From assembly GCF_000588875.1 (NCBI RefSeq), contig NZ_JEMV01000011.1, positions 15,526 to 79,525 on the forward strand: DNA of 64,000 nt, read 5' to 3'. The number at the start of each line of letters is the position of its first letter. The first letter of the stretch is position 1. Of the stretch, positions 1 through 64,000 are shown piece after piece. The notes beneath the pieces are model-generated. The model had not been told where the DNA came from. It was given only the letters and a program-made list of their open reading frames with translations, and made no database searches. Position numbers and translations under genes: made by a program. The DNA comes from Sphingobium sp. Ant17 (GTDB taxonomy: Bacteria; Pseudomonadota; Alphaproteobacteria; Sphingomonadales; Sphingomonadaceae).

Positions 1-616
1 CTCCCCATAGGACGAGATCGAAACTCTCCCTGTCGAGCTTGACCCTGGCGTCGCGAAGATCCTTTGGATCGTCCGGCAGCCGGACCTGCGGCAGGGTGTA
101 GATCAGCGTCGCCTTGATCCCCTTCGGCATGACCAGATCGGCGCGCCCGCCCGTATAGCCATTGGTGGTGTTGCGATAATCATCGGCCGCGACGAGACGC
201 CGCGATCCCAGGTTCAGCATCATCCGCCCTGCCGTCAGGGTCAGTTTCGACCCCTTGCCGAAGGGTGCCAGGATGTCGGCCGCCACATAGGCCTGGACCG
301 GCTCCAGCGCATTCACCTCCCCAACCGTAACAGGCGTGCCGGCATCGTCACCGAACACGCGACTGTCATAGAGTTCGACCCCCAACCGCACATCGCCCGT
401 CCTATATTCGGCGAGAATGTTTGTGCGGACATTGAGCAGGTCGTCGCTAGCGTTGAAGCCCGTGCGCGCCTGTCTTTCGATCGCTTCGTAGCGGACGCGG
501 ATCGCCCCGCTCACGGTGAGACCGTCAGGCGCATCATCGGCCATTGCGACGGACGGCAGGCTGAGCGCGAGGCAGCAAGTCAGGGCAGCAGACAATCGGA
601 CAGGCGCAAGCGGCAT
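1..616 (-). CDS. alginate-export-type outer membrane porin (5' part only)
   Basis: The minus-strand frame opens with ATG at 616 and stays open to the window edge, giving about 205 N-terminal residues; the C-terminal part lies outside. It starts with a signal peptide (MPLAPVRLSAALTCCLALSL, then SVAMADD). Alternating polar/hydrophobic beta-strand segments follow, such as GAIRVRYEAIERQARTG, VRTNILAEYRTGDVRLGVEL and LTAGRMMLNLGSRRLVAADD. This pattern, with the GRM-LGSRRL-DYRNTTNGY region, resembles the alginate-export domain family of outer-membrane beta-barrels, which pass organic or anionic substrates. It is divergent from the chromate operon, so the two share the AT-rich spacer at 617-666. The substrate cannot be told from this fragment. 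Confidence 0.7.
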   Translation of the reverse strand, partial: MPLAPVRLSAALTCCLALSLPSVAMADDAPDGLTVSGAIRVRYEAIERQARTGFNASDDLLNVRTNILAEYRTGDVRLGVELYDSRVFGDDAGTPVTVGEVNALEPVQAYVAADILAPFGKGSKLTLTAGRMMLNLGSRRLVAADDYRNTTNGYTGGRADLVMPKGIKATLIYTLPQVRLPDDPKDLRDARVKLDRESFDLVLWG

Positions 617-666
617 AAGATATATATATTCCTTTAATCCGAATCAGATGATATATATGTTCTATC
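617..666. promoter_or_regulatory. AT-rich divergent control region of porin and chr operon
   Basis: This 50-bp spacer separates the divergent porin and chrB start codons. It carries two near-identical AT blocks, gatatatatatt at 619-630 and gatatatatgt at 650-660, about 31 bp apart. Paired AT-rich repeats directly before chrB fit an operator for the ChrB repressor, which is known to control chr operons; that assignment is an inference. No Shine-Dalgarno sequence is visible before the chrB ATG, so the mRNA may be leaderless or nearly so. Confidence 0.4.
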
Positions 667-1620
667 ATGACGACAAGCGAACCCTCCATCTGGCTGGCCC
701 TGCTGCACCAGCTTCCCGTCAAGCCGCCCTATCTGCGCGTGAAAATCTGGCGTCGCCTGCAGGCGATCGGTGCGGTGCCGCTCAAAAATGCGGTGCATGT
801 CCTGCCTCTCCGCGACGAGCATGAAGCGGCGTTTCGCGGTCTGATGGCCGAGATCATCGAAGGCGGCGGCGAGGCGACCCTCATCGAAGCCCGGATGCTG
901 GGCGGCCAGAGCGACGGTGATATCCGCGCGATGTTCGACGCCGCACGCGACTCCGACTATGACGACATAGCCCAGGCCGCGCGGCGGCTGATCGACACCG
1001 GCCCTGCCAGCGGCACCGATATCGCCAAGCTCCAGAAGCGGATGGCGGATGTCGTCCAACTCGACTTTTTCGGCGCGCACGGGCGGCAGCAAGCGCAAGC
1101 CGCGTTGGCGGATCTCGACAGGCAACGCTATCAGCATCCCGATGTCAGTCGCGATGAACCGGCCGCCGACCTGCCGCGCGATCTGAGGGGCAGGACATGG
1201 GTGACGCGCAGCGGCGTCCATGTCGATCGTATCGCCTGCGCCTGGCTGATCCGCCGCTTCATAGACCCGGATGCGACCTTCCGTTTCGTCGATGGCCGTA
1301 GCTACGCGCCGCAAAAGGACGAATTGCGTTTCGACATGGCGGATGCCGAATTCACCCATGAGGGCGAGAATTGCAGCTTCGAAACCCTGGTCGCGCGCGG
1401 CGGCCTGACCGATGATCCGGCGCTCATCGCCATAGCGGAGATTATTCACGACCTGGATATTGCCGACGGCAAGTTCGCGCGGCCCGAGACGGCGGGCCTT
1501 GGTGCGATGCTGTCGGGCGTCTGCGCCTCCACCGACGACGACCTGCAGCGCATCGCGACGGCCAGCGACGCGCTGAACCAGTTCCACGCCTATTTTTCGA
1601 ACCGAAAGGCAGACCGATGA
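667..1620 (+). CDS. chrB: ChrB chromate-responsive regulator
   Basis: The 317-residue protein has the two-part ChrB layout: an N-terminal domain (about 1-155, beginning with WLALLHQLPVKPPYLRVKIW) and a C-terminal ChrB domain (about 175-310) with the GVHVDRIACAWLIRRFID motif and a Cys/His/Glu-rich stretch (FTHEGENCSFETLV). In known chr operons ChrB senses chromate in the cytoplasm and relieves repression of chrA. The start at 667 matches the family N-terminus although no ribosome binding site is visible. Its stop overlaps the chrA start (ATGA), so the two are translationally coupled. Confidence 0.9.
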   Translation: MTTSEPSIWLALLHQLPVKPPYLRVKIWRRLQAIGAVPLKNAVHVLPLRDEHEAAFRGLMAEIIEGGGEATLIEARMLGGQSDGDIRAMFDAARDSDYDDIAQAARRLIDTGPASGTDIAKLQKRMADVVQLDFFGAHGRQQAQAALADLDRQRYQHPDVSRDEPAADLPRDLRGRTWVTRSGVHVDRIACAWLIRRFIDPDATFRFVDGRSYAPQKDELRFDMADAEFTHEGENCSFETLVARGGLTDDPALIAIAEIIHDLDIADGKFARPETAGLGAMLSGVCASTDDDLQRIATASDALNQFHAYFSNRKADR

Positions 1621-3020
1621 CCGCAACCGGCTCCATGCTCGCCGATCCATCTGGGCCGAAAGCGAGCGATCATGGCATCCCGCTTGGGGAGGCGACCCGC
1701 ATCTGGGCGCGCATCGCCGCATTGAGTTTTGGCGGACCGGCCGGCCAGATCGCGGTGATGCACCGCATTTTGGTCGAGGAGAAACGCTGGATCGGCGAGG
1801 AGCGGTTTCTCCATGCGCTCAACTATTGCATGTTGCTGCCCGGCCCGGAGGCGCAGCAGTTGGCCATCTATATCGGCTGGCTGCTGCACAAGACGCGCGG
1901 TGGGCTGATCGCGGGCGCGCTCTTCGTTCTGCCCGGTTTTCTCGCCATATTGGCCTTGAGCTACCTCTATGTGCTGCTGGGTCAGTTGCCGCTGATCGAG
2001 GGCATATTCTTCGGGCTGAAGGCCGCTGTGCTGGCCGTGGTGGTCCAGGCGGTCGTGCGCGTGGGATCACGCGCGCTTAGGAATAATGTCATGCGCGGCA
2101 TCGCGGTTGCAGCCTTTGTCGCGATCTTCTTTCTCGACGCACCCTTTCCCCTGATCATACTGGCGGCCGGTCTCGGCGGCTATATCGGCGGGCGCAGCGG
2201 GCTGCCCCAGTTCAAGGGCGGCGGCGGTCATGGCTCAACAGGTGGTGAGGTCGTCCATGACCGGGACACCGCGCTGGGTGAAGCCTTGCCCGACCATGCG
2301 CGACCCGATCTGGGGTGGTCGCTGCGGATATGCGCGATCCTGTCATTCCTCTGGCTGGCGCCCGTTGCCGGGCTGTTCCTGATCCTGGGGCCGGACAATG
2401 TGTTCACCCACATCGCCACCTTCTTCAGCCAGATGGCGGTCGTGACCTTTGGCGGCGCCTATGCCGTTCTTGCTTATGTGGCGCAGAAAGCGGTCGGCAC
2501 GTTCGGCTGGCTGCGCCCCGGCGAAATGCTCGATGGCCTGGGCATGGCGGAAACGACGCCTGGCCCGCTCATCATGGTGACGCAATTCGTGGGATTTCTG
2601 GCCGCCTTTCGCGATGCGGGCACGATGGCGCCCCTACTGGCGGCGACGCTGGGCGCGATCCTCACGACCTGGGTGACGTTCGTGCCCTGCTTCCTGTGGA
2701 TCTTCGCCGGCGCGCCCTTCATCGAGCGGCTGCGGGGCAACAAGGCGCTCTCGGCGGCCCTGACCGCCATCACCGCAGCGGTCGTGGGCGTCATCTTCAA
2801 CCTCGCCATCTGGTTCGCGATCCACACCTTGTTCGGCCAGACGATGGCAGTCCGTTCGCCGACCGGCAGCTTCGACGTTCCCATTCCCGTTTCCATCAAT
2901 ATAGCAGCGGTCGTGCTGGCGGTCGCCGCCGCCGTCGCCATCTTCAGGTTCAAGCTGGGCGTATTGACGGTTCTCGCCGGCTGCGCGACGCTGGGCGCGA
3001 TCTACACCCTTACCGTCTGA
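1617..3020 (+). CDS. chrA: ChrA chromate efflux transporter
   Basis: This 467-residue inner-membrane protein is a long-chain ChrA with two related halves. The N-terminal half has [13 protein letters not shown] and [11 protein letters not shown]; the C-terminal half has [11 protein letters not shown] and [16 protein letters not shown] soluble Gly/His-rich linker (about residues 195-230) joins them, and each half has several hydrophobic helices. The family expels chromate from the cytoplasm using the membrane potential. It overlaps chrB by 4 bp and is followed 14 bp later by the superoxide dismutase gene, forming one operon. Confidence 0.93.
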
Positions 3021-3034
3021 CAGGATCTGTAAAA

Positions 3035-3766
3035 ATGGTTGATGTCTCTCGTCGTACCGCCTTTCAAACCCTGGGAGCAGGCGCTCTGGCCATGGCCGCC
3101 ACCGATACGGCAAGCGGACAAGTCGCCGCGCCGCCCGCCGCCTTGCCGCCAGCCTTTGCCGGCACGCACCAGCCCAAGCCGCTGCGCTTCGATCCGGCGA
3201 AGCTGGACGGGCTGTCGGAGCGCCTCATCCGGTCGCATTGGGAGAATAATTATATCGGGTCGGTAAAAACCCTCAACATGGTCGAAACCCGGCTCGCCGC
3301 CGCGCTGGCCGATGTGGACATGCCGCCGGTCCTCTATGGCGGCCTCAAGCGCGAGGAATTGCACCGGACCGGATCGGTCATTCTCCATGAGATATATTTC
3401 GATGGACTCGGCGGTAATGGCGAGGCCGCTGGCTCCATTCGCGCGGCGCTCGCCAAAGCCTGGGGATCGTTCGAGACATGGGAGAAGGATTTCCGGCGCA
3501 CGGGCCTGTCGCTGGCCGGCGGATCGGGCTGGGTGATCCTCGCCTATAATCTCCATACCCGTTCGCTGCACAATCATTGGGCCTGGGACCATATGCATGG
3601 TGCGGCCGCCGGCATCCCGATCCTCGCCCTCGACATGTACGAGCATAGTTTCCACATGGATTATGGCACGCAGGCCGCCAAATATATCGACGCCTGGTTC
3701 CGCAATCTCGACTGGCAGGCGGCCGACCGGCGCTATGCGCAGGCGATAGCGGTCGGGGCCAGCTGA
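3035..3766 (+). CDS. chrC: Fe/Mn superoxide dismutase of the chr operon (ChrC-like), possible Tat export
   Basis: The 243-residue protein starts at ATG 3035, 14 bp after chrA. The N-terminus ([20 protein letters not shown]) has a twin-arginine and hydrophobic segment, suggesting Tat export. The body shows Fe/Mn-SOD signatures: [15 protein letters not shown] (first His ligand), [11 protein letters not shown] (second His), and [13 protein letters not shown] with the DxxxH ligand pair. SODs in chr operons are called ChrC and remove superoxide made during chromate reduction. The longer open frame upstream is only an antisense/shifted shadow of chrA. Confidence 0.85.
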
Positions 3767-3778
3767 GGTCGGCAGCGC

Positions 3779-4051
3779 CTATAGATATTTCGAGATCGTG
3801 CGGAATTCTTCGACGGCCGAACCCATGCCTTCCGTCGCCTGGGTGTGGCTGAGGCAATGGTCGAGATGATCGTGGATCAGTGCCTTCTTGGCGCTGACGA
3901 TAGCCTTTTCGACCGCCTGGAGTTGCTGGGCGATGTCTGCGCAGGGGCGTTGGCTTTCGATCATCTCGACGATGCTGCGCAGATGGCCACCCGCACGGTT
4001 CAGCCGCTTTACGATCGCGGGATGGCTGTCATGCCGATGCTCGATGGTCAC
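3779..4051 (-). CDS. CsoR/RcnR-family metal-responsive repressor
   Basis: Translated from GTG at 4051 this is a 90-residue all-helical protein of the CsoR/RcnR/FrmR (DUF156) family. It has HPAIVKRLNRAGGHLRSIVEM, then the metal-site Cys in RPCADIAQQLQAVEKAI and His residues in HDHLDHCLSH. These proteins bind Ni, Co, Cu or formaldehyde and then release G-tract operators. It is divergent from the MFS exporter, and two G/C-tract repeats (4085-4103, 4119-4136) lie between them. The His/Cys pattern and the neighbours favour a nickel/cobalt-type sensor, but the metal is inferred. The upstream extension of the frame to 4489 runs antisense to the MFS gene and is not used. Confidence 0.82.
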   Translation of the reverse strand: MTIEHRHDSHPAIVKRLNRAGGHLRSIVEMIESQRPCADIAQQLQAVEKAIVSAKKALIHDHLDHCLSHTQATEGMGSAVEEFRTISKYL

Positions 4052-4084
4052 TCGTGAAAATTCCTCAGTGTCACAGCCTTTACC

Positions 4085-4136
4085 TATCCCCCTGGGGAGG
4101 ATATTGCAACGATCTGTATATCCCCCCTGGAGGATA
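4085..4136. promoter_or_regulatory. two operator-like repeats between repressor and MFS gene
   Basis: Two nearly identical elements occur in the 84-bp divergent spacer: tatccccctggggaggata at 4085-4103 and tatcccccctggaggata at 4119-4136. Both have the form TAT-C(5-6)-TGG..AGGATA, a C/G tract flanked by AT half-sites, as known for RcnR/CsoR operators. The second covers the Shine-Dalgarno sequence (ggagg) and touches the ATG of the MFS gene, so bound repressor would block transcription and ribosome access. Confidence 0.55.
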
Positions 4137-5493
4137 TGGATTCGCTGGAGTCGCCCTTGCTTTCCGTGCTCGCCAATCGCACCTATCGCCATCTTTTCTG
4201 TGCGCAGGTCATCGCATTGGTGGGCACGGGCCTTGCGACCGTGGCGCTCGGTCTGCTGGCCTATGACATAGCCGGCGGCAATGCCGGGGCGGTGTTGGGG
4301 ACGGCGCTCGCGATCAAGATGATCGCCTATATCGCGTAGCGCCCATTGTCGGCGCTTTTGCCGATCGCCTGCCGCGCCGCGCCTTTCTGGTGGCGATGGA
4401 TATCGTGCGCGCCGCGGTTGCCCTCTGCTTGCCATTCGTCGATCAGACGTGGCAGATCTATATTCTGATATTCGTCCTGCAATCGGCATCGGCGGCTTTC
4501 ACCCCGACCTTCCAGGCGACCATTCCCGATGTCCTGCCCGAGGAACGCGACTATACCCGCGCGCTCTCCCTATCGCGGCTCGCCTACGACATGGAAAGCC
4601 TGACCAGCCCGATCCTTGCCGCTGCGCTGCTTTCGGTCATCAATTTCCACTGGCTGTTCTCGGGAACGGCGATCGGCTTCCTTGGATCGGCGATGCTTGT
4701 CGCCACGACCGTCCTGCCCAGGGTGGCAAGCGCCGGGCCAGGACAGCGCGATATCTACGCCAGGACCACGTGCGGCACACGCATCTATCTCAAGACCCCG
4801 CGTTTGCGCGGGTTGCTTGCCCTCACGCTGGCATCGGCGGCGGCCAGTTCCATGGTGATCGTCAACACGATCGTCATCGTGCGTGACAGGCTGGGCCTTG
4901 CCCAGAGCGATGTGGCGCTGACCCTCGCCGCCTATGGCGCAGGGTCTATTCTGGCAGCACTGACATTACCCCGACTGCTCGATCGGATCGCGGATCGCAC
5001 CATCATGCTGAGCGCAGGGACGGCGATGGCGTCGCTGCTCGCATTGCTGGCCGTCGCGACTTTCCGGTACGGCGCTGCGCCGGGCTTCTGGTGGGTCATC
5101 CTGGGCGGATGGTTCCTGCTTGGGATCGCCTATGCGATGAGCATCACCCCATCGGGTCGATTGCTCAAGCGATCGGCAACGGCCAGCGACCGCCCTGCAT
5201 TGTTCGCCGCGCAATTTACCCTGAGCCATTGCTGCTGGCTTTTATGCTATCCATTGGTCGGGCAGCTTGGCGCCAATGTGGGCCAGGGTGTCGCTTTTCT
5301 CATGATGGCGGTGATCGCCAGTGTCGGAACGGGATTAGCCGTTTTCCTGTGGCCTGCCGGCGATCCGGACATTGTGGCGCACGATCACCCCGAGCTTGAA
5401 CGCGATCATCCCCATGTCCGAGAGGCGCATGGCGATGATCGCCACCATATATTCATTATCGACGACCTGCACCAGCATTGGCCCCGCCAATGA
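4136..5493 (+). pseudogene. NreB-like MFS metal exporter, split by a 1-nt deletion
   Basis: Two frames together encode one MFS transporter of about 452 residues. The first (from ATG 4136) ends at TAG 4337-4339 after KMIAYIA. The next frame continues as APIVGAFADRLPRR, which holds the conserved MFS loop 2-3 motif (GxxADRxxRR). Restoring one base near 4337 rejoins the protein. The C-terminus is His/Asp-rich (HDHPELERDHPHVREAHGDD, then RHH), as in NreB-type nickel exporters. Expression should be controlled by the divergent CsoR/RcnR-like repressor. The split may be a sequencing error (see findings). Confidence 0.75.
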
Positions 5494-5560
5494 AGGGAAA
5501 ATATCGTCTGACCGCCGCAGCATCTTGTGAACTGCCTGCGCTGCCTATACTCCTTGCCGC

Positions 5561-5956
5561 ATGACGGTCGCGCCAATCCGGCAGCGTGCTTATGCAACGC
5601 CCCACAACCCAAGGCGCAGCTTTGCGCTTCTGGGCGTGCTGGCGCTGCTTGGCATGATCATATTGTCGACCTGGCACGATGCCTTGCCGCATGTTCATGC
5701 CTCAGCGCAGACGGTGAGCGTCGGTATCGACCATCATGACCATGACGACGTGGATGACCACGCCTCTTCGGATCAGGACGATTTCTCCGACCTTGTCCAT
5801 GTCGCCGCCCATGTGGTGGCTCAAACCGTTGCCGTGCCTGCGGCGCCTGTCGTCGCGCAGGCCATGATTTCGTCTGCGATGTCCTGGGGCGTGGTCCCGG
5901 TCGATGACATCGGGTCGGTCAGGCCGCAATCCTTGCTTCGCCCCCCACGAATCTAA
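5561..5956 (+). CDS. His/Asp-rich small membrane-anchored protein before czcC
   Basis: This 131-residue protein has one hydrophobic segment (about 21-38, FALLGVLALLGMIILSTW) followed by a His/Asp-rich stretch (DHHDHDDVDDHASSDQDD). That suggests a periplasmic metal-binding loop anchored in the inner membrane. The position directly before an HME-RND operon is where small periplasmic proteins such as CzcI occur, but I cannot show homology. It is probably cotranscribed with czcCBA. Confidence 0.6.
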   Translation: MTVAPIRQRAYATPHNPRRSFALLGVLALLGMIILSTWHDALPHVHASAQTVSVGIDHHDHDDVDDHASSDQDDFSDLVHVAAHVVAQTVAVPAAPVVAQAMISSAMSWGVVPVDDIGSVRPQSLLRPPRI

Positions 5957-6011
5957 TTGCGAGCGCGTTTCGTCGCGCCCGTTTTTACGCATTCGTTCAG
6001 GGGAATATTTG

Positions 6012-7279
6012 ATGAAAGCCTTTAGAGGCCGGCTGCCGCATTGCGCGGTATCCGGCGTGGTCGTGGCGACGTGCCTTCTGGCGGTTGCCGGGACGGCGTG
6101 CGCGCAAGTCGCGCCGCCCTATGCAACGCTATTGCGGCAGAGCGCTGACGCGCCGCGCCTTGCGCTCAGCGAAGCTGAAATCCGGCGCGCCGAAGGCTTG
6201 TCGGAGCAAGCGCGGGCGCGGCCCAATCCCAGCGTCAGTTTGATGACCGAGAATGTCACAGGGTCCTCGCCCTATCGTGGCTTTGATCGGGCCGAAACGA
6301 CGCTGCAATATAATCACACGCTGGAACTGGGGGGCAAACGTGGCGCCCGGATCGAGCTGGCGAGGCGGGTGTGACCGCGTCGAAGGCGCGCGATCAGGAC
6401 GCCCGCGCTGCCTATGCCTATGATCTGGCCCTGGCCTACGCGGCGGCCGAAGCCGCAGACAGCCGAAACGCACTGGCCCAGGACGAGGTCGAAGAGGGCG
6501 AGGCCGATCTGGGCGCCGCAAGGGCGCTCGTCGATGCCGGCAAGGAAGCCAGGCTTCGGGCGCTCCAGGCAGAAACCTCACTCAACGAAGCCAAGGCCGC
6601 GCTGCACCTTGCGAACGCCAATCGCATCGCGGCCTTTGCCCGCCTGTCCGCCCTGACGGGGTCGCAAACCCCTTTTGCGAGCCTGGCCCAATCCGTGCTG
6701 GACTTGGGGGCAAAGACACCTGCCGTCGGACCGGTCGATCCTCTTGCCAGCCCTTATTATCTGGCCGCGCAGGCGGAGCGCGAAGCCGCCAATCGACGGC
6801 TGAAAGCCGAGCAGCGGCGGGCCGTGCCGGACGTCACCGCCAGTATCGGCGTTCGTCGCCTCGAATATGATAATGCCACGGCGCTGCTGGGCAGCCTGTC
6901 CTTGCCGCTCCCGATCTTCGATCGCAATCGCGGCAACATAGCGGCCTCCCGCGCGGAAGCCGACGCCGCGCAGGCGCGGCTTGCCATGGCGCAGAATGAT
7001 GCGCGGGCGGAAGCGCAGGCGTCGGCTGCCCAATTCCATGCCGCCATGGCGCGCGTGACCGCCGCGCTGGGCGCGCAGGCGACCGCCGACGAGACCTATC
7101 GACTGGCCCGCATCGCCTATGAAGCCGGCAAGTCGTCGATCATCGAACTGCTCGCCGCGCGCCATGGTCTTGCGATCACGCGCGGCGGCGTCCTCGACGC
7201 GCGCCTAGCCGCTTTCGAAGCGCGCGCGCGCCTTGCCCGTCTGACGGGCAGCACCATTTCCGGAGATCCGATCCAATGA
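6012..7279 (+). pseudogene. czcC: CzcC-type outer-membrane efflux channel, split by a 1-nt deletion
   Basis: The first frame starts at ATG 6012 with a signal peptide (ending VAGTACAQ) and stops at 6372-6374 after IELARRV. The second frame continues as VTASKARDQDARAAYAYDLA and runs to 7279. Joined, they give about 422 residues of a TolC-like protein with two long coiled-coil repeats (PLASPYYLAAQAEREAANRR; YEAGKSSIIELLAARHGLA). Restoring one G in the gcgggtgtg run near 6368 rejoins it. The protein forms the outer-membrane exit of CzcCBA/CnrCBA pumps. The stop overlaps the czcB start (ATGA). Confidence 0.8.
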
Positions 7280-8433
7280 CGCCTGACAACAGACTTTATG
7301 CCGGCGCCGCGGTCGGTCTTATCCTTGCCGCTCTTGCAGGCTTCGGGCTGGCGCGCATGACCGCGCCCGACGCGCCGGTCGTGCAGACCCAGGCGGCAGC
7401 GCCTGAGGCTTCAGCCGATACCGTCGATATCGATGCGGCAGGGATCAGGATGTCGGCCATCACTATCGCGCCCGCAGCGGGTACGGCGCTGTCAGGCATC
7501 ATAATGTCCAGCGCGAGGGTAGAGGCGACCCCCGATGCGGAAGCCGTGCTGACCGCAAGGGCGCCCGGCACCATCACCCGCATCTTCAAGCGGATCGGCG
7601 ATAGCGTCCAGGCGGGGGAGACGATTGCCCTGGTCGAAAGCCGGGACGCATCGACCATCGCGGCGGACAGGGGAACCGCCTCCGCCCGGGTGACGCTGGC
7701 GTCCCGTCAACTCGCCCGCGAACGAACCCTGCTCAACCAGGGCGTTTCACCGCGTGCGGACTTCGAAACCGCCCAGGCCAATCTTGCCGTTGCCCAAGCC
7801 GAGGCGCGCCAGGCAGAGGCCGCAGCGCGTGCGGCGCGCGTTACCGGCGACGGGCGATCCGTCGCCGTGGTCAGCGCCGTGTCCGGCACGATCACATCGG
7901 CCCCTGCAAGCCTTGGGGCCTATGTGCAGGCAGAGACGGAATTGTTCAGGGTCGCCGATCCGCGGCGCATCCAGATCGAAGCAAGCGTCCCGCCCAGCGA
8001 TGCTGGCCGGGTGAAGGCCGGCGATCGGGTTGAATTGGCGACCAATGATGGCCGCACGCTTGAAGGCCGGGTCCGGTCGGCCACCGGGGTCGTCGACGCC
8101 CAGACGCGGCAAGCCACCATCATCATCACGCCCGGCAGTGGCGCAAGCATGGTCGCGCCGGGTCAACTGGTGCAGGCGCGCATCTTCGCCACGGGCGACG
8201 TCGGCGTCGCTGGCGGCGGGGTCACCGTGCCGCAGGACGCGGTGCAGACGATCGGCGACCATGATGTCGTCTTCGTCCGCACCCGATCCGGGTTCAAGGC
8301 GCAGCCGGTCCAGATCGGCAGTCGCAGCGGCGGCATGGTGTCGATCGCCGCGGGCCTCAAGGCGGGGACGCCGATCGCCACAACCAATGCCTTCCTCCTC
8401 AAAGCCGAACTTGAGAAGGAAACGGCAGAATGA
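7276..8433 (+). CDS. czcB: CzcB-type periplasmic adaptor of HME-RND efflux
   Basis: This 385-residue membrane-fusion protein has an N-terminal membrane anchor (about 8-27), a lipoyl/barrel-sandwich domain (TARAPGTITRIFKRIGDSVQ ... SGTITSAPASLGAYVQ), an alpha-hairpin between the halves, and a beta-barrel (RVKAGDRVELATNDGR). It lacks the long His-rich N-terminal region of some CzcB proteins. It links the CzcA pump to the CzcC channel. It overlaps czcC and czcA by 4 bp each (ATGA). Confidence 0.88.
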   Translation: MTPDNRLYAGAAVGLILAALAGFGLARMTAPDAPVVQTQAAAPEASADTVDIDAAGIRMSAITIAPAAGTALSGIIMSSARVEATPDAEAVLTARAPGTITRIFKRIGDSVQAGETIALVESRDASTIAADRGTASARVTLASRQLARERTLLNQGVSPRADFETAQANLAVAQAEARQAEAAARAARVTGDGRSVAVVSAVSGTITSAPASLGAYVQAETELFRVADPRRIQIEASVPPSDAGRVKAGDRVELATNDGRTLEGRVRSATGVVDAQTRQATIIITPGSGASMVAPGQLVQARIFATGDVGVAGGGVTVPQDAVQTIGDHDVVFVRTRSGFKAQPVQIGSRSGGMVSIAAGLKAGTPIATTNAFLLKAELEKETAE

Positions 8434-11400
8434 TCGGGCGCATTCTCAGCCTGTCCGTCAGGATGCGATGGCTGGTGGCGTTTCTCACGCTACTGGTCGT
8501 GGCCTTTGGCGGATGGCAGATCACTAAGCTGCCGATCGATGCCGTGCCAGACGTCACCAATCGACAGGTGCAGATCAGTACATTCGTGCCCTCGCTGGGG
8601 CCGGTCGACGTCGAGAAACAGGTCACTTTCCCCGTCGAAACGGCATTGGCCGGCATTCCCGGCCTTGAAATGACGCGGTCCTTCTCGCGGAACGGCTTCA
8701 GCCAAGTCACGGCTGTATTCACCGACAGCACCGACGTCTATTTTGCCCGTCAGCAGGTCACAGAGCGCCTGGCCCAGGCCAAGGACAGCCTGCCCGACGG
8801 CGTCCAACCCAACCTCGCGCCGCTCAGCACCGGCCTTGGCGAGATCTTTTTCTACTCGGTCGCCTTCCGCCATCCCGACGGCAAAGGCGTAAAGGCCATA
8901 GATGGAAAACCAGGCTGGCAGTCGGACGGCAGCTATCTGACGCCCGAGGGCGAGCGGCTGACGACCGAACTGGCCAAGGCCGCCTATCTGCGCACGGTGC
9001 AGGATTGGATCATTCGCCCGCAAATGCGCAATGTTCTGGGCGTTGCCGGCGTCGATTCCAACGGCGGTTATGTGAAACAATATCTGGTCGAGCCCAAGCT
9101 GAACGCGCTTGCCACCTATGGTCTGTCGATTACCGAACTGGCAGACGCCTTGGAGCGGGCGAATGTGTCGGCTGGCTCCAACTATGTGCGCCGCGCCGGG
9201 GAAAGTTTCCTCGTCCGCGCCGACGCGCGGCTGAAGTCGATCGAGGATATTCAGGACGCGGTCGTGGCCACCCGGGCAGGTGTTCCGGTGCGGGTGCGCG
9301 ATGTAGGCGACGTCGTGATCGGCGGCGCCGTGCGCACCGGGTCGGCAGTCGCATGGGTTCCGAAGCGGTCATTTCCACCATCTTGATGCTGGTCGCGAAA
9401 ACAGCCGGGTCGTGGCTACCCGCGTCGCCGACAAATTGGTCGATATCAACAAATCGCTGCCGCCAGATGTTTTTGCCGAGGCGGTCTACAACCGGTCCAA
9501 GCTGGTCAACGCCACCATTGCCACCGTCGAAAAGAATCTGATCGAAGGCGCGCTTCTGGTCATCGTCATACTGTTTCTGCTGCTCGGCAATATCCGCGCG
9601 GCGCTGATCACGGCTGCAGTGATCCCGATCACCATGTTGATGACGGCATCCGGCATGAACGCCCTTGGCGTATCGGGTAATCTGATGAGCCTGGGCGCGC
9701 TCGACTTCGGACTTATCGTCGATGGCGCGGTCATCATCGTGGAAAATGCGCTGCGTCGTCTGGCCGAGCGACAGGAACATGAAGGTCGTCTGCTGACGCT
9801 GGACGAGCGGATGAGCGAAACGATCGATGCGGCCAAGGAAATGGTCCGGCCTACCGTCTTTGGCCAGCTCATCATCTTTCTCGTCTTCGTGCCGTTGCTG
9901 ACCTTCCAGGGGGTGGAGGGCAAGACCTTCGCGCCCATGGCGACAACCTTGATGCTGGCGCTTGCATCGGCGTTCGTCCTGTCGATCACCTTCGTGCCGG
10001 CGATGATCGCGATCGTCGTCAGCGGCAAGGTCAGTGAAACCGAAGTCAAGCCGATCCGCTGGTTTAAGGAGAAATATGCGCCGCTCCTCGACAAGGCAGT
10101 GGCGCGGCCGGTGCCGTTCGTCGCGGCCGGTGCGGGCATCTTCTTCGCTGCCGTTCTGGCGTTCGGCCTGCTGGGAGAGGAGTTCATGCCCCAGCTCGAC
10201 GAGAAGGACATCACGGTCACCAACTTCCGGGTGCCATCCGCCTCGATCGACCAATCGACGCAAATGCAGCTTCAGATCGAGAATGCGCTCAAGACGCTGC
10301 CCGAGGTGGAACTGGTATTTTCCAAGAACGGCAATGCCGACCTTGGCACCGACCCGATGCCGCCAAACTCGTCGGACACCTATGTCATTCCCAAGCCGGA
10401 AAGCGAATGGCCGGCCGAGGTGACGTCGAAGGAAGATATCCTGCGACGTATCGAAGAGCGCATGAAGCCGCTCATCGGCAATCGGACGGAGATCCAGCAA
10501 CCCATCCAGATGCGTTTCAACGAACTGATCGCCGGCGTGCGCGCCGACGTCGCGGTCAAACTTTATGGTGACGATCTGGAGGCGATGAGCGAGCAGGCTC
10601 GTCGCATCGCTGGCGTACTGCGCGGGATTCCGGGCGCAGGCGATGTCAGCGCCGAACAGACCGACGGCGCGCCGACGTTCGATGTCAAGATCGATCGGCA
10701 GGCTGCAGCACGTTACGGCCTCTCGGTGGAGGAAGTGGCCAACACTGTCTCTGCCGCGCTGGGTGGCCGGGAAGCGGGGCTGTTGTTCGAGGGCGATCGC
10801 CGCTTCGCGGTGGTGGTGCGCTTGCCCGATGCGCAGCGGGACGATGTCGAAACGCTGGGATCGATCCCGGTCATGCTGCCTGCGGCCGATGGTCAGGTGG
10901 CAGGCTCCATTCCGCTAAGGGAGGTGGCCCGGTTCAGCTATACGCAGGGGTTGAACCAGATCAGCCGCGAAAATGGCAAACGGATGGTGGTCGTTCAGGT
11001 CAACGTCCGTGGTCGCGACCTTGGCGGCTTCGTCGAGGAAGCCCAAAAGGCGATCGGCCAGATGCAACTCCCGTCAGGCATGTATACCGAATGGGGCGGG
11101 ACGTTCGAAAGCCTGCAGTCGGCGCGTTTGCGGTTGATGCTGGTCGTGCCGATCTGCTTCCTCGCCATCTATGCGTTGCTTTATATGGCGCTGGGCGGCT
11201 TCATTCCGGCGGCGATCGTGTTCAGCGCGGTGCCGATGGCGCTGGCGGGCGGGGTGTTCGCACTTCTGCTGCGCGGCATCCCCTTCTCCATCACGGCAGC
11301 GGTCGGCTTCATCGCGCTGTCCGGCGTCGCGGTGCTGAATGGTCTGGTCATGATGAGCGCCATCGGCAAGCATCGCGAAGATGGCGCAAGCGAGGATGAC

Positions 11401-11655
11401 GCCATTATCGGGGGGGCAATGGAGCGTGTCCGGCCGGTCCTGATGACGGCGTTGGTCGCCAGTCTTGGCTTCGTGCCGATGGCGCTCGCCACCGGCACGG
11501 GGGCGGAGGTTCAGCGGCCCTTGGCGACAGTGGTCATCGGCGGACTTATCACCTCGACCGCGCTCACATTGCTTGTGCTTCCCGCAATAACGGCGCTCGC
11601 GGCAAGGTGGCGAAGTTCTCGGAAAAAGGCCCGTTCGCAGCCGCTTGAGCCGTGA
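8430..11655 (+). pseudogene. czcA: CzcA-type heavy-metal RND pump, split by two 1-nt deletions
   Basis: Three frames add up to one HME-RND transporter of about 1075 residues. The first runs from ATG 8430 to about 9350 (VRTGSA); the second covers only about 9350-9395 (RMGSEAVISTILMLV); the third, from about 9397 (ENSRVVATRVADKLVDINKS), runs to 11655. One missing base near 9350 and one near 9395 explain both breaks. The HME signature LGALDFGLIVDGAVIIVEN (about 430) carries the proton-relay Asp residues, and about 12 TM helices are visible. The pump exports divalent cations; neighbours suggest Ni/Co/Cd. Confidence 0.85.
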
Positions 11656-11841
11656 AAATGATCTGGAATCGGACGCTTGTAACGCCCGATTCCATGTCTT
11701 TTACAAAGCCTGTGAGCGAACGCCGAAAACATTCGATTTGATACGGAATATGCGAGGAATTCGGAGGATTATTCCGCGAAATGGCATTCAAACCACATCC
11801 TACGCCTCTCAATGTCGATACGAATTTGGGGAGCCAAGACA

Positions 11842-12315
11842 ATGGCTGCACGCGAGATGGAAACGCAACGTGACCAGCGGCGCAATGGCCCCGGATTGCA
11901 AGCCGCGGGACTGTTGATCGCTGCGCTCATGATCAGCGGTTGTGGCGGGATACAGGAGAAAGCTGCTCCCGTCGTTGGATCGACAACGCATGCTCAGAGC
12001 GTCTTTGCGGCATGCTGGAAAACGGCTGGTGAAGGCCATGTGCGCGAGCGACGAGGCCCGCAGCATAGCCTTCGCTATTATTACGGCCTGCACCGGGACG
12101 CAGTCAGGGGGCAATGTCGTGCCTATGCAGACCGAACAAATGCGAGACTATGGGAGAAGATCAATAAGAAATATCCGGGGCTTTCTACTTCCCAGGCATT
12201 TGAAAAATCGTGCGGAAACGCCCTAAAAGTCGCGCATCATTACCAATATGACCTAACGCATTTCAGTGATCACTTGGCCTTGTGCCGCATGATGGCTGAA
12301 GAATTGGAAAATTGA
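11842..12315 (+). CDS. predicted lipoprotein of unknown function
   Basis: Starting at ATG 11842, preceded by ggggag, this 157-residue protein has a late hydrophobic segment with a lipobox (AALMISGCGG, Cys about 38). The mature part is basic with four more Cys residues and no recognisable domain (FAACWKTAGEGHVRER, RGQCRAYADRTNARLWEKIN). It is lower in GC than its neighbours and sits between czcA and the DUF4198 gene, so an envelope role in metal handling is only an inference. Confidence 0.6.
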   Translation: MAAREMETQRDQRRNGPGLQAAGLLIAALMISGCGGIQEKAAPVVGSTTHAQSVFAACWKTAGEGHVRERRGPQHSLRYYYGLHRDAVRGQCRAYADRTNARLWEKINKKYPGLSTSQAFEKSCGNALKVAHHYQYDLTHFSDHLALCRMMAEELEN

Positions 12316-12332
12316 ATAGGTTGGAGACTCGT

Positions 12333-13076
12333 ATGAGACTGGTTCGAACATTATCCGTCGCACTGGGTGTAAGCACGTTGCTGGCGGCAACCGCGCCGGT
12401 CGGTGCGCACGGCATCTGGTTCGCGCAGCGGGCGCGCCAACTGGCGCTGGTCTATGGCGTTGGCGCCGACGATCTGGACGCCGTCAAGCGCTTGCCATTG
12501 GTCAAGACGGTCACCGGCTATGACAGCGATTGGGCACCCGTCACCACCTCTCTTCGCGCCGCCGGTGCAATCCCGGTCGTCGACAGCGACGAACCGGTCG
12601 CGGCCGTCGCGGCCACCATGGATTATGGCTATTGGAGCAAGACCCCGGACGGAGAGTGGCATAACAAGGGCCGCGACGAAGTCCCCAACGCGACGCTTGC
12701 CGAGCATAATTTCAAATATGCGGTCCATCTGACGCAAGTGCCGACCAAGCCGGTGCCGCTGTTCGAGGGCCACACGCTTCAGGTCGTGCCCGCCGACCTT
12801 GCCATTCCCCAGAAAATGGGCGAGCCGATGAAGGTGCGCGTCTATTACAAGGGCAAGCCTGTCGCCGGTGCCACCGTGATGCAGGATTATGTCAACGATC
12901 CCGACGAAGTCGCCCCGGCCAAGACCGGCGCTGATGGCACCGCCACGATCAAGCTGCGCAACCAGGGCATCAACGTGCTGATGGCGATCTATGTTGGCCA
13001 GGCGACCGACAAGAAGGTCGATCATGAGGAATATCGCGCCTCGCTGTCCTTCGTCCTCCCTCACCTGCCCGAATAA
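12333..13076 (+). CDS. DUF4198 (NikM-type) periplasmic protein
   Basis: From ATG 12333, behind ggttggag, the 247-residue protein has a signal peptide ending near APVGAHG, exposing an N-terminal His as in metal-binding DUF4198/NikM proteins. Typical blocks are AEHNFKYAVHLTQVPTKPVP and KPVAGATVMQDYVNDPDEV, with the usual Ig-like C-terminal segment (KTGADGTATIKLRNQGINVL). The family accompanies nickel/cobalt transport systems. It begins a run of co-directional envelope genes to 16085. Confidence 0.78.
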   Translation: MRLVRTLSVALGVSTLLAATAPVGAHGIWFAQRARQLALVYGVGADDLDAVKRLPLVKTVTGYDSDWAPVTTSLRAAGAIPVVDSDEPVAAVAATMDYGYWSKTPDGEWHNKGRDEVPNATLAEHNFKYAVHLTQVPTKPVPLFEGHTLQVVPADLAIPQKMGEPMKVRVYYKGKPVAGATVMQDYVNDPDEVAPAKTGADGTATIKLRNQGINVLMAIYVGQATDKKVDHEEYRASLSFVLPHLPE

Positions 13077-13108
13077 GCCTTTCGGCCAATCCATTGGAGA
13101 CATGCATT

Positions 13109-13489
13109 ATGAAGATCGATCTTTTCCGCACGGGGCTTGCTGCCCTGGCACTTGCCGCGCTGCCCGCTTCCGCCTTCGCGCATGGCAGCATGAAGCCGCA
13201 ACATGGCGGCCTCGTACATATGTCGGGTGAAACCCTGATCGAACTGGTGACCGGCCCCAAGGGTGTCGACGTCTATCTGAGCGAAGAAGATGAGCCGGTG
13301 CCTGCCGCCGGTTACACCGCCAAGCTCACCCAGACGGCAGGGAGCGCCAAGACCGAAGCGGCGCTCAAGCCTGCCGGGGGCAACAAGCTGACTGCTGCCG
13401 GCTTCAAGGCGGCCAAGGGCGCGAAACTCGTTGTGGCCCTGATCGACAAGAGCGGCGCGAAAATCTTCGCGACGTTCCAGACCAAGTAA
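13109..13489 (+). CDS. small secreted protein of the nickel-type cluster
   Basis: ATG 13109 follows ttggaga; the frame's earlier ATG at 13094 would spoil the signal peptide. The 126-residue protein has a clear signal peptide (FRTGLAALALAALPASAFAH) whose cleavage would leave His-Gly-Ser-Met at the mature N-terminus, a possible metal-binding end. The rest is a small beta-rich domain (VDVYLSEEDEPVPAAGYTAK). Unknown family; 32 bp after the DUF4198 gene and 10 bp before hupE, so cotranscribed. Confidence 0.7.
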   Translation: MKIDLFRTGLAALALAALPASAFAHGSMKPQHGGLVHMSGETLIELVTGPKGVDVYLSEEDEPVPAAGYTAKLTQTAGSAKTEAALKPAGGNKLTAAGFKAAKGAKLVVALIDKSGAKIFATFQTK

Positions 13490-13499
13490 AGGCGCCGAC

Positions 13500-14228
13500 A
13501 TGCACAGCGCGATCCGGTTTCCGCTCCAACCCCAGATATTGCGGCGGATCGTGCTGCTGCTTTTGGGCTTGGCCATGGCGTTCATGAGCGCGACGCTCTG
13601 GGCGCATGGCGTCAACGAGAATGACAAGGCCTTCATCGAAGGTGCGTCAGGCGTCAACATCATCCCCTATATGTATCTGGGGGCCAAGCACATGGTCACC
13701 GGCTACGACCATCTGCTGTTCCTGGCCGGGGTCATCTTCTTCCTCTATCGGTTGAAGGACGTCGGCGCCTATGTGACGCTGTTCGCGATCGGCCACAGCA
13801 CCACGCTGCTGTTGGGCGTGATCTTCGACATTCGCGCCAACCCTTACATCATCGACGCGATCATCGGCCTGTCGGTCGTCTACAAGGCGATCGATAATCT
13901 GGACGGGTTCAAGACCTGGTTCGGCGTATCGCCCAATCCCAAGGCGGCGGTGCTGATCTTTGGTTTCTTCCATGGCTTTGGCCTGGCCACCAAGATCCAG
14001 GAACTGACGCTGGCCAAGGACGGGCTGATCCCCAACCTCATCAGCTTCAACGTGGGCGTTGAGATGGGCCAGTTCATGGCGCTGACCGTGATCCTCCTGC
14101 TGATGAACCTGTGGCGCATGTCGTCCAGTTTCAACCGAACGGCCACCGTCGCCAACGCCGCGCTCATGACCGCCGGCTTCGTCCTCATCGGCTTCCAGTT
14201 GGCCGGCTATTTTACCCAGGGTGCCTGA
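13500..14228 (+). CDS. HupE/UreJ-type nickel/cobalt permease
   Basis: This 242-residue protein has a signal-like first helix ending ATLWAHG and about six further membrane helices. Metal-permease motifs include YLGAKHMVTGYDHLLFLAGV (HupE-like GxDH), FAIGHSTTLLLG, and FFHGFGLATKIQEL. HupE/UreJ proteins import or shuttle Ni or Co. Clustered with efflux genes, it may scavenge metal in the periplasm or supply a nickel enzyme; direction of transport is not shown by the sequence. Confidence 0.8.
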   Translation: MHSAIRFPLQPQILRRIVLLLLGLAMAFMSATLWAHGVNENDKAFIEGASGVNIIPYMYLGAKHMVTGYDHLLFLAGVIFFLYRLKDVGAYVTLFAIGHSTTLLLGVIFDIRANPYIIDAIIGLSVVYKAIDNLDGFKTWFGVSPNPKAAVLIFGFFHGFGLATKIQELTLAKDGLIPNLISFNVGVEMGQFMALTVILLLMNLWRMSSSFNRTATVANAALMTAGFVLIGFQLAGYFTQGA

Positions 14229-14229
14229 C

Positions 14230-14847
14230 ATGACCATGCAAACTGCTTCCGCACTTCCGACCTCGATCAAGCCCTCGCCTTCCACGCTTGCCAAGGCGAC
14301 CGGCGGCGCGGCCATCGCGGCCGTTGCTATTCTCACCTTGTTCGTGCTGCCGGCCGAATATGGCATCGACCCCACCGGCGTCGGCACGGCGCTTGGCCTC
14401 AACGGCATGGTCACCGGCGAAGCGGCCGAAACAGCCCCCGCGCCCGCGCCGGAAGCTGCCGGCCCAACCGACATCGCGATTCCGACCAAGGCGACCATCG
14501 CCAAGTCGGCCGCATGGCGACAGGACGAGATGACCATCACTCTGGCACCTCATAGCGGGCAAGAGGTGAAGGCGCACATGGTCAAGGGTGACAGCTTCAT
14601 CTTCCAGTGGAAGTCGACAGGTGGTCCGGTGAAGGCCGAAATGCACGGCGAAAAAACCGGCGTCACCGACGGCTCCTTCACCGACTATTGGAAGGAACTC
14701 GAACTTACCGGCGGTCAGGGCGACTTCACTGCGCCCTTCGATGGCACCCATGGCTGGTATTTCCGCAACAAGGGCGAAACGCCGATCACCGTCACCGTCA
14801 AGACGGTCGGCTTCTACAAGGATCTCTTCCTGCCCAAGGGTGAGTGA
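14230..14847 (+). CDS. membrane-anchored periplasmic protein of the nickel-type cluster
   Basis: The 205-residue protein starts at ATG 14230, 2 bp after the hupE stop. It has one TM helix (about 28-46, AAIAAVAILTLFVLPAEYGI), an Ala/Pro linker, then a periplasmic beta-sandwich-like domain (HSGQEVKAHMVKGDSFIFQW; GDFTAPFDGTHGWYFRNKGE). Conserved-looking but no named family recognised; similar proteins are called transmembrane anchor proteins beside HupE-like genes. Confidence 0.68.
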   Translation: MTMQTASALPTSIKPSPSTLAKATGGAAIAAVAILTLFVLPAEYGIDPTGVGTALGLNGMVTGEAAETAPAPAPEAAGPTDIAIPTKATIAKSAAWRQDEMTITLAPHSGQEVKAHMVKGDSFIFQWKSTGGPVKAEMHGEKTGVTDGSFTDYWKELELTGGQGDFTAPFDGTHGWYFRNKGETPITVTVKTVGFYKDLFLPKGE

Positions 14848-14870
14848 AGAGCCAGGCGAGGGATAATCAG

Positions 14871-16085
14871 ATGAACAGCATTGCGGGCCAGGCGCCCCTT
14901 ACAGCCCTAAACCCCGGCATGACATCGCCTGTCGCCGCTGCAAAGGCGCGCACGCGTTTGATCGCCATCGACGCGCTGCGTGGTTTGGTGATGCTGTTCA
15001 TGCTGGTCGATCATGTCCGCGAAACATGGTTCCTGCATTTGCAGGTCACAGATCCCGTTGACGCGAATATAACCGATCCGGGACTCTTCTTCACGCGCCT
15101 GCTCTCCACCTTCTGCGCGCCGACTTTCGTCGCGCTGACCGGCCTTTCGGCATGGCTCTACGGCCAGTCGCATAGTCGGGCTCAGGTGTCTGAGTTCCTG
15201 CTGAAGCGCGGGCTTTTTCTGATCTTCCTGGAATTCACGATTGTCTGCTACGCTTGGCCAACACAGGCCAACACATTCCCGCCCCCCACCATCTGGTTCC
15301 AGGTGATCTATACGATCGGCATCAGCATGATCGCGCTGGCGGCGCTGCTCCATCTGCCGCGCCCTGCGCAGTTCGCTCTGGGTTTGGCGATCGTCTGCCT
15401 TCACAATCTGCTCGATCCGATTCGCTTGAGCCCGGATTCTCCCTTCTTCATTCCATGGGCGATGCTCCATCAGCGCGACAAATTCGAGATCGCCGGGATC
15501 CTGTTCAAGACGACGTATCCGGCGCTGCCCTGGATCGGCATCATCCTGTTAGGCTATGCCTGCGGTCCGTGGTTCGCGCGGGGCACCGATCCCAAGCCAA
15601 GGATCAAGCGGCTGGCTATGCTTGGCCTGGGCCTGCTTGTCGGCTTCCTGCTCATCCGCACGCTCAATTTCTATGGCGACAAGCCCTGGTTCATCGCGGA
15701 CACGTCGTTGCGAACCGTCATGAGCTTCCTCGCGCTCACCAAATATCCGCCATCGCTGCTCTTCCTGATGCTGACCGTGGGCACCGGATGCCTGTTGCTG
15801 GCGCTGTGCGAGAAGTTCGAGGATAGCAAGATGATGCCGACGCTCGCCATGCTGGGCGGCGCGCCGATGTTCTACTACATCCTCCATCTCTACACGCTCA
15901 AGCTGCTCTACAATATCGCGATGCTGCTTTACGGCCCGACGAAGGGCGCCGTGTTCGGTGTCGATAATCTGAGGTGGGTATGGATCTGGGTGTTTATATT
16001 GATCCCGGTTCTCTATTTTCCAACGAGATGGTTCGCCCGGCTCAAGCAGCGCCGCAAGGATATCTGGTGGCTGAAATATCTTTGA
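14871..16085 (+). CDS. DUF1624/HGSNAT-type membrane acyltransferase-like protein
   Basis: This roughly 404-residue polytopic membrane protein begins, after a short cytoplasmic tail, with RLIAIDALRGLVMLFMLVDH, the signature of the heparan-alpha-glucosaminide N-acetyltransferase catalytic family (DUF1624). About 10 hydrophobic helices follow; the conserved His is in LVDHVRETWF. The ATG at 14871 has gaggg 7 bp upstream; a GTG at 14844 overlapping the previous stop is an alternative start. It is last in the run of co-directional envelope genes. Substrate unknown. Confidence 0.72.
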   Translation: MNSIAGQAPLTALNPGMTSPVAAAKARTRLIAIDALRGLVMLFMLVDHVRETWFLHLQVTDPVDANITDPGLFFTRLLSTFCAPTFVALTGLSAWLYGQSHSRAQVSEFLLKRGLFLIFLEFTIVCYAWPTQANTFPPPTIWFQVIYTIGISMIALAALLHLPRPAQFALGLAIVCLHNLLDPIRLSPDSPFFIPWAMLHQRDKFEIAGILFKTTYPALPWIGIILLGYACGPWFARGTDPKPRIKRLAMLGLGLLVGFLLIRTLNFYGDKPWFIADTSLRTVMSFLALTKYPPSLLFLMLTVGTGCLLLALCEKFEDSKMMPTLAMLGGAPMFYYILHLYTLKLLYNIAMLLYGPTKGAVFGVDNLRWVWIWVFILIPVLYFPTRWFARLKQRRKDIWWLKYL

Positions 16086-16318
16086 TTGCGAGATTGTAGT
16101 GAGATGCCGCTGGTTCAATGTCAGCCAGAAAGCAGCTTCGTTGCAGCATGAATCGGAGCAGCTGCCAGTCCGGCTTTGCAGCAGTTTGCGAGCTTACAAA
16201 TAGAATTGCGGACGGTCTGCTGTTGCGATGAGAAATTTGGTCGCCAAACGGCTGATTCGGGTCGAGGGCAGAGATCACCTGTTAACACGGATCGCACGCG
16301 CCGGTGGCCAACCAGCTG

Positions 16319-17257
16319 TCAGACAATGTTTGGTGATTTGGGCACGTCGGCAACACCGCACCGTTCAGGCAATACCCGCACCACCGGTGACGCCATGACC
16401 TCGCCGGTGATATAACTGCCCTCCTGCGACGCCAGCAGCACATAGATGGGCGCGATCTCGACGGGTTGGCCGGGGCGGCCGAACTGGCTCTGCTCGCCGA
16501 ATTTCGTGACCTTTTCCTGCGGCTGACCCCCAGTGGATTGCATAACCGTCCAGAAGGGGCCGGGCGCCACGACATTGGCGCGGATGCCTTTCTCGATCAG
16601 TTGCTTGGCCAGCGCCTTGGTATAGGCCACTATCCCCGCCTTGGTCGTCGCATAGTCGAGGAGGATGGCCGATGGATCATAGGCCTGGATCGACGCGGTC
16701 GTGATGACCGAGGCACCGGCAGGCAGATGCGGCACCGCCGCCTGCACGATCCAGTGCAACGCATAGAGGTTGGTCTTCATCGTGCGGTCGAAATCATCTG
16801 AGCTCAGCACCTGCACATCGTCCCGGAACTGCTGACGGCCCGCATTGATGACCAATATGTCCAACCCGCCAAGACCGGCGACGGCATCGTCGACCAACTG
16901 GCGGCACCAGGCTTCATCCATCACGTCGCCGGGAAGCGCGACGGCTTTGCGCCCCTCCGCTTCGATCAGAGCTATCACGGCCTGCGCATCGCTCTCTTCG
17001 CTGGGCAGATAGGCAATGGCGACATCGGCCCCTTCCCGTGCGTAAGCGATAGCCGCTGCCCGACCAATGCCGGAATCGCCACCCGTGACGAGCGCCTTGC
17101 GCCCCTTAAGCTTGCCCGACCCCACATAGCTCTCTTCGCCATGGTCCGGTGTCGGGTCCATCTGCGCCGCTATGCCTGGGGCTGGCTGGGGCTGCTTGGG
17201 GAAAGGCGGTTTGGGATATTGGTCGCGTGGATCTTGCAGGGTGAGGCGATCGGCCAT
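16319..17257 (-). CDS. SDR-family oxidoreductase with a frameshifted C-terminal tail
   Basis: This is a classical short-chain dehydrogenase of the YdaD/GSP39 type: an N-terminal extension ([20 protein letters not shown]), the NAD(P) motif [13 protein letters not shown] at about 150, and catalytic Ser-Tyr-Lys (TTASIQ ... DYATTKAG). As read, the tail after YITGEV is abnormal. Inserting one base at about 16396 gives [16 protein letters not shown] and a stop at 16365, the usual ending, so the last about 28 residues are probably an artefact. ATG 17257 has aaggag upstream. Related enzymes are induced in stress and oxidise sugars or alcohols; substrate unknown. Confidence 0.8.
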
Positions 17258-17408
17258 GATGGCTCCTTGCTGATGAATGGCGAGCGGACATTTCGCCGTC
17301 GCTCCGAAGGCTGAAGGTCGAATTACGAGCCACCCCGGCCGCCAGTTCCTGCGTTAGGCTTGGCCATGCCCCGGTTCACCGAATGACGACGTCTTTGGCC
17401 GCAACAGA

Positions 17409-19885
17409 CTAAAGATCGGGCAGGATCTGGTCGGCTCTGCCCCAATGGGCCAGATCCTTGGAAGCGGCGCGCTTCAGCATTTCGCCTGCGTCCCCGATAT
17501 GCCATTGGTCCGGGCCGTCCAGCGTGCGCAGTTCCTCCCAGCTGAGCGGCACCGCGATCGGTGCGAACGGCCGCGACCGTGCGCTATAGGGCATGACGGC
17601 GGTCGCGCCGCGCTGGTTGCGCAGATAGTCGATGAAGATCTTGCCCGTCCGCTTCGCCTTGGCGAGCGCAGCCGTAAATCGGTCGGGGTCGGCCTGTGAC
17701 AGCGCGGTGGCGAAACGATGCGCGAAATCCTTGACCTGCGGCCACTCGGCGCTGGGGGTCAGCGGCGCGATCACATGCACGCCCTTGCCACCGGTCATCA
17801 TCGGAAAGGTGACGAGCCCCATCTGCACCAGCATATCCTGCAGATGGAAGGCCGCCGACACCACATCCTTGAACGCCAGCCCCTCGTCGGGATCAAGATC
17901 GAACACCAGCCGGTCGGGCTTCTCGACATCCTCGATCCGGGCACCCCAGCCGTGAAATTCGATCGTCCCCATCTGAACGCAGGTCAGCAGCCTGCGGGCG
18001 TATCGACGAACAGATAGGGTTCTTCATGGCCGTCCTTTTCCAGGATGCCCACCTGTTTGACGTCGTCGCCGAAACTGCCAGCATCATGTTTTTGGAAGAA
18101 GCATTTCTTGTCGCGGCCTTGCGGGCAGCGCACGAGGCTGATCGGCCGACTGCCTGCCCAAGGCAGCATGATATCCGCTACCGCTTCATAATAGTCGGCT
18201 AGCTCGCCCTTGGTGAGCTTGCCCTCCGGGAAGATTACCCGGTCGCGATTGCTGATCTTAACGCCGTTGGTCGCGGCGGGCTGCGTCGCCTGTTCGACGG
18301 GCGCTTCGACCTCCAGCACCACCGCTTCCGGCTTCTTGTCTTCGCGTAATCCGAGATAGCTTGAATGGCGCAGCACGCCTTCGTCGGTAAATTCCGCAAA
18401 GGCGACCTCGGCGACCAGTTTCGGTTTGATCCAGTGTGCGTTGCGTACTGCCGCGCGCGGGGCCTCGACCGTCGGCGTCTTCCGGGCTAGCGGTGCCATC
18501 AAGGCCAGCAGCCGCTCCATCTCGTCCGCTGAAAAGCCGGTGCCGACTTTCCCGGCGAACCGAAGCGTGCCTTTGTCATGGACGGCCAGCAGCAGCGAAC
18601 GGAACCCGCGCTGCTTGTCCGAGGGCAACCAGCCCACAATCACGAACTCCTGACGGCGGGTGCATTTGGTCTTGACCCAGCCGCTCGATCGCGATCCGGA
18701 ATAGCGGGCATCCCCCCGCTTGGAGATGACGCCTTCAAGTCCCGCGCCGCAAAAGCGCTCGAACAACTGCTCGCCGCGCCCGATGATATGGTCGGAATAG
18801 CGGATATGGCCCGCGCCATCGCCGAGCAGCGTGGCGAGCATCGCCTTGCGTTCAAGCAAGGGCCGCCCGGTCAAATCCTCGCCATTCAATGCCAGCAAGT
18901 CGAAGGCCATATAGTCGATTTTTCCGGGATCGTCCTTGAGCGCCGCCTGCAAACCCTGAAAGCTGGTGCGGCCATCGGCTAGGATCACCACGGCCTCGCC
19001 GTCAATCAGGGCGCTTGATGCATCCAGCTTTGTCGCGTCGGCGATCAACCCGGCACAGCGATCGGACCAGTCGAGGCCGGATCGTGTATAGGCGCGGCCA
19101 TTGCCGCCGCCGATGGCCAGCAACGTGCGATAGCCATCATATTTTAGCTCATGGAGCCAATGACTGCCTGCAGGCACATGGTCGACAAGTGTCGCCAGTT
19201 GCACAGGCTGAAAAGGCGGCGGGACATCGCCCTTGGCATTCCCGCGCGCAGTCGCCTTCGCCTTTGCGACTTTGCGCTGGGAAATGGGTTTGCCAGCGGC
19301 GATTTCCTCCATCGTGCGGCCACTGTCGATGCTGGTGAGATGGTGACTGACCAGATCGTCCGACCCGCCGGCAAAAGCGTCGCTGACTTTGCGCAATATC
19401 CAGTTTTCGCCGCGCTCCTTTCCGCGTGGCTTGAGCCGGAACAAGACCCACTCTCCCTGCATCCGGCGGCCATGCAGGATGAAATGGAGATGCCCTTCGG
19501 CCAGTGTCTTGCACGGGTCTTTACCTGCTATCGGTTCCCATGTGCCATTGTCCCACAGCATGACGGTGCCGCCGCCATATTCCCCTTTGGGGATCAGGCC
19601 TTCGAACCGTGCATAATCAAGCGGGTGATCCTCGGTTCGCACCGCCAGGCGTTTGTCGTCGGGATTGGCGCTCGGCCCACGGGTGACGGCCCAGCTAACC
19701 AGCACGCCGTCCAGTTCCAACCGGAAGTCATAATGCAACCGCGACGCTGCATGTTTCTGGACGACAAAGCCGTTGCCGGCCGTCGGAAACTCCGCACCAG
19801 CAGGCTCGGCCGTGCGTGCGAAGTCACGCTTTGCCCGATAGAGGTCGAGACTGTCTTTAGGGCTTTTGTCCTGCGCCTTTGCCAT
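17409..19885 (-). pseudogene. ligD: LigD multifunctional NHEJ ligase/polymerase, split by a 1-nt deletion
   Basis: Two frames give an about 826-residue LigD with order phosphoesterase (about 20-180, HYDFRLELDGVLVSWAVTRG), ATP-dependent ligase (about 215-510, motif I ELKYDGYR with the nucleotidyl Lys), and primase-like polymerase (about 540-826). The first frame stops at 17984-17986 after VDTPAGC; one missing base near 17991 restores PAGLLTCVQMGTIEFHGWGA and the polymerase active site (DRLVFDLDPDEGLAF) continues to 17409. LigD repairs double-strand breaks with Ku. Start ATG 19885. It lies in a same-strand set with GNAT and ku. Confidence 0.87.
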
Positions 19886-19956
19886 GTTGGTTCGGTCCGT
19901 TGCTTTGCCCCTCAATCCGCAAGCGTGCCAACTCGTTCCGGGGGTATCGCAAACGA

Positions 19957-20783
19957 TCACGCCTCCGCATCGATGGCGCGCGCGAAGCGGTAGCTGGTCT
20001 GCTCGAACGTCGAAGCCCGAAAGAAATTATGCGCATTTTTGATGTCGATGTCGCTCATCGCTTCGATCCGCGTGCATCCTGCTTCGCGCAGCGCCGTTGT
20101 CGCAGCATCCAGCATGGCAGTCGCGATGCCTCGGCGGCGATGCGCCCCATCCACCAGCAACACAGTAATCCGGCCGATCAGGCATGGTGAAGCGTGGGTA
20201 TCAGCGTCCAGCCGCAACAACCGACGATCCCCTCCAGAACAGCGACGATCGCGCCGCCTCTAGCCTTCCTGACCCGCTCAAGATTATGCGCGACACCGTG
20301 TTCATCGATGGTCGTTTGGGCAAGCTGGCGCAGCAGCACCGCCATGCCTGCCGCATCGGTCCGCTTGGCGGCGCGAATGCGGAGCGGGGCCGGTTCGGGC
20401 GTGGGCGCAGGCTTGGCCGCTATTTTCTTCGCGGGCGTTGGCGTCTGCCCGATGGAACGCCTCGCGCGCGGTCGGAGGGCGGGCTCGACGTTTTCATGCG
20501 TCGCTGTTGTCGCTTTCCTTGTCGGTGCGGCACATACAGGCATGGCGTGAGCCGATGCCTTCCAGCTGCTTGTCGCGCCCTTGCGCAGAAACGCTTCGAT
20601 ATCCTCCAGCGAGGCGGTCAGCCCATCATCGCCAACCCCGAGCAAAGGCTTCCCGCCCGCATCGGTGAGCCCATATTTGCCATAATCACCCGCACCAACC
20701 TTGCGCCTGCGGGACTTTACCAGCTTGAAACCACGATGGGCGGCCATTTCACGCAGCGTCTGATCCCTGGTCGCGTCACTCAT
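19957..20783 (-). pseudogene. GNAT acetyltransferase with N-terminal extension, between ku and ligD; 1-nt deletion
   Basis: The first frame, from ATG 20783, has an about 70-residue N-terminal module (GFKLVKSRRRKVGAGDYGKY ... EDIEAFLRKG), a Pro/Ala-rich linker, then the start of a GNAT fold (LRIRAAKRTDAAGMAVLLRQ), and stops at 20178-20180 after TLIPTLHHA. The next frame continues as LIGRITVLLVDGAHRRRGIA with the acetyl-CoA loop RRRGIA. One missing G near 20181 rejoins them (about 275 residues). It is 18 bp after ku and 71 bp before ligD on the same strand, so an NHEJ-linked role is likely but unproven. Confidence 0.75.
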
Positions 20784-20801
20784 GATCCAGGGACGTCCCC
20801 G

Positions 20802-21689
20802 TCACGCCCGCTTTTTGGCGGATGTCTTGCCTGCCGACTTCGCGTCGCTCTTGGCCGCTACCTTGCCCGCTGGCTTCTTCGCCGTCGCCTTGGCCTTGCT
20901 GGCCGGGCCGATGGATTTCTTGAGTGCCGCCATCAGATCGACGACGTTATTCCCACGTGGATCAGCACCGCCTTCATCGTCGCTGTCGATGTTAAGCGTC
21001 TTGCCCTTCTTCTTATGCTCGATAAGCTCCTTCAGCGCATCGACGTAGCGATCGTGAAAATCACTCGCGTGGAACTTACCGGTCTTCTTGTCGATCAAGG
21101 TCGTGGCGAGATCGAGCAATTCGTCATCCGGCTCGCCATCGCCGATCTCGTGGAAATAGCGCGCAGCTTTGTTGACTTCATCGGCATACCGCAACGTCTC
21201 CATCACCATGCCGCGCCCGCATGCCTTGATGCTGACGACATATTCCCGGCCGCGCATCGCGAGTTGGCCAAGGCCAACCTTCCGGCTGCGCCGCAACGCT
21301 TCGCGTAGGACGATGAAGGCTTCCTCCGCCAGGTCGTCGGCGGGCACGACATAATAGGGCTTTTCGAAATAGATCATGTCGATGTCATGCGCATCGACGA
21401 ACTGGGTCAGCTCCAGCGTCTTCTTGCTCTCCAGCTTGACGCCTTCGATCTCTTTCTCGTCCAGCAGCACATATTCGCCTTTGGCATATTCAAAGCCTTT
21501 GACGATGTCGTCCAGGTCGATCGGCCCGATGCCAGGCACGATCTTCTCATATTTAATACGCTTACCCGAAGGCTCATGGATCTGGTTGAAAGCGATCGTA
21601 GCACCGCTTCTGGTGGCGGAATAGATCTCGACAGGGATGGAGACGAGCGCGAGCCGGATCTGGCCTTTCCAATAGGGTCGTGCAACCAT
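20802..21689 (-). CDS. ku: Ku DNA end-binding protein
   Basis: The 295-residue protein is a bacterial Ku: it opens RPYWKGQIRLALVSIPVEIY, holds the Ku core (GKRIKYEKIVPGIGPIDLDD; FVDAHDIDMIYFEKPYYVVP) and ends in a Lys/Ala-rich tail (about 255-295) that binds DNA in other bacterial Ku proteins. ATG 21689 has aggag 6 bp upstream, better than ATG 21695 which abuts it. Ku forms a ring on broken ends and recruits LigD. First of ku-GNAT-ligD. Confidence 0.93.
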   Translation of the reverse strand: MVARPYWKGQIRLALVSIPVEIYSATRSGATIAFNQIHEPSGKRIKYEKIVPGIGPIDLDDIVKGFEYAKGEYVLLDEKEIEGVKLESKKTLELTQFVDAHDIDMIYFEKPYYVVPADDLAEEAFIVLREALRRSRKVGLGQLAMRGREYVVSIKACGRGMVMETLRYADEVNKAARYFHEIGDGEPDDELLDLATTLIDKKTGKFHASDFHDRYVDALKELIEHKKKGKTLNIDSDDEGGADPRGNNVVDLMAALKKSIGPASKAKATAKKPAGKVAAKSDAKSAGKTSAKKRA

Positions 21690-22462
21690 GATCATCTCCT
21701 GTCGGTCTATGGCAACAACCCTTCGCGCATGGTCCCGTTCCGGTTGAACGCGAAGTGCCCGCTATCGGCTTCGGGGATAATGATCTGTAGCCAGCGCTGG
21801 CGTCGGTAGCCCAATACCCTTGTCCGTTTCAAGCTGTCGGCGATCTGCTTGATAAACTGGTGACGGCCAAACGTGAGAAATCTTCCTCTAAGCCGGTTCT
21901 GAACGGCGCATAGGACCGAGAGCAGACCGACGCTTGGAGCGAACGAGGCCGTCTAGGGGTCCAGAGTTCTCGCGGACAGCCGCTGATCAACCAAACCGAC
22001 GACCGATGACGCATAGAATTTCGATTGGATCATGACACATAGGATACCATTCAAGGCGACGCGACCCTGCATCGGCGAATGCGCTAATGACCGGGCACCG
22101 GCTTTTTAATAAAGCCAGCGGCAGCTTCGGCTTACGTCCCCTACCACACAGTCGTCTAAAGGCCTGTCTTGCGCGTCCAGAATGGGAAAGCAGACTGACC
22201 GCACCTGGGTATGGAAAGTCGGCGACTGAGTGGCCGGAATGGGTCGGTTTTCCTAAGTGCCAAACGCCGTGTAGTGAGACAATCCTGCCATCCAGTGCCT
22301 TACTGAACGGCATCGCAGAATCACTACGAAGGGCCAGTTCCGGAACGGCGGCTCCCAAGAAGCCTGCGCCGGGTGCTAGCGTCATCGACTTCTCGGTCGG
22401 AATAGCACCGCATGATTGAGCTTTGCCTTGCTTCGACCGTGCCTCTCGTTTCATCTGCCTGA
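21690..22462. other. intergenic region without a supported gene
   Basis: This 773-bp gap has only weak overlapping ORFs on both strands without ribosome sites or domain signatures. One minus-strand frame without an ATG (ending at 21707; contains RRQRWLQIIIPEADSGHFAF) could be the remnant of a decayed gene. No repeats, tRNA or terminator were recognised. Confidence 0.4.
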
Positions 22463-23413
22463 ATGGGGGTGCGCGTGCCAAACTATTACGAGATTCTAGG
22501 GGTCGATCGGAGCGCCGAGCAGGAGGTCATCGACGCCGCCTACCGGGCGATGATGCGGCGATATCATCCTGACACCTTCACCGGACTGAAAGCCGAGGGT
22601 GAGCGCCGCGCAAAGCAACTCAACGAAGCTTATGCCACCTTGCGCGATGCTGAGCGTCGCCGCGCCTACGACGAGACGCTCGGGCCGGCAGCCCCAAAGA
22701 CCGCGCCGGTTCGAGAGGCCTTGGCAAATCCGAACCCGCCCTCGGCTCGGCACCGGGGCTTGCTCATCGGTGGATTGGCGATAGCAGCCGTCATCACGGT
22801 TGTCGCTTATGCGAACCGACAGGCGCCACCGGCTCCCATAGCCACCGCCAGCACGCCAACGGCCTTCCCCAAGCCCGCGCCCTCGCCAGTTGCGAAGACA
22901 GCGCCGTCGCCGTCGGCATCGTCTACGACGCTCGCAGCCTGCAAAGGCATGACTTGCCGAGTGCTGACGCCGTTTGGCTGGGGCGGGATCGAGGCCGGTG
23001 TAACGACGGACAGCGCGCAGGCGGCATCGGGCCTTAAAATCGGCGACGATGGCCATTACACCGAGGCTGGCGACGGGACGTGCCTTGCCTATGAGGTAAT
23101 CGGAGGACCCAAGAATCTGCAGATGCTGGTCGAAAGCGGGGTGGTGACGACGGTCGAGGCCTATCTCGATCCTCCCGCACCGACCTTCATGACTGACCGT
23201 GGAGTGAAGCTCGGCGATTCTGAGGCGGCGGTGCGCCAGGCCTATGCCGGGCTCAAGCAGCTGCCGGACATCTACTCCGAGCCGCCCGATAAAAAGCTCT
23301 TCTATTATGAACCGGGCGGAGAACGCGGCATCAAATTCTCGATAAACGGCGGGAAAGTCAGTGGGATCTCAGTTGGTTCGCCCAGCATCGAATATGTCGA
23401 GGGCTGTCTCTAG
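22463..23413 (+). CDS. J-domain membrane protein
   Basis: The 316-residue protein starts with a J domain (about 7-70): NYYEILGVDRSAEQEVIDAA, the HPD motif in RRYHPDTF, and RRRAYDETLG. A TM helix follows (about 97-116, RGLLIGGLAIAAVITVVAYA), then a Pro/Ala/Ser linker and a C-terminal domain of about 165 residues (GVKLGDSEAAVRQAYAGLKQ). The J domain would face the cytoplasm and stimulate DnaK; the rest would be periplasmic. The C-terminal family is not recognised. ATG/GTG choice at the start is uncertain by a few residues. Confidence 0.72.
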   Translation: MGVRVPNYYEILGVDRSAEQEVIDAAYRAMMRRYHPDTFTGLKAEGERRAKQLNEAYATLRDAERRRAYDETLGPAAPKTAPVREALANPNPPSARHRGLLIGGLAIAAVITVVAYANRQAPPAPIATASTPTAFPKPAPSPVAKTAPSPSASSTTLAACKGMTCRVLTPFGWGGIEAGVTTDSAQAASGLKIGDDGHYTEAGDGTCLAYEVIGGPKNLQMLVESGVVTTVEAYLDPPAPTFMTDRGVKLGDSEAAVRQAYAGLKQLPDIYSEPPDKKLFYYEPGGERGIKFSINGGKVSGISVGSPSIEYVEGCL

Positions 23414-23422
23414 GCGAACACC

Positions 23423-23644
23423 ATGGCACGACGAACATGCATCATCTGTGCCGAGCCCGCCGGATCGCGCGAGCATCTCTTCCCCGCCGCATTGGGTGGC
23501 CGCCGCGTTAACAAGCGCATCTACTGCGCGCACCATAATCACGCGCTCGCTGATGGCGCCGGCGTGCTGGCCGAGCAGCTACGGACAATCAACGCGATCC
23601 TCATGGTCGAGAGCGATCGTGATCGCAGCGTCCCGCATAAGTGA
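23423..23644 (+). pseudogene. HNH-like zinc-binding fragment
   Basis: The 73-residue ORF starts CIICAEPAGSREHLFPAALG and continues IYCAHHNHAL, the CxxC...H...C..H pattern of HNH endonuclease-type zinc domains. It ends abruptly (DRDRSVPHK), short of the usual 200 or more residues, and no clean continuation is visible in other frames of the next 240 bp. It follows the J-domain gene by 10 bp. Probably truncated or decayed. Confidence 0.45.
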
Positions 23645-23886
23645 ACGGCGTATGTTGGTCGACATCCGTCGGAAAAGCGGAACGTCTGCTGCTGGAGATA
23701 GAAAATCGGGCGCTGAGCGTCCGGCATGGGTCGACACCGGTAGGCTTCCGTATCGGGTTCTGATTAGATCGCGCGGGTCGGCAGCTACAAAAGGCTAATC
23801 AAGCAGATCTGGCGACGAGAAATCTCGCAAAACTGCTCTATCACGCCCTCCGATTTTTGTCTGAGCCGATGTCGATGTTGACATTC

Positions 23887-26800
23887 TCACCGAAAATTTC
23901 TTGGCTTCACCTCGATGCCCTCGGTCGGCTTCCCGGGCATGATGCCTGATCCCAGCCGCAGGTCAGGGATGTATATCTCACGCGCTTTTCGACCGAGCAA
24001 TTTGCTGTCCGGGTCCCGGGGATCAGGTCCGCCGCCACTCTTCGCGCCATCGCCGCGCGCCGGGCGGAAGACGTTGGAAAGATCGCTCCGTTCGCCCACG
24101 CTTGCCAGTAATCCAGACAGATTTTCGAGCCGTTGGGCAATGACGTGAATGACCTCGCCTTCTTTCTGGACCTGACCGCGCACGCCGAGCATGGATGCGC
24201 CAAGGACAGTGCCGCGATTGGCCTCGAACACTTTGGTCCACACTACAAGATTTGCGATCCCGGTCTCGTCCTCGATGGTGATGAACATGATACCCTTGGC
24301 AGAGCCGGGCCGCTGCCGCACCATGATGATCCCTGCAAGATTGACCCAGCGACCATCGCGGATGTCAGAAAGCGCCGCGCACGGGACCATCTTCCTCGCT
24401 GCCAAATCCTCCCTGAGAAAGGTTACCGGATGGGCGCGGAGCGATAGCGCGAAGCTGCGATAGTCTTCCACTACCTCCTGGCCTTCCGCCATCGGCGAGA
24501 GCGCGACCTCGGGTTCGACCGCTTCGGCGCGGAGCTTCCCCTCGCGCTCGTCTGCTGCGGCAAAAAGGGGCAGGGGGCTGTCGCGCAACCCTTTCACATC
24601 CCACAGGCCAGTGCGACGGCTGTGCCGGAGCGAGCCGAAGCCATCAGCATCGCCGATCCGATCGAGCGCACCAGCACCCACGCCGGCTCTGCGCTGGATT
24701 TCTTCCACTGAAGCATAGGGCTCTGCGCCGCGGGCCGAGACGATCGCCGCGCCGTCCGGATTGGCAAGATCGCGGACCATACGCAGCCCAAGGCGCACGG
24801 CCTTGTACCGCCGGTTCCCCACTTCAAGCGTGCAGTCCCAGCGACTATGGTTCACATCGACCGGGCGGACCTCAACGCCATGTTCGCGTGCGTCGCGGAC
24901 GATTTGGGCTGGTGCATAAAAGCCCATGGGCTGGGCGTTCAACAACGCCGCACAGAAGACATCTGGATGATGGCATTTAAGCCAGGAGGAGGCATAGACG
25001 ATGAGCGCGAAGCTTGCGGCATGGCTTTCGGGGAAGCCATAGGAGCCAAAGCCTTCGATCTGCTTGAAGGTCTGTTCGGCAAAAGCCTGCTCATAGCCGC
25101 GTTCGACCATGCCGCCGATGAGCTTGTCGCGAAAATGGCTGACCCCGCCGGTCAGCTTGAACGTCGCCATCGCCCGCCGCAAAAGGTCCGCCTCGCTGGC
25201 GGTGAACCCGGCACACTCAATGGCGACCCGCATCGCCTGCTCCTGAAAGAGCGGGACGCCGAGCGTCTTTTCAAGGACCCGGCGCAGCTCCGGCCTGGGA
25301 TAGCTGACCTTTTCCTTGCCTTCGCGGCGCCTTAGATATGGGTGGACCATGTCGCCCTGGATGGGGCCGGGCCGAACGATGGCGACCTCGACGACCAGGT
25401 CATAGAATGTCCTTGGCTTGATACGGGGCAGCATCGCCATCTGCGCCCGGCTTTCGATCTGGAAGACGCCAAGCGTGTCAGCCTTGCGGATCATCGCATA
25501 GGTTGCCGGGTCTTCGGCCGGTATCGTGGCTAGGTCGAGGTGGATGTCCTTCTCCTCGCGCAGGAGATCGAAGCCGCGTCGCATGCAGCTGAGCATGCCT
25601 AATGCCAGCACATCGACCTTCATAAACCCCATAAGGTCGATATCATCCTTGTCCCATTCGATGATCTGGCGATCATCCATGCGGGCAGGTTCGATCGGCA
25701 CCAACTCGTCGAGCCGGTCGCGGGTCAGCACGAAGCCGCCGGGATGCTGCGAGGAATGGCGCGGCGTATCCATGAGCAGACGCGACAGCTCCAGCGTGAG
25801 GGCAAGGCGGCGATCGGTCATATCAAGATTGAGCTCGGCGACATGGCGGTCTTGCACACCCTCGCGGCTCCAGCCCCAGACCTGTCCTGACAGCGCGTCG
25901 GTGACATCGGTCGACAGGCAAAGCGCCTTGCCGACCTCACGGATCGCGCCTTTGGTACGGAAGCGGGAGATCACGGCAGTCAACGCACTATGGTTGCGGC
26001 CATAGGTCTCGTAGATCCATTGGATCACCTCCTCGCGCCGCTCATGCTCGAAATCGACATCGATATCGGGCGGCTCGCGTCGCTCGGCGCTCACGAACCG
26101 TTCGAACAGCAGTTCGGTGCGCACCGGATCGATCGAGGTGATGCCAAGGCAGTAGCAGACCGCCGAGTTCGCGGCCGATCCCCGGCCCTGGCACAAAATG
26201 TCTTTCGAGCGCGCAAAATCGACGATCGCGTGGACCGTCAGAAAATAGGGTGCGTAATCGAGCTGGGCGATGAGACGCAGCTCATGCTCCAGCTGGGCCC
26301 TTGTCTTGTCGTCGATGCCGTCTGGATAGCGGGCAGGGGCTTTTGCCCAGGTAAGGCGCTCAAGTTCCTGCTGCGGTGTACGCCCGCTTTTACCGATTTC
26401 ATCGGGATATTGATAGCGCAACTCTTCAAGGGAAAAGCGGCATTGCTCGGCGATAGCGACACTTCGCCGAACTGGCCCTGTGTCCCCAAGATAGCGCACG
26501 AACAGCCGGTCCAGCTCGTCGGCGTCCTTAAGGTGCCGGTCTGCGATCTGCTCGCGTCGCTCGCCCAGATCGTCGATCGTGCATTTCTCGCGGATGCAGG
26601 TCACCACATCCTGCAGCATCCGGCGCTCGGGCGTGTGGTAGAGGACATCGCCGGTGGCGACGGTCGCGACGCGCGCCTGCTGTGCCATCTGTGTCAGGCG
26701 CCGCAACCGCAACGCATCGCCGGGTTGCCGCTGTAGGGTCAGCGCGAGGTAGCTGCGTTCCTGAAAGATCGATGAGACGCTGACGAGGTCCGCCTGCGTT

Positions 26801-27204
26801 TTTGCGTCATCGCTATTGGGGATAAGGATGGCGATCAGCCCCTCGCTCCATGTCGCGACATCATCCCAATGGAGTTCGCAGCTTCCTTTGCCGGCGCGCG
26901 ATTTGCCGAGCGTCAATAGCCGGCAAAGGCGACCATAGGCTGCGCGATCGGTGGGATAGATAAGCAGGCCGGTGCCACAGGAAAGATCCAGCCTGCAGCC
27001 GTTGATGACGCGCACGCCCGTCGAACGGCCAGCGTCCCAGGCGCGCACCAATCCCGCCAGACTATTGCGATCCACGATGCCGATGGCAGGCATGCCCAGC
27101 ATGGCAGCTGCGGTCAGCAGTTCCTCAGGCGAGGATGCACCGCGCAGGAAGCTGAAATGGCTCGTCGCCTGCAACTCGACATAGCGCTGATCGGCAAGGC
27201 TCAT
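23887..27204 (-). CDS. dnaE2: DnaE2 error-prone DNA polymerase III alpha subunit
   Basis: From ATG 27204 this is 1105 residues, the normal DnaE2 length. It has an N-terminal PHP domain ([20 protein letters not shown]), the polymerase III alpha palm with catalytic Asps in [13 protein letters not shown] (about 380), [20 protein letters not shown] and [12 protein letters not shown], and an OB-fold segment near the C-terminus. With ImuA and ImuB it performs damage-induced mutagenic synthesis. Its start overlaps the imuB stop (ATGA), so the operon is imuA-imuB-dnaE2 behind the LexA box at 29434. The ORF extends further upstream, but that lies inside imuB. Confidence 0.95.
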
Positions 27205-28754
27205 GCGAAGGCGCCATGGATGAACCAGGCCATGGGTCCGGTCGACGACCATTGGCCGTCGCCCAAGCGGAACAGCCAGTAGCGCCCGCCACCTTCGACC
27301 TCGACCTGGAAATAGTCGCGCACGAGATAGGGGCTGTCGGCTTCCAGGCCCTTGGCGCGCCACCATTCGCCCTGGAGGCGTTCGGGACCATCGGCCTGAA
27401 CTACCTTGCGCCGCTTGCCCCGCCAGACGAACTGGGCAGGCGGATGGTCCGGCATCATCGCGATCACCTGGACCGGCTCAGGCGGGTCGATCATGCGGCC
27501 CGGGCGCGGCAGGACAGCGTTCCAGCGCCGATCCGCACCCTCGCGCAGCGCCATTGTTCGCTTGACCGTGCGTTCGGGCATGGCGGACGAGCAGGGCGTC
27601 GTGCCGTACAGCCGGTCATAGCCGAAACGGTTCGCCAGCGCGTCGATAAGGGCACCAAGGTCCGGGCCGCGATGCGTATCGCCTGCAAGATCAGCCTGTG
27701 CGCTGCGGAGTGGTTCGACGATCGGCGCGATCAGGATCATGGTCTCGATCCCAAGGCCTGGATCTATCCGCTCGATCCTGGGAACCAGGAGCTTTGTCAG
27801 ATGCCGGGCATCCCTTGTAGGAGATGCCATCCCGATCCTGACGGACTGATATTGGCCATCGACCCGTTCGCAATGGAGGTCGAGGCGCCGCGCGCCGGTA
27901 CCGTCCCGCATCAACGCAGCGCAAATGTCGTCGGTGAGATCGCCGATGACCTTCGCGATGGCGTCGGCCGTACCGATGGGTTCAAGAAGCCCGCGGCGCG
28001 CCTGGGGCAGTGACGGCGGGAAGATCGGGGCCATCGCCTCTGGCGCATGGCCAAGGGCCTGGTCGAGGCGGCGGTAGAGTTCATGTCCGTAGCGGCGCGC
28101 AATGGGACCGCGCGGCTCGGCAATGAGTTGCTCGATCCGGGTGAAGCCCATCTTGTGCAGATCGCTTGCCACTTTTGCCGGGATGCGCAGGGCGGCAAGG
28201 GGTAGGAGGCCGACCGCCTTCTTCTGGTCTCCAGGAACAATGATAACCGGGCGACCGGCAGGGACATGGCGCGCGACCGCATGCGCGCAGCCTGCCGTGT
28301 CAGCAACAGCGATCTGTGCTGTAAGGCCCGAGCCGTTCACCCGGCGGAACAGGTCCTTGACCAGCGCTTCCTCGCCGCCGAACAGTTCGCTGCATCCGCT
28401 GATGTCGAGCCATAGGCCATCGGGGTAATCGACCGCGACGAAGGGGGCGTAGCGCTGCCCTGCCCACAAGGCGAGCCGCTCAAGCCCTTGCGCGTCGGCC
28501 GCTTCGTCTGCATCGAGCACGTCAAGATCGGGCACCAGGGTCCTTGCCTTGGTGACGCTCATGCTGGGCGTGATGCCAAGGCTGCGGCCAAGCACGTCCA
28601 CCGCCGCGATCAGCTTGCGACCGTGCGATTCTATGGCCGTGACAAGCGGCGGCCGGGATGGCGCTGCGTTCGCCTCAGACGGCGATACGCCACGCTTCCT
28701 GCTGATCCGGTCTGTCGACCAGTATGGCAGGTAGAGCGAGACGACCCTGCGCAT
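27201..28754 (-). CDS. imuB: ImuB, Y-family polymerase-like mutasome subunit
   Basis: The 517-residue protein begins [20 protein letters not shown] and has the Y-family fold with [40 protein letters not shown] and the HhH/thumb region. ImuB proteins usually lack the full set of catalytic carboxylates and act as a scaffold binding the beta clamp, ImuA and DnaE2. It overlaps imuA by 80 bp (28675-28754) and dnaE2 by 4 bp. Confidence 0.92.
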
Positions 28755-29406
28755 CGCAGGCCTCCACTATCCAGCTTTTAGGTTCTGCGCCGCGGACGCG
28801 CTCGAGCGCGACCGACCAGCGCGGGCGGGCAAGGGCAGGGATGCCCAGATCTGCGCTCGGTGATGCCGTAACACGCCATCGGGTCTGTGCTGCAGAGCCC
28901 TCGATCAGTGCGTCCGCCTTGGCGGCGCGACGCAGGATGAACGCAGTCACCCCGGACCCTTCGGCAGCAAGCTGAAGCCGTTTCGACGCGGTCGTCGAGA
29001 GCTTTGAGACCTCGCCCACAACGCCGGCGACGCCAGCCACGCGCAGGCAATCTTCCATCGCGATCAGCGCGCCCTTGTCATCGCCAGGCTCGACGATGGT
29101 CAGGCGGTCAGGATGAAGGCCTGCAAGGTCGAGGGCAGGGGTGAACAAATCGCGCCAGCGCAGACACCAGAAAACCGGGCCTTCCATGCGCGCCAATATG
29201 CCTGCGATGAATATCGTTGCGGCTGCGTCGTCGCAAATGTCGGGAGAGCCCAGAACCTCATGCAATGCGCCGGTTGCAAGACCATTTCCGGGCAGATGAT
29301 CGTCGATATCGTCAAGGCCGAAAGGATGGACGCCATGACGGCGCCCATCGCCCGTCACATGGGCGATCGACGAACGCAAATCCTCGAGGATGGCATTGCG
29401 GGGCAT
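28675..29406 (-). CDS. imuA: ImuA, RecA-like mutasome subunit
   Basis: This 243-residue protein has the ImuA N-terminus (FGLDDIDDHLPGNGLATGAL then HEVLGS), a RecA-like core (PVFWCLRWRDLFTPALDLAG; AEGSGVTAFILRRAAKADAL) and a C-terminal ARPRWSVALERVRG block. ImuA binds ImuB and modulates RecA during damage-induced mutagenesis. First gene of the SOS mutasome operon, 28 bp downstream of the LexA box. Confidence 0.9.
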   Translation of the reverse strand: MPRNAILEDLRSSIAHVTGDGRRHGVHPFGLDDIDDHLPGNGLATGALHEVLGSPDICDDAAATIFIAGILARMEGPVFWCLRWRDLFTPALDLAGLHPDRLTIVEPGDDKGALIAMEDCLRVAGVAGVVGEVSKLSTTASKRLQLAAEGSGVTAFILRRAAKADALIEGSAAQTRWRVTASPSADLGIPALARPRWSVALERVRGAEPKSWIVEACDAQGRLALPAILVDRPDQQEAWRIAV

Positions 29407-29433
29407 TCCTTGGTCTCATCGGTCTAACAGTGT

Positions 29434-29448
29434 GTTCCCTTCCTGTTC
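29434..29448 (-). promoter_or_regulatory. LexA box upstream of imuA
   Basis: On the plus strand GTTC at 29434-29437 and GTTC at 29445-29448 are separated by seven bases (GTTC-N7-GTTC; GAAC-N7-GAAC in the imuA direction). This is the alphaproteobacterial LexA operator. It lies 28 bp before the imuA ATG, so imuA-imuB-dnaE2 should be derepressed on DNA damage. Confidence 0.85.
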
Positions 29449-29760
29449 TCCATGACTCCCCGGACTGTCAAGTTAGTCGAGCGCATGTTTCGGGGTGAAC
29501 GAGGTCCTGCTTGGGGCATCCGACGGATCCAACGTCATGGATTCCCTGAATCGTTTCGCGACGCGATCGTGAGTTCACAAAATATCGAGCGCGAGAGAAA
29601 ATCGAGGGGCGATGCCCGAATCGAAATCGCCAAATCATTCGGTCGCTGTTCGCCGTGTTCGCATTCCGAATCGGGGACCATCAAAGAGAAGCAGATGTCT
29701 GTTTACCAGCACTCGAAACAGGAGAGATCAGGCTGGTGACGTTCATCCGGCGTTCCGAAG
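29449..29760. other. intergenic region without a supported gene
   Basis: This 312-bp stretch has overlapping weak ORFs (for example a plus-strand ORF from 29452) with no ribosome site, signal or recognisable domain. Apart from promoter DNA for imuA at its left end I see nothing in it. Confidence 0.4.
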
Positions 29761-30066
29761 CTAGGAACCAGGCGGGTTCACCCGGCAGTTTCGAAAATCG
29801 ATATCGTTATCGAGTACCAAAGCGACCATCTCGCCATCTATGATCAGGGCAGCGCCTGTTGCTTCAAACCGTCGCCCAAGCGATGAGTCCCGTGGCCTGA
29901 GCGCGACCGTCCGTCTCCCGATCGTTACGAGCGCGCCATCCCGGCTGATCTTGGCAAGGAAGGTTCGACCGCCGTCGCAATATATGGTCAGCTGCTCGCT
30001 GTCCGATGCGCAGGCTGCGGTCGGAACAGCGGCGACAAGCAGGGCAGGGAGGAGAAGGCGTCCCAT
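29761..30066 (-). CDS. small secreted MliC-like protein
   Basis: Starting at ATG 30066, the 101-residue protein has a signal peptide (MGRLLLPALLVAAVPTAACA). The mature part has IYCDGGRTFLAKISRDGALV and RFEATGAALIIDGEMVALVL followed by a second Cys (FRNC), the Cys-bracketed beta-barrel pattern of MliC/PliC C-type lysozyme inhibitors. The Cys in the signal region might also make it a lipoprotein. The family call is tentative. Confidence 0.55.
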   Translation of the reverse strand: MGRLLLPALLVAAVPTAACASDSEQLTIYCDGGRTFLAKISRDGALVTIGRRTVALRPRDSSLGRRFEATGAALIIDGEMVALVLDNDIDFRNCRVNPPGS

Positions 30067-30103
30067 CGAAACAGATGCTCCATGGGAGGGTCCCACGCGA
30101 AGC

Positions 30104-30277
30104 TTAACCTTCCGGCTCCAGCGGCGTTCCGTGCGACAGCGCATCGACGATCATGGCGGCGAGTGTTTCTTCGGCCCGTCCACGGGCGTTGAGGTCCTTT
30201 GACGACAGGTCGTGGCGAAGCCATTGCGGCGCGCGCGCGATGACACGCATGATGAGCTCGGAAGTCTCTTGGTCCAT
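30104..30277 (-). CDS. small sphingomonad-type protein (DUF6771-like)
   Basis: The 57-residue protein from ATG 30277 reads MDQETSELIMRVIARAPQWL then RHDLSSKDLNARGRAEETLA. The APxWxRxDLxSKDxxxRxRAEETLAAMI pattern matches small conserved proteins I know from sphingomonads (DUF6771, from memory). It is helical and soluble; function unknown. Upstream in-frame extension to 30565 crosses a terminator-like hairpin and is not used. Confidence 0.6.
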   Translation of the reverse strand: MDQETSELIMRVIARAPQWLRHDLSSKDLNARGRAEETLAAMIVDALSHGTPLEPEG

Positions 30278-30678
30278 TTGGACCCTATGGGTGGTCGCGT
30301 ACAGACAAGCAATCATCAAGGTGACACCCAAAAGGCGATCGTGATGAAAGCAGGGGACGCATAAAAAAAGCCCCGCCAGAGCAAGGCTCGCGGCGGGACC
30401 GAAGTTCAGGGAGGTGCCGCTCCAAAGGGGGGAAGAAGCGACAGAACATGAAATAGCATGTTGCGATGAATGACGGGTGAAGCTGCTGTTCATGAGCGCT
30501 GCAGCTCGGCTTTTTCCAGCAAGGCTTGTGGCTGCCACGGCATCGGAACGCAAAGGCCAGGCCACATTCGTCAGCAGACAGCTCTAGCGGAACCGCGCCA
30601 TTGTCCATCTGTTCGATCTATCGACCGGCTCTGCGAAAATCGCCGATGCATATGACCCGAAAGAAAGAGGAACCGACT
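30278..30678. other. 400-bp gap with an orphan minus-strand terminator
   Basis: No gene is supported on either strand. The minus strand ends in a terminator-like hairpin at 30363-30397, which implies a short transcript beginning somewhere between about 30400 and 30670. The only clean small minus-strand ORF is 17 codons (30543-30490, MPWQPQALLEKAELQRS) without a clear ribosome site. Confidence 0.4.
30363..30397 (-). terminator. rho-independent terminator, minus strand
   Basis: Read on the minus strand, a CCCGCC...GGCGGG stem (30392-30397 with 30072-type arm at 30372-30377) encloses a nested GAGC/GCTC stem and is followed by seven T (A run at 30363-30369 on the plus strand). No minus-strand gene is recognised directly upstream of it. 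Confidence 0.6.
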
Positions 30679-30974
30679 ATGGCTGAGACGAGGACGTCCG
30701 CGATAATGAAGGCGAGAGCCGCTATGAACTCAAGGTCGATGGTAGCACGGCTATTGCGGCCTATGAACGGCGCGATGGCGCATTGATCTTCACGCACACG
30801 CAGGTTCCTGAGGCGCTGGAAGGGCAAGGCATTGCCAGTAAGCTGATCGCCGGCGCGTTGGCGGACGTGCGGGAGAAGAGATTGAAGGTCGTGCCGCTAT
30901 GCGAATTCGTCGCCGGCTATTTTGATCGCCATCCAGAGGAGCAGGATTTGTTGGCGCTCGACGCGCCAGGCTGA
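30679..30974 (+). pseudogene. small GNAT-like (YidJ/GCN5-related) acetyltransferase, 1-nt deletion near the start
   Basis: ATG 30679 has agagga upstream, but its frame diverges after two codons. With one base restored near 30686 it reads about 98 residues: DVRDNEGESRYELKVDGSTA, IAAYERRDGALIFTHTQVPE and ALEGQGIASKLIAGALADVR, then EFVAGYFDRHPEEQDLL. This is the compact YidJ-type N-acetyltransferase fold with the acetyl-CoA loop EGQGIASKL. Substrate unknown. As read, only the part from TTG 30783 is open without a start ATG. Confidence 0.72.
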
Positions 30975-31050
30975 TCGCAGGGATGTGTGGATCATCCATG
31001 GCTTATAACCATTCCCATGCCTCTCCCGCGCCAGCTAGGTCAACGCAACG

Positions 31051-31872
31051 ATGAAGATCGCCACCTATAATGTGAACGGGATTAACGGGCGCCTGCCTGT
31101 CCTGCTAAGATGGCTGGGCGAAGCCGAGCCCGACATCGTCTGTCTGCAGGAACTGAAGGCGCCGCAGGGCAAATTTCCCGAAACAGCGATCCGCGACGCA
31201 GGCTATGACGCGATATGGCATGGGCAAAGCCAATGGAACGGCGTTGCGATCCTGAGCCGTGTCGGTGATATCCATGAGACGCGCCGCGGCCTGCCCGGCG
31301 ATCCGGACGATACGCAAAGCCGCTACATCGAAGCGGCGGTTGCCGGGGTCCTGGTTGCTGGTCTTTATCTACCCAACGGCAATCCACGCCCTGGACCCAA
31401 GTTCGACTTCAAATTGCGCTGGTTCGAGCGGCTTCATGATCACCTTGCCTTGCTCGTCGATCTCGATGCGCCGGTTGTGGTCGCCGGGGACTTCAACGTC
31501 ATGCCAACCGATCTGGATGTTTATGCGCCCGAGCGGTGGCGGGACGATGCGCTCTTCGCGCCGGAGGTGAGGGACGCCTATCGCCATCTGCTGGAGCAGG
31601 GATGGAGCGACGCTCTGCGCGAATTGCATCCTGATGAGACCATCTACACCTTCTGGAAATATTGGCGCGGGGCGTTCGAGCGCAACGCGGGCCTTCGGAT
31701 CGACCATATTCTGCTCAACGCAAAGGCACGCAGCAAGCTTGAATGGGCGCAGGTCGATACAGCGCCGCGCGGATGGGAAAAGACGAGCGACCATGCTCCA
31801 GTTTGGATTGAGCTGGCCAACAAGCCGGTGCGCAAGGCGCGTCAGTCGAGGGCTGCAAACCAGTCAGCATAG
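31051..31872 (+). CDS. xthA: exodeoxyribonuclease III / AP endonuclease
   Basis: The 273-residue enzyme shows the full ExoIII motif set: KIATYNVNGINGRLP, PDIVCLQELK (metal Glu), VAGLYLPNG, VVVAGDFNVMPTDLDV (catalytic Asp/Asn) and KTSDHAPVWIEL (Asp-His). It cuts DNA at abasic sites and removes 3'-blocking groups in base excision repair. It overlaps the convergent minus-strand gene at 31842 by 31 bp. Confidence 0.93.
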   Translation: MKIATYNVNGINGRLPVLLRWLGEAEPDIVCLQELKAPQGKFPETAIRDAGYDAIWHGQSQWNGVAILSRVGDIHETRRGLPGDPDDTQSRYIEAAVAGVLVAGLYLPNGNPRPGPKFDFKLRWFERLHDHLALLVDLDAPVVVAGDFNVMPTDLDVYAPERWRDDALFAPEVRDAYRHLLEQGWSDALRELHPDETIYTFWKYWRGAFERNAGLRIDHILLNAKARSKLEWAQVDTAPRGWEKTSDHAPVWIELANKPVRKARQSRAANQSA

Positions 31873-32171
31873 GGCGTATTGCGCGCCATATGGCGATTAT
31901 AGTCAGGTGCGCCATCAGTCCACCAGACTGAGCCACGCTCGCCAAGTCCGCGTTTGGCAATGTCCGCCGCCGCATGCGCTTCACGCTCGGCCGATACATC
32001 GCCGTTTTTACGGGCGTCGCGCACGGCTCTACGCGCCTGCATCAGATCCGATACCAGGGTGGCGCGAACGTCCTCGTCCAACGCGGGATTGGACAGTCGC
32101 CACAGGCGACCGCGCACGACGAAATAACGGCCATCGGGCGTCGCCGGGTGGGTGGCGGGCTCCCGGCTCAC
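31842..32171 (-). CDS. conserved hypothetical protein coupled to trxC
   Basis: From GTG 32171, which overlaps the trxC stop (GTGA), the protein has 109 residues: SREPATHPATPDGRYFVVRG, an RRAVRDARKNGD helical middle, and GSVWWTDGAPDYNRHMARNT then PYADW. It is soluble and charged, and similar proteins sit beside trxC in sphingomonads to my knowledge. Function unknown; no catalytic motif seen. An ATG-like start at 32198 inside trxC is less likely. Confidence 0.65.
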   Translation of the reverse strand: MSREPATHPATPDGRYFVVRGRLWRLSNPALDEDVRATLVSDLMQARRAVRDARKNGDVSAEREAHAAADIAKRGLGERGSVWWTDGAPDYNRHMARNTPYADWFAALD

Positions 32172-32623
32172 GCCGGTCGTGCCGCCTCGCGCGCCCATGC
32201 AACGATGGCCTGTTGCGGCATAGCGCCCGATTGCCGCGCAATTTCGCGGCCACCCCGAAACAGGATCATCGTGGGAATGGACCGGATGGCATAGCGACCC
32301 GCGATCGCTTGATGCGCCTCGGTATCGAGTTTCCCAAGGCGCATATAGGGTTCAAGTTGTCCGGCCGCGGCGCTGAAGGCGGGGGCCATCTGACGACAGG
32401 GGCCGCACCAGTTCGCCCAGAAATCGACAAGCAGGGGAATGTCGGACCGCGCGGCATGCGCGTCGAAATTATCTGCGGTCAGTTTGACGGGCTCCCCAGA
32501 GAATAGGGGGCGCTTGCATCGGCCGCAGGTTCCTCCCTTGGCCAGCCTTTCGCGGGGCAACCGGTTCGCCGTTGCGCAAGCCGGACATATGACAATCAGG
32601 GCATCATTGGGCGCCGTAGCCAT
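32168..32623 (-). CDS. trxC: thioredoxin 2 with N-terminal zinc ribbon
   Basis: The 151-residue protein has two CxxC zinc ligands (CPACATANRLPRERL ... TCGRCKRPLF) and a thioredoxin fold with the active site FWANWCGPCRQMAP and cis-Pro SIPTMILF. ATG 32623 has ggag 8 bp upstream. TrxC reduces disulfides in the cytoplasm and is often induced by oxidative stress, in line with the metal and DNA-damage genes here. Confidence 0.93.
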   Translation of the reverse strand: MATAPNDALIVICPACATANRLPRERLAKGGTCGRCKRPLFSGEPVKLTADNFDAHAARSDIPLLVDFWANWCGPCRQMAPAFSAAAGQLEPYMRLGKLDTEAHQAIAGRYAIRSIPTMILFRGGREIARQSGAMPQQAIVAWAREAARPA

Positions 32624-32825
32624 TCTGGTCTCCATCATGCGTCGTCTTGGATGGCATAGATGCCATAGATGGGATCGGGCATCCCGAATGTCAGGCCCCG
32701 CAAAGGCAAGCAAGGCCTGGGAGGACGATGAAGCCAATAGACTGCCAAAAAGCGATAGCGTCCTGGCTGGACGTTGGCTTGCGCCCTCGTCTATGCCCGC
32801 CGTCCAACGACACAGGATATAGCCC

Positions 32826-33101
32826 ATGAACAATACCGACCTCGCTGAGAAGATCGCCGGCGACAACGGCCTTTCCAAGGCGGATGCCCGCAAGCTGGTC
32901 GACGCGGTCTTCGCCGCAATCGCTGATGCTGCAGCAGCGGGCGAAGAAATTGCCCTGAACGGCTTTGGCAAGTTCAAGGTCAAGGACGCGCCAGCGCGCG
33001 AAGGTCGCAACCCCTCCACGGGCGCCACTATCCAGATCGCAGCTGCCAAGAAGCTCGGCTTCACGCCCGCCAAGGCGATAAAGGATAAACTGAACGGCTG
33101 A
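32826..33101 (+). CDS. hup: HU-family nucleoid protein
   Basis: The 91-residue protein is an HU: NNTDLAEKIAGDNGLSKADA, the dimer helices, GFGKFKVKDAPAREGRNPST on the DNA-binding arm, and KKLGFTPAKAIKDKLNG. It bends and compacts DNA as a dimer. It sits just before the LexA-controlled SRAP operon but has no LexA box itself. Confidence 0.92.
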   Translation: MNNTDLAEKIAGDNGLSKADARKLVDAVFAAIADAAAAGEEIALNGFGKFKVKDAPAREGRNPSTGATIQIAAAKKLGFTPAKAIKDKLNG

Positions 33102-33148
33102 AATTTCGCGGGAAACGTCCGTCCACGGCGCTTCCCGGCTATCGCCGG

Positions 33149-33174
33149 TTGACAATATTGTTCGCTTTATGTTC
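33149..33174 (+). promoter_or_regulatory. SOS promoter with LexA box before the SRAP operon
   Basis: GTTC at 33160-33163 and GTTC at 33171-33174 are seven bases apart, the alphaproteobacterial LexA operator. A consensus -35 (TTGACA, 33149-33154) overlaps its left side. The box is 41 bp before the first SRAP start (33215), so the tandem SRAP genes and the following small gene should be damage-inducible. Confidence 0.8.
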
Positions 33175-33214
33175 CAATCATCGGATGTCTTTCGAGTCTC
33201 CCTAGGAGCGGTCG

Positions 33215-33873
33215 ATGTCCAGATTGCATACGACCCTGGCGAGTGTCGGCGAAGTCGCCATGCATTTCGGTGCGGCGCTGCCGCAAGGGCCTGTCCATTT
33301 TGCTCGTGAAACCACCGAGGGCGCCGACGGGCTCGTCGTATTTGAAAGCCGGGGACGTCGGCTGTTACGGTCGATGGGGTGGGGATTCCCGCGCCCCGCG
33401 AGATGCGCGAACATGGCGACGATCCTCAGCGGCTGGGGCTGGTTGCCGATCTCACCAATCCCATGTGGGAGCATATGGTCGTGGACCCGCGCTATCGCTG
33501 CCTTATCGTCCTGACCCATTTCGCCAATCCGGACGGCGCGCCCGGGCATAAGACGAGGACTTGGTTCTCGGTCAAACATGCTCCCGTCATGGCCTGGGCC
33601 GGCTTCTGCCGGAACCTGCCTGATTACGGCCCTGTCTATGCGGGCATGACAATGGTGGCGAACGCCGCGGTCATGCCGACCAACGACAGGATGCCGGTTC
33701 TTTTCGATCCCCACGACTATGACGCATGGCTGCACGGCGGCATCAGGGACGTCATCGGATTCCAGCATCGCGCACCCTTTGCTGCTGAGCGCATGGTCGT
33801 CGAGCATACAGAAGATCTCTGGCGCAGCGGAAAATTGCCGGCGAAAGCCCAGCCGCAGCTTGCCTTGCTCTGA
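33215..33873 (+). pseudogene. SRAP/HMCES-like paralogue lacking all four catalytic residues; 1-nt deletion
   Basis: ATG 33215 has aggag upstream. The first frame (MSRLHTTLASVGEVAMHFGA) aligns with the intact SRAP gene next door to SMGWGFPRP; one missing C near 33395 shifts it, and the second frame continues EMREHGDDPQRLGLVADLTN to 33873, about 219 residues. The residues used by YedK/HMCES for abasic-site crosslinking are replaced: Cys2 is Ser, the Asn of NNIAD is Leu/Gly (GLVAD), the Glu of FAEAEG is Asn (FANPDG), and the His of PVHDRMP is Asn (PTNDRMP). The fold is kept, so it may bind DNA or act as a decoy or partner. Confidence 0.8.
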
Positions 33874-33922
33874 ACGCCGCGCAACACTTGCAGTCGGGCG
33901 GCGCGACTAGGCAGGTGCGACG

Positions 33923-34573
33923 ATGTGTAATCTTTATACCGAGCGACTAAGCGCAGCCGAGGTGGCGGCGCATTTCGGCGTCGAGGCGCCCGACATCGCC
34001 GCCATGAACGTGCCGGACGAAGTCTATCCCGGCTATCCCGGCATGGTGGTGCGCGAGGCAGAAGGAAAGCGTGTCCTTCAATCCATGGTCTGGGGGTTTC
34101 CGCTGGTCCTGCGCGGCATGAAGCCTGGATCCAAGCCAAAGCCTGTCAATAACATTGCCGACCTGCGCAAACCCATGTGGGTCGGCCTCGCGCGAAAGCC
34201 CCAATGGCGTTGCCTCATCCCTTTGACGGCCTTTGCAGAAGCGGAGGGCAAGAAGGGGAGCAAGACCCGTACCTGGTTCCATCTGAAGGATCGACCGGTC
34301 TTTGCCTGGGCGGGACTTTGGCGGGAAAGCCAGGAATGGGGCGCGGTCTATTCAGGGGTGATGACCGACTGCAACGAAGCGATCCGCCCGGTGCATGATC
34401 GCATGCCTGTGCTCTTGCATGAGGATGAATATGACCGCTGGCTCGGCGGATCGTTCGACGAGGCGATCGCTTTCCAGGATCGCTGCTTCCCCGACGATCT
34501 CATCGAGATGACGCGCACCAGCGATCCCTGGAACAAGCCGCGGGCAGCAGCATCTGCGCCGTCGCTGCTGTGA
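33923..34573 (+). CDS. SOS response-associated peptidase (SRAP/YedK/HMCES)
   Basis: The 216-residue protein keeps the catalytic set: Cys2 (MCNLYTERLS), Asn76/77 (NNIADLRKPMW), Glu106 (FAEAEG) and His158 (RPVHDRMPVLL), close to YedK positions 2, 75, 105 and 160. SRAP proteins crosslink through Cys2 to abasic sites in single-stranded DNA and protect them. It is 49 bp after the SRAP paralogue, in the LexA-controlled operon, and its stop overlaps the next start (GTGA). Confidence 0.92.
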   Translation: MCNLYTERLSAAEVAAHFGVEAPDIAAMNVPDEVYPGYPGMVVREAEGKRVLQSMVWGFPLVLRGMKPGSKPKPVNNIADLRKPMWVGLARKPQWRCLIPLTAFAEAEGKKGSKTRTWFHLKDRPVFAWAGLWRESQEWGAVYSGVMTDCNEAIRPVHDRMPVLLHEDEYDRWLGGSFDEAIAFQDRCFPDDLIEMTRTSDPWNKPRAAASAPSLL

Positions 34574-34761
34574 GGGCCGATCTTGAACGTTGGGCTGAAG
34601 CGCTGGCGGTCGAGCGGGAGCATGGCGCGAACGCCGGCGACTTCATTGCAGAAAGGGTAAGAATGCTGGCGCTGGCGGGCGATCAGGCAGGCGTGGTGCG
34701 ATGGCTCGACATTGCGACGCGGCTGGACCAGCTTCTCGATGCGAGCGCCATGGCGCATTGA
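34570..34761 (+). CDS. small helical protein coupled to SRAP (DUF6961-like)
   Basis: From GTG 34570, overlapping the SRAP stop, this 63-residue protein reads RWAEALAVEREHGANAGDFI and AERVRMLALAGDQAGVVRWL. The EALAVERxHG..FIAERV..LALAGDxAGVxRW pattern matches DUF6961 proteins of sphingomonads (from memory). Function unknown; SOS control is expected from the operon. Confidence 0.65.
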   Translation: MRADLERWAEALAVEREHGANAGDFIAERVRMLALAGDQAGVVRWLDIATRLDQLLDASAMAH

Positions 34762-34765
34762 AGGC

Positions 34766-35364
34766 TTACCGATATCCGAGCCTATTTTGGTTCACCACTT
34801 TCTCACAAAGCGTGCGGAAGGTGATCGACCAGCGGGTCTCGTCCATTTCGGCTATGCTATGTTCCCATTGGTACCGCGCTTCGCCTTCAAGATGATAGAC
34901 CGAGCGCGGCGCAAGCGGAACGGTGATGCGATCGAACCCGTCGGGCTTGCGCCGCCGAAAACGCAAGGGGGCAGACACGCCCAGCGAAATACCAACAACA
35001 TGGTCGAAGACGGGCGATCGCGGTGCCAGCCGATGCCTGCGCCAGGATCATATCGAATCAGGAGTGCCTGGGCGAGGTTGGCGGAATCAAGGCCAGCAAA
35101 GGCTGCGGCCTTGTCGCGCGCCGTCAGTAGCCAATCAGGCATGGGATCCGTCGGTCCAAAGCGTGCGTCGTCAAAATCATAACGCCAGCCAAAGGAACTG
35201 GTCAGGCGTTTGCCAAGCCAGCCCTGGAAGCGAAATGGCTCGAGCGTGGTAGCATTGATCCCGGCTATCAGGCTCAATTCCTCGTCGCGAGAGAGAAGGT
35301 CGTCACGATAGGAGAGGCCCGGAATTTTCGGGGGCTCGAACAGATCGGGAAACAGGCTGGCCAT
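34766..35364 (-). pseudogene. alkB: AlkB-like 2OG-Fe(II) DNA dealkylase, 1-nt deletion
   Basis: The first frame from ATG 35364 encodes SLFPDLFEPPKIPGLSYRDD, SSFGWRYDFDDARF and the iron motif GIGWHRDRP, then shifts. One missing base in the G run near 35013 (plus strand) restores DRPVFDHVVGISLGVSAPLR and the rest: WEHSIAEMDETRWSITFR, with the second His ligand and the RxxxxxR 2-oxoglutarate site. Restored length about 199 residues. AlkB removes methyl groups from 1-meA and 3-meC. It ends 5 bp from the convergent small gene. Confidence 0.82.
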
Positions 35365-35413
35365 CCATGCCTAAATTGGGACGCTGCGCTTAGAAGGCAA
35401 TCGCATAGGTGAT

Positions 35414-35788
35414 TTATGATTTCCCGCCTTCCCATAACTCAATAATCCGATCAAGCAGACGGTCGACGATGGCAAGGCCTTGGGCCGTCATCGAAATCGC
35501 GACGCGTCGCCCATCTGGACGAGGAATGTCCCGCGTCACCAACCCTCGCTTTTCCATCTCGGCGATCTTGCGGTGGGCGGTCGATTGCGGAATGTCGGGG
35601 GCGGCGGTATACAGAGAGAAGAGATAGACCTCCCGCTTCTCATATTGCGCCAGGTAAAGATCGAGCAGCATGTCCCAGACAGGGCTGGGGCATAGACGAT
35701 AGCCAATAGCCTCACCAATCGTCCGCCGCATGGCCACCAGCCTGCGGCACATATCGATACGTCTGTCGGGGGGATATATCTGCGCCAT
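35414..35788 (-). CDS. MarR-like winged-helix regulator
   Basis: Start ATG 35788 has ggagg 7 bp upstream. The 124-residue protein has a recognition-helix region (LYTAAPDIPQSTAHRKIAEM) and wing (KRGLVTRDIPRPDGRRVAIS), then a C-terminal dimer helix, matching MarR/PadR-like winged-helix proteins. No cysteine switch is visible. Regulon unknown; alkB lies 49 bp downstream on the same strand. Confidence 0.7.
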   Translation of the reverse strand: MAQIYPPDRRIDMCRRLVAMRRTIGEAIGYRLCPSPVWDMLLDLYLAQYEKREVYLFSLYTAAPDIPQSTAHRKIAEMEKRGLVTRDIPRPDGRRVAISMTAQGLAIVDRLLDRIIELWEGGKS

Positions 35789-35939
35789 GTCATGCCTCCT
35801 TTTTTGGATAGTGACCCTTCGCTCCTCTCTTCGGCCCGTGAACGAGCGGGCCATGTTTGAAAGCCCCATTGATCATTGCGGTTCGCCTGAAGTGGTTGCC
35901 GCCTTTCTGGCTACGCCTGCGGCGCGGCGGGCCGTGGGG

Positions 35940-36608
35940 CTAAAGATACCCCGCCTGGCGGAAACTCACATGCCCGGCATGGGCGATGACCAGATGATCA
36001 TGGACCGCGACATCCAGGCAACGTGCTGCATCGACAATCTTCCTGGTGAAGGCCCGGTCAGCCCGTGAAGGCTGAGGTTGGCCCGATGGATGGTTATGAA
36101 TGAGAAAAATTGCGGTCGCACCTATCTCGACGCATCGCTTCATGATTTCACGTGGATAGGCGTGGACATGAGAGATGGTGCCGGTCGCCAGCACTTCATC
36201 TGCCAATATCTCATTGACGGCGTTGAGGAAAAGCACCCGCAACTGTTCGACCGGCGCGAATGCCATGGTGGCGCGCAGATAGTCCAGCAGTGCCTGTTCG
36301 TTCGAGAGTATCGGTTTACCGGCGAGTTTTCCGCGCAGAATATGGTGGATAGACATTTGCAGGCACTCAAATGTCCGCTCGACACATAGCGCGCCATCCA
36401 GAAGGCGCATCCGGTCCTGGCGCCGCGCAGAGAGGGTTGCAGCAAAAGAACCGAACCTGTCGACCAGCTGCTGCGCCAGTTCGGGCGCGCGCGCCGGACA
36501 GGTGAGCGCGATCAGCTCTTCCAGGGCCTGTCGACACCGCGCCGCTTTATCCGGCTGCGATGTCGAAAGGTCGCGCCGATGAGCATGGTTTGTGCTACCC
36601 AACTCCAC
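35940..36608 (-). CDS. radC: RadC-family JAMM protein
   Basis: The C-terminal domain is a JAB/JAMM fold: ATGTISHVHAYPREIMKRCV, the motif FLIHNHPSGQPQPSRADRAF (HxHPSGxxxPSxxD) and DVAVHDHLVIAHAGHVSFRQ. The N-terminal part has an HhH-like RALEELIALT/GSFAATL region. No ATG fits; GTG 36608 or TTG 36602 is chosen, giving about 222 residues and an overlap of about 97 bp with the membrane-protein gene upstream. RadC-type genes are common on mobile elements; precise role unclear. Confidence 0.75.
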   Translation of the reverse strand: MELGSTNHAHRRDLSTSQPDKAARCRQALEELIALTCPARAPELAQQLVDRFGSFAATLSARRQDRMRLLDGALCVERTFECLQMSIHHILRGKLAGKPILSNEQALLDYLRATMAFAPVEQLRVLFLNAVNEILADEVLATGTISHVHAYPREIMKRCVEIGATAIFLIHNHPSGQPQPSRADRAFTRKIVDAARCLDVAVHDHLVIAHAGHVSFRQAGYL

Positions 36609-36952
36609 ACCGCCAGCGCATCGACATAGGCACGCGGTACAATCGCCGGCATCAGGATCCGCATCAGATGCACGGCTACCTCTGCGCCTAGCATCGCCGC
36701 GACCCAGAGCGGCCAGAACCGTGTGCTTTGTAGAGAAAGCCATATAAACACACTCAATAAGGCAAAATCGACCAGGAGAATGGCGATCTCGATATGATGG
36801 AACCGGTCGCCGAACGGGTCGACAAGCCCTACGGACAGACAGGCAGCGCCCAGCAGGGCTGCAGCGCCGATCCTTTCGGGCGTGCCGCCCCGCCATGCGG
36901 CATAGAGGGTGCTGACAATGAGCAGGGTCAGGAACGCGATTTGCCGGGTCAT
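36512..36952 (-). CDS. four-helix membrane protein of unknown function
   Basis: From ATG 36952 the 146-residue protein has about four hydrophobic helices (IAFLTLLIVSTLYAAWRGG, AAALLGAACLSVGLV, IEIAILLVDFALLSVFIWL, FWPLWVAAMLGAEVAVHLM) and a basic tail. It is conserved-looking but no family is recognised. Its 3' end overlaps the radC 5' end. Confidence 0.6.
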   Translation of the reverse strand: MTRQIAFLTLLIVSTLYAAWRGGTPERIGAAALLGAACLSVGLVDPFGDRFHHIEIAILLVDFALLSVFIWLSLQSTRFWPLWVAAMLGAEVAVHLMRILMPAIVPRAYVDALAVWSWVAQTMLIGATFRHRSRIKRRGVDRPWKS

Positions 36953-37002
36953 GACCCTGATTGAACCCAGGTGGCCGCATTGCGTCAATCCTCTCTTGCG
37001 CG

Positions 37003-37338
37003 TCAGACGACGCGCAGATGGGCAGGCTGATCATGCGAGACAACTTTGAAAAGGTCGCCATAAGCGGTTTGCCCGAGCCCAACATCATCGCTGGCCCGTT
37101 TGAGATGGGCGTGGGTTATGACCATCTGCTCGCGCGTCTGCGCAATCAGCATGACAGCAGCGGCAGATGTCGCGATAGCCTCCTGGCCGATCGCAGCTGC
37201 AAAACGGGCATCAAGACGAGCCAGGGGTAGCGAGGCGTTGAGTTCGGCAATCCGGGCTGCAGCAATATCGAGCGCAGCTTCGGCGGCAAATAGCCGCTCG
37301 GCAACCGATTTGGCGATGGTCTGTCGTTTAACGCGCAT
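37003..37338 (-). CDS. small helical hypothetical protein
   Basis: ATG 37338 has aaggag upstream. The 111-residue protein is mostly helical, Ala-rich (AEAALDIAAARIAELNASLP; AIATSAAAVMLIAQTREQMV) and ends HLRVV. Function unknown; no domain recognised. Confidence 0.6.
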   Translation of the reverse strand: MRVKRQTIAKSVAERLFAAEAALDIAAARIAELNASLPLARLDARFAAAIGQEAIATSAAAVMLIAQTREQMVITHAHLKRASDDVGLGQTAYGDLFKVVSHDQPAHLRVV

Positions 37339-37392
37339 AGAATCTCCTTCCCGCAAAAGCGGGTGAACAGGGAAAACATAAAAATGTTGGTT

Positions 37393-37686
37393 TTAGTGGC
37401 GAGCCAGGGCGTCTAGCGCCGAGAGCAGTGAAGCGGCCGATCCAGCCATCACAAGAGCAAGCGTCGCCATGATCGCAAGAGCGATCAACGTCATGTTCGA
37501 AGTCAGGTCATTGTCGGGCCTCCCGCTTGTGCGGAACGGCAGAAAATTGCCCATAAGGGGAAAGCGCACCAAACCATGGTAGCCCTCCTGCTGCGTGGCC
37601 AATAAATCGGCATCGGCAATATCTGCGTCCACTTGATCGTCAGTGGAATCAGATTGGCCAGACGCAGCCGGGATTGGCAGGACCAA
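37393..37686 (-). CDS. possible small membrane protein after the LuxR-type gene
   Basis: The ORF starts at TTG 37686, 11 bp after the LuxR-type gene's stop, and has up to 97 residues with one C-terminal TM helix (NMTLIALAIMATLALVMAGS). Shorter ATG starts at 37554 or 37494 are possible. No ribosome site is clear. Confidence 0.35.
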   Translation of the reverse strand: MVLPIPAASGQSDSTDDQVDADIADADLLATQQEGYHGLVRFPLMGNFLPFRTSGRPDNDLTSNMTLIALAIMATLALVMAGSAASLLSALDALARH

Positions 37687-37697
37687 AGATTGGGCGC

Positions 37698-37973
37698 CTA
37701 TTTTTGGGCCCCCGGAGAAATCTCCGTGCGGTCCGCTTCATAGGCAGCCACGAGGCGTGCCGCCTGCTGCCGGCCAATGCCGCCGAGCTTGCCGCGCGCT
37801 TCATATATATGCTTGTCGACACGGCCGGAACTATTGCCCAGTCGCGAAGCAATTTCCTTGCTGGAATAGCCCTGCGCCACTAGTACTAGGCATTGCCGTT
37901 GCCGACCCGTAAGGCTGGCGAGCCTTGTCCTGAATACCGCAATGTCCGGCGGAACGGGTGGTTTGTTCATCAT
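37698..37973 (-). CDS. stand-alone LuxR-type HTH regulator
   Basis: The 91-residue protein is little more than a GerE/LuxR DNA-binding domain: LASLTGRQRQCLVLVAQGYS, SKEIASRLGNSSGRVDKHIY and EARGKLG. It lacks a receiver or ligand domain, so activity is probably set by its abundance or a partner. Targets unknown. Confidence 0.7.
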   Translation of the reverse strand: MMNKPPVPPDIAVFRTRLASLTGRQRQCLVLVAQGYSSKEIASRLGNSSGRVDKHIYEARGKLGGIGRQQAARLVAAYEADRTEISPGAQK

Positions 37974-38242
37974 CGCGCACTGTCTCCAGCCTTGCGACGC
38001 ATCGGGGCAGATCGGTCGCGCCTGATATCTCCTCTGCGGCCCCGCTCACAATGTCATGAAATTGCAACGCAAACGCAACCATTTGGCCGAGCAATTGAGA
38101 CGAATCGAAGAAATTTGCATAGCCATGTCGCAACTGGCCTGGTGCGGGATGCCGCCATCCAGATCTCCGGGCATGGAGGGGAGGGGATGGACAGGGGATG
38201 ATCGGGCAGGTTTCGGCCAGAACGTCCCAACGGATATCCACC

Positions 38243-38620
38243 ATGAACGCACTTATCGTCCGCCTCGCGCGCCATATATTCACCTGCCTGCGTTGCCGCA
38301 GGGATGAGGCTCTCATGGGCACTATATTTGCCTGGCTCGACGACCAGGAACAAGCGGATCAGGATGAACTTCTGCCTAAACAGCAGTCGCAGGACCGATC
38401 CGCATGGTATTACGATCAATCGGCCTTGTCTTCCGACAAAACCGATATGACCGCACGCTGCGCTGAACATATGCCAACCCTGACCCGGCTCTTTCTCTTG
38501 CTGCGCGTACCTTATGCCATGCAGATTGACGACATTGCGCGAACCTTCGAGATCCGCCCCCGCCGGGTTCGTCGCCATTTACGGCGAGCCGTGGCGATCC
38601 TTGCGCGCGACAGGCATTGA
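38243..38620 (+). CDS. small HTH protein (sigma-70 region 4-like)
   Basis: From ATG 38243 the 125-residue protein has a Cys pair near the start (TCLRCRRDEA), an acidic middle, and a C-terminal HTH (IDDIARTFEIRPRRVRRHLR) like sigma region 4. It ends 4 bp before the primase-like gene, so they are cotranscribed. Role unknown, perhaps control of the element. Confidence 0.55.
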   Translation: MNALIVRLARHIFTCLRCRRDEALMGTIFAWLDDQEQADQDELLPKQQSQDRSAWYYDQSALSSDKTDMTARCAEHMPTLTRLFLLLRVPYAMQIDDIARTFEIRPRRVRRHLRRAVAILARDRH

Positions 38621-38624
38621 CGCA

Positions 38625-39575
38625 ATGACGGTTCCCATCGACCGGCTTGTCATGGAAGCGCGCGCAAAGCTGCTGGTCAACCGTCTGGGCGGCCGCTGGG
38701 CCTCGTCTGGCGGCCTGTGCCTTTGCCCGGCCCATGACGATCATCATCCCAGCCTTTCTGTCCGACTGGGCAAGACAGCTCTGCTCTTCAAATGCTTTGC
38801 AGGCTGCCATGCCCGCGATGTGCTGCGCGCAATCGCACGGATCGACCATCAGGCGCTGACAGCTTGTCATGAGCCAGGTCATTCGACGCGCGATTTTCAA
38901 TCCGGTTTCCGCAGCCAGGCGAGGGACATCTGGCATGCGAGCCGACCGATCGCTGACACGCCGGCACAGGACTATCTGCAGTCTCGTTCCATCACCAATC
39001 TGGGAGAATGGCTGCGCTTTCATCCGCGAACGCCCTTGCGAACCGACACGGGGCTTGAGTTTCGCCCTGCCATGATTGCTGCTGTGCGCGACAGAGAAGA
39101 AATTGTCGCCATCCACCGGACATTCCTTGATCCTCGCTATTCCCGTCTCGCTGCCGACGTACAACCGGCGCGTCGCTTGCTGGGCCGACCCGGCCATGGC
39201 GCCGTCATGCTGGCTCCTGCTACCAATATTCTTGGTCTTGCCGAGGGGATCGAGACGGCCCTGTCGGCCATGTCCTTTCTCGAAATTCCGGTCTGGGCCA
39301 CGCTCGGTAGCGAGCGCTTGCACAGCATTGCCATTCCCGCGTCGGTTAAGCGGCTAATTATCCTGCCCGACAACGATCGTGCGGGCAAAATCGCCGCAAT
39401 GCGTGCGCTGGCGGCGTATCGCGGCGCCGGCAGGCCAGTCAGGCATATCCGGCCGCCATCAGGCTATAATGACTGGAACGATGTCCAGCAGGCAAGGGAG
39501 GGAGGGGGATTGGATGATGTGGCGCAGGAAGACCCGATGGGCGGGTCTTTGGCGCCTGGAGATCCCAGTCGATGA
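38625..39575 (+). CDS. toprim/CHC2 primase-like protein of mobile elements
   Basis: The 316-residue protein has a CHC2-type zinc region (GGLCLCPAHDDHHPSLSV ... FKCFAGCHARDVLRA), a middle segment, then a toprim domain with ILGLAEGIETALSAM (catalytic Glu) and LIILPDNDRAGK (DxD). The toprim-3/DUF7146 type is common on plasmids and integrative elements as a primase without a helicase. Its stop overlaps the next ATG (ATGA at 39572). Confidence 0.8.
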   Translation: MTVPIDRLVMEARAKLLVNRLGGRWASSGGLCLCPAHDDHHPSLSVRLGKTALLFKCFAGCHARDVLRAIARIDHQALTACHEPGHSTRDFQSGFRSQARDIWHASRPIADTPAQDYLQSRSITNLGEWLRFHPRTPLRTDTGLEFRPAMIAAVRDREEIVAIHRTFLDPRYSRLAADVQPARRLLGRPGHGAVMLAPATNILGLAEGIETALSAMSFLEIPVWATLGSERLHSIAIPASVKRLIILPDNDRAGKIAAMRALAAYRGAGRPVRHIRPPSGYNDWNDVQQAREGGGLDDVAQEDPMGGSLAPGDPSR

Positions 39576-41635
39576 ACCAGCTTCCCATTCTCGTTGCCGC
39601 GGCGAACCTCAGCAAGTCGCCATCCAATGTCCGAAAGTCGAGCGATGCTGTCGCCGACGCCCAGCTTGAGGCCAATATCGCGGCCAAGGGCATAAGGCAG
39701 AATCTGATCGGCGTGCCGGTTGCGCGCAAGAAAGGCCATTATCGTATCGCCGCGGGCGGACGGCGCCTCGATGCGGTGCATCGTCTCATCGAAAAGGGCG
39801 TCTTCGGGCCAGACTATCAGGTGCCGGTGCTGGTCCTGCGCGACGCGAAAGATGCGATCGCCACCAGCCTGGAGGAAAATTTCTTCAAGCTCAGCATGAA
39901 CCCAGCGGACACCTGCCGGGCTTTCCAGGATATTGTCGAAACCGAAGGCAAGACCCCGGCCGAGATCGCCAAACGTTTTGGCCTGACCGAGCGCTTCGTA
40001 CTGGGACGGCTGCGCCTTGCGGATCTGGCACCCTGCATTTTTGACGCCCTGCGCGACGGCGAGATCAGCCTTGAGATTGCCACGGCTTATGCCAGCAGTC
40101 CCGATGCCGTGCGCCAGGCGCAGATATTCGAAACTCTGGGGCAGAGCTATTACCGCAATAATCTAAACGAGATCCGGCGCCAGCTTGCCCAAGGCAGCTA
40201 TAGTGGCAATGATCCTAAAGCCCTGCTTGTCGGTCCCCACGCCTATGTGGCCGCCGGTGGCCGGATCGACAGCGACCTGTTCACCGACGATGCGAGCGAG
40301 ATGTGGATCGATGGCGACCTGCTCGATCAACTGGCGACCGACAGGCTGGCGCAGGCGGCGCAAGCGATCCGGGAACGGGAAGGCTTTGGCGATGTCCGCA
40401 TCGTGTCCGGCACTCATATTGCCTATAGCGCAACCTGGGATCTCAAGCCCATTGAGGGCGAACAGCCACCGCTGACGCCAGAGCAGGAACAGCGGCTTGC
40501 TGATATCGAAGTGGAACTGGAAGCGTTCGAGAACCCGGTTGAAACCGACGAGACCGAGGAGGAGGTCGAAGCGCGCTATGATCGGCTGAATGCTGAATAT
40601 GAGGCAATCCGGCAACGGGCACCGATTCTGACCGAGGAGCAAAAGGCGTCCGCACTGGCCTATGTGGTGATCGGTTCCGACGGTCAGCCGCGCGTCCACG
40701 AACAGCTTTATCATGTTCCGGCTGAACAGGCCGACGATGCGCAGGATTCGACCGGTGATGATGATGAAGTCGATGCGGATGCGGATCGCGCGCCAGCACA
40801 GGTGGTGCCGGGCCAGCCAAAGATCAGCCAGCGCCTTGCCGATGAGCTCGCTGAAATGAAGGCTGAACTTCTGCGCGTCCATATCGCCAGCGATCCGCGG
40901 TTCGCGCTCGATCTCGCCACTTTCTGCATGGCTGACGCGGCAACGCGCACCTATGGCAGCGCGGAACGGGCCACCGACCTGCGCGCCAATGCCCCCGCAT
41001 CGCCGCTTCATGGCTATGAGAGCGATACGCCTGCCGCCGACCAGTGGCTCAAGCTGGAAAAAGATCTTGATCGATGCTGGATCAATCATGCCGATGTGCG
41101 GACACGCTATGACGCCTTTTGCGCTTTGAGCCAGGAGGCACGGGCTGCCTGGTTCAGCTGGGCAATTGCCCGGACGGTCCAGGCGGTGCCTGCCGGGCGG
41201 ACCGGCAGCGTGTTTCTCGACCATCTGGGGGTCAAGTGCGGGATCGATGTTACGGCCTGGTGGCGACCGACCGCGCGCAACTATTTCGACCGGGTCAGCA
41301 AGGCGATGATCCTCCAGGCGTTCGAAACGGTCGGCGGCCTAGAGCTGAGTTCCCGCTACGCGGCGTCGAAGAAGCATGATCTTGCGCTCTCGGCCGAGCG
41401 ACTGTTCAGCGGCGATCTCATCGTCGAGGCAGAGGTCAAGGAACGCGCGCTGCAATGGTTGCCGGACGCCATGCGCTTTGTGCCGGTTGGTGAAGCTGAA
41501 GCCAGTCTCACCGGAGATGGCGATGCCGATTGTGGCGTCGGGCGGGTCAGTGTCGATGGGGATGCTGCGGCGGAAGCGCTGGCTGAGGCACCTGACGAAG
41601 ATTCTGGAGAGGACCGCGTCGCGCAGGCGGCCTGA
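39572..41635 (+). CDS. large ParB/RepB-type partition or regulatory protein
   Basis: The 687-residue protein has a ParB N-terminal domain (NVRKSSDAVADAQLEANIAA, GHYRIAAGGRRLDAV) and HTH (TPAEIAKRFGLTERFVLGRL), then a long acidic linker and a conserved C-terminal region of about 200 residues (CGIDVTAWWRPTARNYFDRV). These long ParB-like proteins mark sphingomonad/rhizobial plasmids and ICEs; segregation or transcription control is likely but parS sites are not seen here. A strong terminator follows. Confidence 0.85.
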   Translation: MNQLPILVAAANLSKSPSNVRKSSDAVADAQLEANIAAKGIRQNLIGVPVARKKGHYRIAAGGRRLDAVHRLIEKGVFGPDYQVPVLVLRDAKDAIATSLEENFFKLSMNPADTCRAFQDIVETEGKTPAEIAKRFGLTERFVLGRLRLADLAPCIFDALRDGEISLEIATAYASSPDAVRQAQIFETLGQSYYRNNLNEIRRQLAQGSYSGNDPKALLVGPHAYVAAGGRIDSDLFTDDASEMWIDGDLLDQLATDRLAQAAQAIREREGFGDVRIVSGTHIAYSATWDLKPIEGEQPPLTPEQEQRLADIEVELEAFENPVETDETEEEVEARYDRLNAEYEAIRQRAPILTEEQKASALAYVVIGSDGQPRVHEQLYHVPAEQADDAQDSTGDDDEVDADADRAPAQVVPGQPKISQRLADELAEMKAELLRVHIASDPRFALDLATFCMADAATRTYGSAERATDLRANAPASPLHGYESDTPAADQWLKLEKDLDRCWINHADVRTRYDAFCALSQEARAAWFSWAIARTVQAVPAGRTGSVFLDHLGVKCGIDVTAWWRPTARNYFDRVSKAMILQAFETVGGLELSSRYAASKKHDLALSAERLFSGDLIVEAEVKERALQWLPDAMRFVPVGEAEASLTGDGDADCGVGRVSVDGDAAAEALAEAPDEDSGEDRVAQAA

Positions 41636-41653
41636 GCCTGGGGTATAATGCTG

Positions 41654-41685
41654 GGGACCATGATGTGTCGTCATGGTCCCTTTTT
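41654..41685 (+). terminator. strong rho-independent terminator after parB
   Basis: A perfect 10-bp stem (gggaccatga 41654-41663 with tcatggtccc 41671-41680), loop tgtgtcg, is followed by five T at 41681-41685. It ends the primase-parB transcript before the strawberry-notch gene. Confidence 0.88.
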
Positions 41686-41758
41686 CTGTCCGCCGTCCTG
41701 GGAGGGAAGGGGAGCGGACGAGGCGTGGACCGATCGGGTCCGAGGCCTGGAGATATTT

Positions 41759-44700
41759 ATGACTCTTCCTTTGTTCGCTACGCAGCAGCCTGATCCCGTC
41801 GCAACGCGTTCACGCGCGCAACGCCTATTCGATGTCGCGACAATACTCGCCGACAATCTGACGCAATCGCAAATACCGACCCGACATGCCCTACGAAAGC
41901 TGATGACAGCCAGCTTTGGCGCGAGCGATGCACAAGGCGCATGGTCGATGCGCCAGGCCTATGACGCGCTTGAAATCGCCCTGATACTGTTCCTGCGGCG
42001 GGGGAATAGTGGCATCGCCAGATCCGGAGATCCGACTGCCTGTTACGCCGCTTTGCGCCGTCTTGAAACCAGCCTGCCCACGCACAGCTATCGCAGCGAA
42101 CAGCAGATCGCGATGCAGCAGTTCAGCACGCCGCTGACCCTCGCATGGCTGGCGGTCCAGGCAGCACGCCTTGGGCCAGAGGATCATATTCTCGAACCAT
42201 CGGCAGGCACGGGAATGTTGCTCGGATCCATTCCGCCTGGACGCTGCACCTTCACGCTCAATGAACGCGATCCCGACCGCGCGGCGCTGCTCACGCTTGC
42301 CATCGGGCAGGCTGTCACCTGCCATGACGCGGAATATATCCATGATCTGTTGCCCCTGGGCAATGACCCTTCTGTGGTCCTGATCAATCCGCCCTTCGGT
42401 CGCAGCGAGGGACGCGGCAATGACCGGCAGGCCGGGGTGCGGCATTTGCGCTCGGCCTTGCTACGACTGCGCCAGCACGGTCGCTGTGTCGCCATCATGC
42501 CACCTGGCTTTGCTGCTGATGGCAGCGGCGCAAAAGCCTATGCGACGATCGCGCAATTGATCCCGCCTCGCGTTGAAATCACCATCCTGGGCAGCCCCTT
42601 TGCCAAACATGGCACCGGTATCGCTGTACGACTGCTGTTATTCGACAAGGGATGGCATGGTCAGGGACAAAGTCATGTCGCCGATAATCTGGACGCAGCG
42701 CTTGATCTCGTCCTGGCATTGCCTGACCGGCTCGATCCACCTGCCTTGTTGCCACCCCCGCCGTTGCCAAAGCCACCAAGTCCTGCCGTCGCGTTCCATC
42801 TCCCTCGGCCAAAGGCAAAGGATGAGGCGGCATCGCTGTTTCGCACTTTGTCCGCCACGCCACTCGCCGCGCCGGCGCGTATAGCAGCAAACAATGCCAA
42901 TGCTGTTCCGCTTTCCTACGCCGTACGCGACACGCCTCTGCCGGTAGGCGACCCTGTTGGCATCTATGCGCCCTGGCGGCTTGCGCGGATTGCGATCGAA
43001 GGCGCGACACCTCATCCCGACAATCTGGTGGAATCCCTGGCCATGGGATCAGTATTGCCGCCCGTACCGCGCTGGCAGCCATTATTACAACCAAGGGCGC
43101 TCGCTGCCCTGTCCGAGGCGCAACTGGAAACCATCATCCATGCAGGCGAAGCCTTTTCACGCGATCTGCCCGGTATGTTCACGCCCAATGCAGCAGGGGA
43201 TCAACTCCATGAAGATCCCGCAGGGCGCGCCTATCGGACGGGCTATTTCATTGGCGATGGCACAGGCGTTGGCAAGGGCCGGGAAGGGGCGGGCCTGATC
43301 CTTGACCAGTGGAACAGGGGTAATCGCCGTGCCATCTGGATTTCGCGCAGTGCTGCCCTGCTCGAAGACGCCCGAAGGGACTGGAGCGCCCTTGGCGGCC
43401 TGCCGATCGATATCCAGCCGCTCGATGCCTTCCCGCTCGGTGAGCCGATCACCATGACGTCTGGCATTCTCTTCCTCACCTATGCAACGCTGCGCTCGGT
43501 CCGTCAGGACAATTTCTCACGCCTGCAGCAGATATTGGTCTGGACCGATGCTGAATTTGAGGGCGTCATCCTGTTTGATGAATCCCACGCGATGGGCAAC
43601 GCTGCAGGCACGCAAGGCGATTTTGGAACGGCGAAGGGGTCAGAGCAAGGCCTGGCGGGCGTTCGCCTCCAAAATGCCCTGGCCCGCGCGCGGATAGCCT
43701 ATGTGTCCGCGACGGGTGCCACCAAGCCTGAAAACCTCAGCTATGCCTCGCGCTTGGCCTGTGGGGGCCGGGCACAGGCTTCACCGACCGCAATGCTTTC
43801 ATGGCGGCGATGGACGGGGGCGGGATCGCCGCGATGGAGATCGTGGCGCGCGATCTCAAAGCCACCGGCCTCTACACCGCGCGGGCGCTCAGCTTTGCCG
43901 GGGTGGAATATGATCCGCTCGAACATCGATTGAGCCCTGACCAGATCGCCATCTATGATGCCTTCGCGGATGGGTGGGCGGTGATCCATGCCAATCTGCA
44001 CAAGATATTGGGCGCGTCCGGCGTCGTCGATGCCATGTCAGGACAGACGCTGAACGGCCAGGCTAAAGGCGCGGCGCTCAGTCGATTTGAAAGTGCCAAG
44101 CAGCGCTTCTTCTCGCAATTGTTGATTGCGATGAAGGTGCCGAGCCTGATCAAGGCCATAGAGGCAGAGATAGCCGTCGGCCATGTTGCTGTCGTGCAAC
44201 TCGTCACGACAGCCGAAGCGATATTGGAACGCCGTCTTGCCGACTTATGTGCGGAAGATCGTGCCAGATTAAATCTTGACCTGTCGCCGCTTCAAACCCT
44301 GATTGATTATCTCACATCGGCCTTTCCCACCCGGCAGATGCGGGTGTACCGCGCCAGCGACGGCGAACTACGCTCTGAACCGATGATCGATGCCGACGGG
44401 CAGCCCGTTCATTGCCAGGAAGCGCTCAATGCGCGCGACACGATGATCGAGGATCTGTGCGCGCTCCCTCCCATCCCTGCTCCCCTGGACGCGCTCATCG
44501 CGCATTTTGGTGCGGACAAGGTCGCCGAGGTTACCGGGCGCTCACGCCGGATCGTCGTTGATAGCAGCGGGCGGCAGCAGGTCGAGCGGCGCGGCACACA
44601 TGCCAATATCAGCGAAACACGGGCGTTTATGGAAGGGGTCAAGCCCATATTGATATTCAGCGACGCTGGATCCACCGGGCGCTCCTACCATGCCGATCTT

Positions 44701-46073
44701 GCCAGCAAAAGCGCAGACAAACGCCGCATCCATTTCCTGCTCGAACCGGGTTGGCGTGCCGACGTCGCGATCCAGGGGCTTGGGCGCACCCATCGTACCA
44801 ACCAGGCCTGCCCCCCGGTGTTCCGGCCTGTGACCACCAACTGCAAGGGCGAACGCCGCTTCATCAGCACGATTGCGCGAAGGCTGGACGGCTTGGTGCC
44901 CTAACTCGCGGACAACGGCAGACGGGCGGCCAAAATATGTTCGATCCGGCCGACAATCTTGAAAGCGACTATGCGCGTGAAGCGCTTGGGCAATGGTATC
45001 GGCTGCTTTTCGCAGGCAAGCTTTCCAGCGTGACGATGGGCGACTTCGTCACACTGACTGGTCTCAAGCTCGTCGATGAGGGCGGTAACCTGCTTGAAAC
45101 CCTCCCGCCCATCCAGCGCTGGCTCAATCGCATCCTGGCGCTGCGGATCGCGATCCAGAATGCGATCTTTGAGGAATATATGGGTCTTATCCAGGCGAGG
45201 GTGGACGCAGCACGCGCGGCGGGCACGCTGGACCTTGGCGTCGAGACTATTCGCGCCGAGCGGATCGAGACCTTGTCTGAGCAGATTTTGCGCACAGATC
45301 CGGTAACCGGCGCGCAGACCCGTCTGTTGCGCCTCGAGCTTCACATCCGGCCCCGCGTTAGCACATGGCACATCCTGAACCAACGATATCAGGGCATGGA
45401 CGACATGGCTTGGTTGCGCAACAACCGCTCCGGGCGCGTCGCTTTGCAATTGCCCTCCTGGTCGATCACCGATGAAGAAGGGCGACCCATTCCCATGTGC
45501 CAGCTTGTCCGGCCCACCGGATCGATGCGGATCGATCGGGCATCGCTCGCGCATAGTCACTGGGCCTGCATCGATGCCGAGACATTCAAGGGTGACTGGG
45601 ACGAGGAGGTAGCCGCCGCGGAAGGACGGCTCGACGTCGAGAACATCTGGGTCGCGACGGGCCTTCTTCTGCCTGTCTGGAACAGGCTACCACAGGACGA
45701 TGTGCGCGTGTGGCGTATCGATAATGGCGCGGGCACATCCATCTTAGGCCGGATCATTCGTCCGGGCGCGGTTGAAAAACTGCAGGCAGCCTTTGGACTG
45801 GAACAGGGCATAAGGCTGGGTGCCAGAGACCTGCTTACTGCCGTAAAAGCTGGGGACGACGTCGCCATACCGGGTCTTGGTAAAGCACGTCTTGCCTATG
45901 TTCTCGTCAACAGTGCCCGTCGCCTTGAAATCCGCGACTATGATGCTGATGACCGCGCCTGGCTGAAAGCGCGCGGTGTGTTCAGCGAGATCATCCAGTA
46001 TCGCTTGCGGCTTTTCGTTCCCGTCGACAGGGCTGTCGAAATACTCGACGCGATCATCGCGGAGCGACGCTGA
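41759..46073 (+). pseudogene. strawberry-notch-type methylase/helicase, split by two 1-nt deletions
   Basis: ATG 41759 (ggag 8 bp upstream) opens a protein of about 1438 residues in three frames. The first stops at 43931-43933 but loses homology at about 43757, where one missing G restores SRLGLWGPGTGFTDRNAFMA; a second missing G near 44895 restores RRLDGLGALTRGQRQTGGQN. Features: adenine-methylase motifs EPSAGTG (about 145) and NPPFG (about 210), helicase motif GDGTGVGKGRE (about 500) and DESH (about 606), and a strawberry-notch C-terminal helicase (IFSDAGSTGRSYHADLASKS; GLGRTHRTNQ). Common on sphingomonad plasmids; DNA modification, anti-restriction or replication roles are possible. Confidence 0.8.
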
Positions 46074-46128
46074 GACGGCGATGTATAACATGGTAATGCG
46101 GAGCCCGCTTATCTGACAAGGGAAACTT

Positions 46129-46365
46129 ATGTTCAATCCGTTTCAGCGTACATGCGCCGACGCCTATTGCGAGGGTGAATTCGCCCATGTCGAAGATATC
46201 GAGCAGGTTCGCGCAGTAAGCGATACGCTCTTCACATTTCTGATGATTGAGTTGGGCACCCCCGAGGATTGCGACACGCGCGAAGAAGCACTGCGCAGAA
46301 TGACGGTGGCAATTGGAAACATCCAGGATGTTGGTGCTGCCATTGAAAAGATCCAGATAACCTGA
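46129..46365 (+). CDS. small hypothetical protein
   Basis: The 78-residue protein from ATG 46129 (aaggga upstream) has several Cys and acidic residues (FQRTCADAYCEGEFAHVEDI) and a helical C-terminus (EEALRRMTVAIGNIQDVGAA). No family recognised. Confidence 0.5.
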   Translation: MFNPFQRTCADAYCEGEFAHVEDIEQVRAVSDTLFTFLMIELGTPEDCDTREEALRRMTVAIGNIQDVGAAIEKIQIT

Positions 46366-46474
46366 ATATCTGGACTTGCAGGTAGCAGTCCTATGATCAG
46401 ATATTGGCCGCCGAAGCTTATGGAACCCAAGCACCCCGGCGGCTGTCCTGCTTATCTCAATGTATAATACCAGC

Positions 46475-47446
46475 TCAGCTTTCCGCCATTTCCGGCGCGG
46501 ACTGCGCGTCGGGTGTTTTTATACCGAGGGTCTTTCGAGGGGATTTTACGGCCTTTGCAGAGCGAACTTTGGGTACGGGTTGCGCTGCCGTCTTTTTCGC
46601 GGTGACGCTCGATTGACGTTTCGCTTTCGCAGGCTTCGAGGCTTTGACGGTGTCAACCGGAGGCGCGATCGCATCACTAGATGTCGCCGATATGCTGACT
46701 TTGGACGGCGCTTTTCGCGCAGGCTTGGCTACGGGCTGGTCTCCTGCTGCCTTCACCTTGCGCGATGCCTTGGGCGGTAAAATGTCGGCAGATGTCGCTA
46801 TGACGGCGTCTTTTGGAGCGTCGGTTGCGGACATCTTCTCATCGGCGGTTGATGCTATGGGCGCAGATACAGCCTTGCTTGTGGGCCTGGCCCGGCTTGT
46901 TGCGCCCGTCGTCTTAGGCGTCTTTACCTTCCGCCCCTTGCCCGTCACAGGCTCAGACACTTGTTCGGTAGGGACATCAGAGATGGTCGGCTCGTTCGTG
47001 GCCGGCGACGCATTAGCAGCGCTCGCTGCGGCGGCTTTTGCTGCAGTTCCGCGCTGTCCAAGGCCAAGCCTTTGCGCCACTTCCCTGCGCTGCTCGGAAT
47101 AGCCGGGTGCAACCATGGGATAGGTTGAAGCAAGACCATAGCGCTCACGATATTGCGCTGGTGTAAGGCCGTGCGAGGCCAGATGCCGTTTGAGCGTTTT
47201 ATAAGGCCGACCATCGATGAGGCTGATGAGATGCTCGCGGGAGGCGAGACTTTTGCGCACACTGACCGCAGGCGTGTATTCCGGTACGGGCTCTGCTTCT
47301 ACTGCCGATGTTTGCGCCACCAGCGCGGCGCGGGTCGTCTGGATCAACCCTGCCAGACCTGCGCTTGGTACCATGTTATTGGTGACATAGGCGCTGAGCA
47401 ACTGAACGGTCAGAACCGTATAGTCGGGCTGGTCGGCATCGGTCAT
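46475..47446 (-). CDS. MucR/Ros-like regulator without zinc cysteines and with a long tail
   Basis: The 323-residue protein from ATG 47446 begins with the MucR N-terminus (YTVLTVQLLSAYVTNNMVPS), then the Ros/MucR DNA-binding domain (HLISLIDGRPYKTLKRHLAS; HGLTPAQYRERYGLASTYPM). Compared with Ros (CxxC before the helix), both Cys are replaced (SLID), so zinc binding is doubtful. After LGLGQR a tail of about 180 Ala/Lys/Ser/Pro-rich residues follows, which MucR proteins normally lack. MucR-type proteins are H-NS-like silencers of AT-rich horizontally acquired DNA. Confidence 0.78.
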   Translation of the reverse strand: MTDADQPDYTVLTVQLLSAYVTNNMVPSAGLAGLIQTTRAALVAQTSAVEAEPVPEYTPAVSVRKSLASREHLISLIDGRPYKTLKRHLASHGLTPAQYRERYGLASTYPMVAPGYSEQRREVAQRLGLGQRGTAAKAAAASAANASPATNEPTISDVPTEQVSEPVTGKGRKVKTPKTTGATSRARPTSKAVSAPIASTADEKMSATDAPKDAVIATSADILPPKASRKVKAAGDQPVAKPARKAPSKVSISATSSDAIAPPVDTVKASKPAKAKRQSSVTAKKTAAQPVPKVRSAKAVKSPRKTLGIKTPDAQSAPEMAES

Positions 47447-47604
47447 GGGAATATCCTGTCCAAGACATGGTGAGAATGTCGGCGCTGCAGTGCCGCGGCT
47501 CGATAGCAGGTCTTCTGCCAACCATGATCGGATCTGTCAAAGGGGAAGGGGGGGGGCGAAAGGCAGGCACTCGGCCTGTGAACCGGAGATAAAGGAGTTT
47601 CGAC

Positions 47605-48088
47605 ATGGGCGATCGTACATCAGCCTCCATAAGCATCGGGGGTCTATTATCCCATGCCCTAACCCCTGATCTGATCCATGCGATCAGGGCGGATGGCGGT
47701 CGTGCGGATTGGGAGGGGTCATTTCTTAAATCGGGCGACATCGTAACAGGACAGGTGATTGAGGCGCACGCATTCGATCTCAACGGGGGGCATTTTCGAC
47801 ATCACCGAAGATTTTTGCGTTTCAAACGGCATACCGTTTGTTCGGACGTCAGGAAGTTGCAGTGGCGTCTATGGTCCAGAAAAGGTCGTGCACACGGGAA
47901 ACGGCGTCCTTCACCATTTCGAGCTGAATGAAAACGGCAGTGTCATATTCTCGTTCTGCGAAATACAATCCTTGGGTACGATTGATGCGATCAGAAAGCG
48001 GGCAGAATTCGCTAACTTTCTGCCACCGCCGATCAGTATGGTCGAAAATGCCGCCGCAGACATCGCAGGAGGTCCGGATAATGGCTGA
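47605..48088 (+). pseudogene. hypothetical protein split by a 1-nt insertion
   Basis: ATG 47605 follows aggag. The first frame (SISIGGLLSHALTPDLIHAI) breaks at a run of six G (47785-47790); removing one G joins AFDLNGG to IFDITEDFCVSNGIPFVRTS and an about 160-residue protein ending at 48088. The joined protein is soluble, about 160 residues, and pairs with the next gene, which it overlaps by 8 bp. Function unknown. Confidence 0.6.
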
Positions 48089-48575
48089 CATTTATATTCA
48101 GGGTAGTTTTGCGTTCACATGTCATATGGCAGAGGCTGAAACATTGGGCCAAGCCTGGTACGCAGTAATGGCACTGCGTGATGAAGTCGAGCCCGACACC
48201 CCCTTCGCGCATCTGATTGCTTTGTTTCCCCCGCGTGAACCGCACGATCCATGGTCGGGTCTGCTCAGCCTCTTCGACGATCCCGATTTCCCCGACTTTG
48301 GTGCTGATCTCCAGATCGACGTCGATCGCGACATGCGAATAGTGGTGATTTGCGGGATGACGGATTTTCAGCCTGCGCCGATCGCAAAGCTGATCCAGCG
48401 CTGCTGTGCCGAAAGCCTGGCACAGGCACCGATCGGCTTTGAATGGGCGGAAGTCTGTTCCAGACCGCGCGTCGGACATTTTCGCGGCGGGTGGTGCGCC
48501 ATGTTTCCTGATCGCCTCGAATTTGAAAGCACCCATCATGTTTTGTCGGCGGCCCTGAGCGGTGCCGTGATCTGA
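48081..48575 (+). CDS. hypothetical protein paired with the preceding gene
   Basis: ATG 48081 has aggaggt upstream and lies inside the end of the preceding gene. The 164-residue protein has DIYIQGSFAFTCHMAEAETL, LISLF..-like acidic loops and DRDMRIVVICGMTDFQPAPI. No family recognised; translationally coupled to the upstream gene. Confidence 0.6.
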   Translation: MADIYIQGSFAFTCHMAEAETLGQAWYAVMALRDEVEPDTPFAHLIALFPPREPHDPWSGLLSLFDDPDFPDFGADLQIDVDRDMRIVVICGMTDFQPAPIAKLIQRCCAESLAQAPIGFEWAEVCSRPRVGHFRGGWCAMFPDRLEFESTHHVLSAALSGAVI

Positions 48576-48696
48576 ACGGTGACAGGCTGTTTGTGGAACA
48601 CAGGACCATGGCCAGATATGCGGAGGGGAGGGGGGAAGGATTTGCGAGGATCAGTGGCGCTGCCCTGGCTTCATGACCCTATGAGGAGAGCCTCCC

Positions 48697-49893
48697 ATGT
48701 CCAGTCTTACAATACCTGTCGACAATGCGCCGGTAACGGGTGCCTATCGCGTCGATATTTCCCGCGGCCATAATGTCAGCCGTGTCTCGTCAGAATGGTT
48801 TTCGCGCCCCGAAGACGAGAAATTCCTGTCGCTGACCGACCTTTACGACAATGTCCGCACGCGGGCCGAGCAAGCGACAACACGGATCGTCGAAAGCCGA
48901 TCGCTCCGGGTTGAAGCGCGTGCCGATAATCCAGAACGCCTGACCTTGTTCGTGCCGGGCGAGGATATGCCTATCGCGCCCACCAACTGGTCCTTTGGCC
49001 AGCTCTCCAGCCTGGTCGGTGCACCCGCTTCCTATCTGCGCTCGCTACCCGCAGCGCTTGCCGGCATCAATCTCCAGCATGGTCTGCTGGCGCATCGCGG
49101 CGAACAGGTGAAGCTGCTTCAGACGCAGGATGGCCGCGCTGAATTGCGCGCGGTTACGGGTCCTGATTATGGGCGCATCTGGGATCATGAGCTGGTCGCC
49201 GCAGTCATGAAGATCGCGGGCGACGGCGTGGGCGATACGCGCTGGAAAGTGCCCGGCGTTCTTGACTGGTCTTCGATGCACTATAACCCCTTTGTCGATG
49301 TAACGCGTGATACGACGACGCTCTATGCGTCCGATCGCGATGTCTTCCTCTTCCTTGTGGATGATACCCACCCGATTGAGGCCGGACGCCTTGCCAATGG
49401 CGATCCGGACCTGTTCTTCCGCGGCTTTTACTGCTGGAATTCGGAAGTCGGGTCAAAGACGCTGGGCATTGCCACTTTCTACCTGCGCGCCGTCTGCATG
49501 AATCGCAATCTGTGGGGTGTGGAGAATTTCGAGGAAATCTCGATCCGCCACTCCAAGTTTGCCGCCAATCGCTTCGCCCATGAAGCCGCGCCTGCACTTG
49601 AAAACTTCGCTGATTCCTCCGCCAGCGGCTTCATCCAGGGCATTCGCGCCGCACGCGAGCGCATCGTTGCCCGCACCGACGAAGATCGCCAGACATTCCT
49701 GCGAGGTCAGGGTTTTTCCAAAGCCGAAACCGGCAAGATCATCGCCACCGTGCTGGCCGAAGAAGGTCATCCGCCTGCCAGCATTTTCGACTTTGTCCAG
49801 GGCATCACCGCCCATGCCCGGTCCAAATCCAACCAGGACAGCCGTCTCGACGTTGAGGCGAAGGGACGCCGCTTACTCGAACGGGCGCATTAA
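48697..49893 (+). CDS. DUF932-family protein
   Basis: The 398-residue protein has the DUF932 (TIGR03299, phage/plasmid-like) layout: SFGQLSSLVGAPASYLRSLP, ELRAVTGPDYGRIWDHELVA, FLFLVDDTHPIEAG and FYLRAVCMNRNLWGVENFEE. DUF932 genes are frequent on plasmids and phages; function unknown. ATG 48697 follows gaggag. Confidence 0.82.
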   Translation: MSSLTIPVDNAPVTGAYRVDISRGHNVSRVSSEWFSRPEDEKFLSLTDLYDNVRTRAEQATTRIVESRSLRVEARADNPERLTLFVPGEDMPIAPTNWSFGQLSSLVGAPASYLRSLPAALAGINLQHGLLAHRGEQVKLLQTQDGRAELRAVTGPDYGRIWDHELVAAVMKIAGDGVGDTRWKVPGVLDWSSMHYNPFVDVTRDTTTLYASDRDVFLFLVDDTHPIEAGRLANGDPDLFFRGFYCWNSEVGSKTLGIATFYLRAVCMNRNLWGVENFEEISIRHSKFAANRFAHEAAPALENFADSSASGFIQGIRAARERIVARTDEDRQTFLRGQGFSKAETGKIIATVLAEEGHPPASIFDFVQGITAHARSKSNQDSRLDVEAKGRRLLERAH

Positions 49894-49999
49894 CCCCGGC
49901 TGAGCCCGGCACCGCGTCGCATTCCCCCATTCCCCATTCCCCCATCAGTGACGGTCGTTGGAAGGCGATCGTCACGCTCGCCCTTGAAAGGACGCCATC

Positions 50000-50212
50000 A
50001 TGCGGACCTCGTCCCAGCATTCGCTCCAAAGCTTTCGCGTCGATATCCACTTCTTCAGCGGATCTGACCTTTATGCCTGTGAAACCTACCGGATCGATGC
50101 GCCAGACTGGTATCGTGCCGAGCAGCAGGCGCTGCAATTGTCGGGCGAGAGCGCTTACGACAATAGTCGGGTGCCGGATCTTCGGCGCACGGCGACATCA
50201 TCGCTGGCCTGA
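50000..50212 (+). CDS. small hypothetical protein
   Basis: The 70-residue protein from ATG 50000 (aaagga upstream) reads SFRVDIHFFSGSDLYACETY and RIDAPDWYRAEQQALQLSGE, a small alpha/beta protein. Unknown function; lies between DUF932 and the GHKL ATPase group. Confidence 0.5.
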   Translation: MRTSSQHSLQSFRVDIHFFSGSDLYACETYRIDAPDWYRAEQQALQLSGESAYDNSRVPDLRRTATSSLA

Positions 50213-50281
50213 CCATGTGTCTAGCGCGCCATGTCGCCGCGCAGACACACCTCCTACACCATATATTTGAGGAGTTTTCCT

Positions 50282-50686
50282 ATGCCTTCCTCTGCAAAGC
50301 GCGGCCTTGCCTCGCTTCTGGCGGGATCGTCCATGCCCGCACGCACCCATCCTGAATTGCGCAGCCGACCTGCAGAACAGTCGCCCACGCCCGCAATTGG
50401 CATGATCGGCAAATATCAGCTGCTTTCCACCGCGCATCTCTCAATGAACACGGCGCTGCTGCTCGATAGCTGGTGCAATGGCCACGCCCATGAAGCGCCA
50501 ACCACCGTGGCGCGCAACGCCCATGGCTGGTTTTTATCGACCCGCTCTATGTCAGCCGATTGCGAACGCGCCCTGCCTGCCGATCTGATGGCTGCCATCC
50601 TCTTTGCGCGGCGGCGCGGCATCGATCTGCTGCATTTCGACTGCGATGGTCCAACGCTGCCGCAATTGCTGGTGCATGACTGGTGA
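50282..50686 (+). CDS. DUF5983-like protein upstream of the GHKL ATPase
   Basis: From ATG 50282 the 134-residue protein has QLLSTAHLSMNTALLLDSWC, GWFLSTRSMSADCERALPAD and GIDLLHFDCDGPTLPQLLVH. The pattern STxHxx...W and LLxFDxDxP recurs in the gene after the ATPase (52527). I associate it with the DUF5983 group; function unknown. Confidence 0.6.
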   Translation: MPSSAKRGLASLLAGSSMPARTHPELRSRPAEQSPTPAIGMIGKYQLLSTAHLSMNTALLLDSWCNGHAHEAPTTVARNAHGWFLSTRSMSADCERALPADLMAAILFARRRGIDLLHFDCDGPTLPQLLVHDW

Positions 50687-50814
50687 ACATGAAGCACGCC
50701 GGCGGAAAATCGCTTTCGCGTGGATCGGCCTGGCAGCGGCGCATTTGCGATCGGAGGGGAGGGGGACTTTGAGAAGGGGTGGAAAATGACCGCCTGTCCA
50801 AGGAGACACATATA

Positions 50815-52482
50815 ATGGCTTTACCTCTCACGATCACCCCACAGGTGGGCGCGTCCCTCATCACGCGCGTCACGCGTCTGTTCAATGGCACGATCCACGA
50901 TGTGTTGAACGAACTTCTGCAAAACAGCCGCCGCGCTGGTGCCAGTGCTGTAAATCTGGATCTTGAAGGCTCCGATGGTGCCCCCATCCTTGTCGCGAGT
51001 GATGACGGTTCGGGCATCGATGACCCGGTTGCGCTGCTGACTCTTGGCTATTCAGGCTGGAATGATACGGTTGCCCACCGCGAAGATCCGGCCGGCATGG
51101 GCATGTTCAGCCTTGCAGGACGTCAAGTCGAAATACGTTCCTGGTCGCGCAGCGCGGGCAGGGGCTGGATGGTCGAGATCCCCGAACAAGGCTGGCAGAG
51201 CCCAGAGCCACTCGCGATCCAGCCCTGCGCCATAACCGGCGGTACGCAGTTGCGCATCGCTTTGCCGGACGCATGGGCCAAGAATTTGCTAGCCGCCGCC
51301 CGCAACGCCGCCCGCTATTTTCCGCTGCCGGTAACTTTGTCGGGCACGTCTCTGCCACGCGAGGACTTCCTCGCCGAAGCTGCTCGGGTCGAAAACTGGC
51401 AGGGCTGCCGCATCGGCATTTTCAGCTGGCGCGGCTACCAGCCGGTCGACATGGCCCGTATTAATTTTCATGGGCTTACCGTGCCTTGCGATTTGCCGTT
51501 CGTGTCGGAGGTGGGCAAAATCGACAAATGGTGCGTGAAGGTCGACATTATCGACGCGCCCGATCTGCAACTGGTTCTGCCTGCGCGCAAGGAACTGGTC
51601 CGCAATGCGGGGCTCGACGCGCTCAAGATCGCGGCAGAAGCCGCTATTTATCGGATGATCTGCGACAATGGCGACCATCGACTGGGCTTTACGGAATGGG
51701 CGCGCGCCAGGGCATTGGGCATCATGCTGCCGCATGCAGCGCCCTGGCTTCCATGCTGGGCACCAATGACCGCCGACAGCATGGGGTGCGATCAGGGCGA
51801 ACCCATATCGTCTCCTGATATGCTGGTCGTGCCCGCAATGGAGATAGATCTTCAGCAAGGCGCTGCGCCGATACTGAATGCGCCGGAAAAGCTCGGCATG
51901 TGCACGGTACGGATCGCGCCGGGATTTTCTGGCTATGACTGGTATGACAGACTGCCCCGCCTGCAGACTCTTGCCTTTGTGATAGAGCAAAATGGCCTCG
52001 AACATATGTATGAGGCCGACACCGAACTGGATCCGTCCTGCACATCGGGACGGGCCGACGCAATCACGCTCGAACTGGGGATCGCCGATTGCGCCTTGCC
52101 TGGCGCGACGCTTACGAAGCGATGCTTCCCGCTTGAAATGCTGGTGTGTCGCAATGAAGGCTATGATCTCGATGATGCGATCATCCTTATTGGAAGCAAC
52201 GCCGTCGTTTCACCCGATGATCTGGCCTGGCAAATGGAGCTGAGCCTTTTTAGGGCATCGGATGACAGCGATTGCGACAGTTGGGAAACCCAGCAGGACA
52301 ATTTTCAACGAAGCGCGCGTAACAACGCTTATGCGTTGCTGCTGAGCGAGGAGGAGGCTCTGCTGCGGCAAATCCGCGACAGGCTTACCGACAAGGTGCA
52401 ATGGCTGATACCCCCGGACCGCACTCTCAAGGTTACAGCGACCCGTACGGGCGTCGAACTGACATTGGAACCGGCGCCATGA
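50815..52482 (+). CDS. stand-alone GHKL ATPase
   Basis: The 555-residue protein from ATG 50815 (aaggag upstream) has the GHKL ATP-binding motifs: N-box NELLQNSRRAGA (about 32), G1 SDDGSGIDDPVA (about 62) and G2 GMGMFSLAGRQ (about 94). The remaining about 400 residues (ARINFHGLTVPCDLPFVSEV; QLVLPARKELVRNAGLDALK) resemble no kinase, gyrase or Hsp90 domain. GHKL proteins cycle ATP-dependently by dimerising. It sits between two related small proteins (50282, 52527). Confidence 0.75.
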   Translation: MALPLTITPQVGASLITRVTRLFNGTIHDVLNELLQNSRRAGASAVNLDLEGSDGAPILVASDDGSGIDDPVALLTLGYSGWNDTVAHREDPAGMGMFSLAGRQVEIRSWSRSAGRGWMVEIPEQGWQSPEPLAIQPCAITGGTQLRIALPDAWAKNLLAAARNAARYFPLPVTLSGTSLPREDFLAEAARVENWQGCRIGIFSWRGYQPVDMARINFHGLTVPCDLPFVSEVGKIDKWCVKVDIIDAPDLQLVLPARKELVRNAGLDALKIAAEAAIYRMICDNGDHRLGFTEWARARALGIMLPHAAPWLPCWAPMTADSMGCDQGEPISSPDMLVVPAMEIDLQQGAAPILNAPEKLGMCTVRIAPGFSGYDWYDRLPRLQTLAFVIEQNGLEHMYEADTELDPSCTSGRADAITLELGIADCALPGATLTKRCFPLEMLVCRNEGYDLDDAIILIGSNAVVSPDDLAWQMELSLFRASDDSDCDSWETQQDNFQRSARNNAYALLLSEEEALLRQIRDRLTDKVQWLIPPDRTLKVTATRTGVELTLEPAP

Positions 52483-52526
52483 CGCCTTCGCACCCTCCAA
52501 AAATTCCTGCTCTGGGGAGGCTTGAT

Positions 52527-52850
52527 ATGCGACGATCCGCGATGTTTACCCTGTCCACTATGCATATTCCGCTCGCCGAGCGACAGAAGATCGAAATGCT
52601 GATCAGCGCCGCGCCGCGCGGCGATGATGGCCGATTGCATGTCGCGCATGATGATCTGGTTATCGAACCCCATCTCTACGGATTCTTCGTTCATTGCGGC
52701 ATCGCCGCTTGCCAGGCCGCCGATCCGCCGGACATCTCGCCTCAACTCTGGGCGCTTCTTTCGGCAGCCAATGCGGACGGGGCGTCCTGGCTGCTGTTCG
52801 ACCGGGATGAACCACCATCCTCTTGCTGGCCGACGTTCGATGCAGGTTGA
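52527..52850 (+). CDS. small DUF5983-like protein downstream of the GHKL ATPase
   Basis: ATG 52527 has ggggagg 7 bp upstream. The 107-residue protein reads FTLSTMHIPLAERQKIEMLI, HLYGFFVHCGIAACQA and GASWLLFDRDEPPSS. It shares STxHx and LLxFDxDxP with the gene at 50282, so the two look like divergent paralogues around the ATPase. Confidence 0.55.
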   Translation: MRRSAMFTLSTMHIPLAERQKIEMLISAAPRGDDGRLHVAHDDLVIEPHLYGFFVHCGIAACQAADPPDISPQLWALLSAANADGASWLLFDRDEPPSSCWPTFDAG

Positions 52851-52954
52851 GGGAGCACTTCGCCTCTCGTCACCTGCTTGTCAGCATTCTGTCGAGCCCG
52901 GCTCTTGCAGAATTATATCATAAAGTGATATTTGGGTCGGAAAGGAGTTTGACT

Positions 52955-53224
52955 ATGCCATCCAGCTTCACCTTAGGAACCCATTTCGAGGGCTTCATCA
53001 AGCAACAGGTGAACACCGGTCGTTATGCATCGGCCAGTGAGGTCATTCGCGACAGCCTGCGTCTGCTAGAGGAGCAGGACGCCATGCGACAGGCGCGGCT
53101 TGAGGCGCTACGCGCCGAGATCGATCTGGGTGCGAGCAGCGGGACTGGCATACCTGCGGAGCAAGCCTTCGCAAATGCAAGGGCACGCATTGCTGACATC
53201 GCCGCTGCCAACAAGGAGCAGTGA
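52955..53224 (+). CDS. parD: ParD-type antitoxin
   Basis: The 89-residue protein has an RHH N-terminus (SFTLGTHFEGFIKQQVNTGR, YASASEVIRDSLRLLEEQDA) and a toxin-binding tail. It binds its own promoter and neutralises ParE. Its stop overlaps the ParE start (TGATG). Confidence 0.85.
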   Translation: MPSSFTLGTHFEGFIKQQVNTGRYASASEVIRDSLRLLEEQDAMRQARLEALRAEIDLGASSGTGIPAEQAFANARARIADIAAANKEQ

Positions 53225-53511
53225 TGCATCTTTCGTTTTCGCCGGCAGCCGACGCTGATCTGACAGATATTGCCAGTTTCATTGCGCGGGATAATGTTGA
53301 TCGGGCGTTGACATTCATCGATGAACTTCAAGCGGCTTGCACAAAGCTTCTCGATTTTCCTGACTCTGGCACGGTGCGTTCCGAGGTTCGCCCCGATCTG
53401 CGTTCCAGAGTATATGGCAGTTATGTGATTTTCTACACGCTTGTGCCGGGGAGTGTCCGCATTGAACGCATTCTCCACGGTGCCCGGGATGTGAGCACTA
53501 TCCTGTCGTAA
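53224..53511 (+). CDS. parE: ParE-type toxin
   Basis: From ATG 53224 the 95-residue protein has the RelE/ParE fold: LSFSPAADADLTDIASFIAR, DELQAACTKLLDFPDSGTVR and RSRVYGSYVIFYTLVPGSVR, ending IERILHGARDVSTIL. ParE inhibits gyrase. The pair stabilises the mobile element. Confidence 0.87.
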   Translation: MHLSFSPAADADLTDIASFIARDNVDRALTFIDELQAACTKLLDFPDSGTVRSEVRPDLRSRVYGSYVIFYTLVPGSVRIERILHGARDVSTILS

Positions 53512-53662
53512 GACTGATATGGCATCGCCCGGTCGTGGCGGCCGGTGCTCGCGCATTAAGCTGGACCGACTTCCTTCCTGTCAGGAGTCGAACCGTCATG
53601 CCGCATTGATGATGCTGGCTGGTTAGTCATCGGCGCAAAAAGCCCTTGATGGAGAAGTCCCA

Positions 53663-53869
53663 ATGTCCAACACCGATCCTGCGGCATCGCTATCGCCGCG
53701 TCGCCAGCGACTGTCCTCGTTCGAAAATTCTTACGCCGTCGCCTTGCAACGCCAGCGGCAGACCGGCGTCAGCCAGTTCATCCTTCGGACAGCTAACCCG
53801 TTGCAGCCCTTCCGCACGACCAGTAGTGCGCCCAGGTCTCAGGAATATATTGTGGCGCTGGTCGCTTGA
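53663..53869 (+). CDS. small plasmid-type protein
   Basis: ATG 53663 has ggag upstream. The 68-residue protein (LSSFENSYAVALQRQRQTGV; SQFILRTANPLQPFRTTSSA) resembles short sphingomonad plasmid proteins with the pattern GVxQFxxRTxxPLQPFR (from memory). It overlaps the tail of the minus-strand DUF6880-like gene. Function unknown. Confidence 0.5.
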   Translation: MSNTDPAASLSPRRQRLSSFENSYAVALQRQRQTGVSQFILRTANPLQPFRTTSSAPRSQEYIVALVA

Positions 53870-55318
53870 ACAGAAATGGTCTGCGATCAGCTCCCAGAAA
53901 CCACGCTTGCGTCCATGCTGTGCCTGGAGCGTTGCTACATAGGTTTCATGGTCGGGATGACTGCCATAATCATCGATCCGTCGGGCAAGATGCGCGCAGC
54001 TTTCCAGATGGCGGGCGGCGTGCGGATATCGTTTGACCCGCGCCCGCTCCAGCGCGAAATCGACCATCGCGCGAAGCGCCAATGTGGCCGCCAGCGGATG
54101 GCGGCTTTCCAGCGCCTCGGCAGCATGGTTGAGCAGTTCATACGGATCGCCATCCAGCTCGTCAGCGCGCGCCAGCACCATAGCTGCCGCGCCCTCGATA
54201 TCAGGCCAGGCGAGCAGGAAATGCAGGGCATGGGATAAGGACGGGAAAGCGCGGACATGGGCCAGCGCCTTCTTCTCCGCGTCGAGATCGTCAAAATCGG
54301 GCAGGCGTTTGAGATAGGCCCGCAGATATTCAGGCTCGAGCGCCGTGGCGAACCTATCCCATCGTTCGGCCTGCGCCTCGTCGGTGCGGCCCAGGGAATC
54401 GAGGATAGCAATCCGCACCCGGTCCCAATCCGGCCAGTGGCCACCTTTCTGCCGTACGGCCTGCGCGTGCTCGATAGCCGCCATCGCCTCGTCCGTCCGG
54501 CCCGCGTCGCCCAAGCGCTCGGCGATCGCCGCGGCGATGGCGGGATTGTCGCGCTGTTCGACGGGATATTGGGCTATGAAAGCATCCACATCACCCAGCG
54601 CATCGGCAATGTCCAGCAGCGCGGTCTGGACCGTGCGGGCGTGACGCCGGAACTCGATGTCATCCTCGTAGAGGACGCCGCCTGACCCATAGCCGATGAT
54701 CTGCCGGTCGGCCTGCGCCTGGCGTTTCGGAGGGTTTGTCGCCATCGCCTCGAACCTTGTCTTGAGCAAGCGGAGGCCGCCTTCCGCCAGAACTGGCGCC
54801 ATCAGGGCGATGAGTCCGTCAAACTGGCCATAGCCATTGTCGCAGACGCTATCGAATACCCTGTCCGCTAGCCGGGCGGTTGGCATTTTCGCTGCCGCGG
54901 CCAAGGGCGCAAGATCGGGTAACGCAGTGGCGAATATCGTGCCCATCTGGCCGCTGCTATCATCGCAGCGATCGAACACTGGCCTTGCCAGGGCCACCAG
55001 CTTCCAGATCAGATCCAACGCCGTCGCCGGATCATGGGGGGCGACATGATCCATGATCGCTCTCCGTTGCGTCTCTATGTCCGCTGCCAGCAGCTTTACC
55101 TTGTGCCAGTCGACAAAGGCTTTCGCCTTGGCGATGGTCGCAAGCCGCTTGCCGATCTCGCCGGCAACATCCCCGCTGCCACGCACGCTGGCCAGCTCCA
55201 GCCGCAACCGCCGCTTGGCCTGCGCGTCCCCCGTCACAAGCTCCAGTAGCAACTGCGCCAGGCGCTGGGCGCCAAGCGCTTCGAGGTTGGTCTGATTGAG
55301 GGTTTTGGATGTGGCCAT
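53690..55318 (-). CDS. DUF6880-like repeat protein
   Basis: The 542-residue protein from ATG 55318 is helical and repeat-like (TPR/HEAT character), with LLLELVTGDAQAKRRLRLEL, FVDWHKVKLLAADIETQRRA, WDRVRIAILDSLGRTDEAQA and HETYVATLQAQHGRKRGFWE. I place it near the DUF6880 group. The last about 60 residues after GFWELIADHF overlap the plus-strand gene at 53663 antisense and may not be part of the natural protein. Confidence 0.6.
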   Translation of the reverse strand: MATSKTLNQTNLEALGAQRLAQLLLELVTGDAQAKRRLRLELASVRGSGDVAGEIGKRLATIAKAKAFVDWHKVKLLAADIETQRRAIMDHVAPHDPATALDLIWKLVALARPVFDRCDDSSGQMGTIFATALPDLAPLAAAAKMPTARLADRVFDSVCDNGYGQFDGLIALMAPVLAEGGLRLLKTRFEAMATNPPKRQAQADRQIIGYGSGGVLYEDDIEFRRHARTVQTALLDIADALGDVDAFIAQYPVEQRDNPAIAAAIAERLGDAGRTDEAMAAIEHAQAVRQKGGHWPDWDRVRIAILDSLGRTDEAQAERWDRFATALEPEYLRAYLKRLPDFDDLDAEKKALAHVRAFPSLSHALHFLLAWPDIEGAAAMVLARADELDGDPYELLNHAAEALESRHPLAATLALRAMVDFALERARVKRYPHAARHLESCAHLARRIDDYGSHPDHETYVATLQAQHGRKRGFWELIADHFCSSDQRHNIFLRPGRTTGRAEGLQRVSCPKDELADAGLPLALQGDGVRIFERGQSLATRR

Positions 55319-55668
55319 GCGCCATTTCTGTCGTCCCGGAACGATGGGCGTCAAGAGTGGAATGATATCGGAACTGGGAAAGGGCGACTGCCCGCGCGGT
55401 GCGCGGGCACCGGGCTGGCGGGCTTGCGCCCCAAGCCCCGCTGCGCGGGTCTTGGCCCTGACGGGCGCACATCCCTGCCGCGTGGGGAGGGGGTTTGCCC
55501 AAAACGAAGGCGCGGTGGGGCGTGGGGCCTTGGGGGCATAAGGCGGAAAGGCAGCGGGTCGCCGCTACCAGTGGCGCAGGGGGCGAGGGCAGGATCAGAG
55601 GAGAGGAGGATCTGAAAAGATTGTCGCCGGAAATGGGTTTCGAGCGATTATCTGGAAAGGTTAAGTCA
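55319..55668. other. GC-rich intergenic region with hairpins
   Basis: This 350-bp region between divergent genes is very GC-rich and has no supported gene. A clear hairpin is gcccgcg/cgcgggc at 55390-55408 with a 5-nt loop, and more G/C repeats follow to about 55570. The right end holds the DUF736 ribosome site (ggaaagg). The hairpins resemble REP-type elements, but no family is assigned. Confidence 0.5.
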
Positions 55669-56172
55669 ATGAACATCGGAGAAGTTCGTATCGTCAATGG
55701 TCGTCTGGAAGGCCGTGTCGCCACCCGCACCATCGATCTCCCCCGCATCGGCCTGCGCAAGGTCGACAGCCAGAACCCCCGTGCGCCGGTCTATGAAATC
55801 CTCGCCCTCAACGTCGCACGGCGCTGGGTGCAGGTCGGTGCGCTGTGGGAAGCGGTGGCCAAAAAGTCGGGCGAAATATTCCTCGCCGGCAATATCGATG
55901 ATCCCAGCCTGCCCGAACCGCTGCCGGTGGCCTTTTTCCCGACCGACAATGGCGGCTATTCGATCGCCTGGCGGCGCGACACGCTGCGCTCGGACTTTGG
56001 CGGCACCGGCTTTGGCGCCGCCAATTATGACCGGATGGGCGGCGGTGACGCTGGCTATGATCGGGCAGAGGATAGCGGCTTTGGCGCTAGCACCGCTGCC
56101 ATGGACGGGTCGCTAGCCGGTGCCGACGCGGGGTTCGACAGGCAAGCCGACTTTGAACGGCTGAACGGCTGA
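55669..56172 (+). CDS. DUF736-family protein
   Basis: From ATG 55669 (ggaaagg upstream) the 167-residue protein has GRLEGRVATRTIDLPRIGLR, APVYEILALNVARRWVQVGA and PLPVAFFPTDNGGYSIAWRR, the DUF736 pattern, then a Gly/Ala/Asp-rich tail (GFGAANYDRMGGGDAGYDRA). DUF736 is typical of alphaproteobacterial plasmids and ICEs. A terminator follows. Confidence 0.82.
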   Translation: MNIGEVRIVNGRLEGRVATRTIDLPRIGLRKVDSQNPRAPVYEILALNVARRWVQVGALWEAVAKKSGEIFLAGNIDDPSLPEPLPVAFFPTDNGGYSIAWRRDTLRSDFGGTGFGAANYDRMGGGDAGYDRAEDSGFGASTAAMDGSLAGADAGFDRQADFERLNG

Positions 56173-56184
56173 TCATCCGCACTG

Positions 56185-56221
56185 TGGCCGGGGAAGCATT
56201 CGCTTCTCCGGCCATTTTTTT
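56185..56221 (+). terminator. rho-independent terminator after DUF736 gene
   Basis: The stem TGGCCGGGGAAGC/GCTTCTCCGGCCA, one G-U pair, with loop ATT is followed by seven T (56215-56221). It lies 13 bp after the DUF736 stop. Confidence 0.85.
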
Positions 56222-56248
56222 GTCATGCCATCACCCAGGAGACAATCC

Positions 56249-57262
56249 ATGTCCCAGGATAATGCCCGCAGCGTCGACAGCTTTGCTGATCTTAAAACGC
56301 TCTATGCCGCCATCACCGCCAGTCCCGATTTTCAGCGGGCCTTTGGCGATCCGATTCCGCTCAGCATCATTGAGCCGGGCGAAAGCGCAGGCGAACATGA
56401 CATGCCCGAACCGCTTGCCGCGCAGGCCGAATGCGGCGCCGTCATTGCCACCATCTTCGACCTGTTTTCCGGTACCCGGCTCGAACCGCTGGCCGCCGAG
56501 ATCGCCTGGGGGTTCGTCAACAGCTTCCATTTCGTGGCGTCCAGACTAGAGCGGCGCGAGGACGCGCTGGTCGATGAACTACGCGACATGCTGCGGCGGC
56601 CCGATCTTTCCGAAGTCTTCAACAGCGAGCTGGAAGAACGGCAGTTGCTGTGCCAGTCGACCACCGAACAGCGCGAAGCGATCGAATGTATGCGCGACTA
56701 TGCCGCCCATATGTATAGCGCCCAGTCGGGCTGGCCCTGGTCGCCCTCCAGGGGGACGCGGGCGTCGCCTGCATCCAGCGCCACCCAGATCGCGGTGCAG
56801 GATTTCATGCGCGCCCGCGATCTGGCTGCGCGTGAGCGTTATCTGCCCAAAGGCCCGATTGTGGTCGCCTCCGGCCATGCCGACTGGCATGACTGGCAAC
56901 CGATATGGGACCGGCTCGATCTGGTGCGCAAGCGGGTGCCGCACATGACATTGGTGACAACAGCCCAGCGCAAGGGGTTCGACGCGATCGTCGCGGCCTG
57001 GGCCGGTGACCGCGGCGTGCCGCTGGTCGCTTACACTCTGGCGGGGTCCGGTCGCAAAGCCCCGTTCCTGCGCAACCGCAAGATGGTGGAATTGAAGCCC
57101 GTCGAAGCGGTGCTGGGCGAAGGATCGGGCATTCAGGCCAATCTCTACCAGGCGCTGCGTAAGGCGGGCATTCCAATCCATGCCTTCCGCAAGGCGGATC
57201 AGGCCCCGGCCGAGGCCGTGGGCAGGCCTGGCGCTGTGCGCCGGCGCAGCGCCGCTGCCTGA
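56249..57262 (+). CDS. DUF2493 (SLOG-type) protein, copy 1
   Basis: The 337-residue protein has an N-terminal helical domain (about 1-180, SFHFVASRLERREDALVDEL) and a C-terminal DUF2493/SLOG Rossmann domain: LPKGPIVVASGHADWHDWQP, HMTLVTTAQRKGFDAIVAAW and GSGIQANLYQALRKAG. SLOG proteins bind nucleotides or nucleotide-like ligands. A paralogue lies at 58961. Function unknown. Confidence 0.78.
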   Translation: MSQDNARSVDSFADLKTLYAAITASPDFQRAFGDPIPLSIIEPGESAGEHDMPEPLAAQAECGAVIATIFDLFSGTRLEPLAAEIAWGFVNSFHFVASRLERREDALVDELRDMLRRPDLSEVFNSELEERQLLCQSTTEQREAIECMRDYAAHMYSAQSGWPWSPSRGTRASPASSATQIAVQDFMRARDLAARERYLPKGPIVVASGHADWHDWQPIWDRLDLVRKRVPHMTLVTTAQRKGFDAIVAAWAGDRGVPLVAYTLAGSGRKAPFLRNRKMVELKPVEAVLGEGSGIQANLYQALRKAGIPIHAFRKADQAPAEAVGRPGAVRRRSAAA

Positions 57263-57281
57263 TCGTCCAATCTACTAAACC

Positions 57282-57314
57282 GGGGACGGCGCATGAGCGA
57301 CCGTCCTCTTTTTT
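57282..57314 (+). terminator. rho-independent terminator after DUF2493 copy 1
   Basis: Stem ggggacgg (57282-57289) with ccgtcctc (57301-57308), 8 bp with one G-U pair, followed by six T (57309-57314). It overlaps an alternative upstream start of the next gene, supporting the ATG at 57326. Confidence 0.78.
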
Positions 57315-57325
57315 GGGAGGCCAAT

Positions 57326-57556
57326 ATGGCGATACCTGATTCGTACCGGCGGAATTTTCAAACGCTGCTGCGGGCAGCGGAAGACGGCAATCTTGCGCTG
57401 ATGGAATGTACCGATTCCGTGACGGGCGAACCAAAATATGTTCTGTGCGCGGTTGGACGGGATGGAGAGGCTTATATTATGACGCCTTTCGGGCATCTGT
57501 GTGAAGGCGATCCCTACCTCGCCTATGTGCCGCCGGGAAATCCTGAAACATACTGA
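57326..57556 (+). CDS. DUF6117-like small protein
   Basis: The 76-residue protein from ATG 57326 (gggagg upstream) reads SYRRNFQTLLRAAEDGNLAL, MECTDSVTGEPKYVLCAVGR and TPFGHLCEGDPYLAYVPP. The pattern matches DUF6117 proteins of sphingomonad plasmids (from memory). Function unknown. Confidence 0.65.
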   Translation: MAIPDSYRRNFQTLLRAAEDGNLALMECTDSVTGEPKYVLCAVGRDGEAYIMTPFGHLCEGDPYLAYVPPGNPETY

Positions 57557-57714
57557 TCGCAGATCTGCGCGCGTGGCGGGCAGGCGTCTACGGCGACCGG
57601 CGGACTATTGTTATCAAGTAAGCAATCGCTAGCTAACGGCCCCGAGATAGGAGCGGAGGAGGGGGGATGTGGCGCGATGGCAGGATCATCGCGTAGCTAT
57701 GAAGGAACCTGCGC

Positions 57715-58203
57715 ATGGAAGAAGGATCAGAACAGGGCGATGCGTCTGTGTCGCCTGTGGTGGTAGACGACATCATGGCCAGATGGGCGCGCCGGGAGGC
57801 GCAGGAGGCGCAGCTTCTGCCGGTGAACAAGACCAATATTTTCGCAATATTGGCGGCTGCTGGCATGGCCATGGTGCTGATCCGTTTCGATGGATCGGGC
57901 GATAGCGGCCAGATCGAAGAGATGGAGGCGCGCGATGCACAGGGCATCAGCCTTCCGATAACCGATACGCCGGTGAACATGCTGGTCCTGCCTTGGGGCG
58001 AGCATATCTCCAAATCCGAAACGGTCCCGCTGGGCCAGGCCCTGGAAAATATCACCTATCATTTACTGGGTTCAGCCCATCCGGGCTGGGAAAATGGAGA
58101 CGGGGCCTTTGGTGAATTTACCTTCGATGTTGCCGCAGGAACGATCCGGCTCGACCATTATGACCGCTATACCGCCACGGAAGAATTTACCCACCATTTC
58201 TAA
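57715..58203 (+). CDS. DUF6878-like protein
   Basis: The 162-residue protein has VVVDDIMARWARREAQEAQL, FAILAAAGMAMVLIRFDGSG, GDSGQIEEME and YHLLGSAHPGWENGDGAFGE, then FTFDV. The GDSGQIE and GWENxDGAxGEFTFDV motifs mark DUF6878 (from memory). Function unknown; 11 bp before the next gene. Confidence 0.68.
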   Translation: MEEGSEQGDASVSPVVVDDIMARWARREAQEAQLLPVNKTNIFAILAAAGMAMVLIRFDGSGDSGQIEEMEARDAQGISLPITDTPVNMLVLPWGEHISKSETVPLGQALENITYHLLGSAHPGWENGDGAFGEFTFDVAAGTIRLDHYDRYTATEEFTHHF

Positions 58204-58214
58204 AGGAGCGGATC

Positions 58215-58589
58215 ATGGGACATTGCTATCATCATGCGCTTTCGAGCGTACGCAAATGGGGCGGCGAGGCCGAAGATTTCCTGCCTCTTCACCAATGGTT
58301 CGACGAGCCGTCCAAACTCATCATCGCTGACTATCGGCACCGAAGCCTGCGCCATCATGCCGAAGGCATTTTCATGGCGGAGCATTTTTTCGGACCAACG
58401 ATCACCCTTTCAACCGGCCGCATTGTTCCCGTGCGCCTGATCGCCGAACAGCATGTCATCGAGGATCTGGGATTTATTCCTTCCTTTGCCGATTGGGTTC
58501 GCGCCATCAAGCCCGAACCATGGATGGGACGAGCGCAGCCTATCCATAGCCTGGTCGATCCCTTTGCTATCACCGCGGCGGCGGCCTGA
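58215..58589 (+). CDS. DUF6915-like protein
   Basis: The 124-residue His-rich protein reads GHCYHHALSSVRKWGGEAED, FLPLHQWFDEPSKLIIADYR, LRHHAEGIFMAEHFFG and HVIEDLGFIPSFADWVRAIK. This is the DUF6915 pattern (from memory), common beside DUF6878 genes. The clustered His residues could bind metal, but nothing shows this. Confidence 0.7.
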   Translation: MGHCYHHALSSVRKWGGEAEDFLPLHQWFDEPSKLIIADYRHRSLRHHAEGIFMAEHFFGPTITLSTGRIVPVRLIAEQHVIEDLGFIPSFADWVRAIKPEPWMGRAQPIHSLVDPFAITAAAA

Positions 58590-58960
58590 ACTTTGGCATA
58601 TTTAGGCGCGATGCCCCGGCAGTGTTTATGTTCAAACGGGGTTTGCTGATGGCGTAATATCGCCAGGTCATCCCAGGATCCATTCCCGAATCAGGGGCAT
58701 CGAGCCCCAGATTCGGGAGCCTCCTCTCTTCTCTCAACTCTTTTTAGTGTGGCACGGGGTCAGCACCGGCCTCAAGGACGGCGGGGCCCCACCATTTTTT
58801 CCGGCGGGTCTGACCTGTGTCTGTAGATCCAGCCTGAGTGGCCGCCAGAAAAAATCGTGACCCCCACCGCCGCTGCGCGGTCGGGCTACGCCCGATCCTT
58901 GACCCCGGTGCTCGGAGCCCTTGCCGAAGAGAAAATCTCAAACTGTAAAGAGGAGGTTTC
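58590..58960. other. intergenic region with a long stem-loop
   Basis: No gene is supported in this 371-bp gap. At 58685-58717 lies an inverted repeat: cccgaatc a ggggc, loop atcga, gcccc a gattcggg (13 of 14 positions paired), followed by a pyrimidine-rich stretch. A smaller hairpin TCGGGC/GCCCGA is near 58876. They may be processing or termination signals or a repeat family. Confidence 0.5.
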
Positions 58961-59959
58961 ATGACAAGGATTTTCCGTACCATCCGTTCTTTCCCCGAAA
59001 TTGCCGACCTGCTGGCGCTCGAAACAGGGCAGGTGTCCGACCGCTTCAGCCAGGCTTTTACCGAGACGATCGACGGTTTCCGCATGGGGCATGTAGAAGA
59101 GGAGAGCGATGCCGGGATGCCCGATCCCTGGCAGGTGCAGCAGGCGACCGAACTGATGATCTGTACCCTGTTTGACGTCCTGCGAGACACAAGGCTTGAA
59201 AGCATGGCTGGGCGGATCGCCTGGGGGATCGTGCACAGCTTCCACAAGGTTGCAGGACAGCTCGATGGCGAGGCGGACAAGGCAGCGCTCAAGGTCCGGG
59301 ATCTGATCCGCGATGCCGACGGCAGCGAGGTGCTGATGGCGCAGCTGGAGGAAGCGCAAACTATCTGCCAGTCCCTCGACCAAGCGCGCGATGCGGTGGC
59401 TTGCATGCGCGACCATGCCGCAGGAAGTTATCATAACGAAACCGGGCGACCCTGGTCTTCACCGCGGGGATCGCTGGTGTCGAGCAAGCGCACAGCCTCG
59501 GTGGTTGCCGCCCAGGACTTCCTGGCCGCTCGCAGGGAGAAAAAGGCCGCAAGCCATTCCCCAAAGGGACCGATCGTCATATTCTCCGGTGGGCAAGCCT
59601 GGGAGGATCATGACCAGATCACTACGACCCTTGATGCGATACGCCAGCGCATTCCGACAATGGTGCTGGCGACGAGCGCGCAGGACAAGGGATGCGATGC
59701 GATCGCGGCATCCTGGGCGGCACGCAGCGGTACACCACTCATTGCGTTCACCCTCAACCGCAAGCTGGGACAAAGGGCCGGGTTCGCCCGCAATGAGCAA
59801 CTCCTGTCACTGCAGCCGGTCGAGGCGGTGGTGTGCGAAGGCTCAGGGCTTCAGTCCCATCTGGCACGATTGGTCCGCGCAAAAGGCGTGCCCGCGCACT
59901 TCTTCCGGCTTGCAGATCAGCGGAGCGGCTCAGCAGGGCAGCGTCACAGCGCGGCCTGA
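58961..59959 (+). CDS. DUF2493 (SLOG-type) protein, copy 2
   Basis: The 332-residue protein matches copy 1 in layout: helical N-terminal domain (RIAWGIVHSFHKVAGQLDGE; ARDAVACMRDHAAGSYHNET) and C-terminal DUF2493 domain (SPKGPIVIFSGGQAWEDHDQ; TMVLATSAQDKGCDAIAASW; CEGSGLQSHLARLVRAKGVP). Copy 1 and 2 are clearly paralogous but diverged. A terminator follows. Confidence 0.76.
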   Translation: MTRIFRTIRSFPEIADLLALETGQVSDRFSQAFTETIDGFRMGHVEEESDAGMPDPWQVQQATELMICTLFDVLRDTRLESMAGRIAWGIVHSFHKVAGQLDGEADKAALKVRDLIRDADGSEVLMAQLEEAQTICQSLDQARDAVACMRDHAAGSYHNETGRPWSSPRGSLVSSKRTASVVAAQDFLAARREKKAASHSPKGPIVIFSGGQAWEDHDQITTTLDAIRQRIPTMVLATSAQDKGCDAIAASWAARSGTPLIAFTLNRKLGQRAGFARNEQLLSLQPVEAVVCEGSGLQSHLARLVRAKGVPAHFFRLADQRSGSAGQRHSAA

Positions 59960-59971
59960 CGGGAAGGGGTG

Positions 59972-60013
59972 AGGAGGATCGGTTCGGGTTTGTCGGACCG
60001 GTCCTCCTGTTTT
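59972..60013 (+). terminator. terminator after DUF2493 copy 2
   Basis: Stem aggaggatcggt (59972-59983) with accggtcctcct (59997-60008), 12 bp with one G-U pair, followed by GTTTT (60009-60013). It separates the DUF block from the conjugation region. Confidence 0.72.
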
Positions 60014-60036
60014 ACCGTCGGGATATGTCGCCCCGC

Positions 60037-60408
60037 TCAGGGACCCGCAAGGGGTCCGTCGCGGAGCGATGCGGTGTCGCCCTTTGAGCGACCCCGGCCT
60101 CCTGCGCGCGGCTCCGCCGTGCTCGTCGCAGGGACGCCCTGCGGGCGCGGGTCGGGTTGTTGGTTATGTGCGATTGTGGCGGGCGGCAGGGCCTTGAGCG
60201 TAGCGACAGAAGCTGTGCCACCAGCGCGAATCGCGTGGGTGAGAATGTCGCGCAATTCGCGTTCGGTCAAAAATTCGATCGGCAGTTCGGAGACGATAGC
60301 GGCATATTTGCCGCGCAATGCGCGGCGGGTCTGGCCGATCTCCTGCGCAACTTTCCTCTGTCGCGCTTCAAGGTCAGCGAGGCGTTCGCGTTCGGTCATT
60401 CTGGGCAT
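60037..60408 (-). CDS. coiled-coil hypothetical protein next to the transfer operon
   Basis: From ATG 60408 the 123-residue protein is helical and charged at the N-terminus (TERERLADLEARQRKVAQEI; ALRGKYAAIVSELPIEFLTE) and ends in a Pro/Gly/Arg-rich tail. It resembles small TraC/TraD-type accessory proteins of mobilisation modules in general character, but no family is certain. It is divergent from the RHH-traD-relaxase operon. Confidence 0.5.
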   Translation of the reverse strand: MPRMTERERLADLEARQRKVAQEIGQTRRALRGKYAAIVSELPIEFLTERELRDILTHAIRAGGTASVATLKALPPATIAHNQQPDPRPQGVPATSTAEPRAGGRGRSKGDTASLRDGPLAGP

Positions 60409-60896
60409 GGCATCTTCCTTTCAGATGGCCTGCCCGCCACCTGTTTCTTATCGATGGAGTGCATCATGATCGCAATGGAAATGTTGCAGCTGGGGTGCGT
60501 TTGCCTGTGGCGCGATGTGCCGCAGAAAAGAACAAAAACCCCTGCGGGGAGCCCCGCGCCTTCCGGCACGAGGCAGCGCAGTGGCAAGCGCGCTGCGAAG
60601 GAAGGACGCACGGCACGAGGCCGTTTTGTAATGCACCGTACGCACGGATGCTGCGAACGCGAAACGCCCTAATTTCCGTAGCTTATGCCCGTCACACCGG
60701 TCGGACAGTTTGTCACTGATCGTCATACCGGTATGACGCCCGATCAGTCGATCTATGCTAAGTCTTTGATCGCCCATGTCATCATTTGTCCGACGTGGCA
60801 GACACTGAACATTTCTCTATGGCATTGAGATCAAGCGACGAATCTGCTATAAGGCCCGAGCTTCACTACCCGTCGGCGCAGAAACAGGATCTGCGC
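60409..60896. promoter_or_regulatory. control region of the transfer operon with large inverted repeat (possible oriT/operator)
   Basis: The 488-bp divergent gap has no supported gene. It contains a perfect 18-bp palindrome cgtcataccggtatgacg (60721-60738) inside a larger inverted repeat actgatcg...cgatcagt (60715-60722, 60741-60748). A related half-site gtcacaccgg lies at 60691-60700 (gtcataccgg in the palindrome). Such nested repeats before an RHH-coupling protein-relaxase operon fit an oriT or an RHH autoregulator site. Confidence 0.5.
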
Positions 60897-61199
60897 ATGG
60901 CCCGAATAACGATCCGTCTCGATGACGCCCTGTTCGACCGACTGGTCGATCAGGCCCATAACAGTGGCAGCACTCCGTCTGCCTATCTTCGTGATATTCT
61001 GCACCGCTTTGAGGGGGATGATCCATCGGGCTATCATGCCCGTCTGGATGAGCTGCACGCGACCGCCATTCAGACCCTGGCGATTCTCGCCAAGTCCATT
61101 GGCACGCGCACGCCCGACATATTGGCAGCCGGGCTGGCCGATGCCCGACGCCTGCTCAAGGAAAGGGGGCTGCTCGATCCTGAGCAGGATCGGCCATGA
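60897..61199 (+). CDS. ribbon-helix-helix protein of the transfer operon
   Basis: The 100-residue protein from ATG 60897 has an RHH DNA-binding start (ARITIRLDDALFDRLVDQAH, NSGSTPSAYLRDILHRF) and a helical C-terminus. RHH proteins at this position serve as oriT accessory factors (TrwA-like) or autoregulators. Its stop overlaps the traD start (ATGA). Confidence 0.72.
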   Translation: MARITIRLDDALFDRLVDQAHNSGSTPSAYLRDILHRFEGDDPSGYHARLDELHATAIQTLAILAKSIGTRTPDILAAGLADARRLLKERGLLDPEQDRP

Positions 61200-63286
61200 G
61201 CATTTTCCGGCATGATACATTGGGGTCCTGGACGCGTGGCGGACAGGCGATCGTCCACAATGTCCGCATGACCACGCAGGTCTTCTACCAGACCTTTCTT
61301 GCCAGTGTCATTATCTGGGTTGGCGGCATCATCTGGTATGCGCTGGAGAAGTCATCCGACTATGAACGCTTCGTTCTGATGAAGCTCGGCCAGGCAATGG
61401 TGATGGGCGATACCATCCCTGGCAACGTCACGCCCATATTGTTCAAGACACCCGCTGGCCGCGAATATTGGACGACGCCCAGAGATATACTGGAATCCGG
61501 CATTGCCCATAAGACGCTTGTCGCTTTCGAAACCTATCTCCTGCACGGGGCGGCGCTTTCGGGCCTATTTGCCCTCGCTATGCTGTTCTGGGCCTGGTTC
61601 TATTTTACCCGCATGGGCAGGGGGCTCGGGTCGAACCAGTTCCTGCGCGGTGCGCGCTTTGGAACCGTGCGGCAGATACGCCGGGCGTTGCGCTGGCAGA
61701 AGCGCGGCAGCCTCGCCATCGGCGGCGTTCCCGTGCCTCACGCATTCGAGCCAGAGCATATCCTCATCTGCGGCGCGCCTGGCACAGGCAAGACCAACCT
61801 CATCATCAAGATGCTCGACGGGGTACGCAAGACGAAGCGCCGGGCTATCATATATGACACTGCGGGTACGTTTGTGGAGAAATTCTACCGGCCAGGCACC
61901 GACATCCTCCTCAACCCGCTCGATGCCCGCGCTGATGCCTGGGCCCCCTGGGTCGATGTGCCGCGCGACTATCATTATGACCAGATTGCGGAATCGACCA
62001 TCCCCGACAAGACCGGCGATCCCTTCTGGGCGAAAGCGGCGCGCGGCACGCTGGTCGCCGTCATGCGCAAGTTGGCGCGGCAGGAACGGACCCTGGTTTC
62101 GATCCTGCTGGACACCCTGCTTCGGTCCAAGCTCAAGGAACTGGCCGCTTTTGCCGCCGGAACCGATGCGTCGGCCTTTATTTCCATTGAAGGGGAACGA
62201 ACCTCAGCGGGCATCCAGGCGGAACTCGCTTCGGTCATGCGCAGCTTCTCCTATCTGGATGATACAGATGATGGCCTGTCGATCCGCGATTGGGTCGCCA
62301 ATGAAAAGGATGATAGCTGGCTATTCATTACCGTAAAGGCTGACCAGTTGCCCTCGCTTCGTCCGCTGATAACGGTCTGGCTGGACATCGCGATCAGCGC
62401 CATCATGAGCCTGGAGCCGGACCAGGATCGGCGTCTTTACTGTGTGATCGATGAACTGCCATCACTCCAGAAACTGCCCTCGCTCTCCGACTTTCTGGCC
62501 CGCGCCCGCAAATATGGCGGATGTGGTATATTGGGGTTTCAGAGCTATCCGCAGCTTGAAGCCACCTATGGTATTCAGGATGCAGCAGCCATCACCGGCT
62601 ATTGCTCGACCTGGGTAGCGCTGCGCGCCAACGACACCCCGACCGCAAGGCATGTCAGCGAAAATCTGGGACAGGTTGAACAGGTCGAAGCCAATGAGGG
62701 CATGTCCTACGGCGTCAACGATATGCGCGATGGGGTAAATCTGTCGCGCATGCAAGTGACCCGGCCGTTGGTCATGCATACCGAGGTTACCAACCTTCCC
62801 AATCTCGTCGGCTATCTGCGTTTTGGTCGCAGTCTTCCGGTTGTGCGCTTTATCGACAGCTATAATAAGTTGCCCTCAATTGCTGTCGCGTTTGCAGAGC
62901 GGATTGCCCCGCCTGTCCGCCTGTCACCGCAGTTGGATGGGGAAGGGGCACCGACAAACACTGCATCGAAACGCGGGGCCAGGCTGACCCGTCGCAAGAC
63001 TTCATCGTCATCCCACGCGACCGCCGAAATTCCGCCTGAACAAGAAGCCGGTTTTGGCGGGGTAGATGCGCCCGCACCAAATGCCGTTATGCCGAGCAGG
63101 AATGATGGTGAAAGCCAAGCGCCACCTGTACCACCGCCGTTGGAGCTTTTTGGCAAGCCCGCGGCTTCCGCCTTTCCCAGCATGCGCGTCATGATGGTGC
63201 TCGCAACAGGGCGACGCCGGCATGATCCATCCTCGTCGCTTGAAGGGCACACCGACCAATCTCACCCGCTATTATATGGTGGGTGA
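61196..63286 (+). CDS. traD: TraD/TrwB-type conjugative coupling ATPase
   Basis: The 696-residue protein has two N-terminal TM helices (about 33-50 and 115-138), Walker A GAPGTGKT (193-200), the TrwB DNA-binding ATPase core (RAIIYDTAGTFVEKFYRPGT; DILLNPLDARADAWAPW) and Walker B-like LYCVIDELPSL. It pumps the relaxase-bound strand into the type IV secretion channel. The last about 20 residues run 65 bp into the relaxase gene; an alternative frame would end at TGA overlapping ATG 63222, so a base may be missing near 63200. Confidence 0.88.
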   Translation: MSIFRHDTLGSWTRGGQAIVHNVRMTTQVFYQTFLASVIIWVGGIIWYALEKSSDYERFVLMKLGQAMVMGDTIPGNVTPILFKTPAGREYWTTPRDILESGIAHKTLVAFETYLLHGAALSGLFALAMLFWAWFYFTRMGRGLGSNQFLRGARFGTVRQIRRALRWQKRGSLAIGGVPVPHAFEPEHILICGAPGTGKTNLIIKMLDGVRKTKRRAIIYDTAGTFVEKFYRPGTDILLNPLDARADAWAPWVDVPRDYHYDQIAESTIPDKTGDPFWAKAARGTLVAVMRKLARQERTLVSILLDTLLRSKLKELAAFAAGTDASAFISIEGERTSAGIQAELASVMRSFSYLDDTDDGLSIRDWVANEKDDSWLFITVKADQLPSLRPLITVWLDIAISAIMSLEPDQDRRLYCVIDELPSLQKLPSLSDFLARARKYGGCGILGFQSYPQLEATYGIQDAAAITGYCSTWVALRANDTPTARHVSENLGQVEQVEANEGMSYGVNDMRDGVNLSRMQVTRPLVMHTEVTNLPNLVGYLRFGRSLPVVRFIDSYNKLPSIAVAFAERIAPPVRLSPQLDGEGAPTNTASKRGARLTRRKTSSSSHATAEIPPEQEAGFGGVDAPAPNAVMPSRNDGESQAPPVPPPLELFGKPAASAFPSMRVMMVLATGRRRHDPSSSLEGHTDQSHPLLYGG

Positions 63287-64000
63287 TTATTACACCAAAG
63301 GTGCCGACGAACATTCGCAATGGGGTGGCGCCATCGCTGCGGAGCTTGGACTGAACGGTAAGGTCGATCCCTCGACCTTCCAGGCTTTGCTTGATGGGAA
63401 GGTCGATGAGCAGAAGCTGGGGCGCCGCCGCGGCGAAAGCAAGATCCAGCATCATCCAGGATGGGACTTTGCAGTGAATGCGCCAAAATCGGTGTCGATC
63501 ATGGCGCTCGTTGCTGGTGACGAACGGGTCATTGCCGCGCATGAAAAAGCGGTGAGCGTGGCGCTATCCTATCTGGAGGAACATGCGACGCTGCGTCACC
63601 GGGTCGATGGCAACATCACTCATGAAACCACCGGGCGTCTGATCTATGCTCGGTTTACCGAACATGCCTCGCGCGAACTGGACCCCCACCTCCATACCCA
63701 TGTCGTGATCATGAACATGACAAATCGGGGGGACGGAACGCCCATGTCCAGCCTCGAAACCCGGGCGATGTTTTCAGAACAGATGGTTGCAGGGCAGGTT
63801 TATCGCAACGATCTGGCCCATCGGCTTAAAGAACTTGGCTATGGAATCGACTATGATCCGCGCAAGGGACTGTTCGAGATTGGTGACGTACCCAAAGAAC
63901 TCATCAAACATATGTCCCAGCGCGCGGAGCAGATCGAGGCGCATGCGAGAGAAAATGGGCTGGCGGGCCAGGCGGCCCGACGTATGTCCTTTTACCAGAC
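63222..64000 (+). CDS. traI: MobF (TrwC/TraI-type) relaxase, N-terminal part
   Basis: From ATG 63222 the frame is open to the window end (about 259 residues). It shows the MobF relaxase: catalytic-Tyr region LTRYYMVGDYYTKGADEHSQ, HHPGWDFAVNAPKSVSIMAL, TGRLIYARFTEHASRELDPH and the three-His metal site DPHLHTHVVIMNM. The relaxase nicks oriT and leads the strand into the recipient; the helicase part lies beyond the window. Confidence 0.92.
   Translation, partial: MIHPRRLKGTPTNLTRYYMVGDYYTKGADEHSQWGGAIAAELGLNGKVDPSTFQALLDGKVDEQKLGRRRGESKIQHHPGWDFAVNAPKSVSIMALVAGDERVIAAHEKAVSVALSYLEEHATLRHRVDGNITHETTGRLIYARFTEHASRELDPHLHTHVVIMNMTNRGDGTPMSSLETRAMFSEQMVAGQVYRNDLAHRLKELGYGIDYDPRKGLFEIGDVPKELIKHMSQRAEQIEAHARENGLAGQAARRMSFYQ

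Follow-up and report, generated by a model that had tools for sequence, protein, structure and literature searches.

A little-described GHKL ATPase family of conjugative elements and its lineage-specific pairing with DUF5983 proteins

T4 rIIA and the rIIA-like phage proteins carry an N-terminal GHKL ATPase followed by a variable C-terminal part. T4 rIIA/B guards against RexAB exclusion (PMC8594841), and rIIA-centred GHKL proteins have been treated as poorly understood counter-defence systems (PMC7824862). Hsp90, HtpG and TRAP1 combine an ATPase with a middle domain, and MutL, MORC and GyrB combine a GHKL domain with an S5-type transducer. The Mza defence system also includes a GHKL ATPase, MzaB (L077 and, by cluster, L076 among the loci numbered here); the Mza partners MTase, Z1, DUF4420 and AIPR are those of L077. 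In E. coli, the gene downstream of CbtA encodes a DUF5983 protein (PMC10790755, PMC13294457). The ATPase described here, from Sphingobium sp. Ant17, shares the domain arrangement of the first three groups and has a length similar to that of MzaB. It is flanked by two small DUF5983 proteins, which here accompany a GHKL ATPase instead of CbtA/CbeA.

The window, i.e. the whole stretch of 64,000 nucleotides analysed, is part of a 98-kb contig and contains the features listed in Table 1. A preliminary description had placed a 555-residue GHKL protein between two co-directional small genes, and this holds: all three share one strand, and the ATPase contains NELLQNS, DDGSGID and GMGMFS. From the coordinates, the genes are separated by 128 bp (gene 1 to ATPase) and 44 bp (ATPase to gene 2). 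The start of small gene 1 is preceded by GAGGAG at 7 nt and that of the ATPase by AAGGAG at 9 nt. The open frame of small gene 2, which stops at 52850, offers an alternative ATG at 52479, but the start at 52527 is more likely because Met17 is invariant in an 8-row alignment (A2), GGGGAGG stands ahead of the start codon, and the matching codon is the annotated start in Sphingobium RAC03. Compared with three near relatives, all three genes are under purifying selection, with dN/dS values of 0.02-0.27 for gene 1, 0.17-0.27 for the ATPase and 0.13-0.31 for gene 2, those of the two small genes being based on few differences; given this range (0.02-0.31), the genes look real and maintained. Scans for promoters (0 found, 2.0 expected) and terminators (3 found, 3.1 expected) gave counts no better than expected, and the limits of a possible operon are therefore set by gene spacing alone. 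A repeat search gave no clear repeat.

Table 1. Features of the window discussed in the text (window positions)
Feature	Position	Strand	Remarks
DUF7146/Toprim protein (backbone)	38514..39575	+	
ParB-like protein (backbone)	39572..41635	+	PRTRC-type match below curated cut-off
Strawberry-notch helicase gene (backbone)	41648..46073	+	3 overlapping open frames
DUF932-like protein (neighbour)	48697..49893	+	below Pfam cut-off; phrog_1362 E 3.5e-44; RAC03 copy annotated DUF932
Small gene 1, DUF5983 (PF19419), 'upstream' subtype	50282..50686	+	134 aa; Pfam E 4.7e-25
GHKL ATPase	50815..52482	+	555 aa
Small gene 2, DUF5983, 'downstream' subtype	52527..52850	+	107 aa from likely start; Pfam E 6.1e-18
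ParD antitoxin (neighbour)	52955..53224	+	Pfam match; not constant beside ATPase/DUF5983 genes
ParE toxin (neighbour)	53224..53511	+	Pfam match; not constant beside ATPase/DUF5983 genes
TraD coupling protein (backbone)	61196..63286	+	478 bits vs curated cut-off 521
MOBF relaxase (TrwC) region, start	63267..64000	+	leaves window; contig 78792-79586

The ATPase consists of an ATPase domain (residues ~10-170), an S5-like transducer (~190-285) containing LVLPARKE, and a distinct C-terminal part. Thirty-one relatives, 30 of them different (L038 and L058 are identical), align across its full length in alignment A1, with the GHKL and transducer motifs conserved. This alignment omits copies that are broken, partial or very distant (L043-L045, L047, L057, L069-L072, L075), near-identical ones (L036, L037, L051, L062, L078) and the proteins of the other GHKL kind (L076, L077). 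Residues E33, N37, D63, G65, G67, G94 and G96 are invariant in its 31 rows, and the elements that define the GHKL superfamily, namely the E..N of the N-box, DxGxG, the GxG lid and the GT motifs, are all invariant or nearly so. The transducer motif PAR(K)E is conserved in the same alignment, and in the window's protein it reads PARKE, which we take to resemble the lysine motif of MutL. Single-protein scans nevertheless leave the ATPase below every Pfam and NCBIfam cut-off (HATPase_c_3, 17.3 vs 25 bits; HATPase_c, 13.9 vs 26.4 bits), and neither library places an effector domain above its cut-off, as the preliminary description had supposed. A PHROG scan returned only weak matches (E 0.19 and 0.22).

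The predicted model, built from the window sequence and those of related loci (14 rows), has a pLDDT of 79.3 and a pTM of 0.68. Its residues 10-384 align to Hsp90s, with a Z-score of 18.7 for Hsc82 (335 residues, rmsd 6.0) and 18.6 for TRAP1 (256 residues, rmsd 3.4), and TRAP1 also gives the best Foldseek value (E = 1e-11). However, Pfam HSP90 (PF00183) does not match at E up to 0.1, and among the structural matches listed nothing aligns beyond residue 434. MORC2 (Z 16.5) and GyrB (Z 16.2) follow, and a profile search of PDB sequences matches MutL best (5.9e-7) and then MORC2 (1.4e-5), in the ATPase domain region. For this group too, the C-terminal domains are unmatched and the MutL cut-off lies far above the ATPase (13.8 vs 180 bits). 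In the viral library BFVD, rIIA is the commonest named fold match: among the 50 matches listed, 16 are named rIIA, 2 'protector' (a name also given to T4 rIIA), 5 topoisomerase and 1 Hsp90-family chaperone. The relation to rIIA does not extend over the full length, as hhalign joins the two over 150-152 columns of the ATPase domain, and a single-sequence phmmer search found no rIIA. Profile-profile comparison matches rIIA, Hsp90, MutL and the Mza-type GHKL proteins about equally, again over the ATPase domain only. When two phage-contig proteins are included in the rIIA set, rIIA leads (5.2e-10), but with the three annotated rIIA proteins alone the value is 6.6e-7, no better than for Hsp90 (7.6e-8 to 1.1e-7) or MutL (9.6e-8 to 9.3e-7); at three rows per family the values are 6.6e-7 for rIIA, 1.1e-7 for Hsp90 and 9.6e-8 for MutL. 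Since the lead vanishes in this way, a placement nearest to rIIA was rejected; the rank of rIIA depends on the rows used, and fold class and setting therefore make rIIA an analogue, not a closer kin. The fold class is clear, with no single known family nearest. The ATPase is a distinct family with, in the predicted model, an Hsp90-like ATPase-plus-transducer fold, and as far as sequence tells its C-terminal half is its own.

The searches show how far the family spreads. The closest copy lies on the megaplasmid pBSY17_1 of Sphingobium sp. RAC03 (97.8% identity), followed by those of Sphingobium AS12 (97%) and S. terrigena (95%). A tblastn search of plasmids gave 101 records at E 1e-3; in 59 of them the match spans 80% of the query or more (Roseomonas 11, Sphingobium 10, Novosphingobium 9, Sphingopyxis 8, Sphingomonas 7, and others). 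Relatives of full or nearly full length occur in Agrobacterium, Shinella, Roseomonas and the cyanobacterium Leptolyngbya, and more distant plasmid relatives, matching mainly in the ATPase domain, in Paraburkholderia, Methylomonas, Rhodanobacter, Rhodoferax, Vibrio and Manganitrophus (Nitrospirota). In a sample of the class, 5 of 385 genomes carry the ATPase, the window's genome included. Fifteen contigs of IMG/VR (38-208 kb) match by profile, the same 15 being recovered by a second profile scan, and a scan with the single protein found nothing there. Among the viral contigs inspected, the relatives are accompanied by RecA and DNA polymerase A genes (L086), an RNA ligase gene (L085) and, in L084 and L085, a separate rIIA-like gene 6.1 and 8.5 kb on; these two contigs encode an ATPase relative as well as an rIIA-like protein, a point of difference from rIIA. 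The one matching 'phage' record (L083) is an unverified 11-kb scaffold with the gene order of a sphingomonad element. In the tree of the family, L040, L041, L042, L056 and L065 form long branches whose placing is unsure. In the plasmid records listed, the ATPase goes under the names 'ATP-binding protein', 'sensor histidine kinase' and 'hypothetical protein' or is left unannotated, and among the titles listed by a literature search that covered few subscription papers, none describes the family. It is a real, conserved and little-described family of the GHKL clamp kind, which keeps a fixed place in sphingomonad conjugative elements even though it scores below every Pfam cut-off.

That place is the accessory region, and the conjugative element is of the MOBF/F type. 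Besides the backbone genes of Table 1, the window contains MucR and DUF736 proteins, and the mobile-element backbone proposed earlier is supported by its conjugative genes and by the relaxase: in the 11 of 25 ATPase genomes that were searched for TrwC, 14/16 ATPase places are followed on the same strand by a MOBF relaxase within 35 kb, at distances of 10.8-30.7 kb. In the remaining two, the relaxase is 128 kb away or the genome is without TrwC. This spacing shows that the ATPase belongs to the backbone, not what it does. Annotated stretches were collected for 24 ATPase places, hand-picked for spread. Genes familiar from conflict or transfer settings occur near the ATPase (strawberry notch, ArdC or antirestriction proteins, Mom, PRTRC), and PAPS-reductase-like, Mom-like, HerA/DUF87, DUF7007, DUF3768 and DUF736 proteins recur there as well. 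PMC5512222 lists ArdC, ParB and SNF2-type or strawberry-notch ATPases as a domain toolkit in transfer conflicts and, in the passages listed, does not mention GHKL; a survey of leading regions (PMC11541004) mentions neither GHKL nor ATPase nor DUF in its main text.

Fold class, setting and shared occurrence in viral contigs together favour a role at entry: the ATPase may be a GHKL clamp with which the conjugative element enters or establishes itself against host defences, DUF5983 being an accessory, a tentative reading to which we give a probability of roughly 0.36. The clamp would be of the Hsp90/MutL/rIIA type, operated by ATP and presumably dimeric. After entry of the element it would probably bind a host protein, an element protein or DNA, and its closure with ATP might block restriction or abortive-infection responses or set up the incoming DNA for maintenance. 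The counter-defence role is suggested by analogy with rIIA, which shields T4 from exclusion. In the window's lineage, the DUF5983 proteins are probably co-transcribed with the ATPase and could serve as regulator, adaptor or client of the clamp, as a non-essential part. If the clamp does act in counter-defence, it would make the rII question, old and poorly understood, testable on a plasmid system, and would give DUF5983 its first role. In a broader and unlikely version, an undescribed Hsp90/rIIA-like ATP clamp common to conjugative elements and large phages would disarm host defence at entry; DUF5983, to date an orphan of the E. coli CbtA loci, would be its dedicated co-factor in one lineage, and the whole would be a plasmid counterpart of the escape of T4 rII from exclusion.

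The entry or establishment clamp is favoured only slightly over a pure maintenance role, in which the ATPase would be a DNA clamp like MutL, MORC or GyrB that works with the ParB, PRTRC and Toprim genes in replication, segregation or recombination, free of any conflict with the host. Such a role is possible: the MORC2 and GyrB folds and the MutL profile match described above are consistent with it, and ParB or PRTRC genes lie near the ATPase in pSH2, pNL1, pTiCFBP4996 and Shinella, as well as near the distant relative in Manganitrophus. The ParB, PRTRC and Toprim neighbours suit maintenance just as well as entry. However, scans with Pfam and NCBIfam place no toprim, nuclease or MutL C-terminal domain in the ATPase, and antirestriction genes are among the neighbours too.

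The preliminary description had also considered a defence function. GHKL proteins do occur in defence systems, and some loci have a HerA/mad8-like ATPase two genes ahead of the GHKL ATPase, so that the ATPase and DUF5983 could form an anti-phage system carried as cargo, its GHKL protein being the sensor. This is improbable, as none of the three proteins has a PADLOC match at E up to 1, although in the same library the MzaB control L077 matches at 1.6e-112, and as the ATPase lacks an effector domain above cut-off; the profile shared with MzaB covers the ATPase domain only. These scans give no sign of a known phage-defence system. The conserved backbone position and the presence in viral contigs argue for a role that serves the element rather than for defence, and by context anti-defence or plasmid establishment is the better reading.

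The two small proteins are related, as had been proposed: both exceed the PF19419 cut-off of 27 bits (88.2 and 65.4), even though direct BLASTP between them is marginal (E 0.025). Of the two motifs said to be shared, STxH is exact in both, but LLxFDxDxP is exact only in protein 1 (LLHFDCDGP), protein 2 having LLFDRDEP. A profile built from the two finds 27 matching open frames in the collected loci, with near-identical and broken copies counted, and these can be divided by eye into 'upstream' and 'downstream' subtypes; reversed sequences gave no match at E up to 1. The predicted DUF5983 model is too poor for use (pLDDT 56.5), with one weak structural match (Z 2.4). In the scan of viral contigs with the DUF5983 profile none was confirmed by tblastn, although two of the ATPase loci there hold copies, that of L085 above the Pfam cut-off.

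The E. coli arrangement raises the question of whether DUF5983 is the partner of a toxin, the window genes forming an addiction module with ParDE. A toxin-antitoxin pair does follow small gene 2 directly, and both its proteins match Pfam, as had been stated. L036, however, has the same ATPase/DUF5983 unit, but no ParDE was found there, and the pair was rejected as part of the unit. CbtA is unmatched among the window proteins scanned with Pfam, and we know of no GHKL toxin of this shape; an addiction module is highly improbable.

The pairing of ATPase and DUF5983 is real but local. Among 298 genomes of the source's own family, 25 carry the ATPase, 27 carry DUF5983 and 14 carry both, seven genomes with weak matches (E 1e-6 to 1e-3) not being scored as ATPase-bearing. 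DUF5983 is thus present in 14/25 ATPase genomes compared with 13/273 others (Fisher p 1.5e-10), a test that cannot tell a functional link from shared travel on one element. In the class sample without the window's genome, the ATPase is found in 4/384 genomes (E 1e-10) and DUF5983 in 2/384 (E 1e-4), with an overlap of 0. Spacing is more informative: DUF5983 lies within 10 kb of the ATPase in 13 of 31 places, always on the same strand (13/13). The downstream match begins 62-90 bp past the ATPase match in six places, and also close behind it in the far row L065 (37% identity). In the tree, the window's clade has 11 rows, 6 of which carry the downstream copy, as does the distant row L065. Further near copies are found in the Agrobacterium pTi, two Roseomonas plasmids, an Enterobacter plasmid and two viral contigs. 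The three-gene unit of the preliminary description therefore stands as a recurring linkage but not as a constant arrangement: DUF5983 flanks the ATPase on both sides within 4 kb in 6/31 places (one a broken copy), the upstream copy being frequently separated from the ATPase by other genes, and both gaps are below 150 bp in the window only. The ATPase often occurs without DUF5983, which is present in 4/16 non-sphingomonad plasmid loci within the 8-10 kb examined.

These absences would also fit a pairing by chance, in which ATPase and DUF5983 merely share a backbone and travel together without working together. This is possible, though less likely than not. Eighteen of 31 ATPase places are without DUF5983 within 10 kb, and in 18 of 37 DUF5983 places the ATPase is more than 10 kb off (in the other 19 at most 10 kb; one of 38 rows, below the Pfam cut-off, was dropped). 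Against this stand the uniform strand, the close downstream spacing that extends to L065, and the near copies in other genera and in viral contigs; the pairing is lineage-specific rather than general. Neighbour counts were made over 38 loci that include some broken copies, ten others (L036, L037, L051, L058, L062, L072, L074-L077) having been dropped as duplicates, as not of the full family or as lacking the ATPase. In these, PP-loop proteins of cluster c3 are slightly commoner neighbours than DUF5983 (15/38 vs 13/38), in keeping with chance pairing. Comparison of cluster c3 with the PAPS-reductase cluster c8 gave no significant profile match (E 0.038), and c3 has a weak match to SspD (3e-6).

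The GHKL ATPase that is flanked in the window by small DUF5983 (PF19419) proteins has recurrent neighbours. Five of the compared loci (L059, L064, L080, L082 and L083) share a block comprising cluster c12, a DUF7007 protein, a HerA/DUF87-like ATPase that is mad8-like, cluster c15, the GHKL ATPase and the PP-loop protein c3, the families having been tested on L082. L083 (MT836346.1) is a scaffold of human faecal origin, entered as 'Bacteriophage sp.' and unverified. Its gene order is that of sphingomonad conjugative elements, and the record may represent plasmid DNA. In L048-L053, a Mom-like DNA-modification protein is encoded near the ATPase (PF25680, tested on L049), accompanied in four of the six loci by a PAPS-reductase-like protein.

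The cassettes of L076 and L077 contain a DNA methylase, a GHKL protein, Z1, DUF4420 and AIPR, with families assigned by Pfam in L077 and through the same clusters in L076. The GHKL protein of L077 matches MzaB, and both cassettes are Mza-type defence systems, in two genomes of the window's family. Two IMG/VR viral contigs carry the ATPase and, 6.1 kb (L084) or 8.5 kb (L085) beyond it, a second GHKL protein matching annotated rIIA.

The set formed by the ATPase and its two DUF5983 proteins has a second copy in the window's own genome (L069). In this copy, which is apparently decayed, the reading frames of the ATPase and of its downstream DUF5983 partner are each broken in two. Two other downstream DUF5983 proteins (L056, L079) have C-terminal extensions with paired cysteines, which look like zinc ribbons.

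Within the window, a strawberry-notch helicase is held in three overlapping open frames, among which AAA_34 and Helicase_C_4 are divided, while Sphingobium AS12 (L036) has a single long frame at this position. The split may reflect either decay or a sequencing error. The window's DUF6880 protein weakly matches the PADLOC candidate PDC-S62.

Positions of the genes and stretches discussed
Feature	Locus	Positions	Strand	E value
DUF6880 protein	window	53690-55354	-	2.3e-183
Strawberry-notch helicase frames	window	41648-46073		
Second ATPase/DUF5983 set	L069	G000:C34:28179-30223		
Downstream DUF5983, paired cysteines	L056	6360-6938		
Downstream DUF5983, paired cysteines	L079	9655-10257		
Viral contig stretch, ATPase and second GHKL protein	L084	10001-20183		
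Viral contig stretch, ATPase and second GHKL protein	L085	9977-21650
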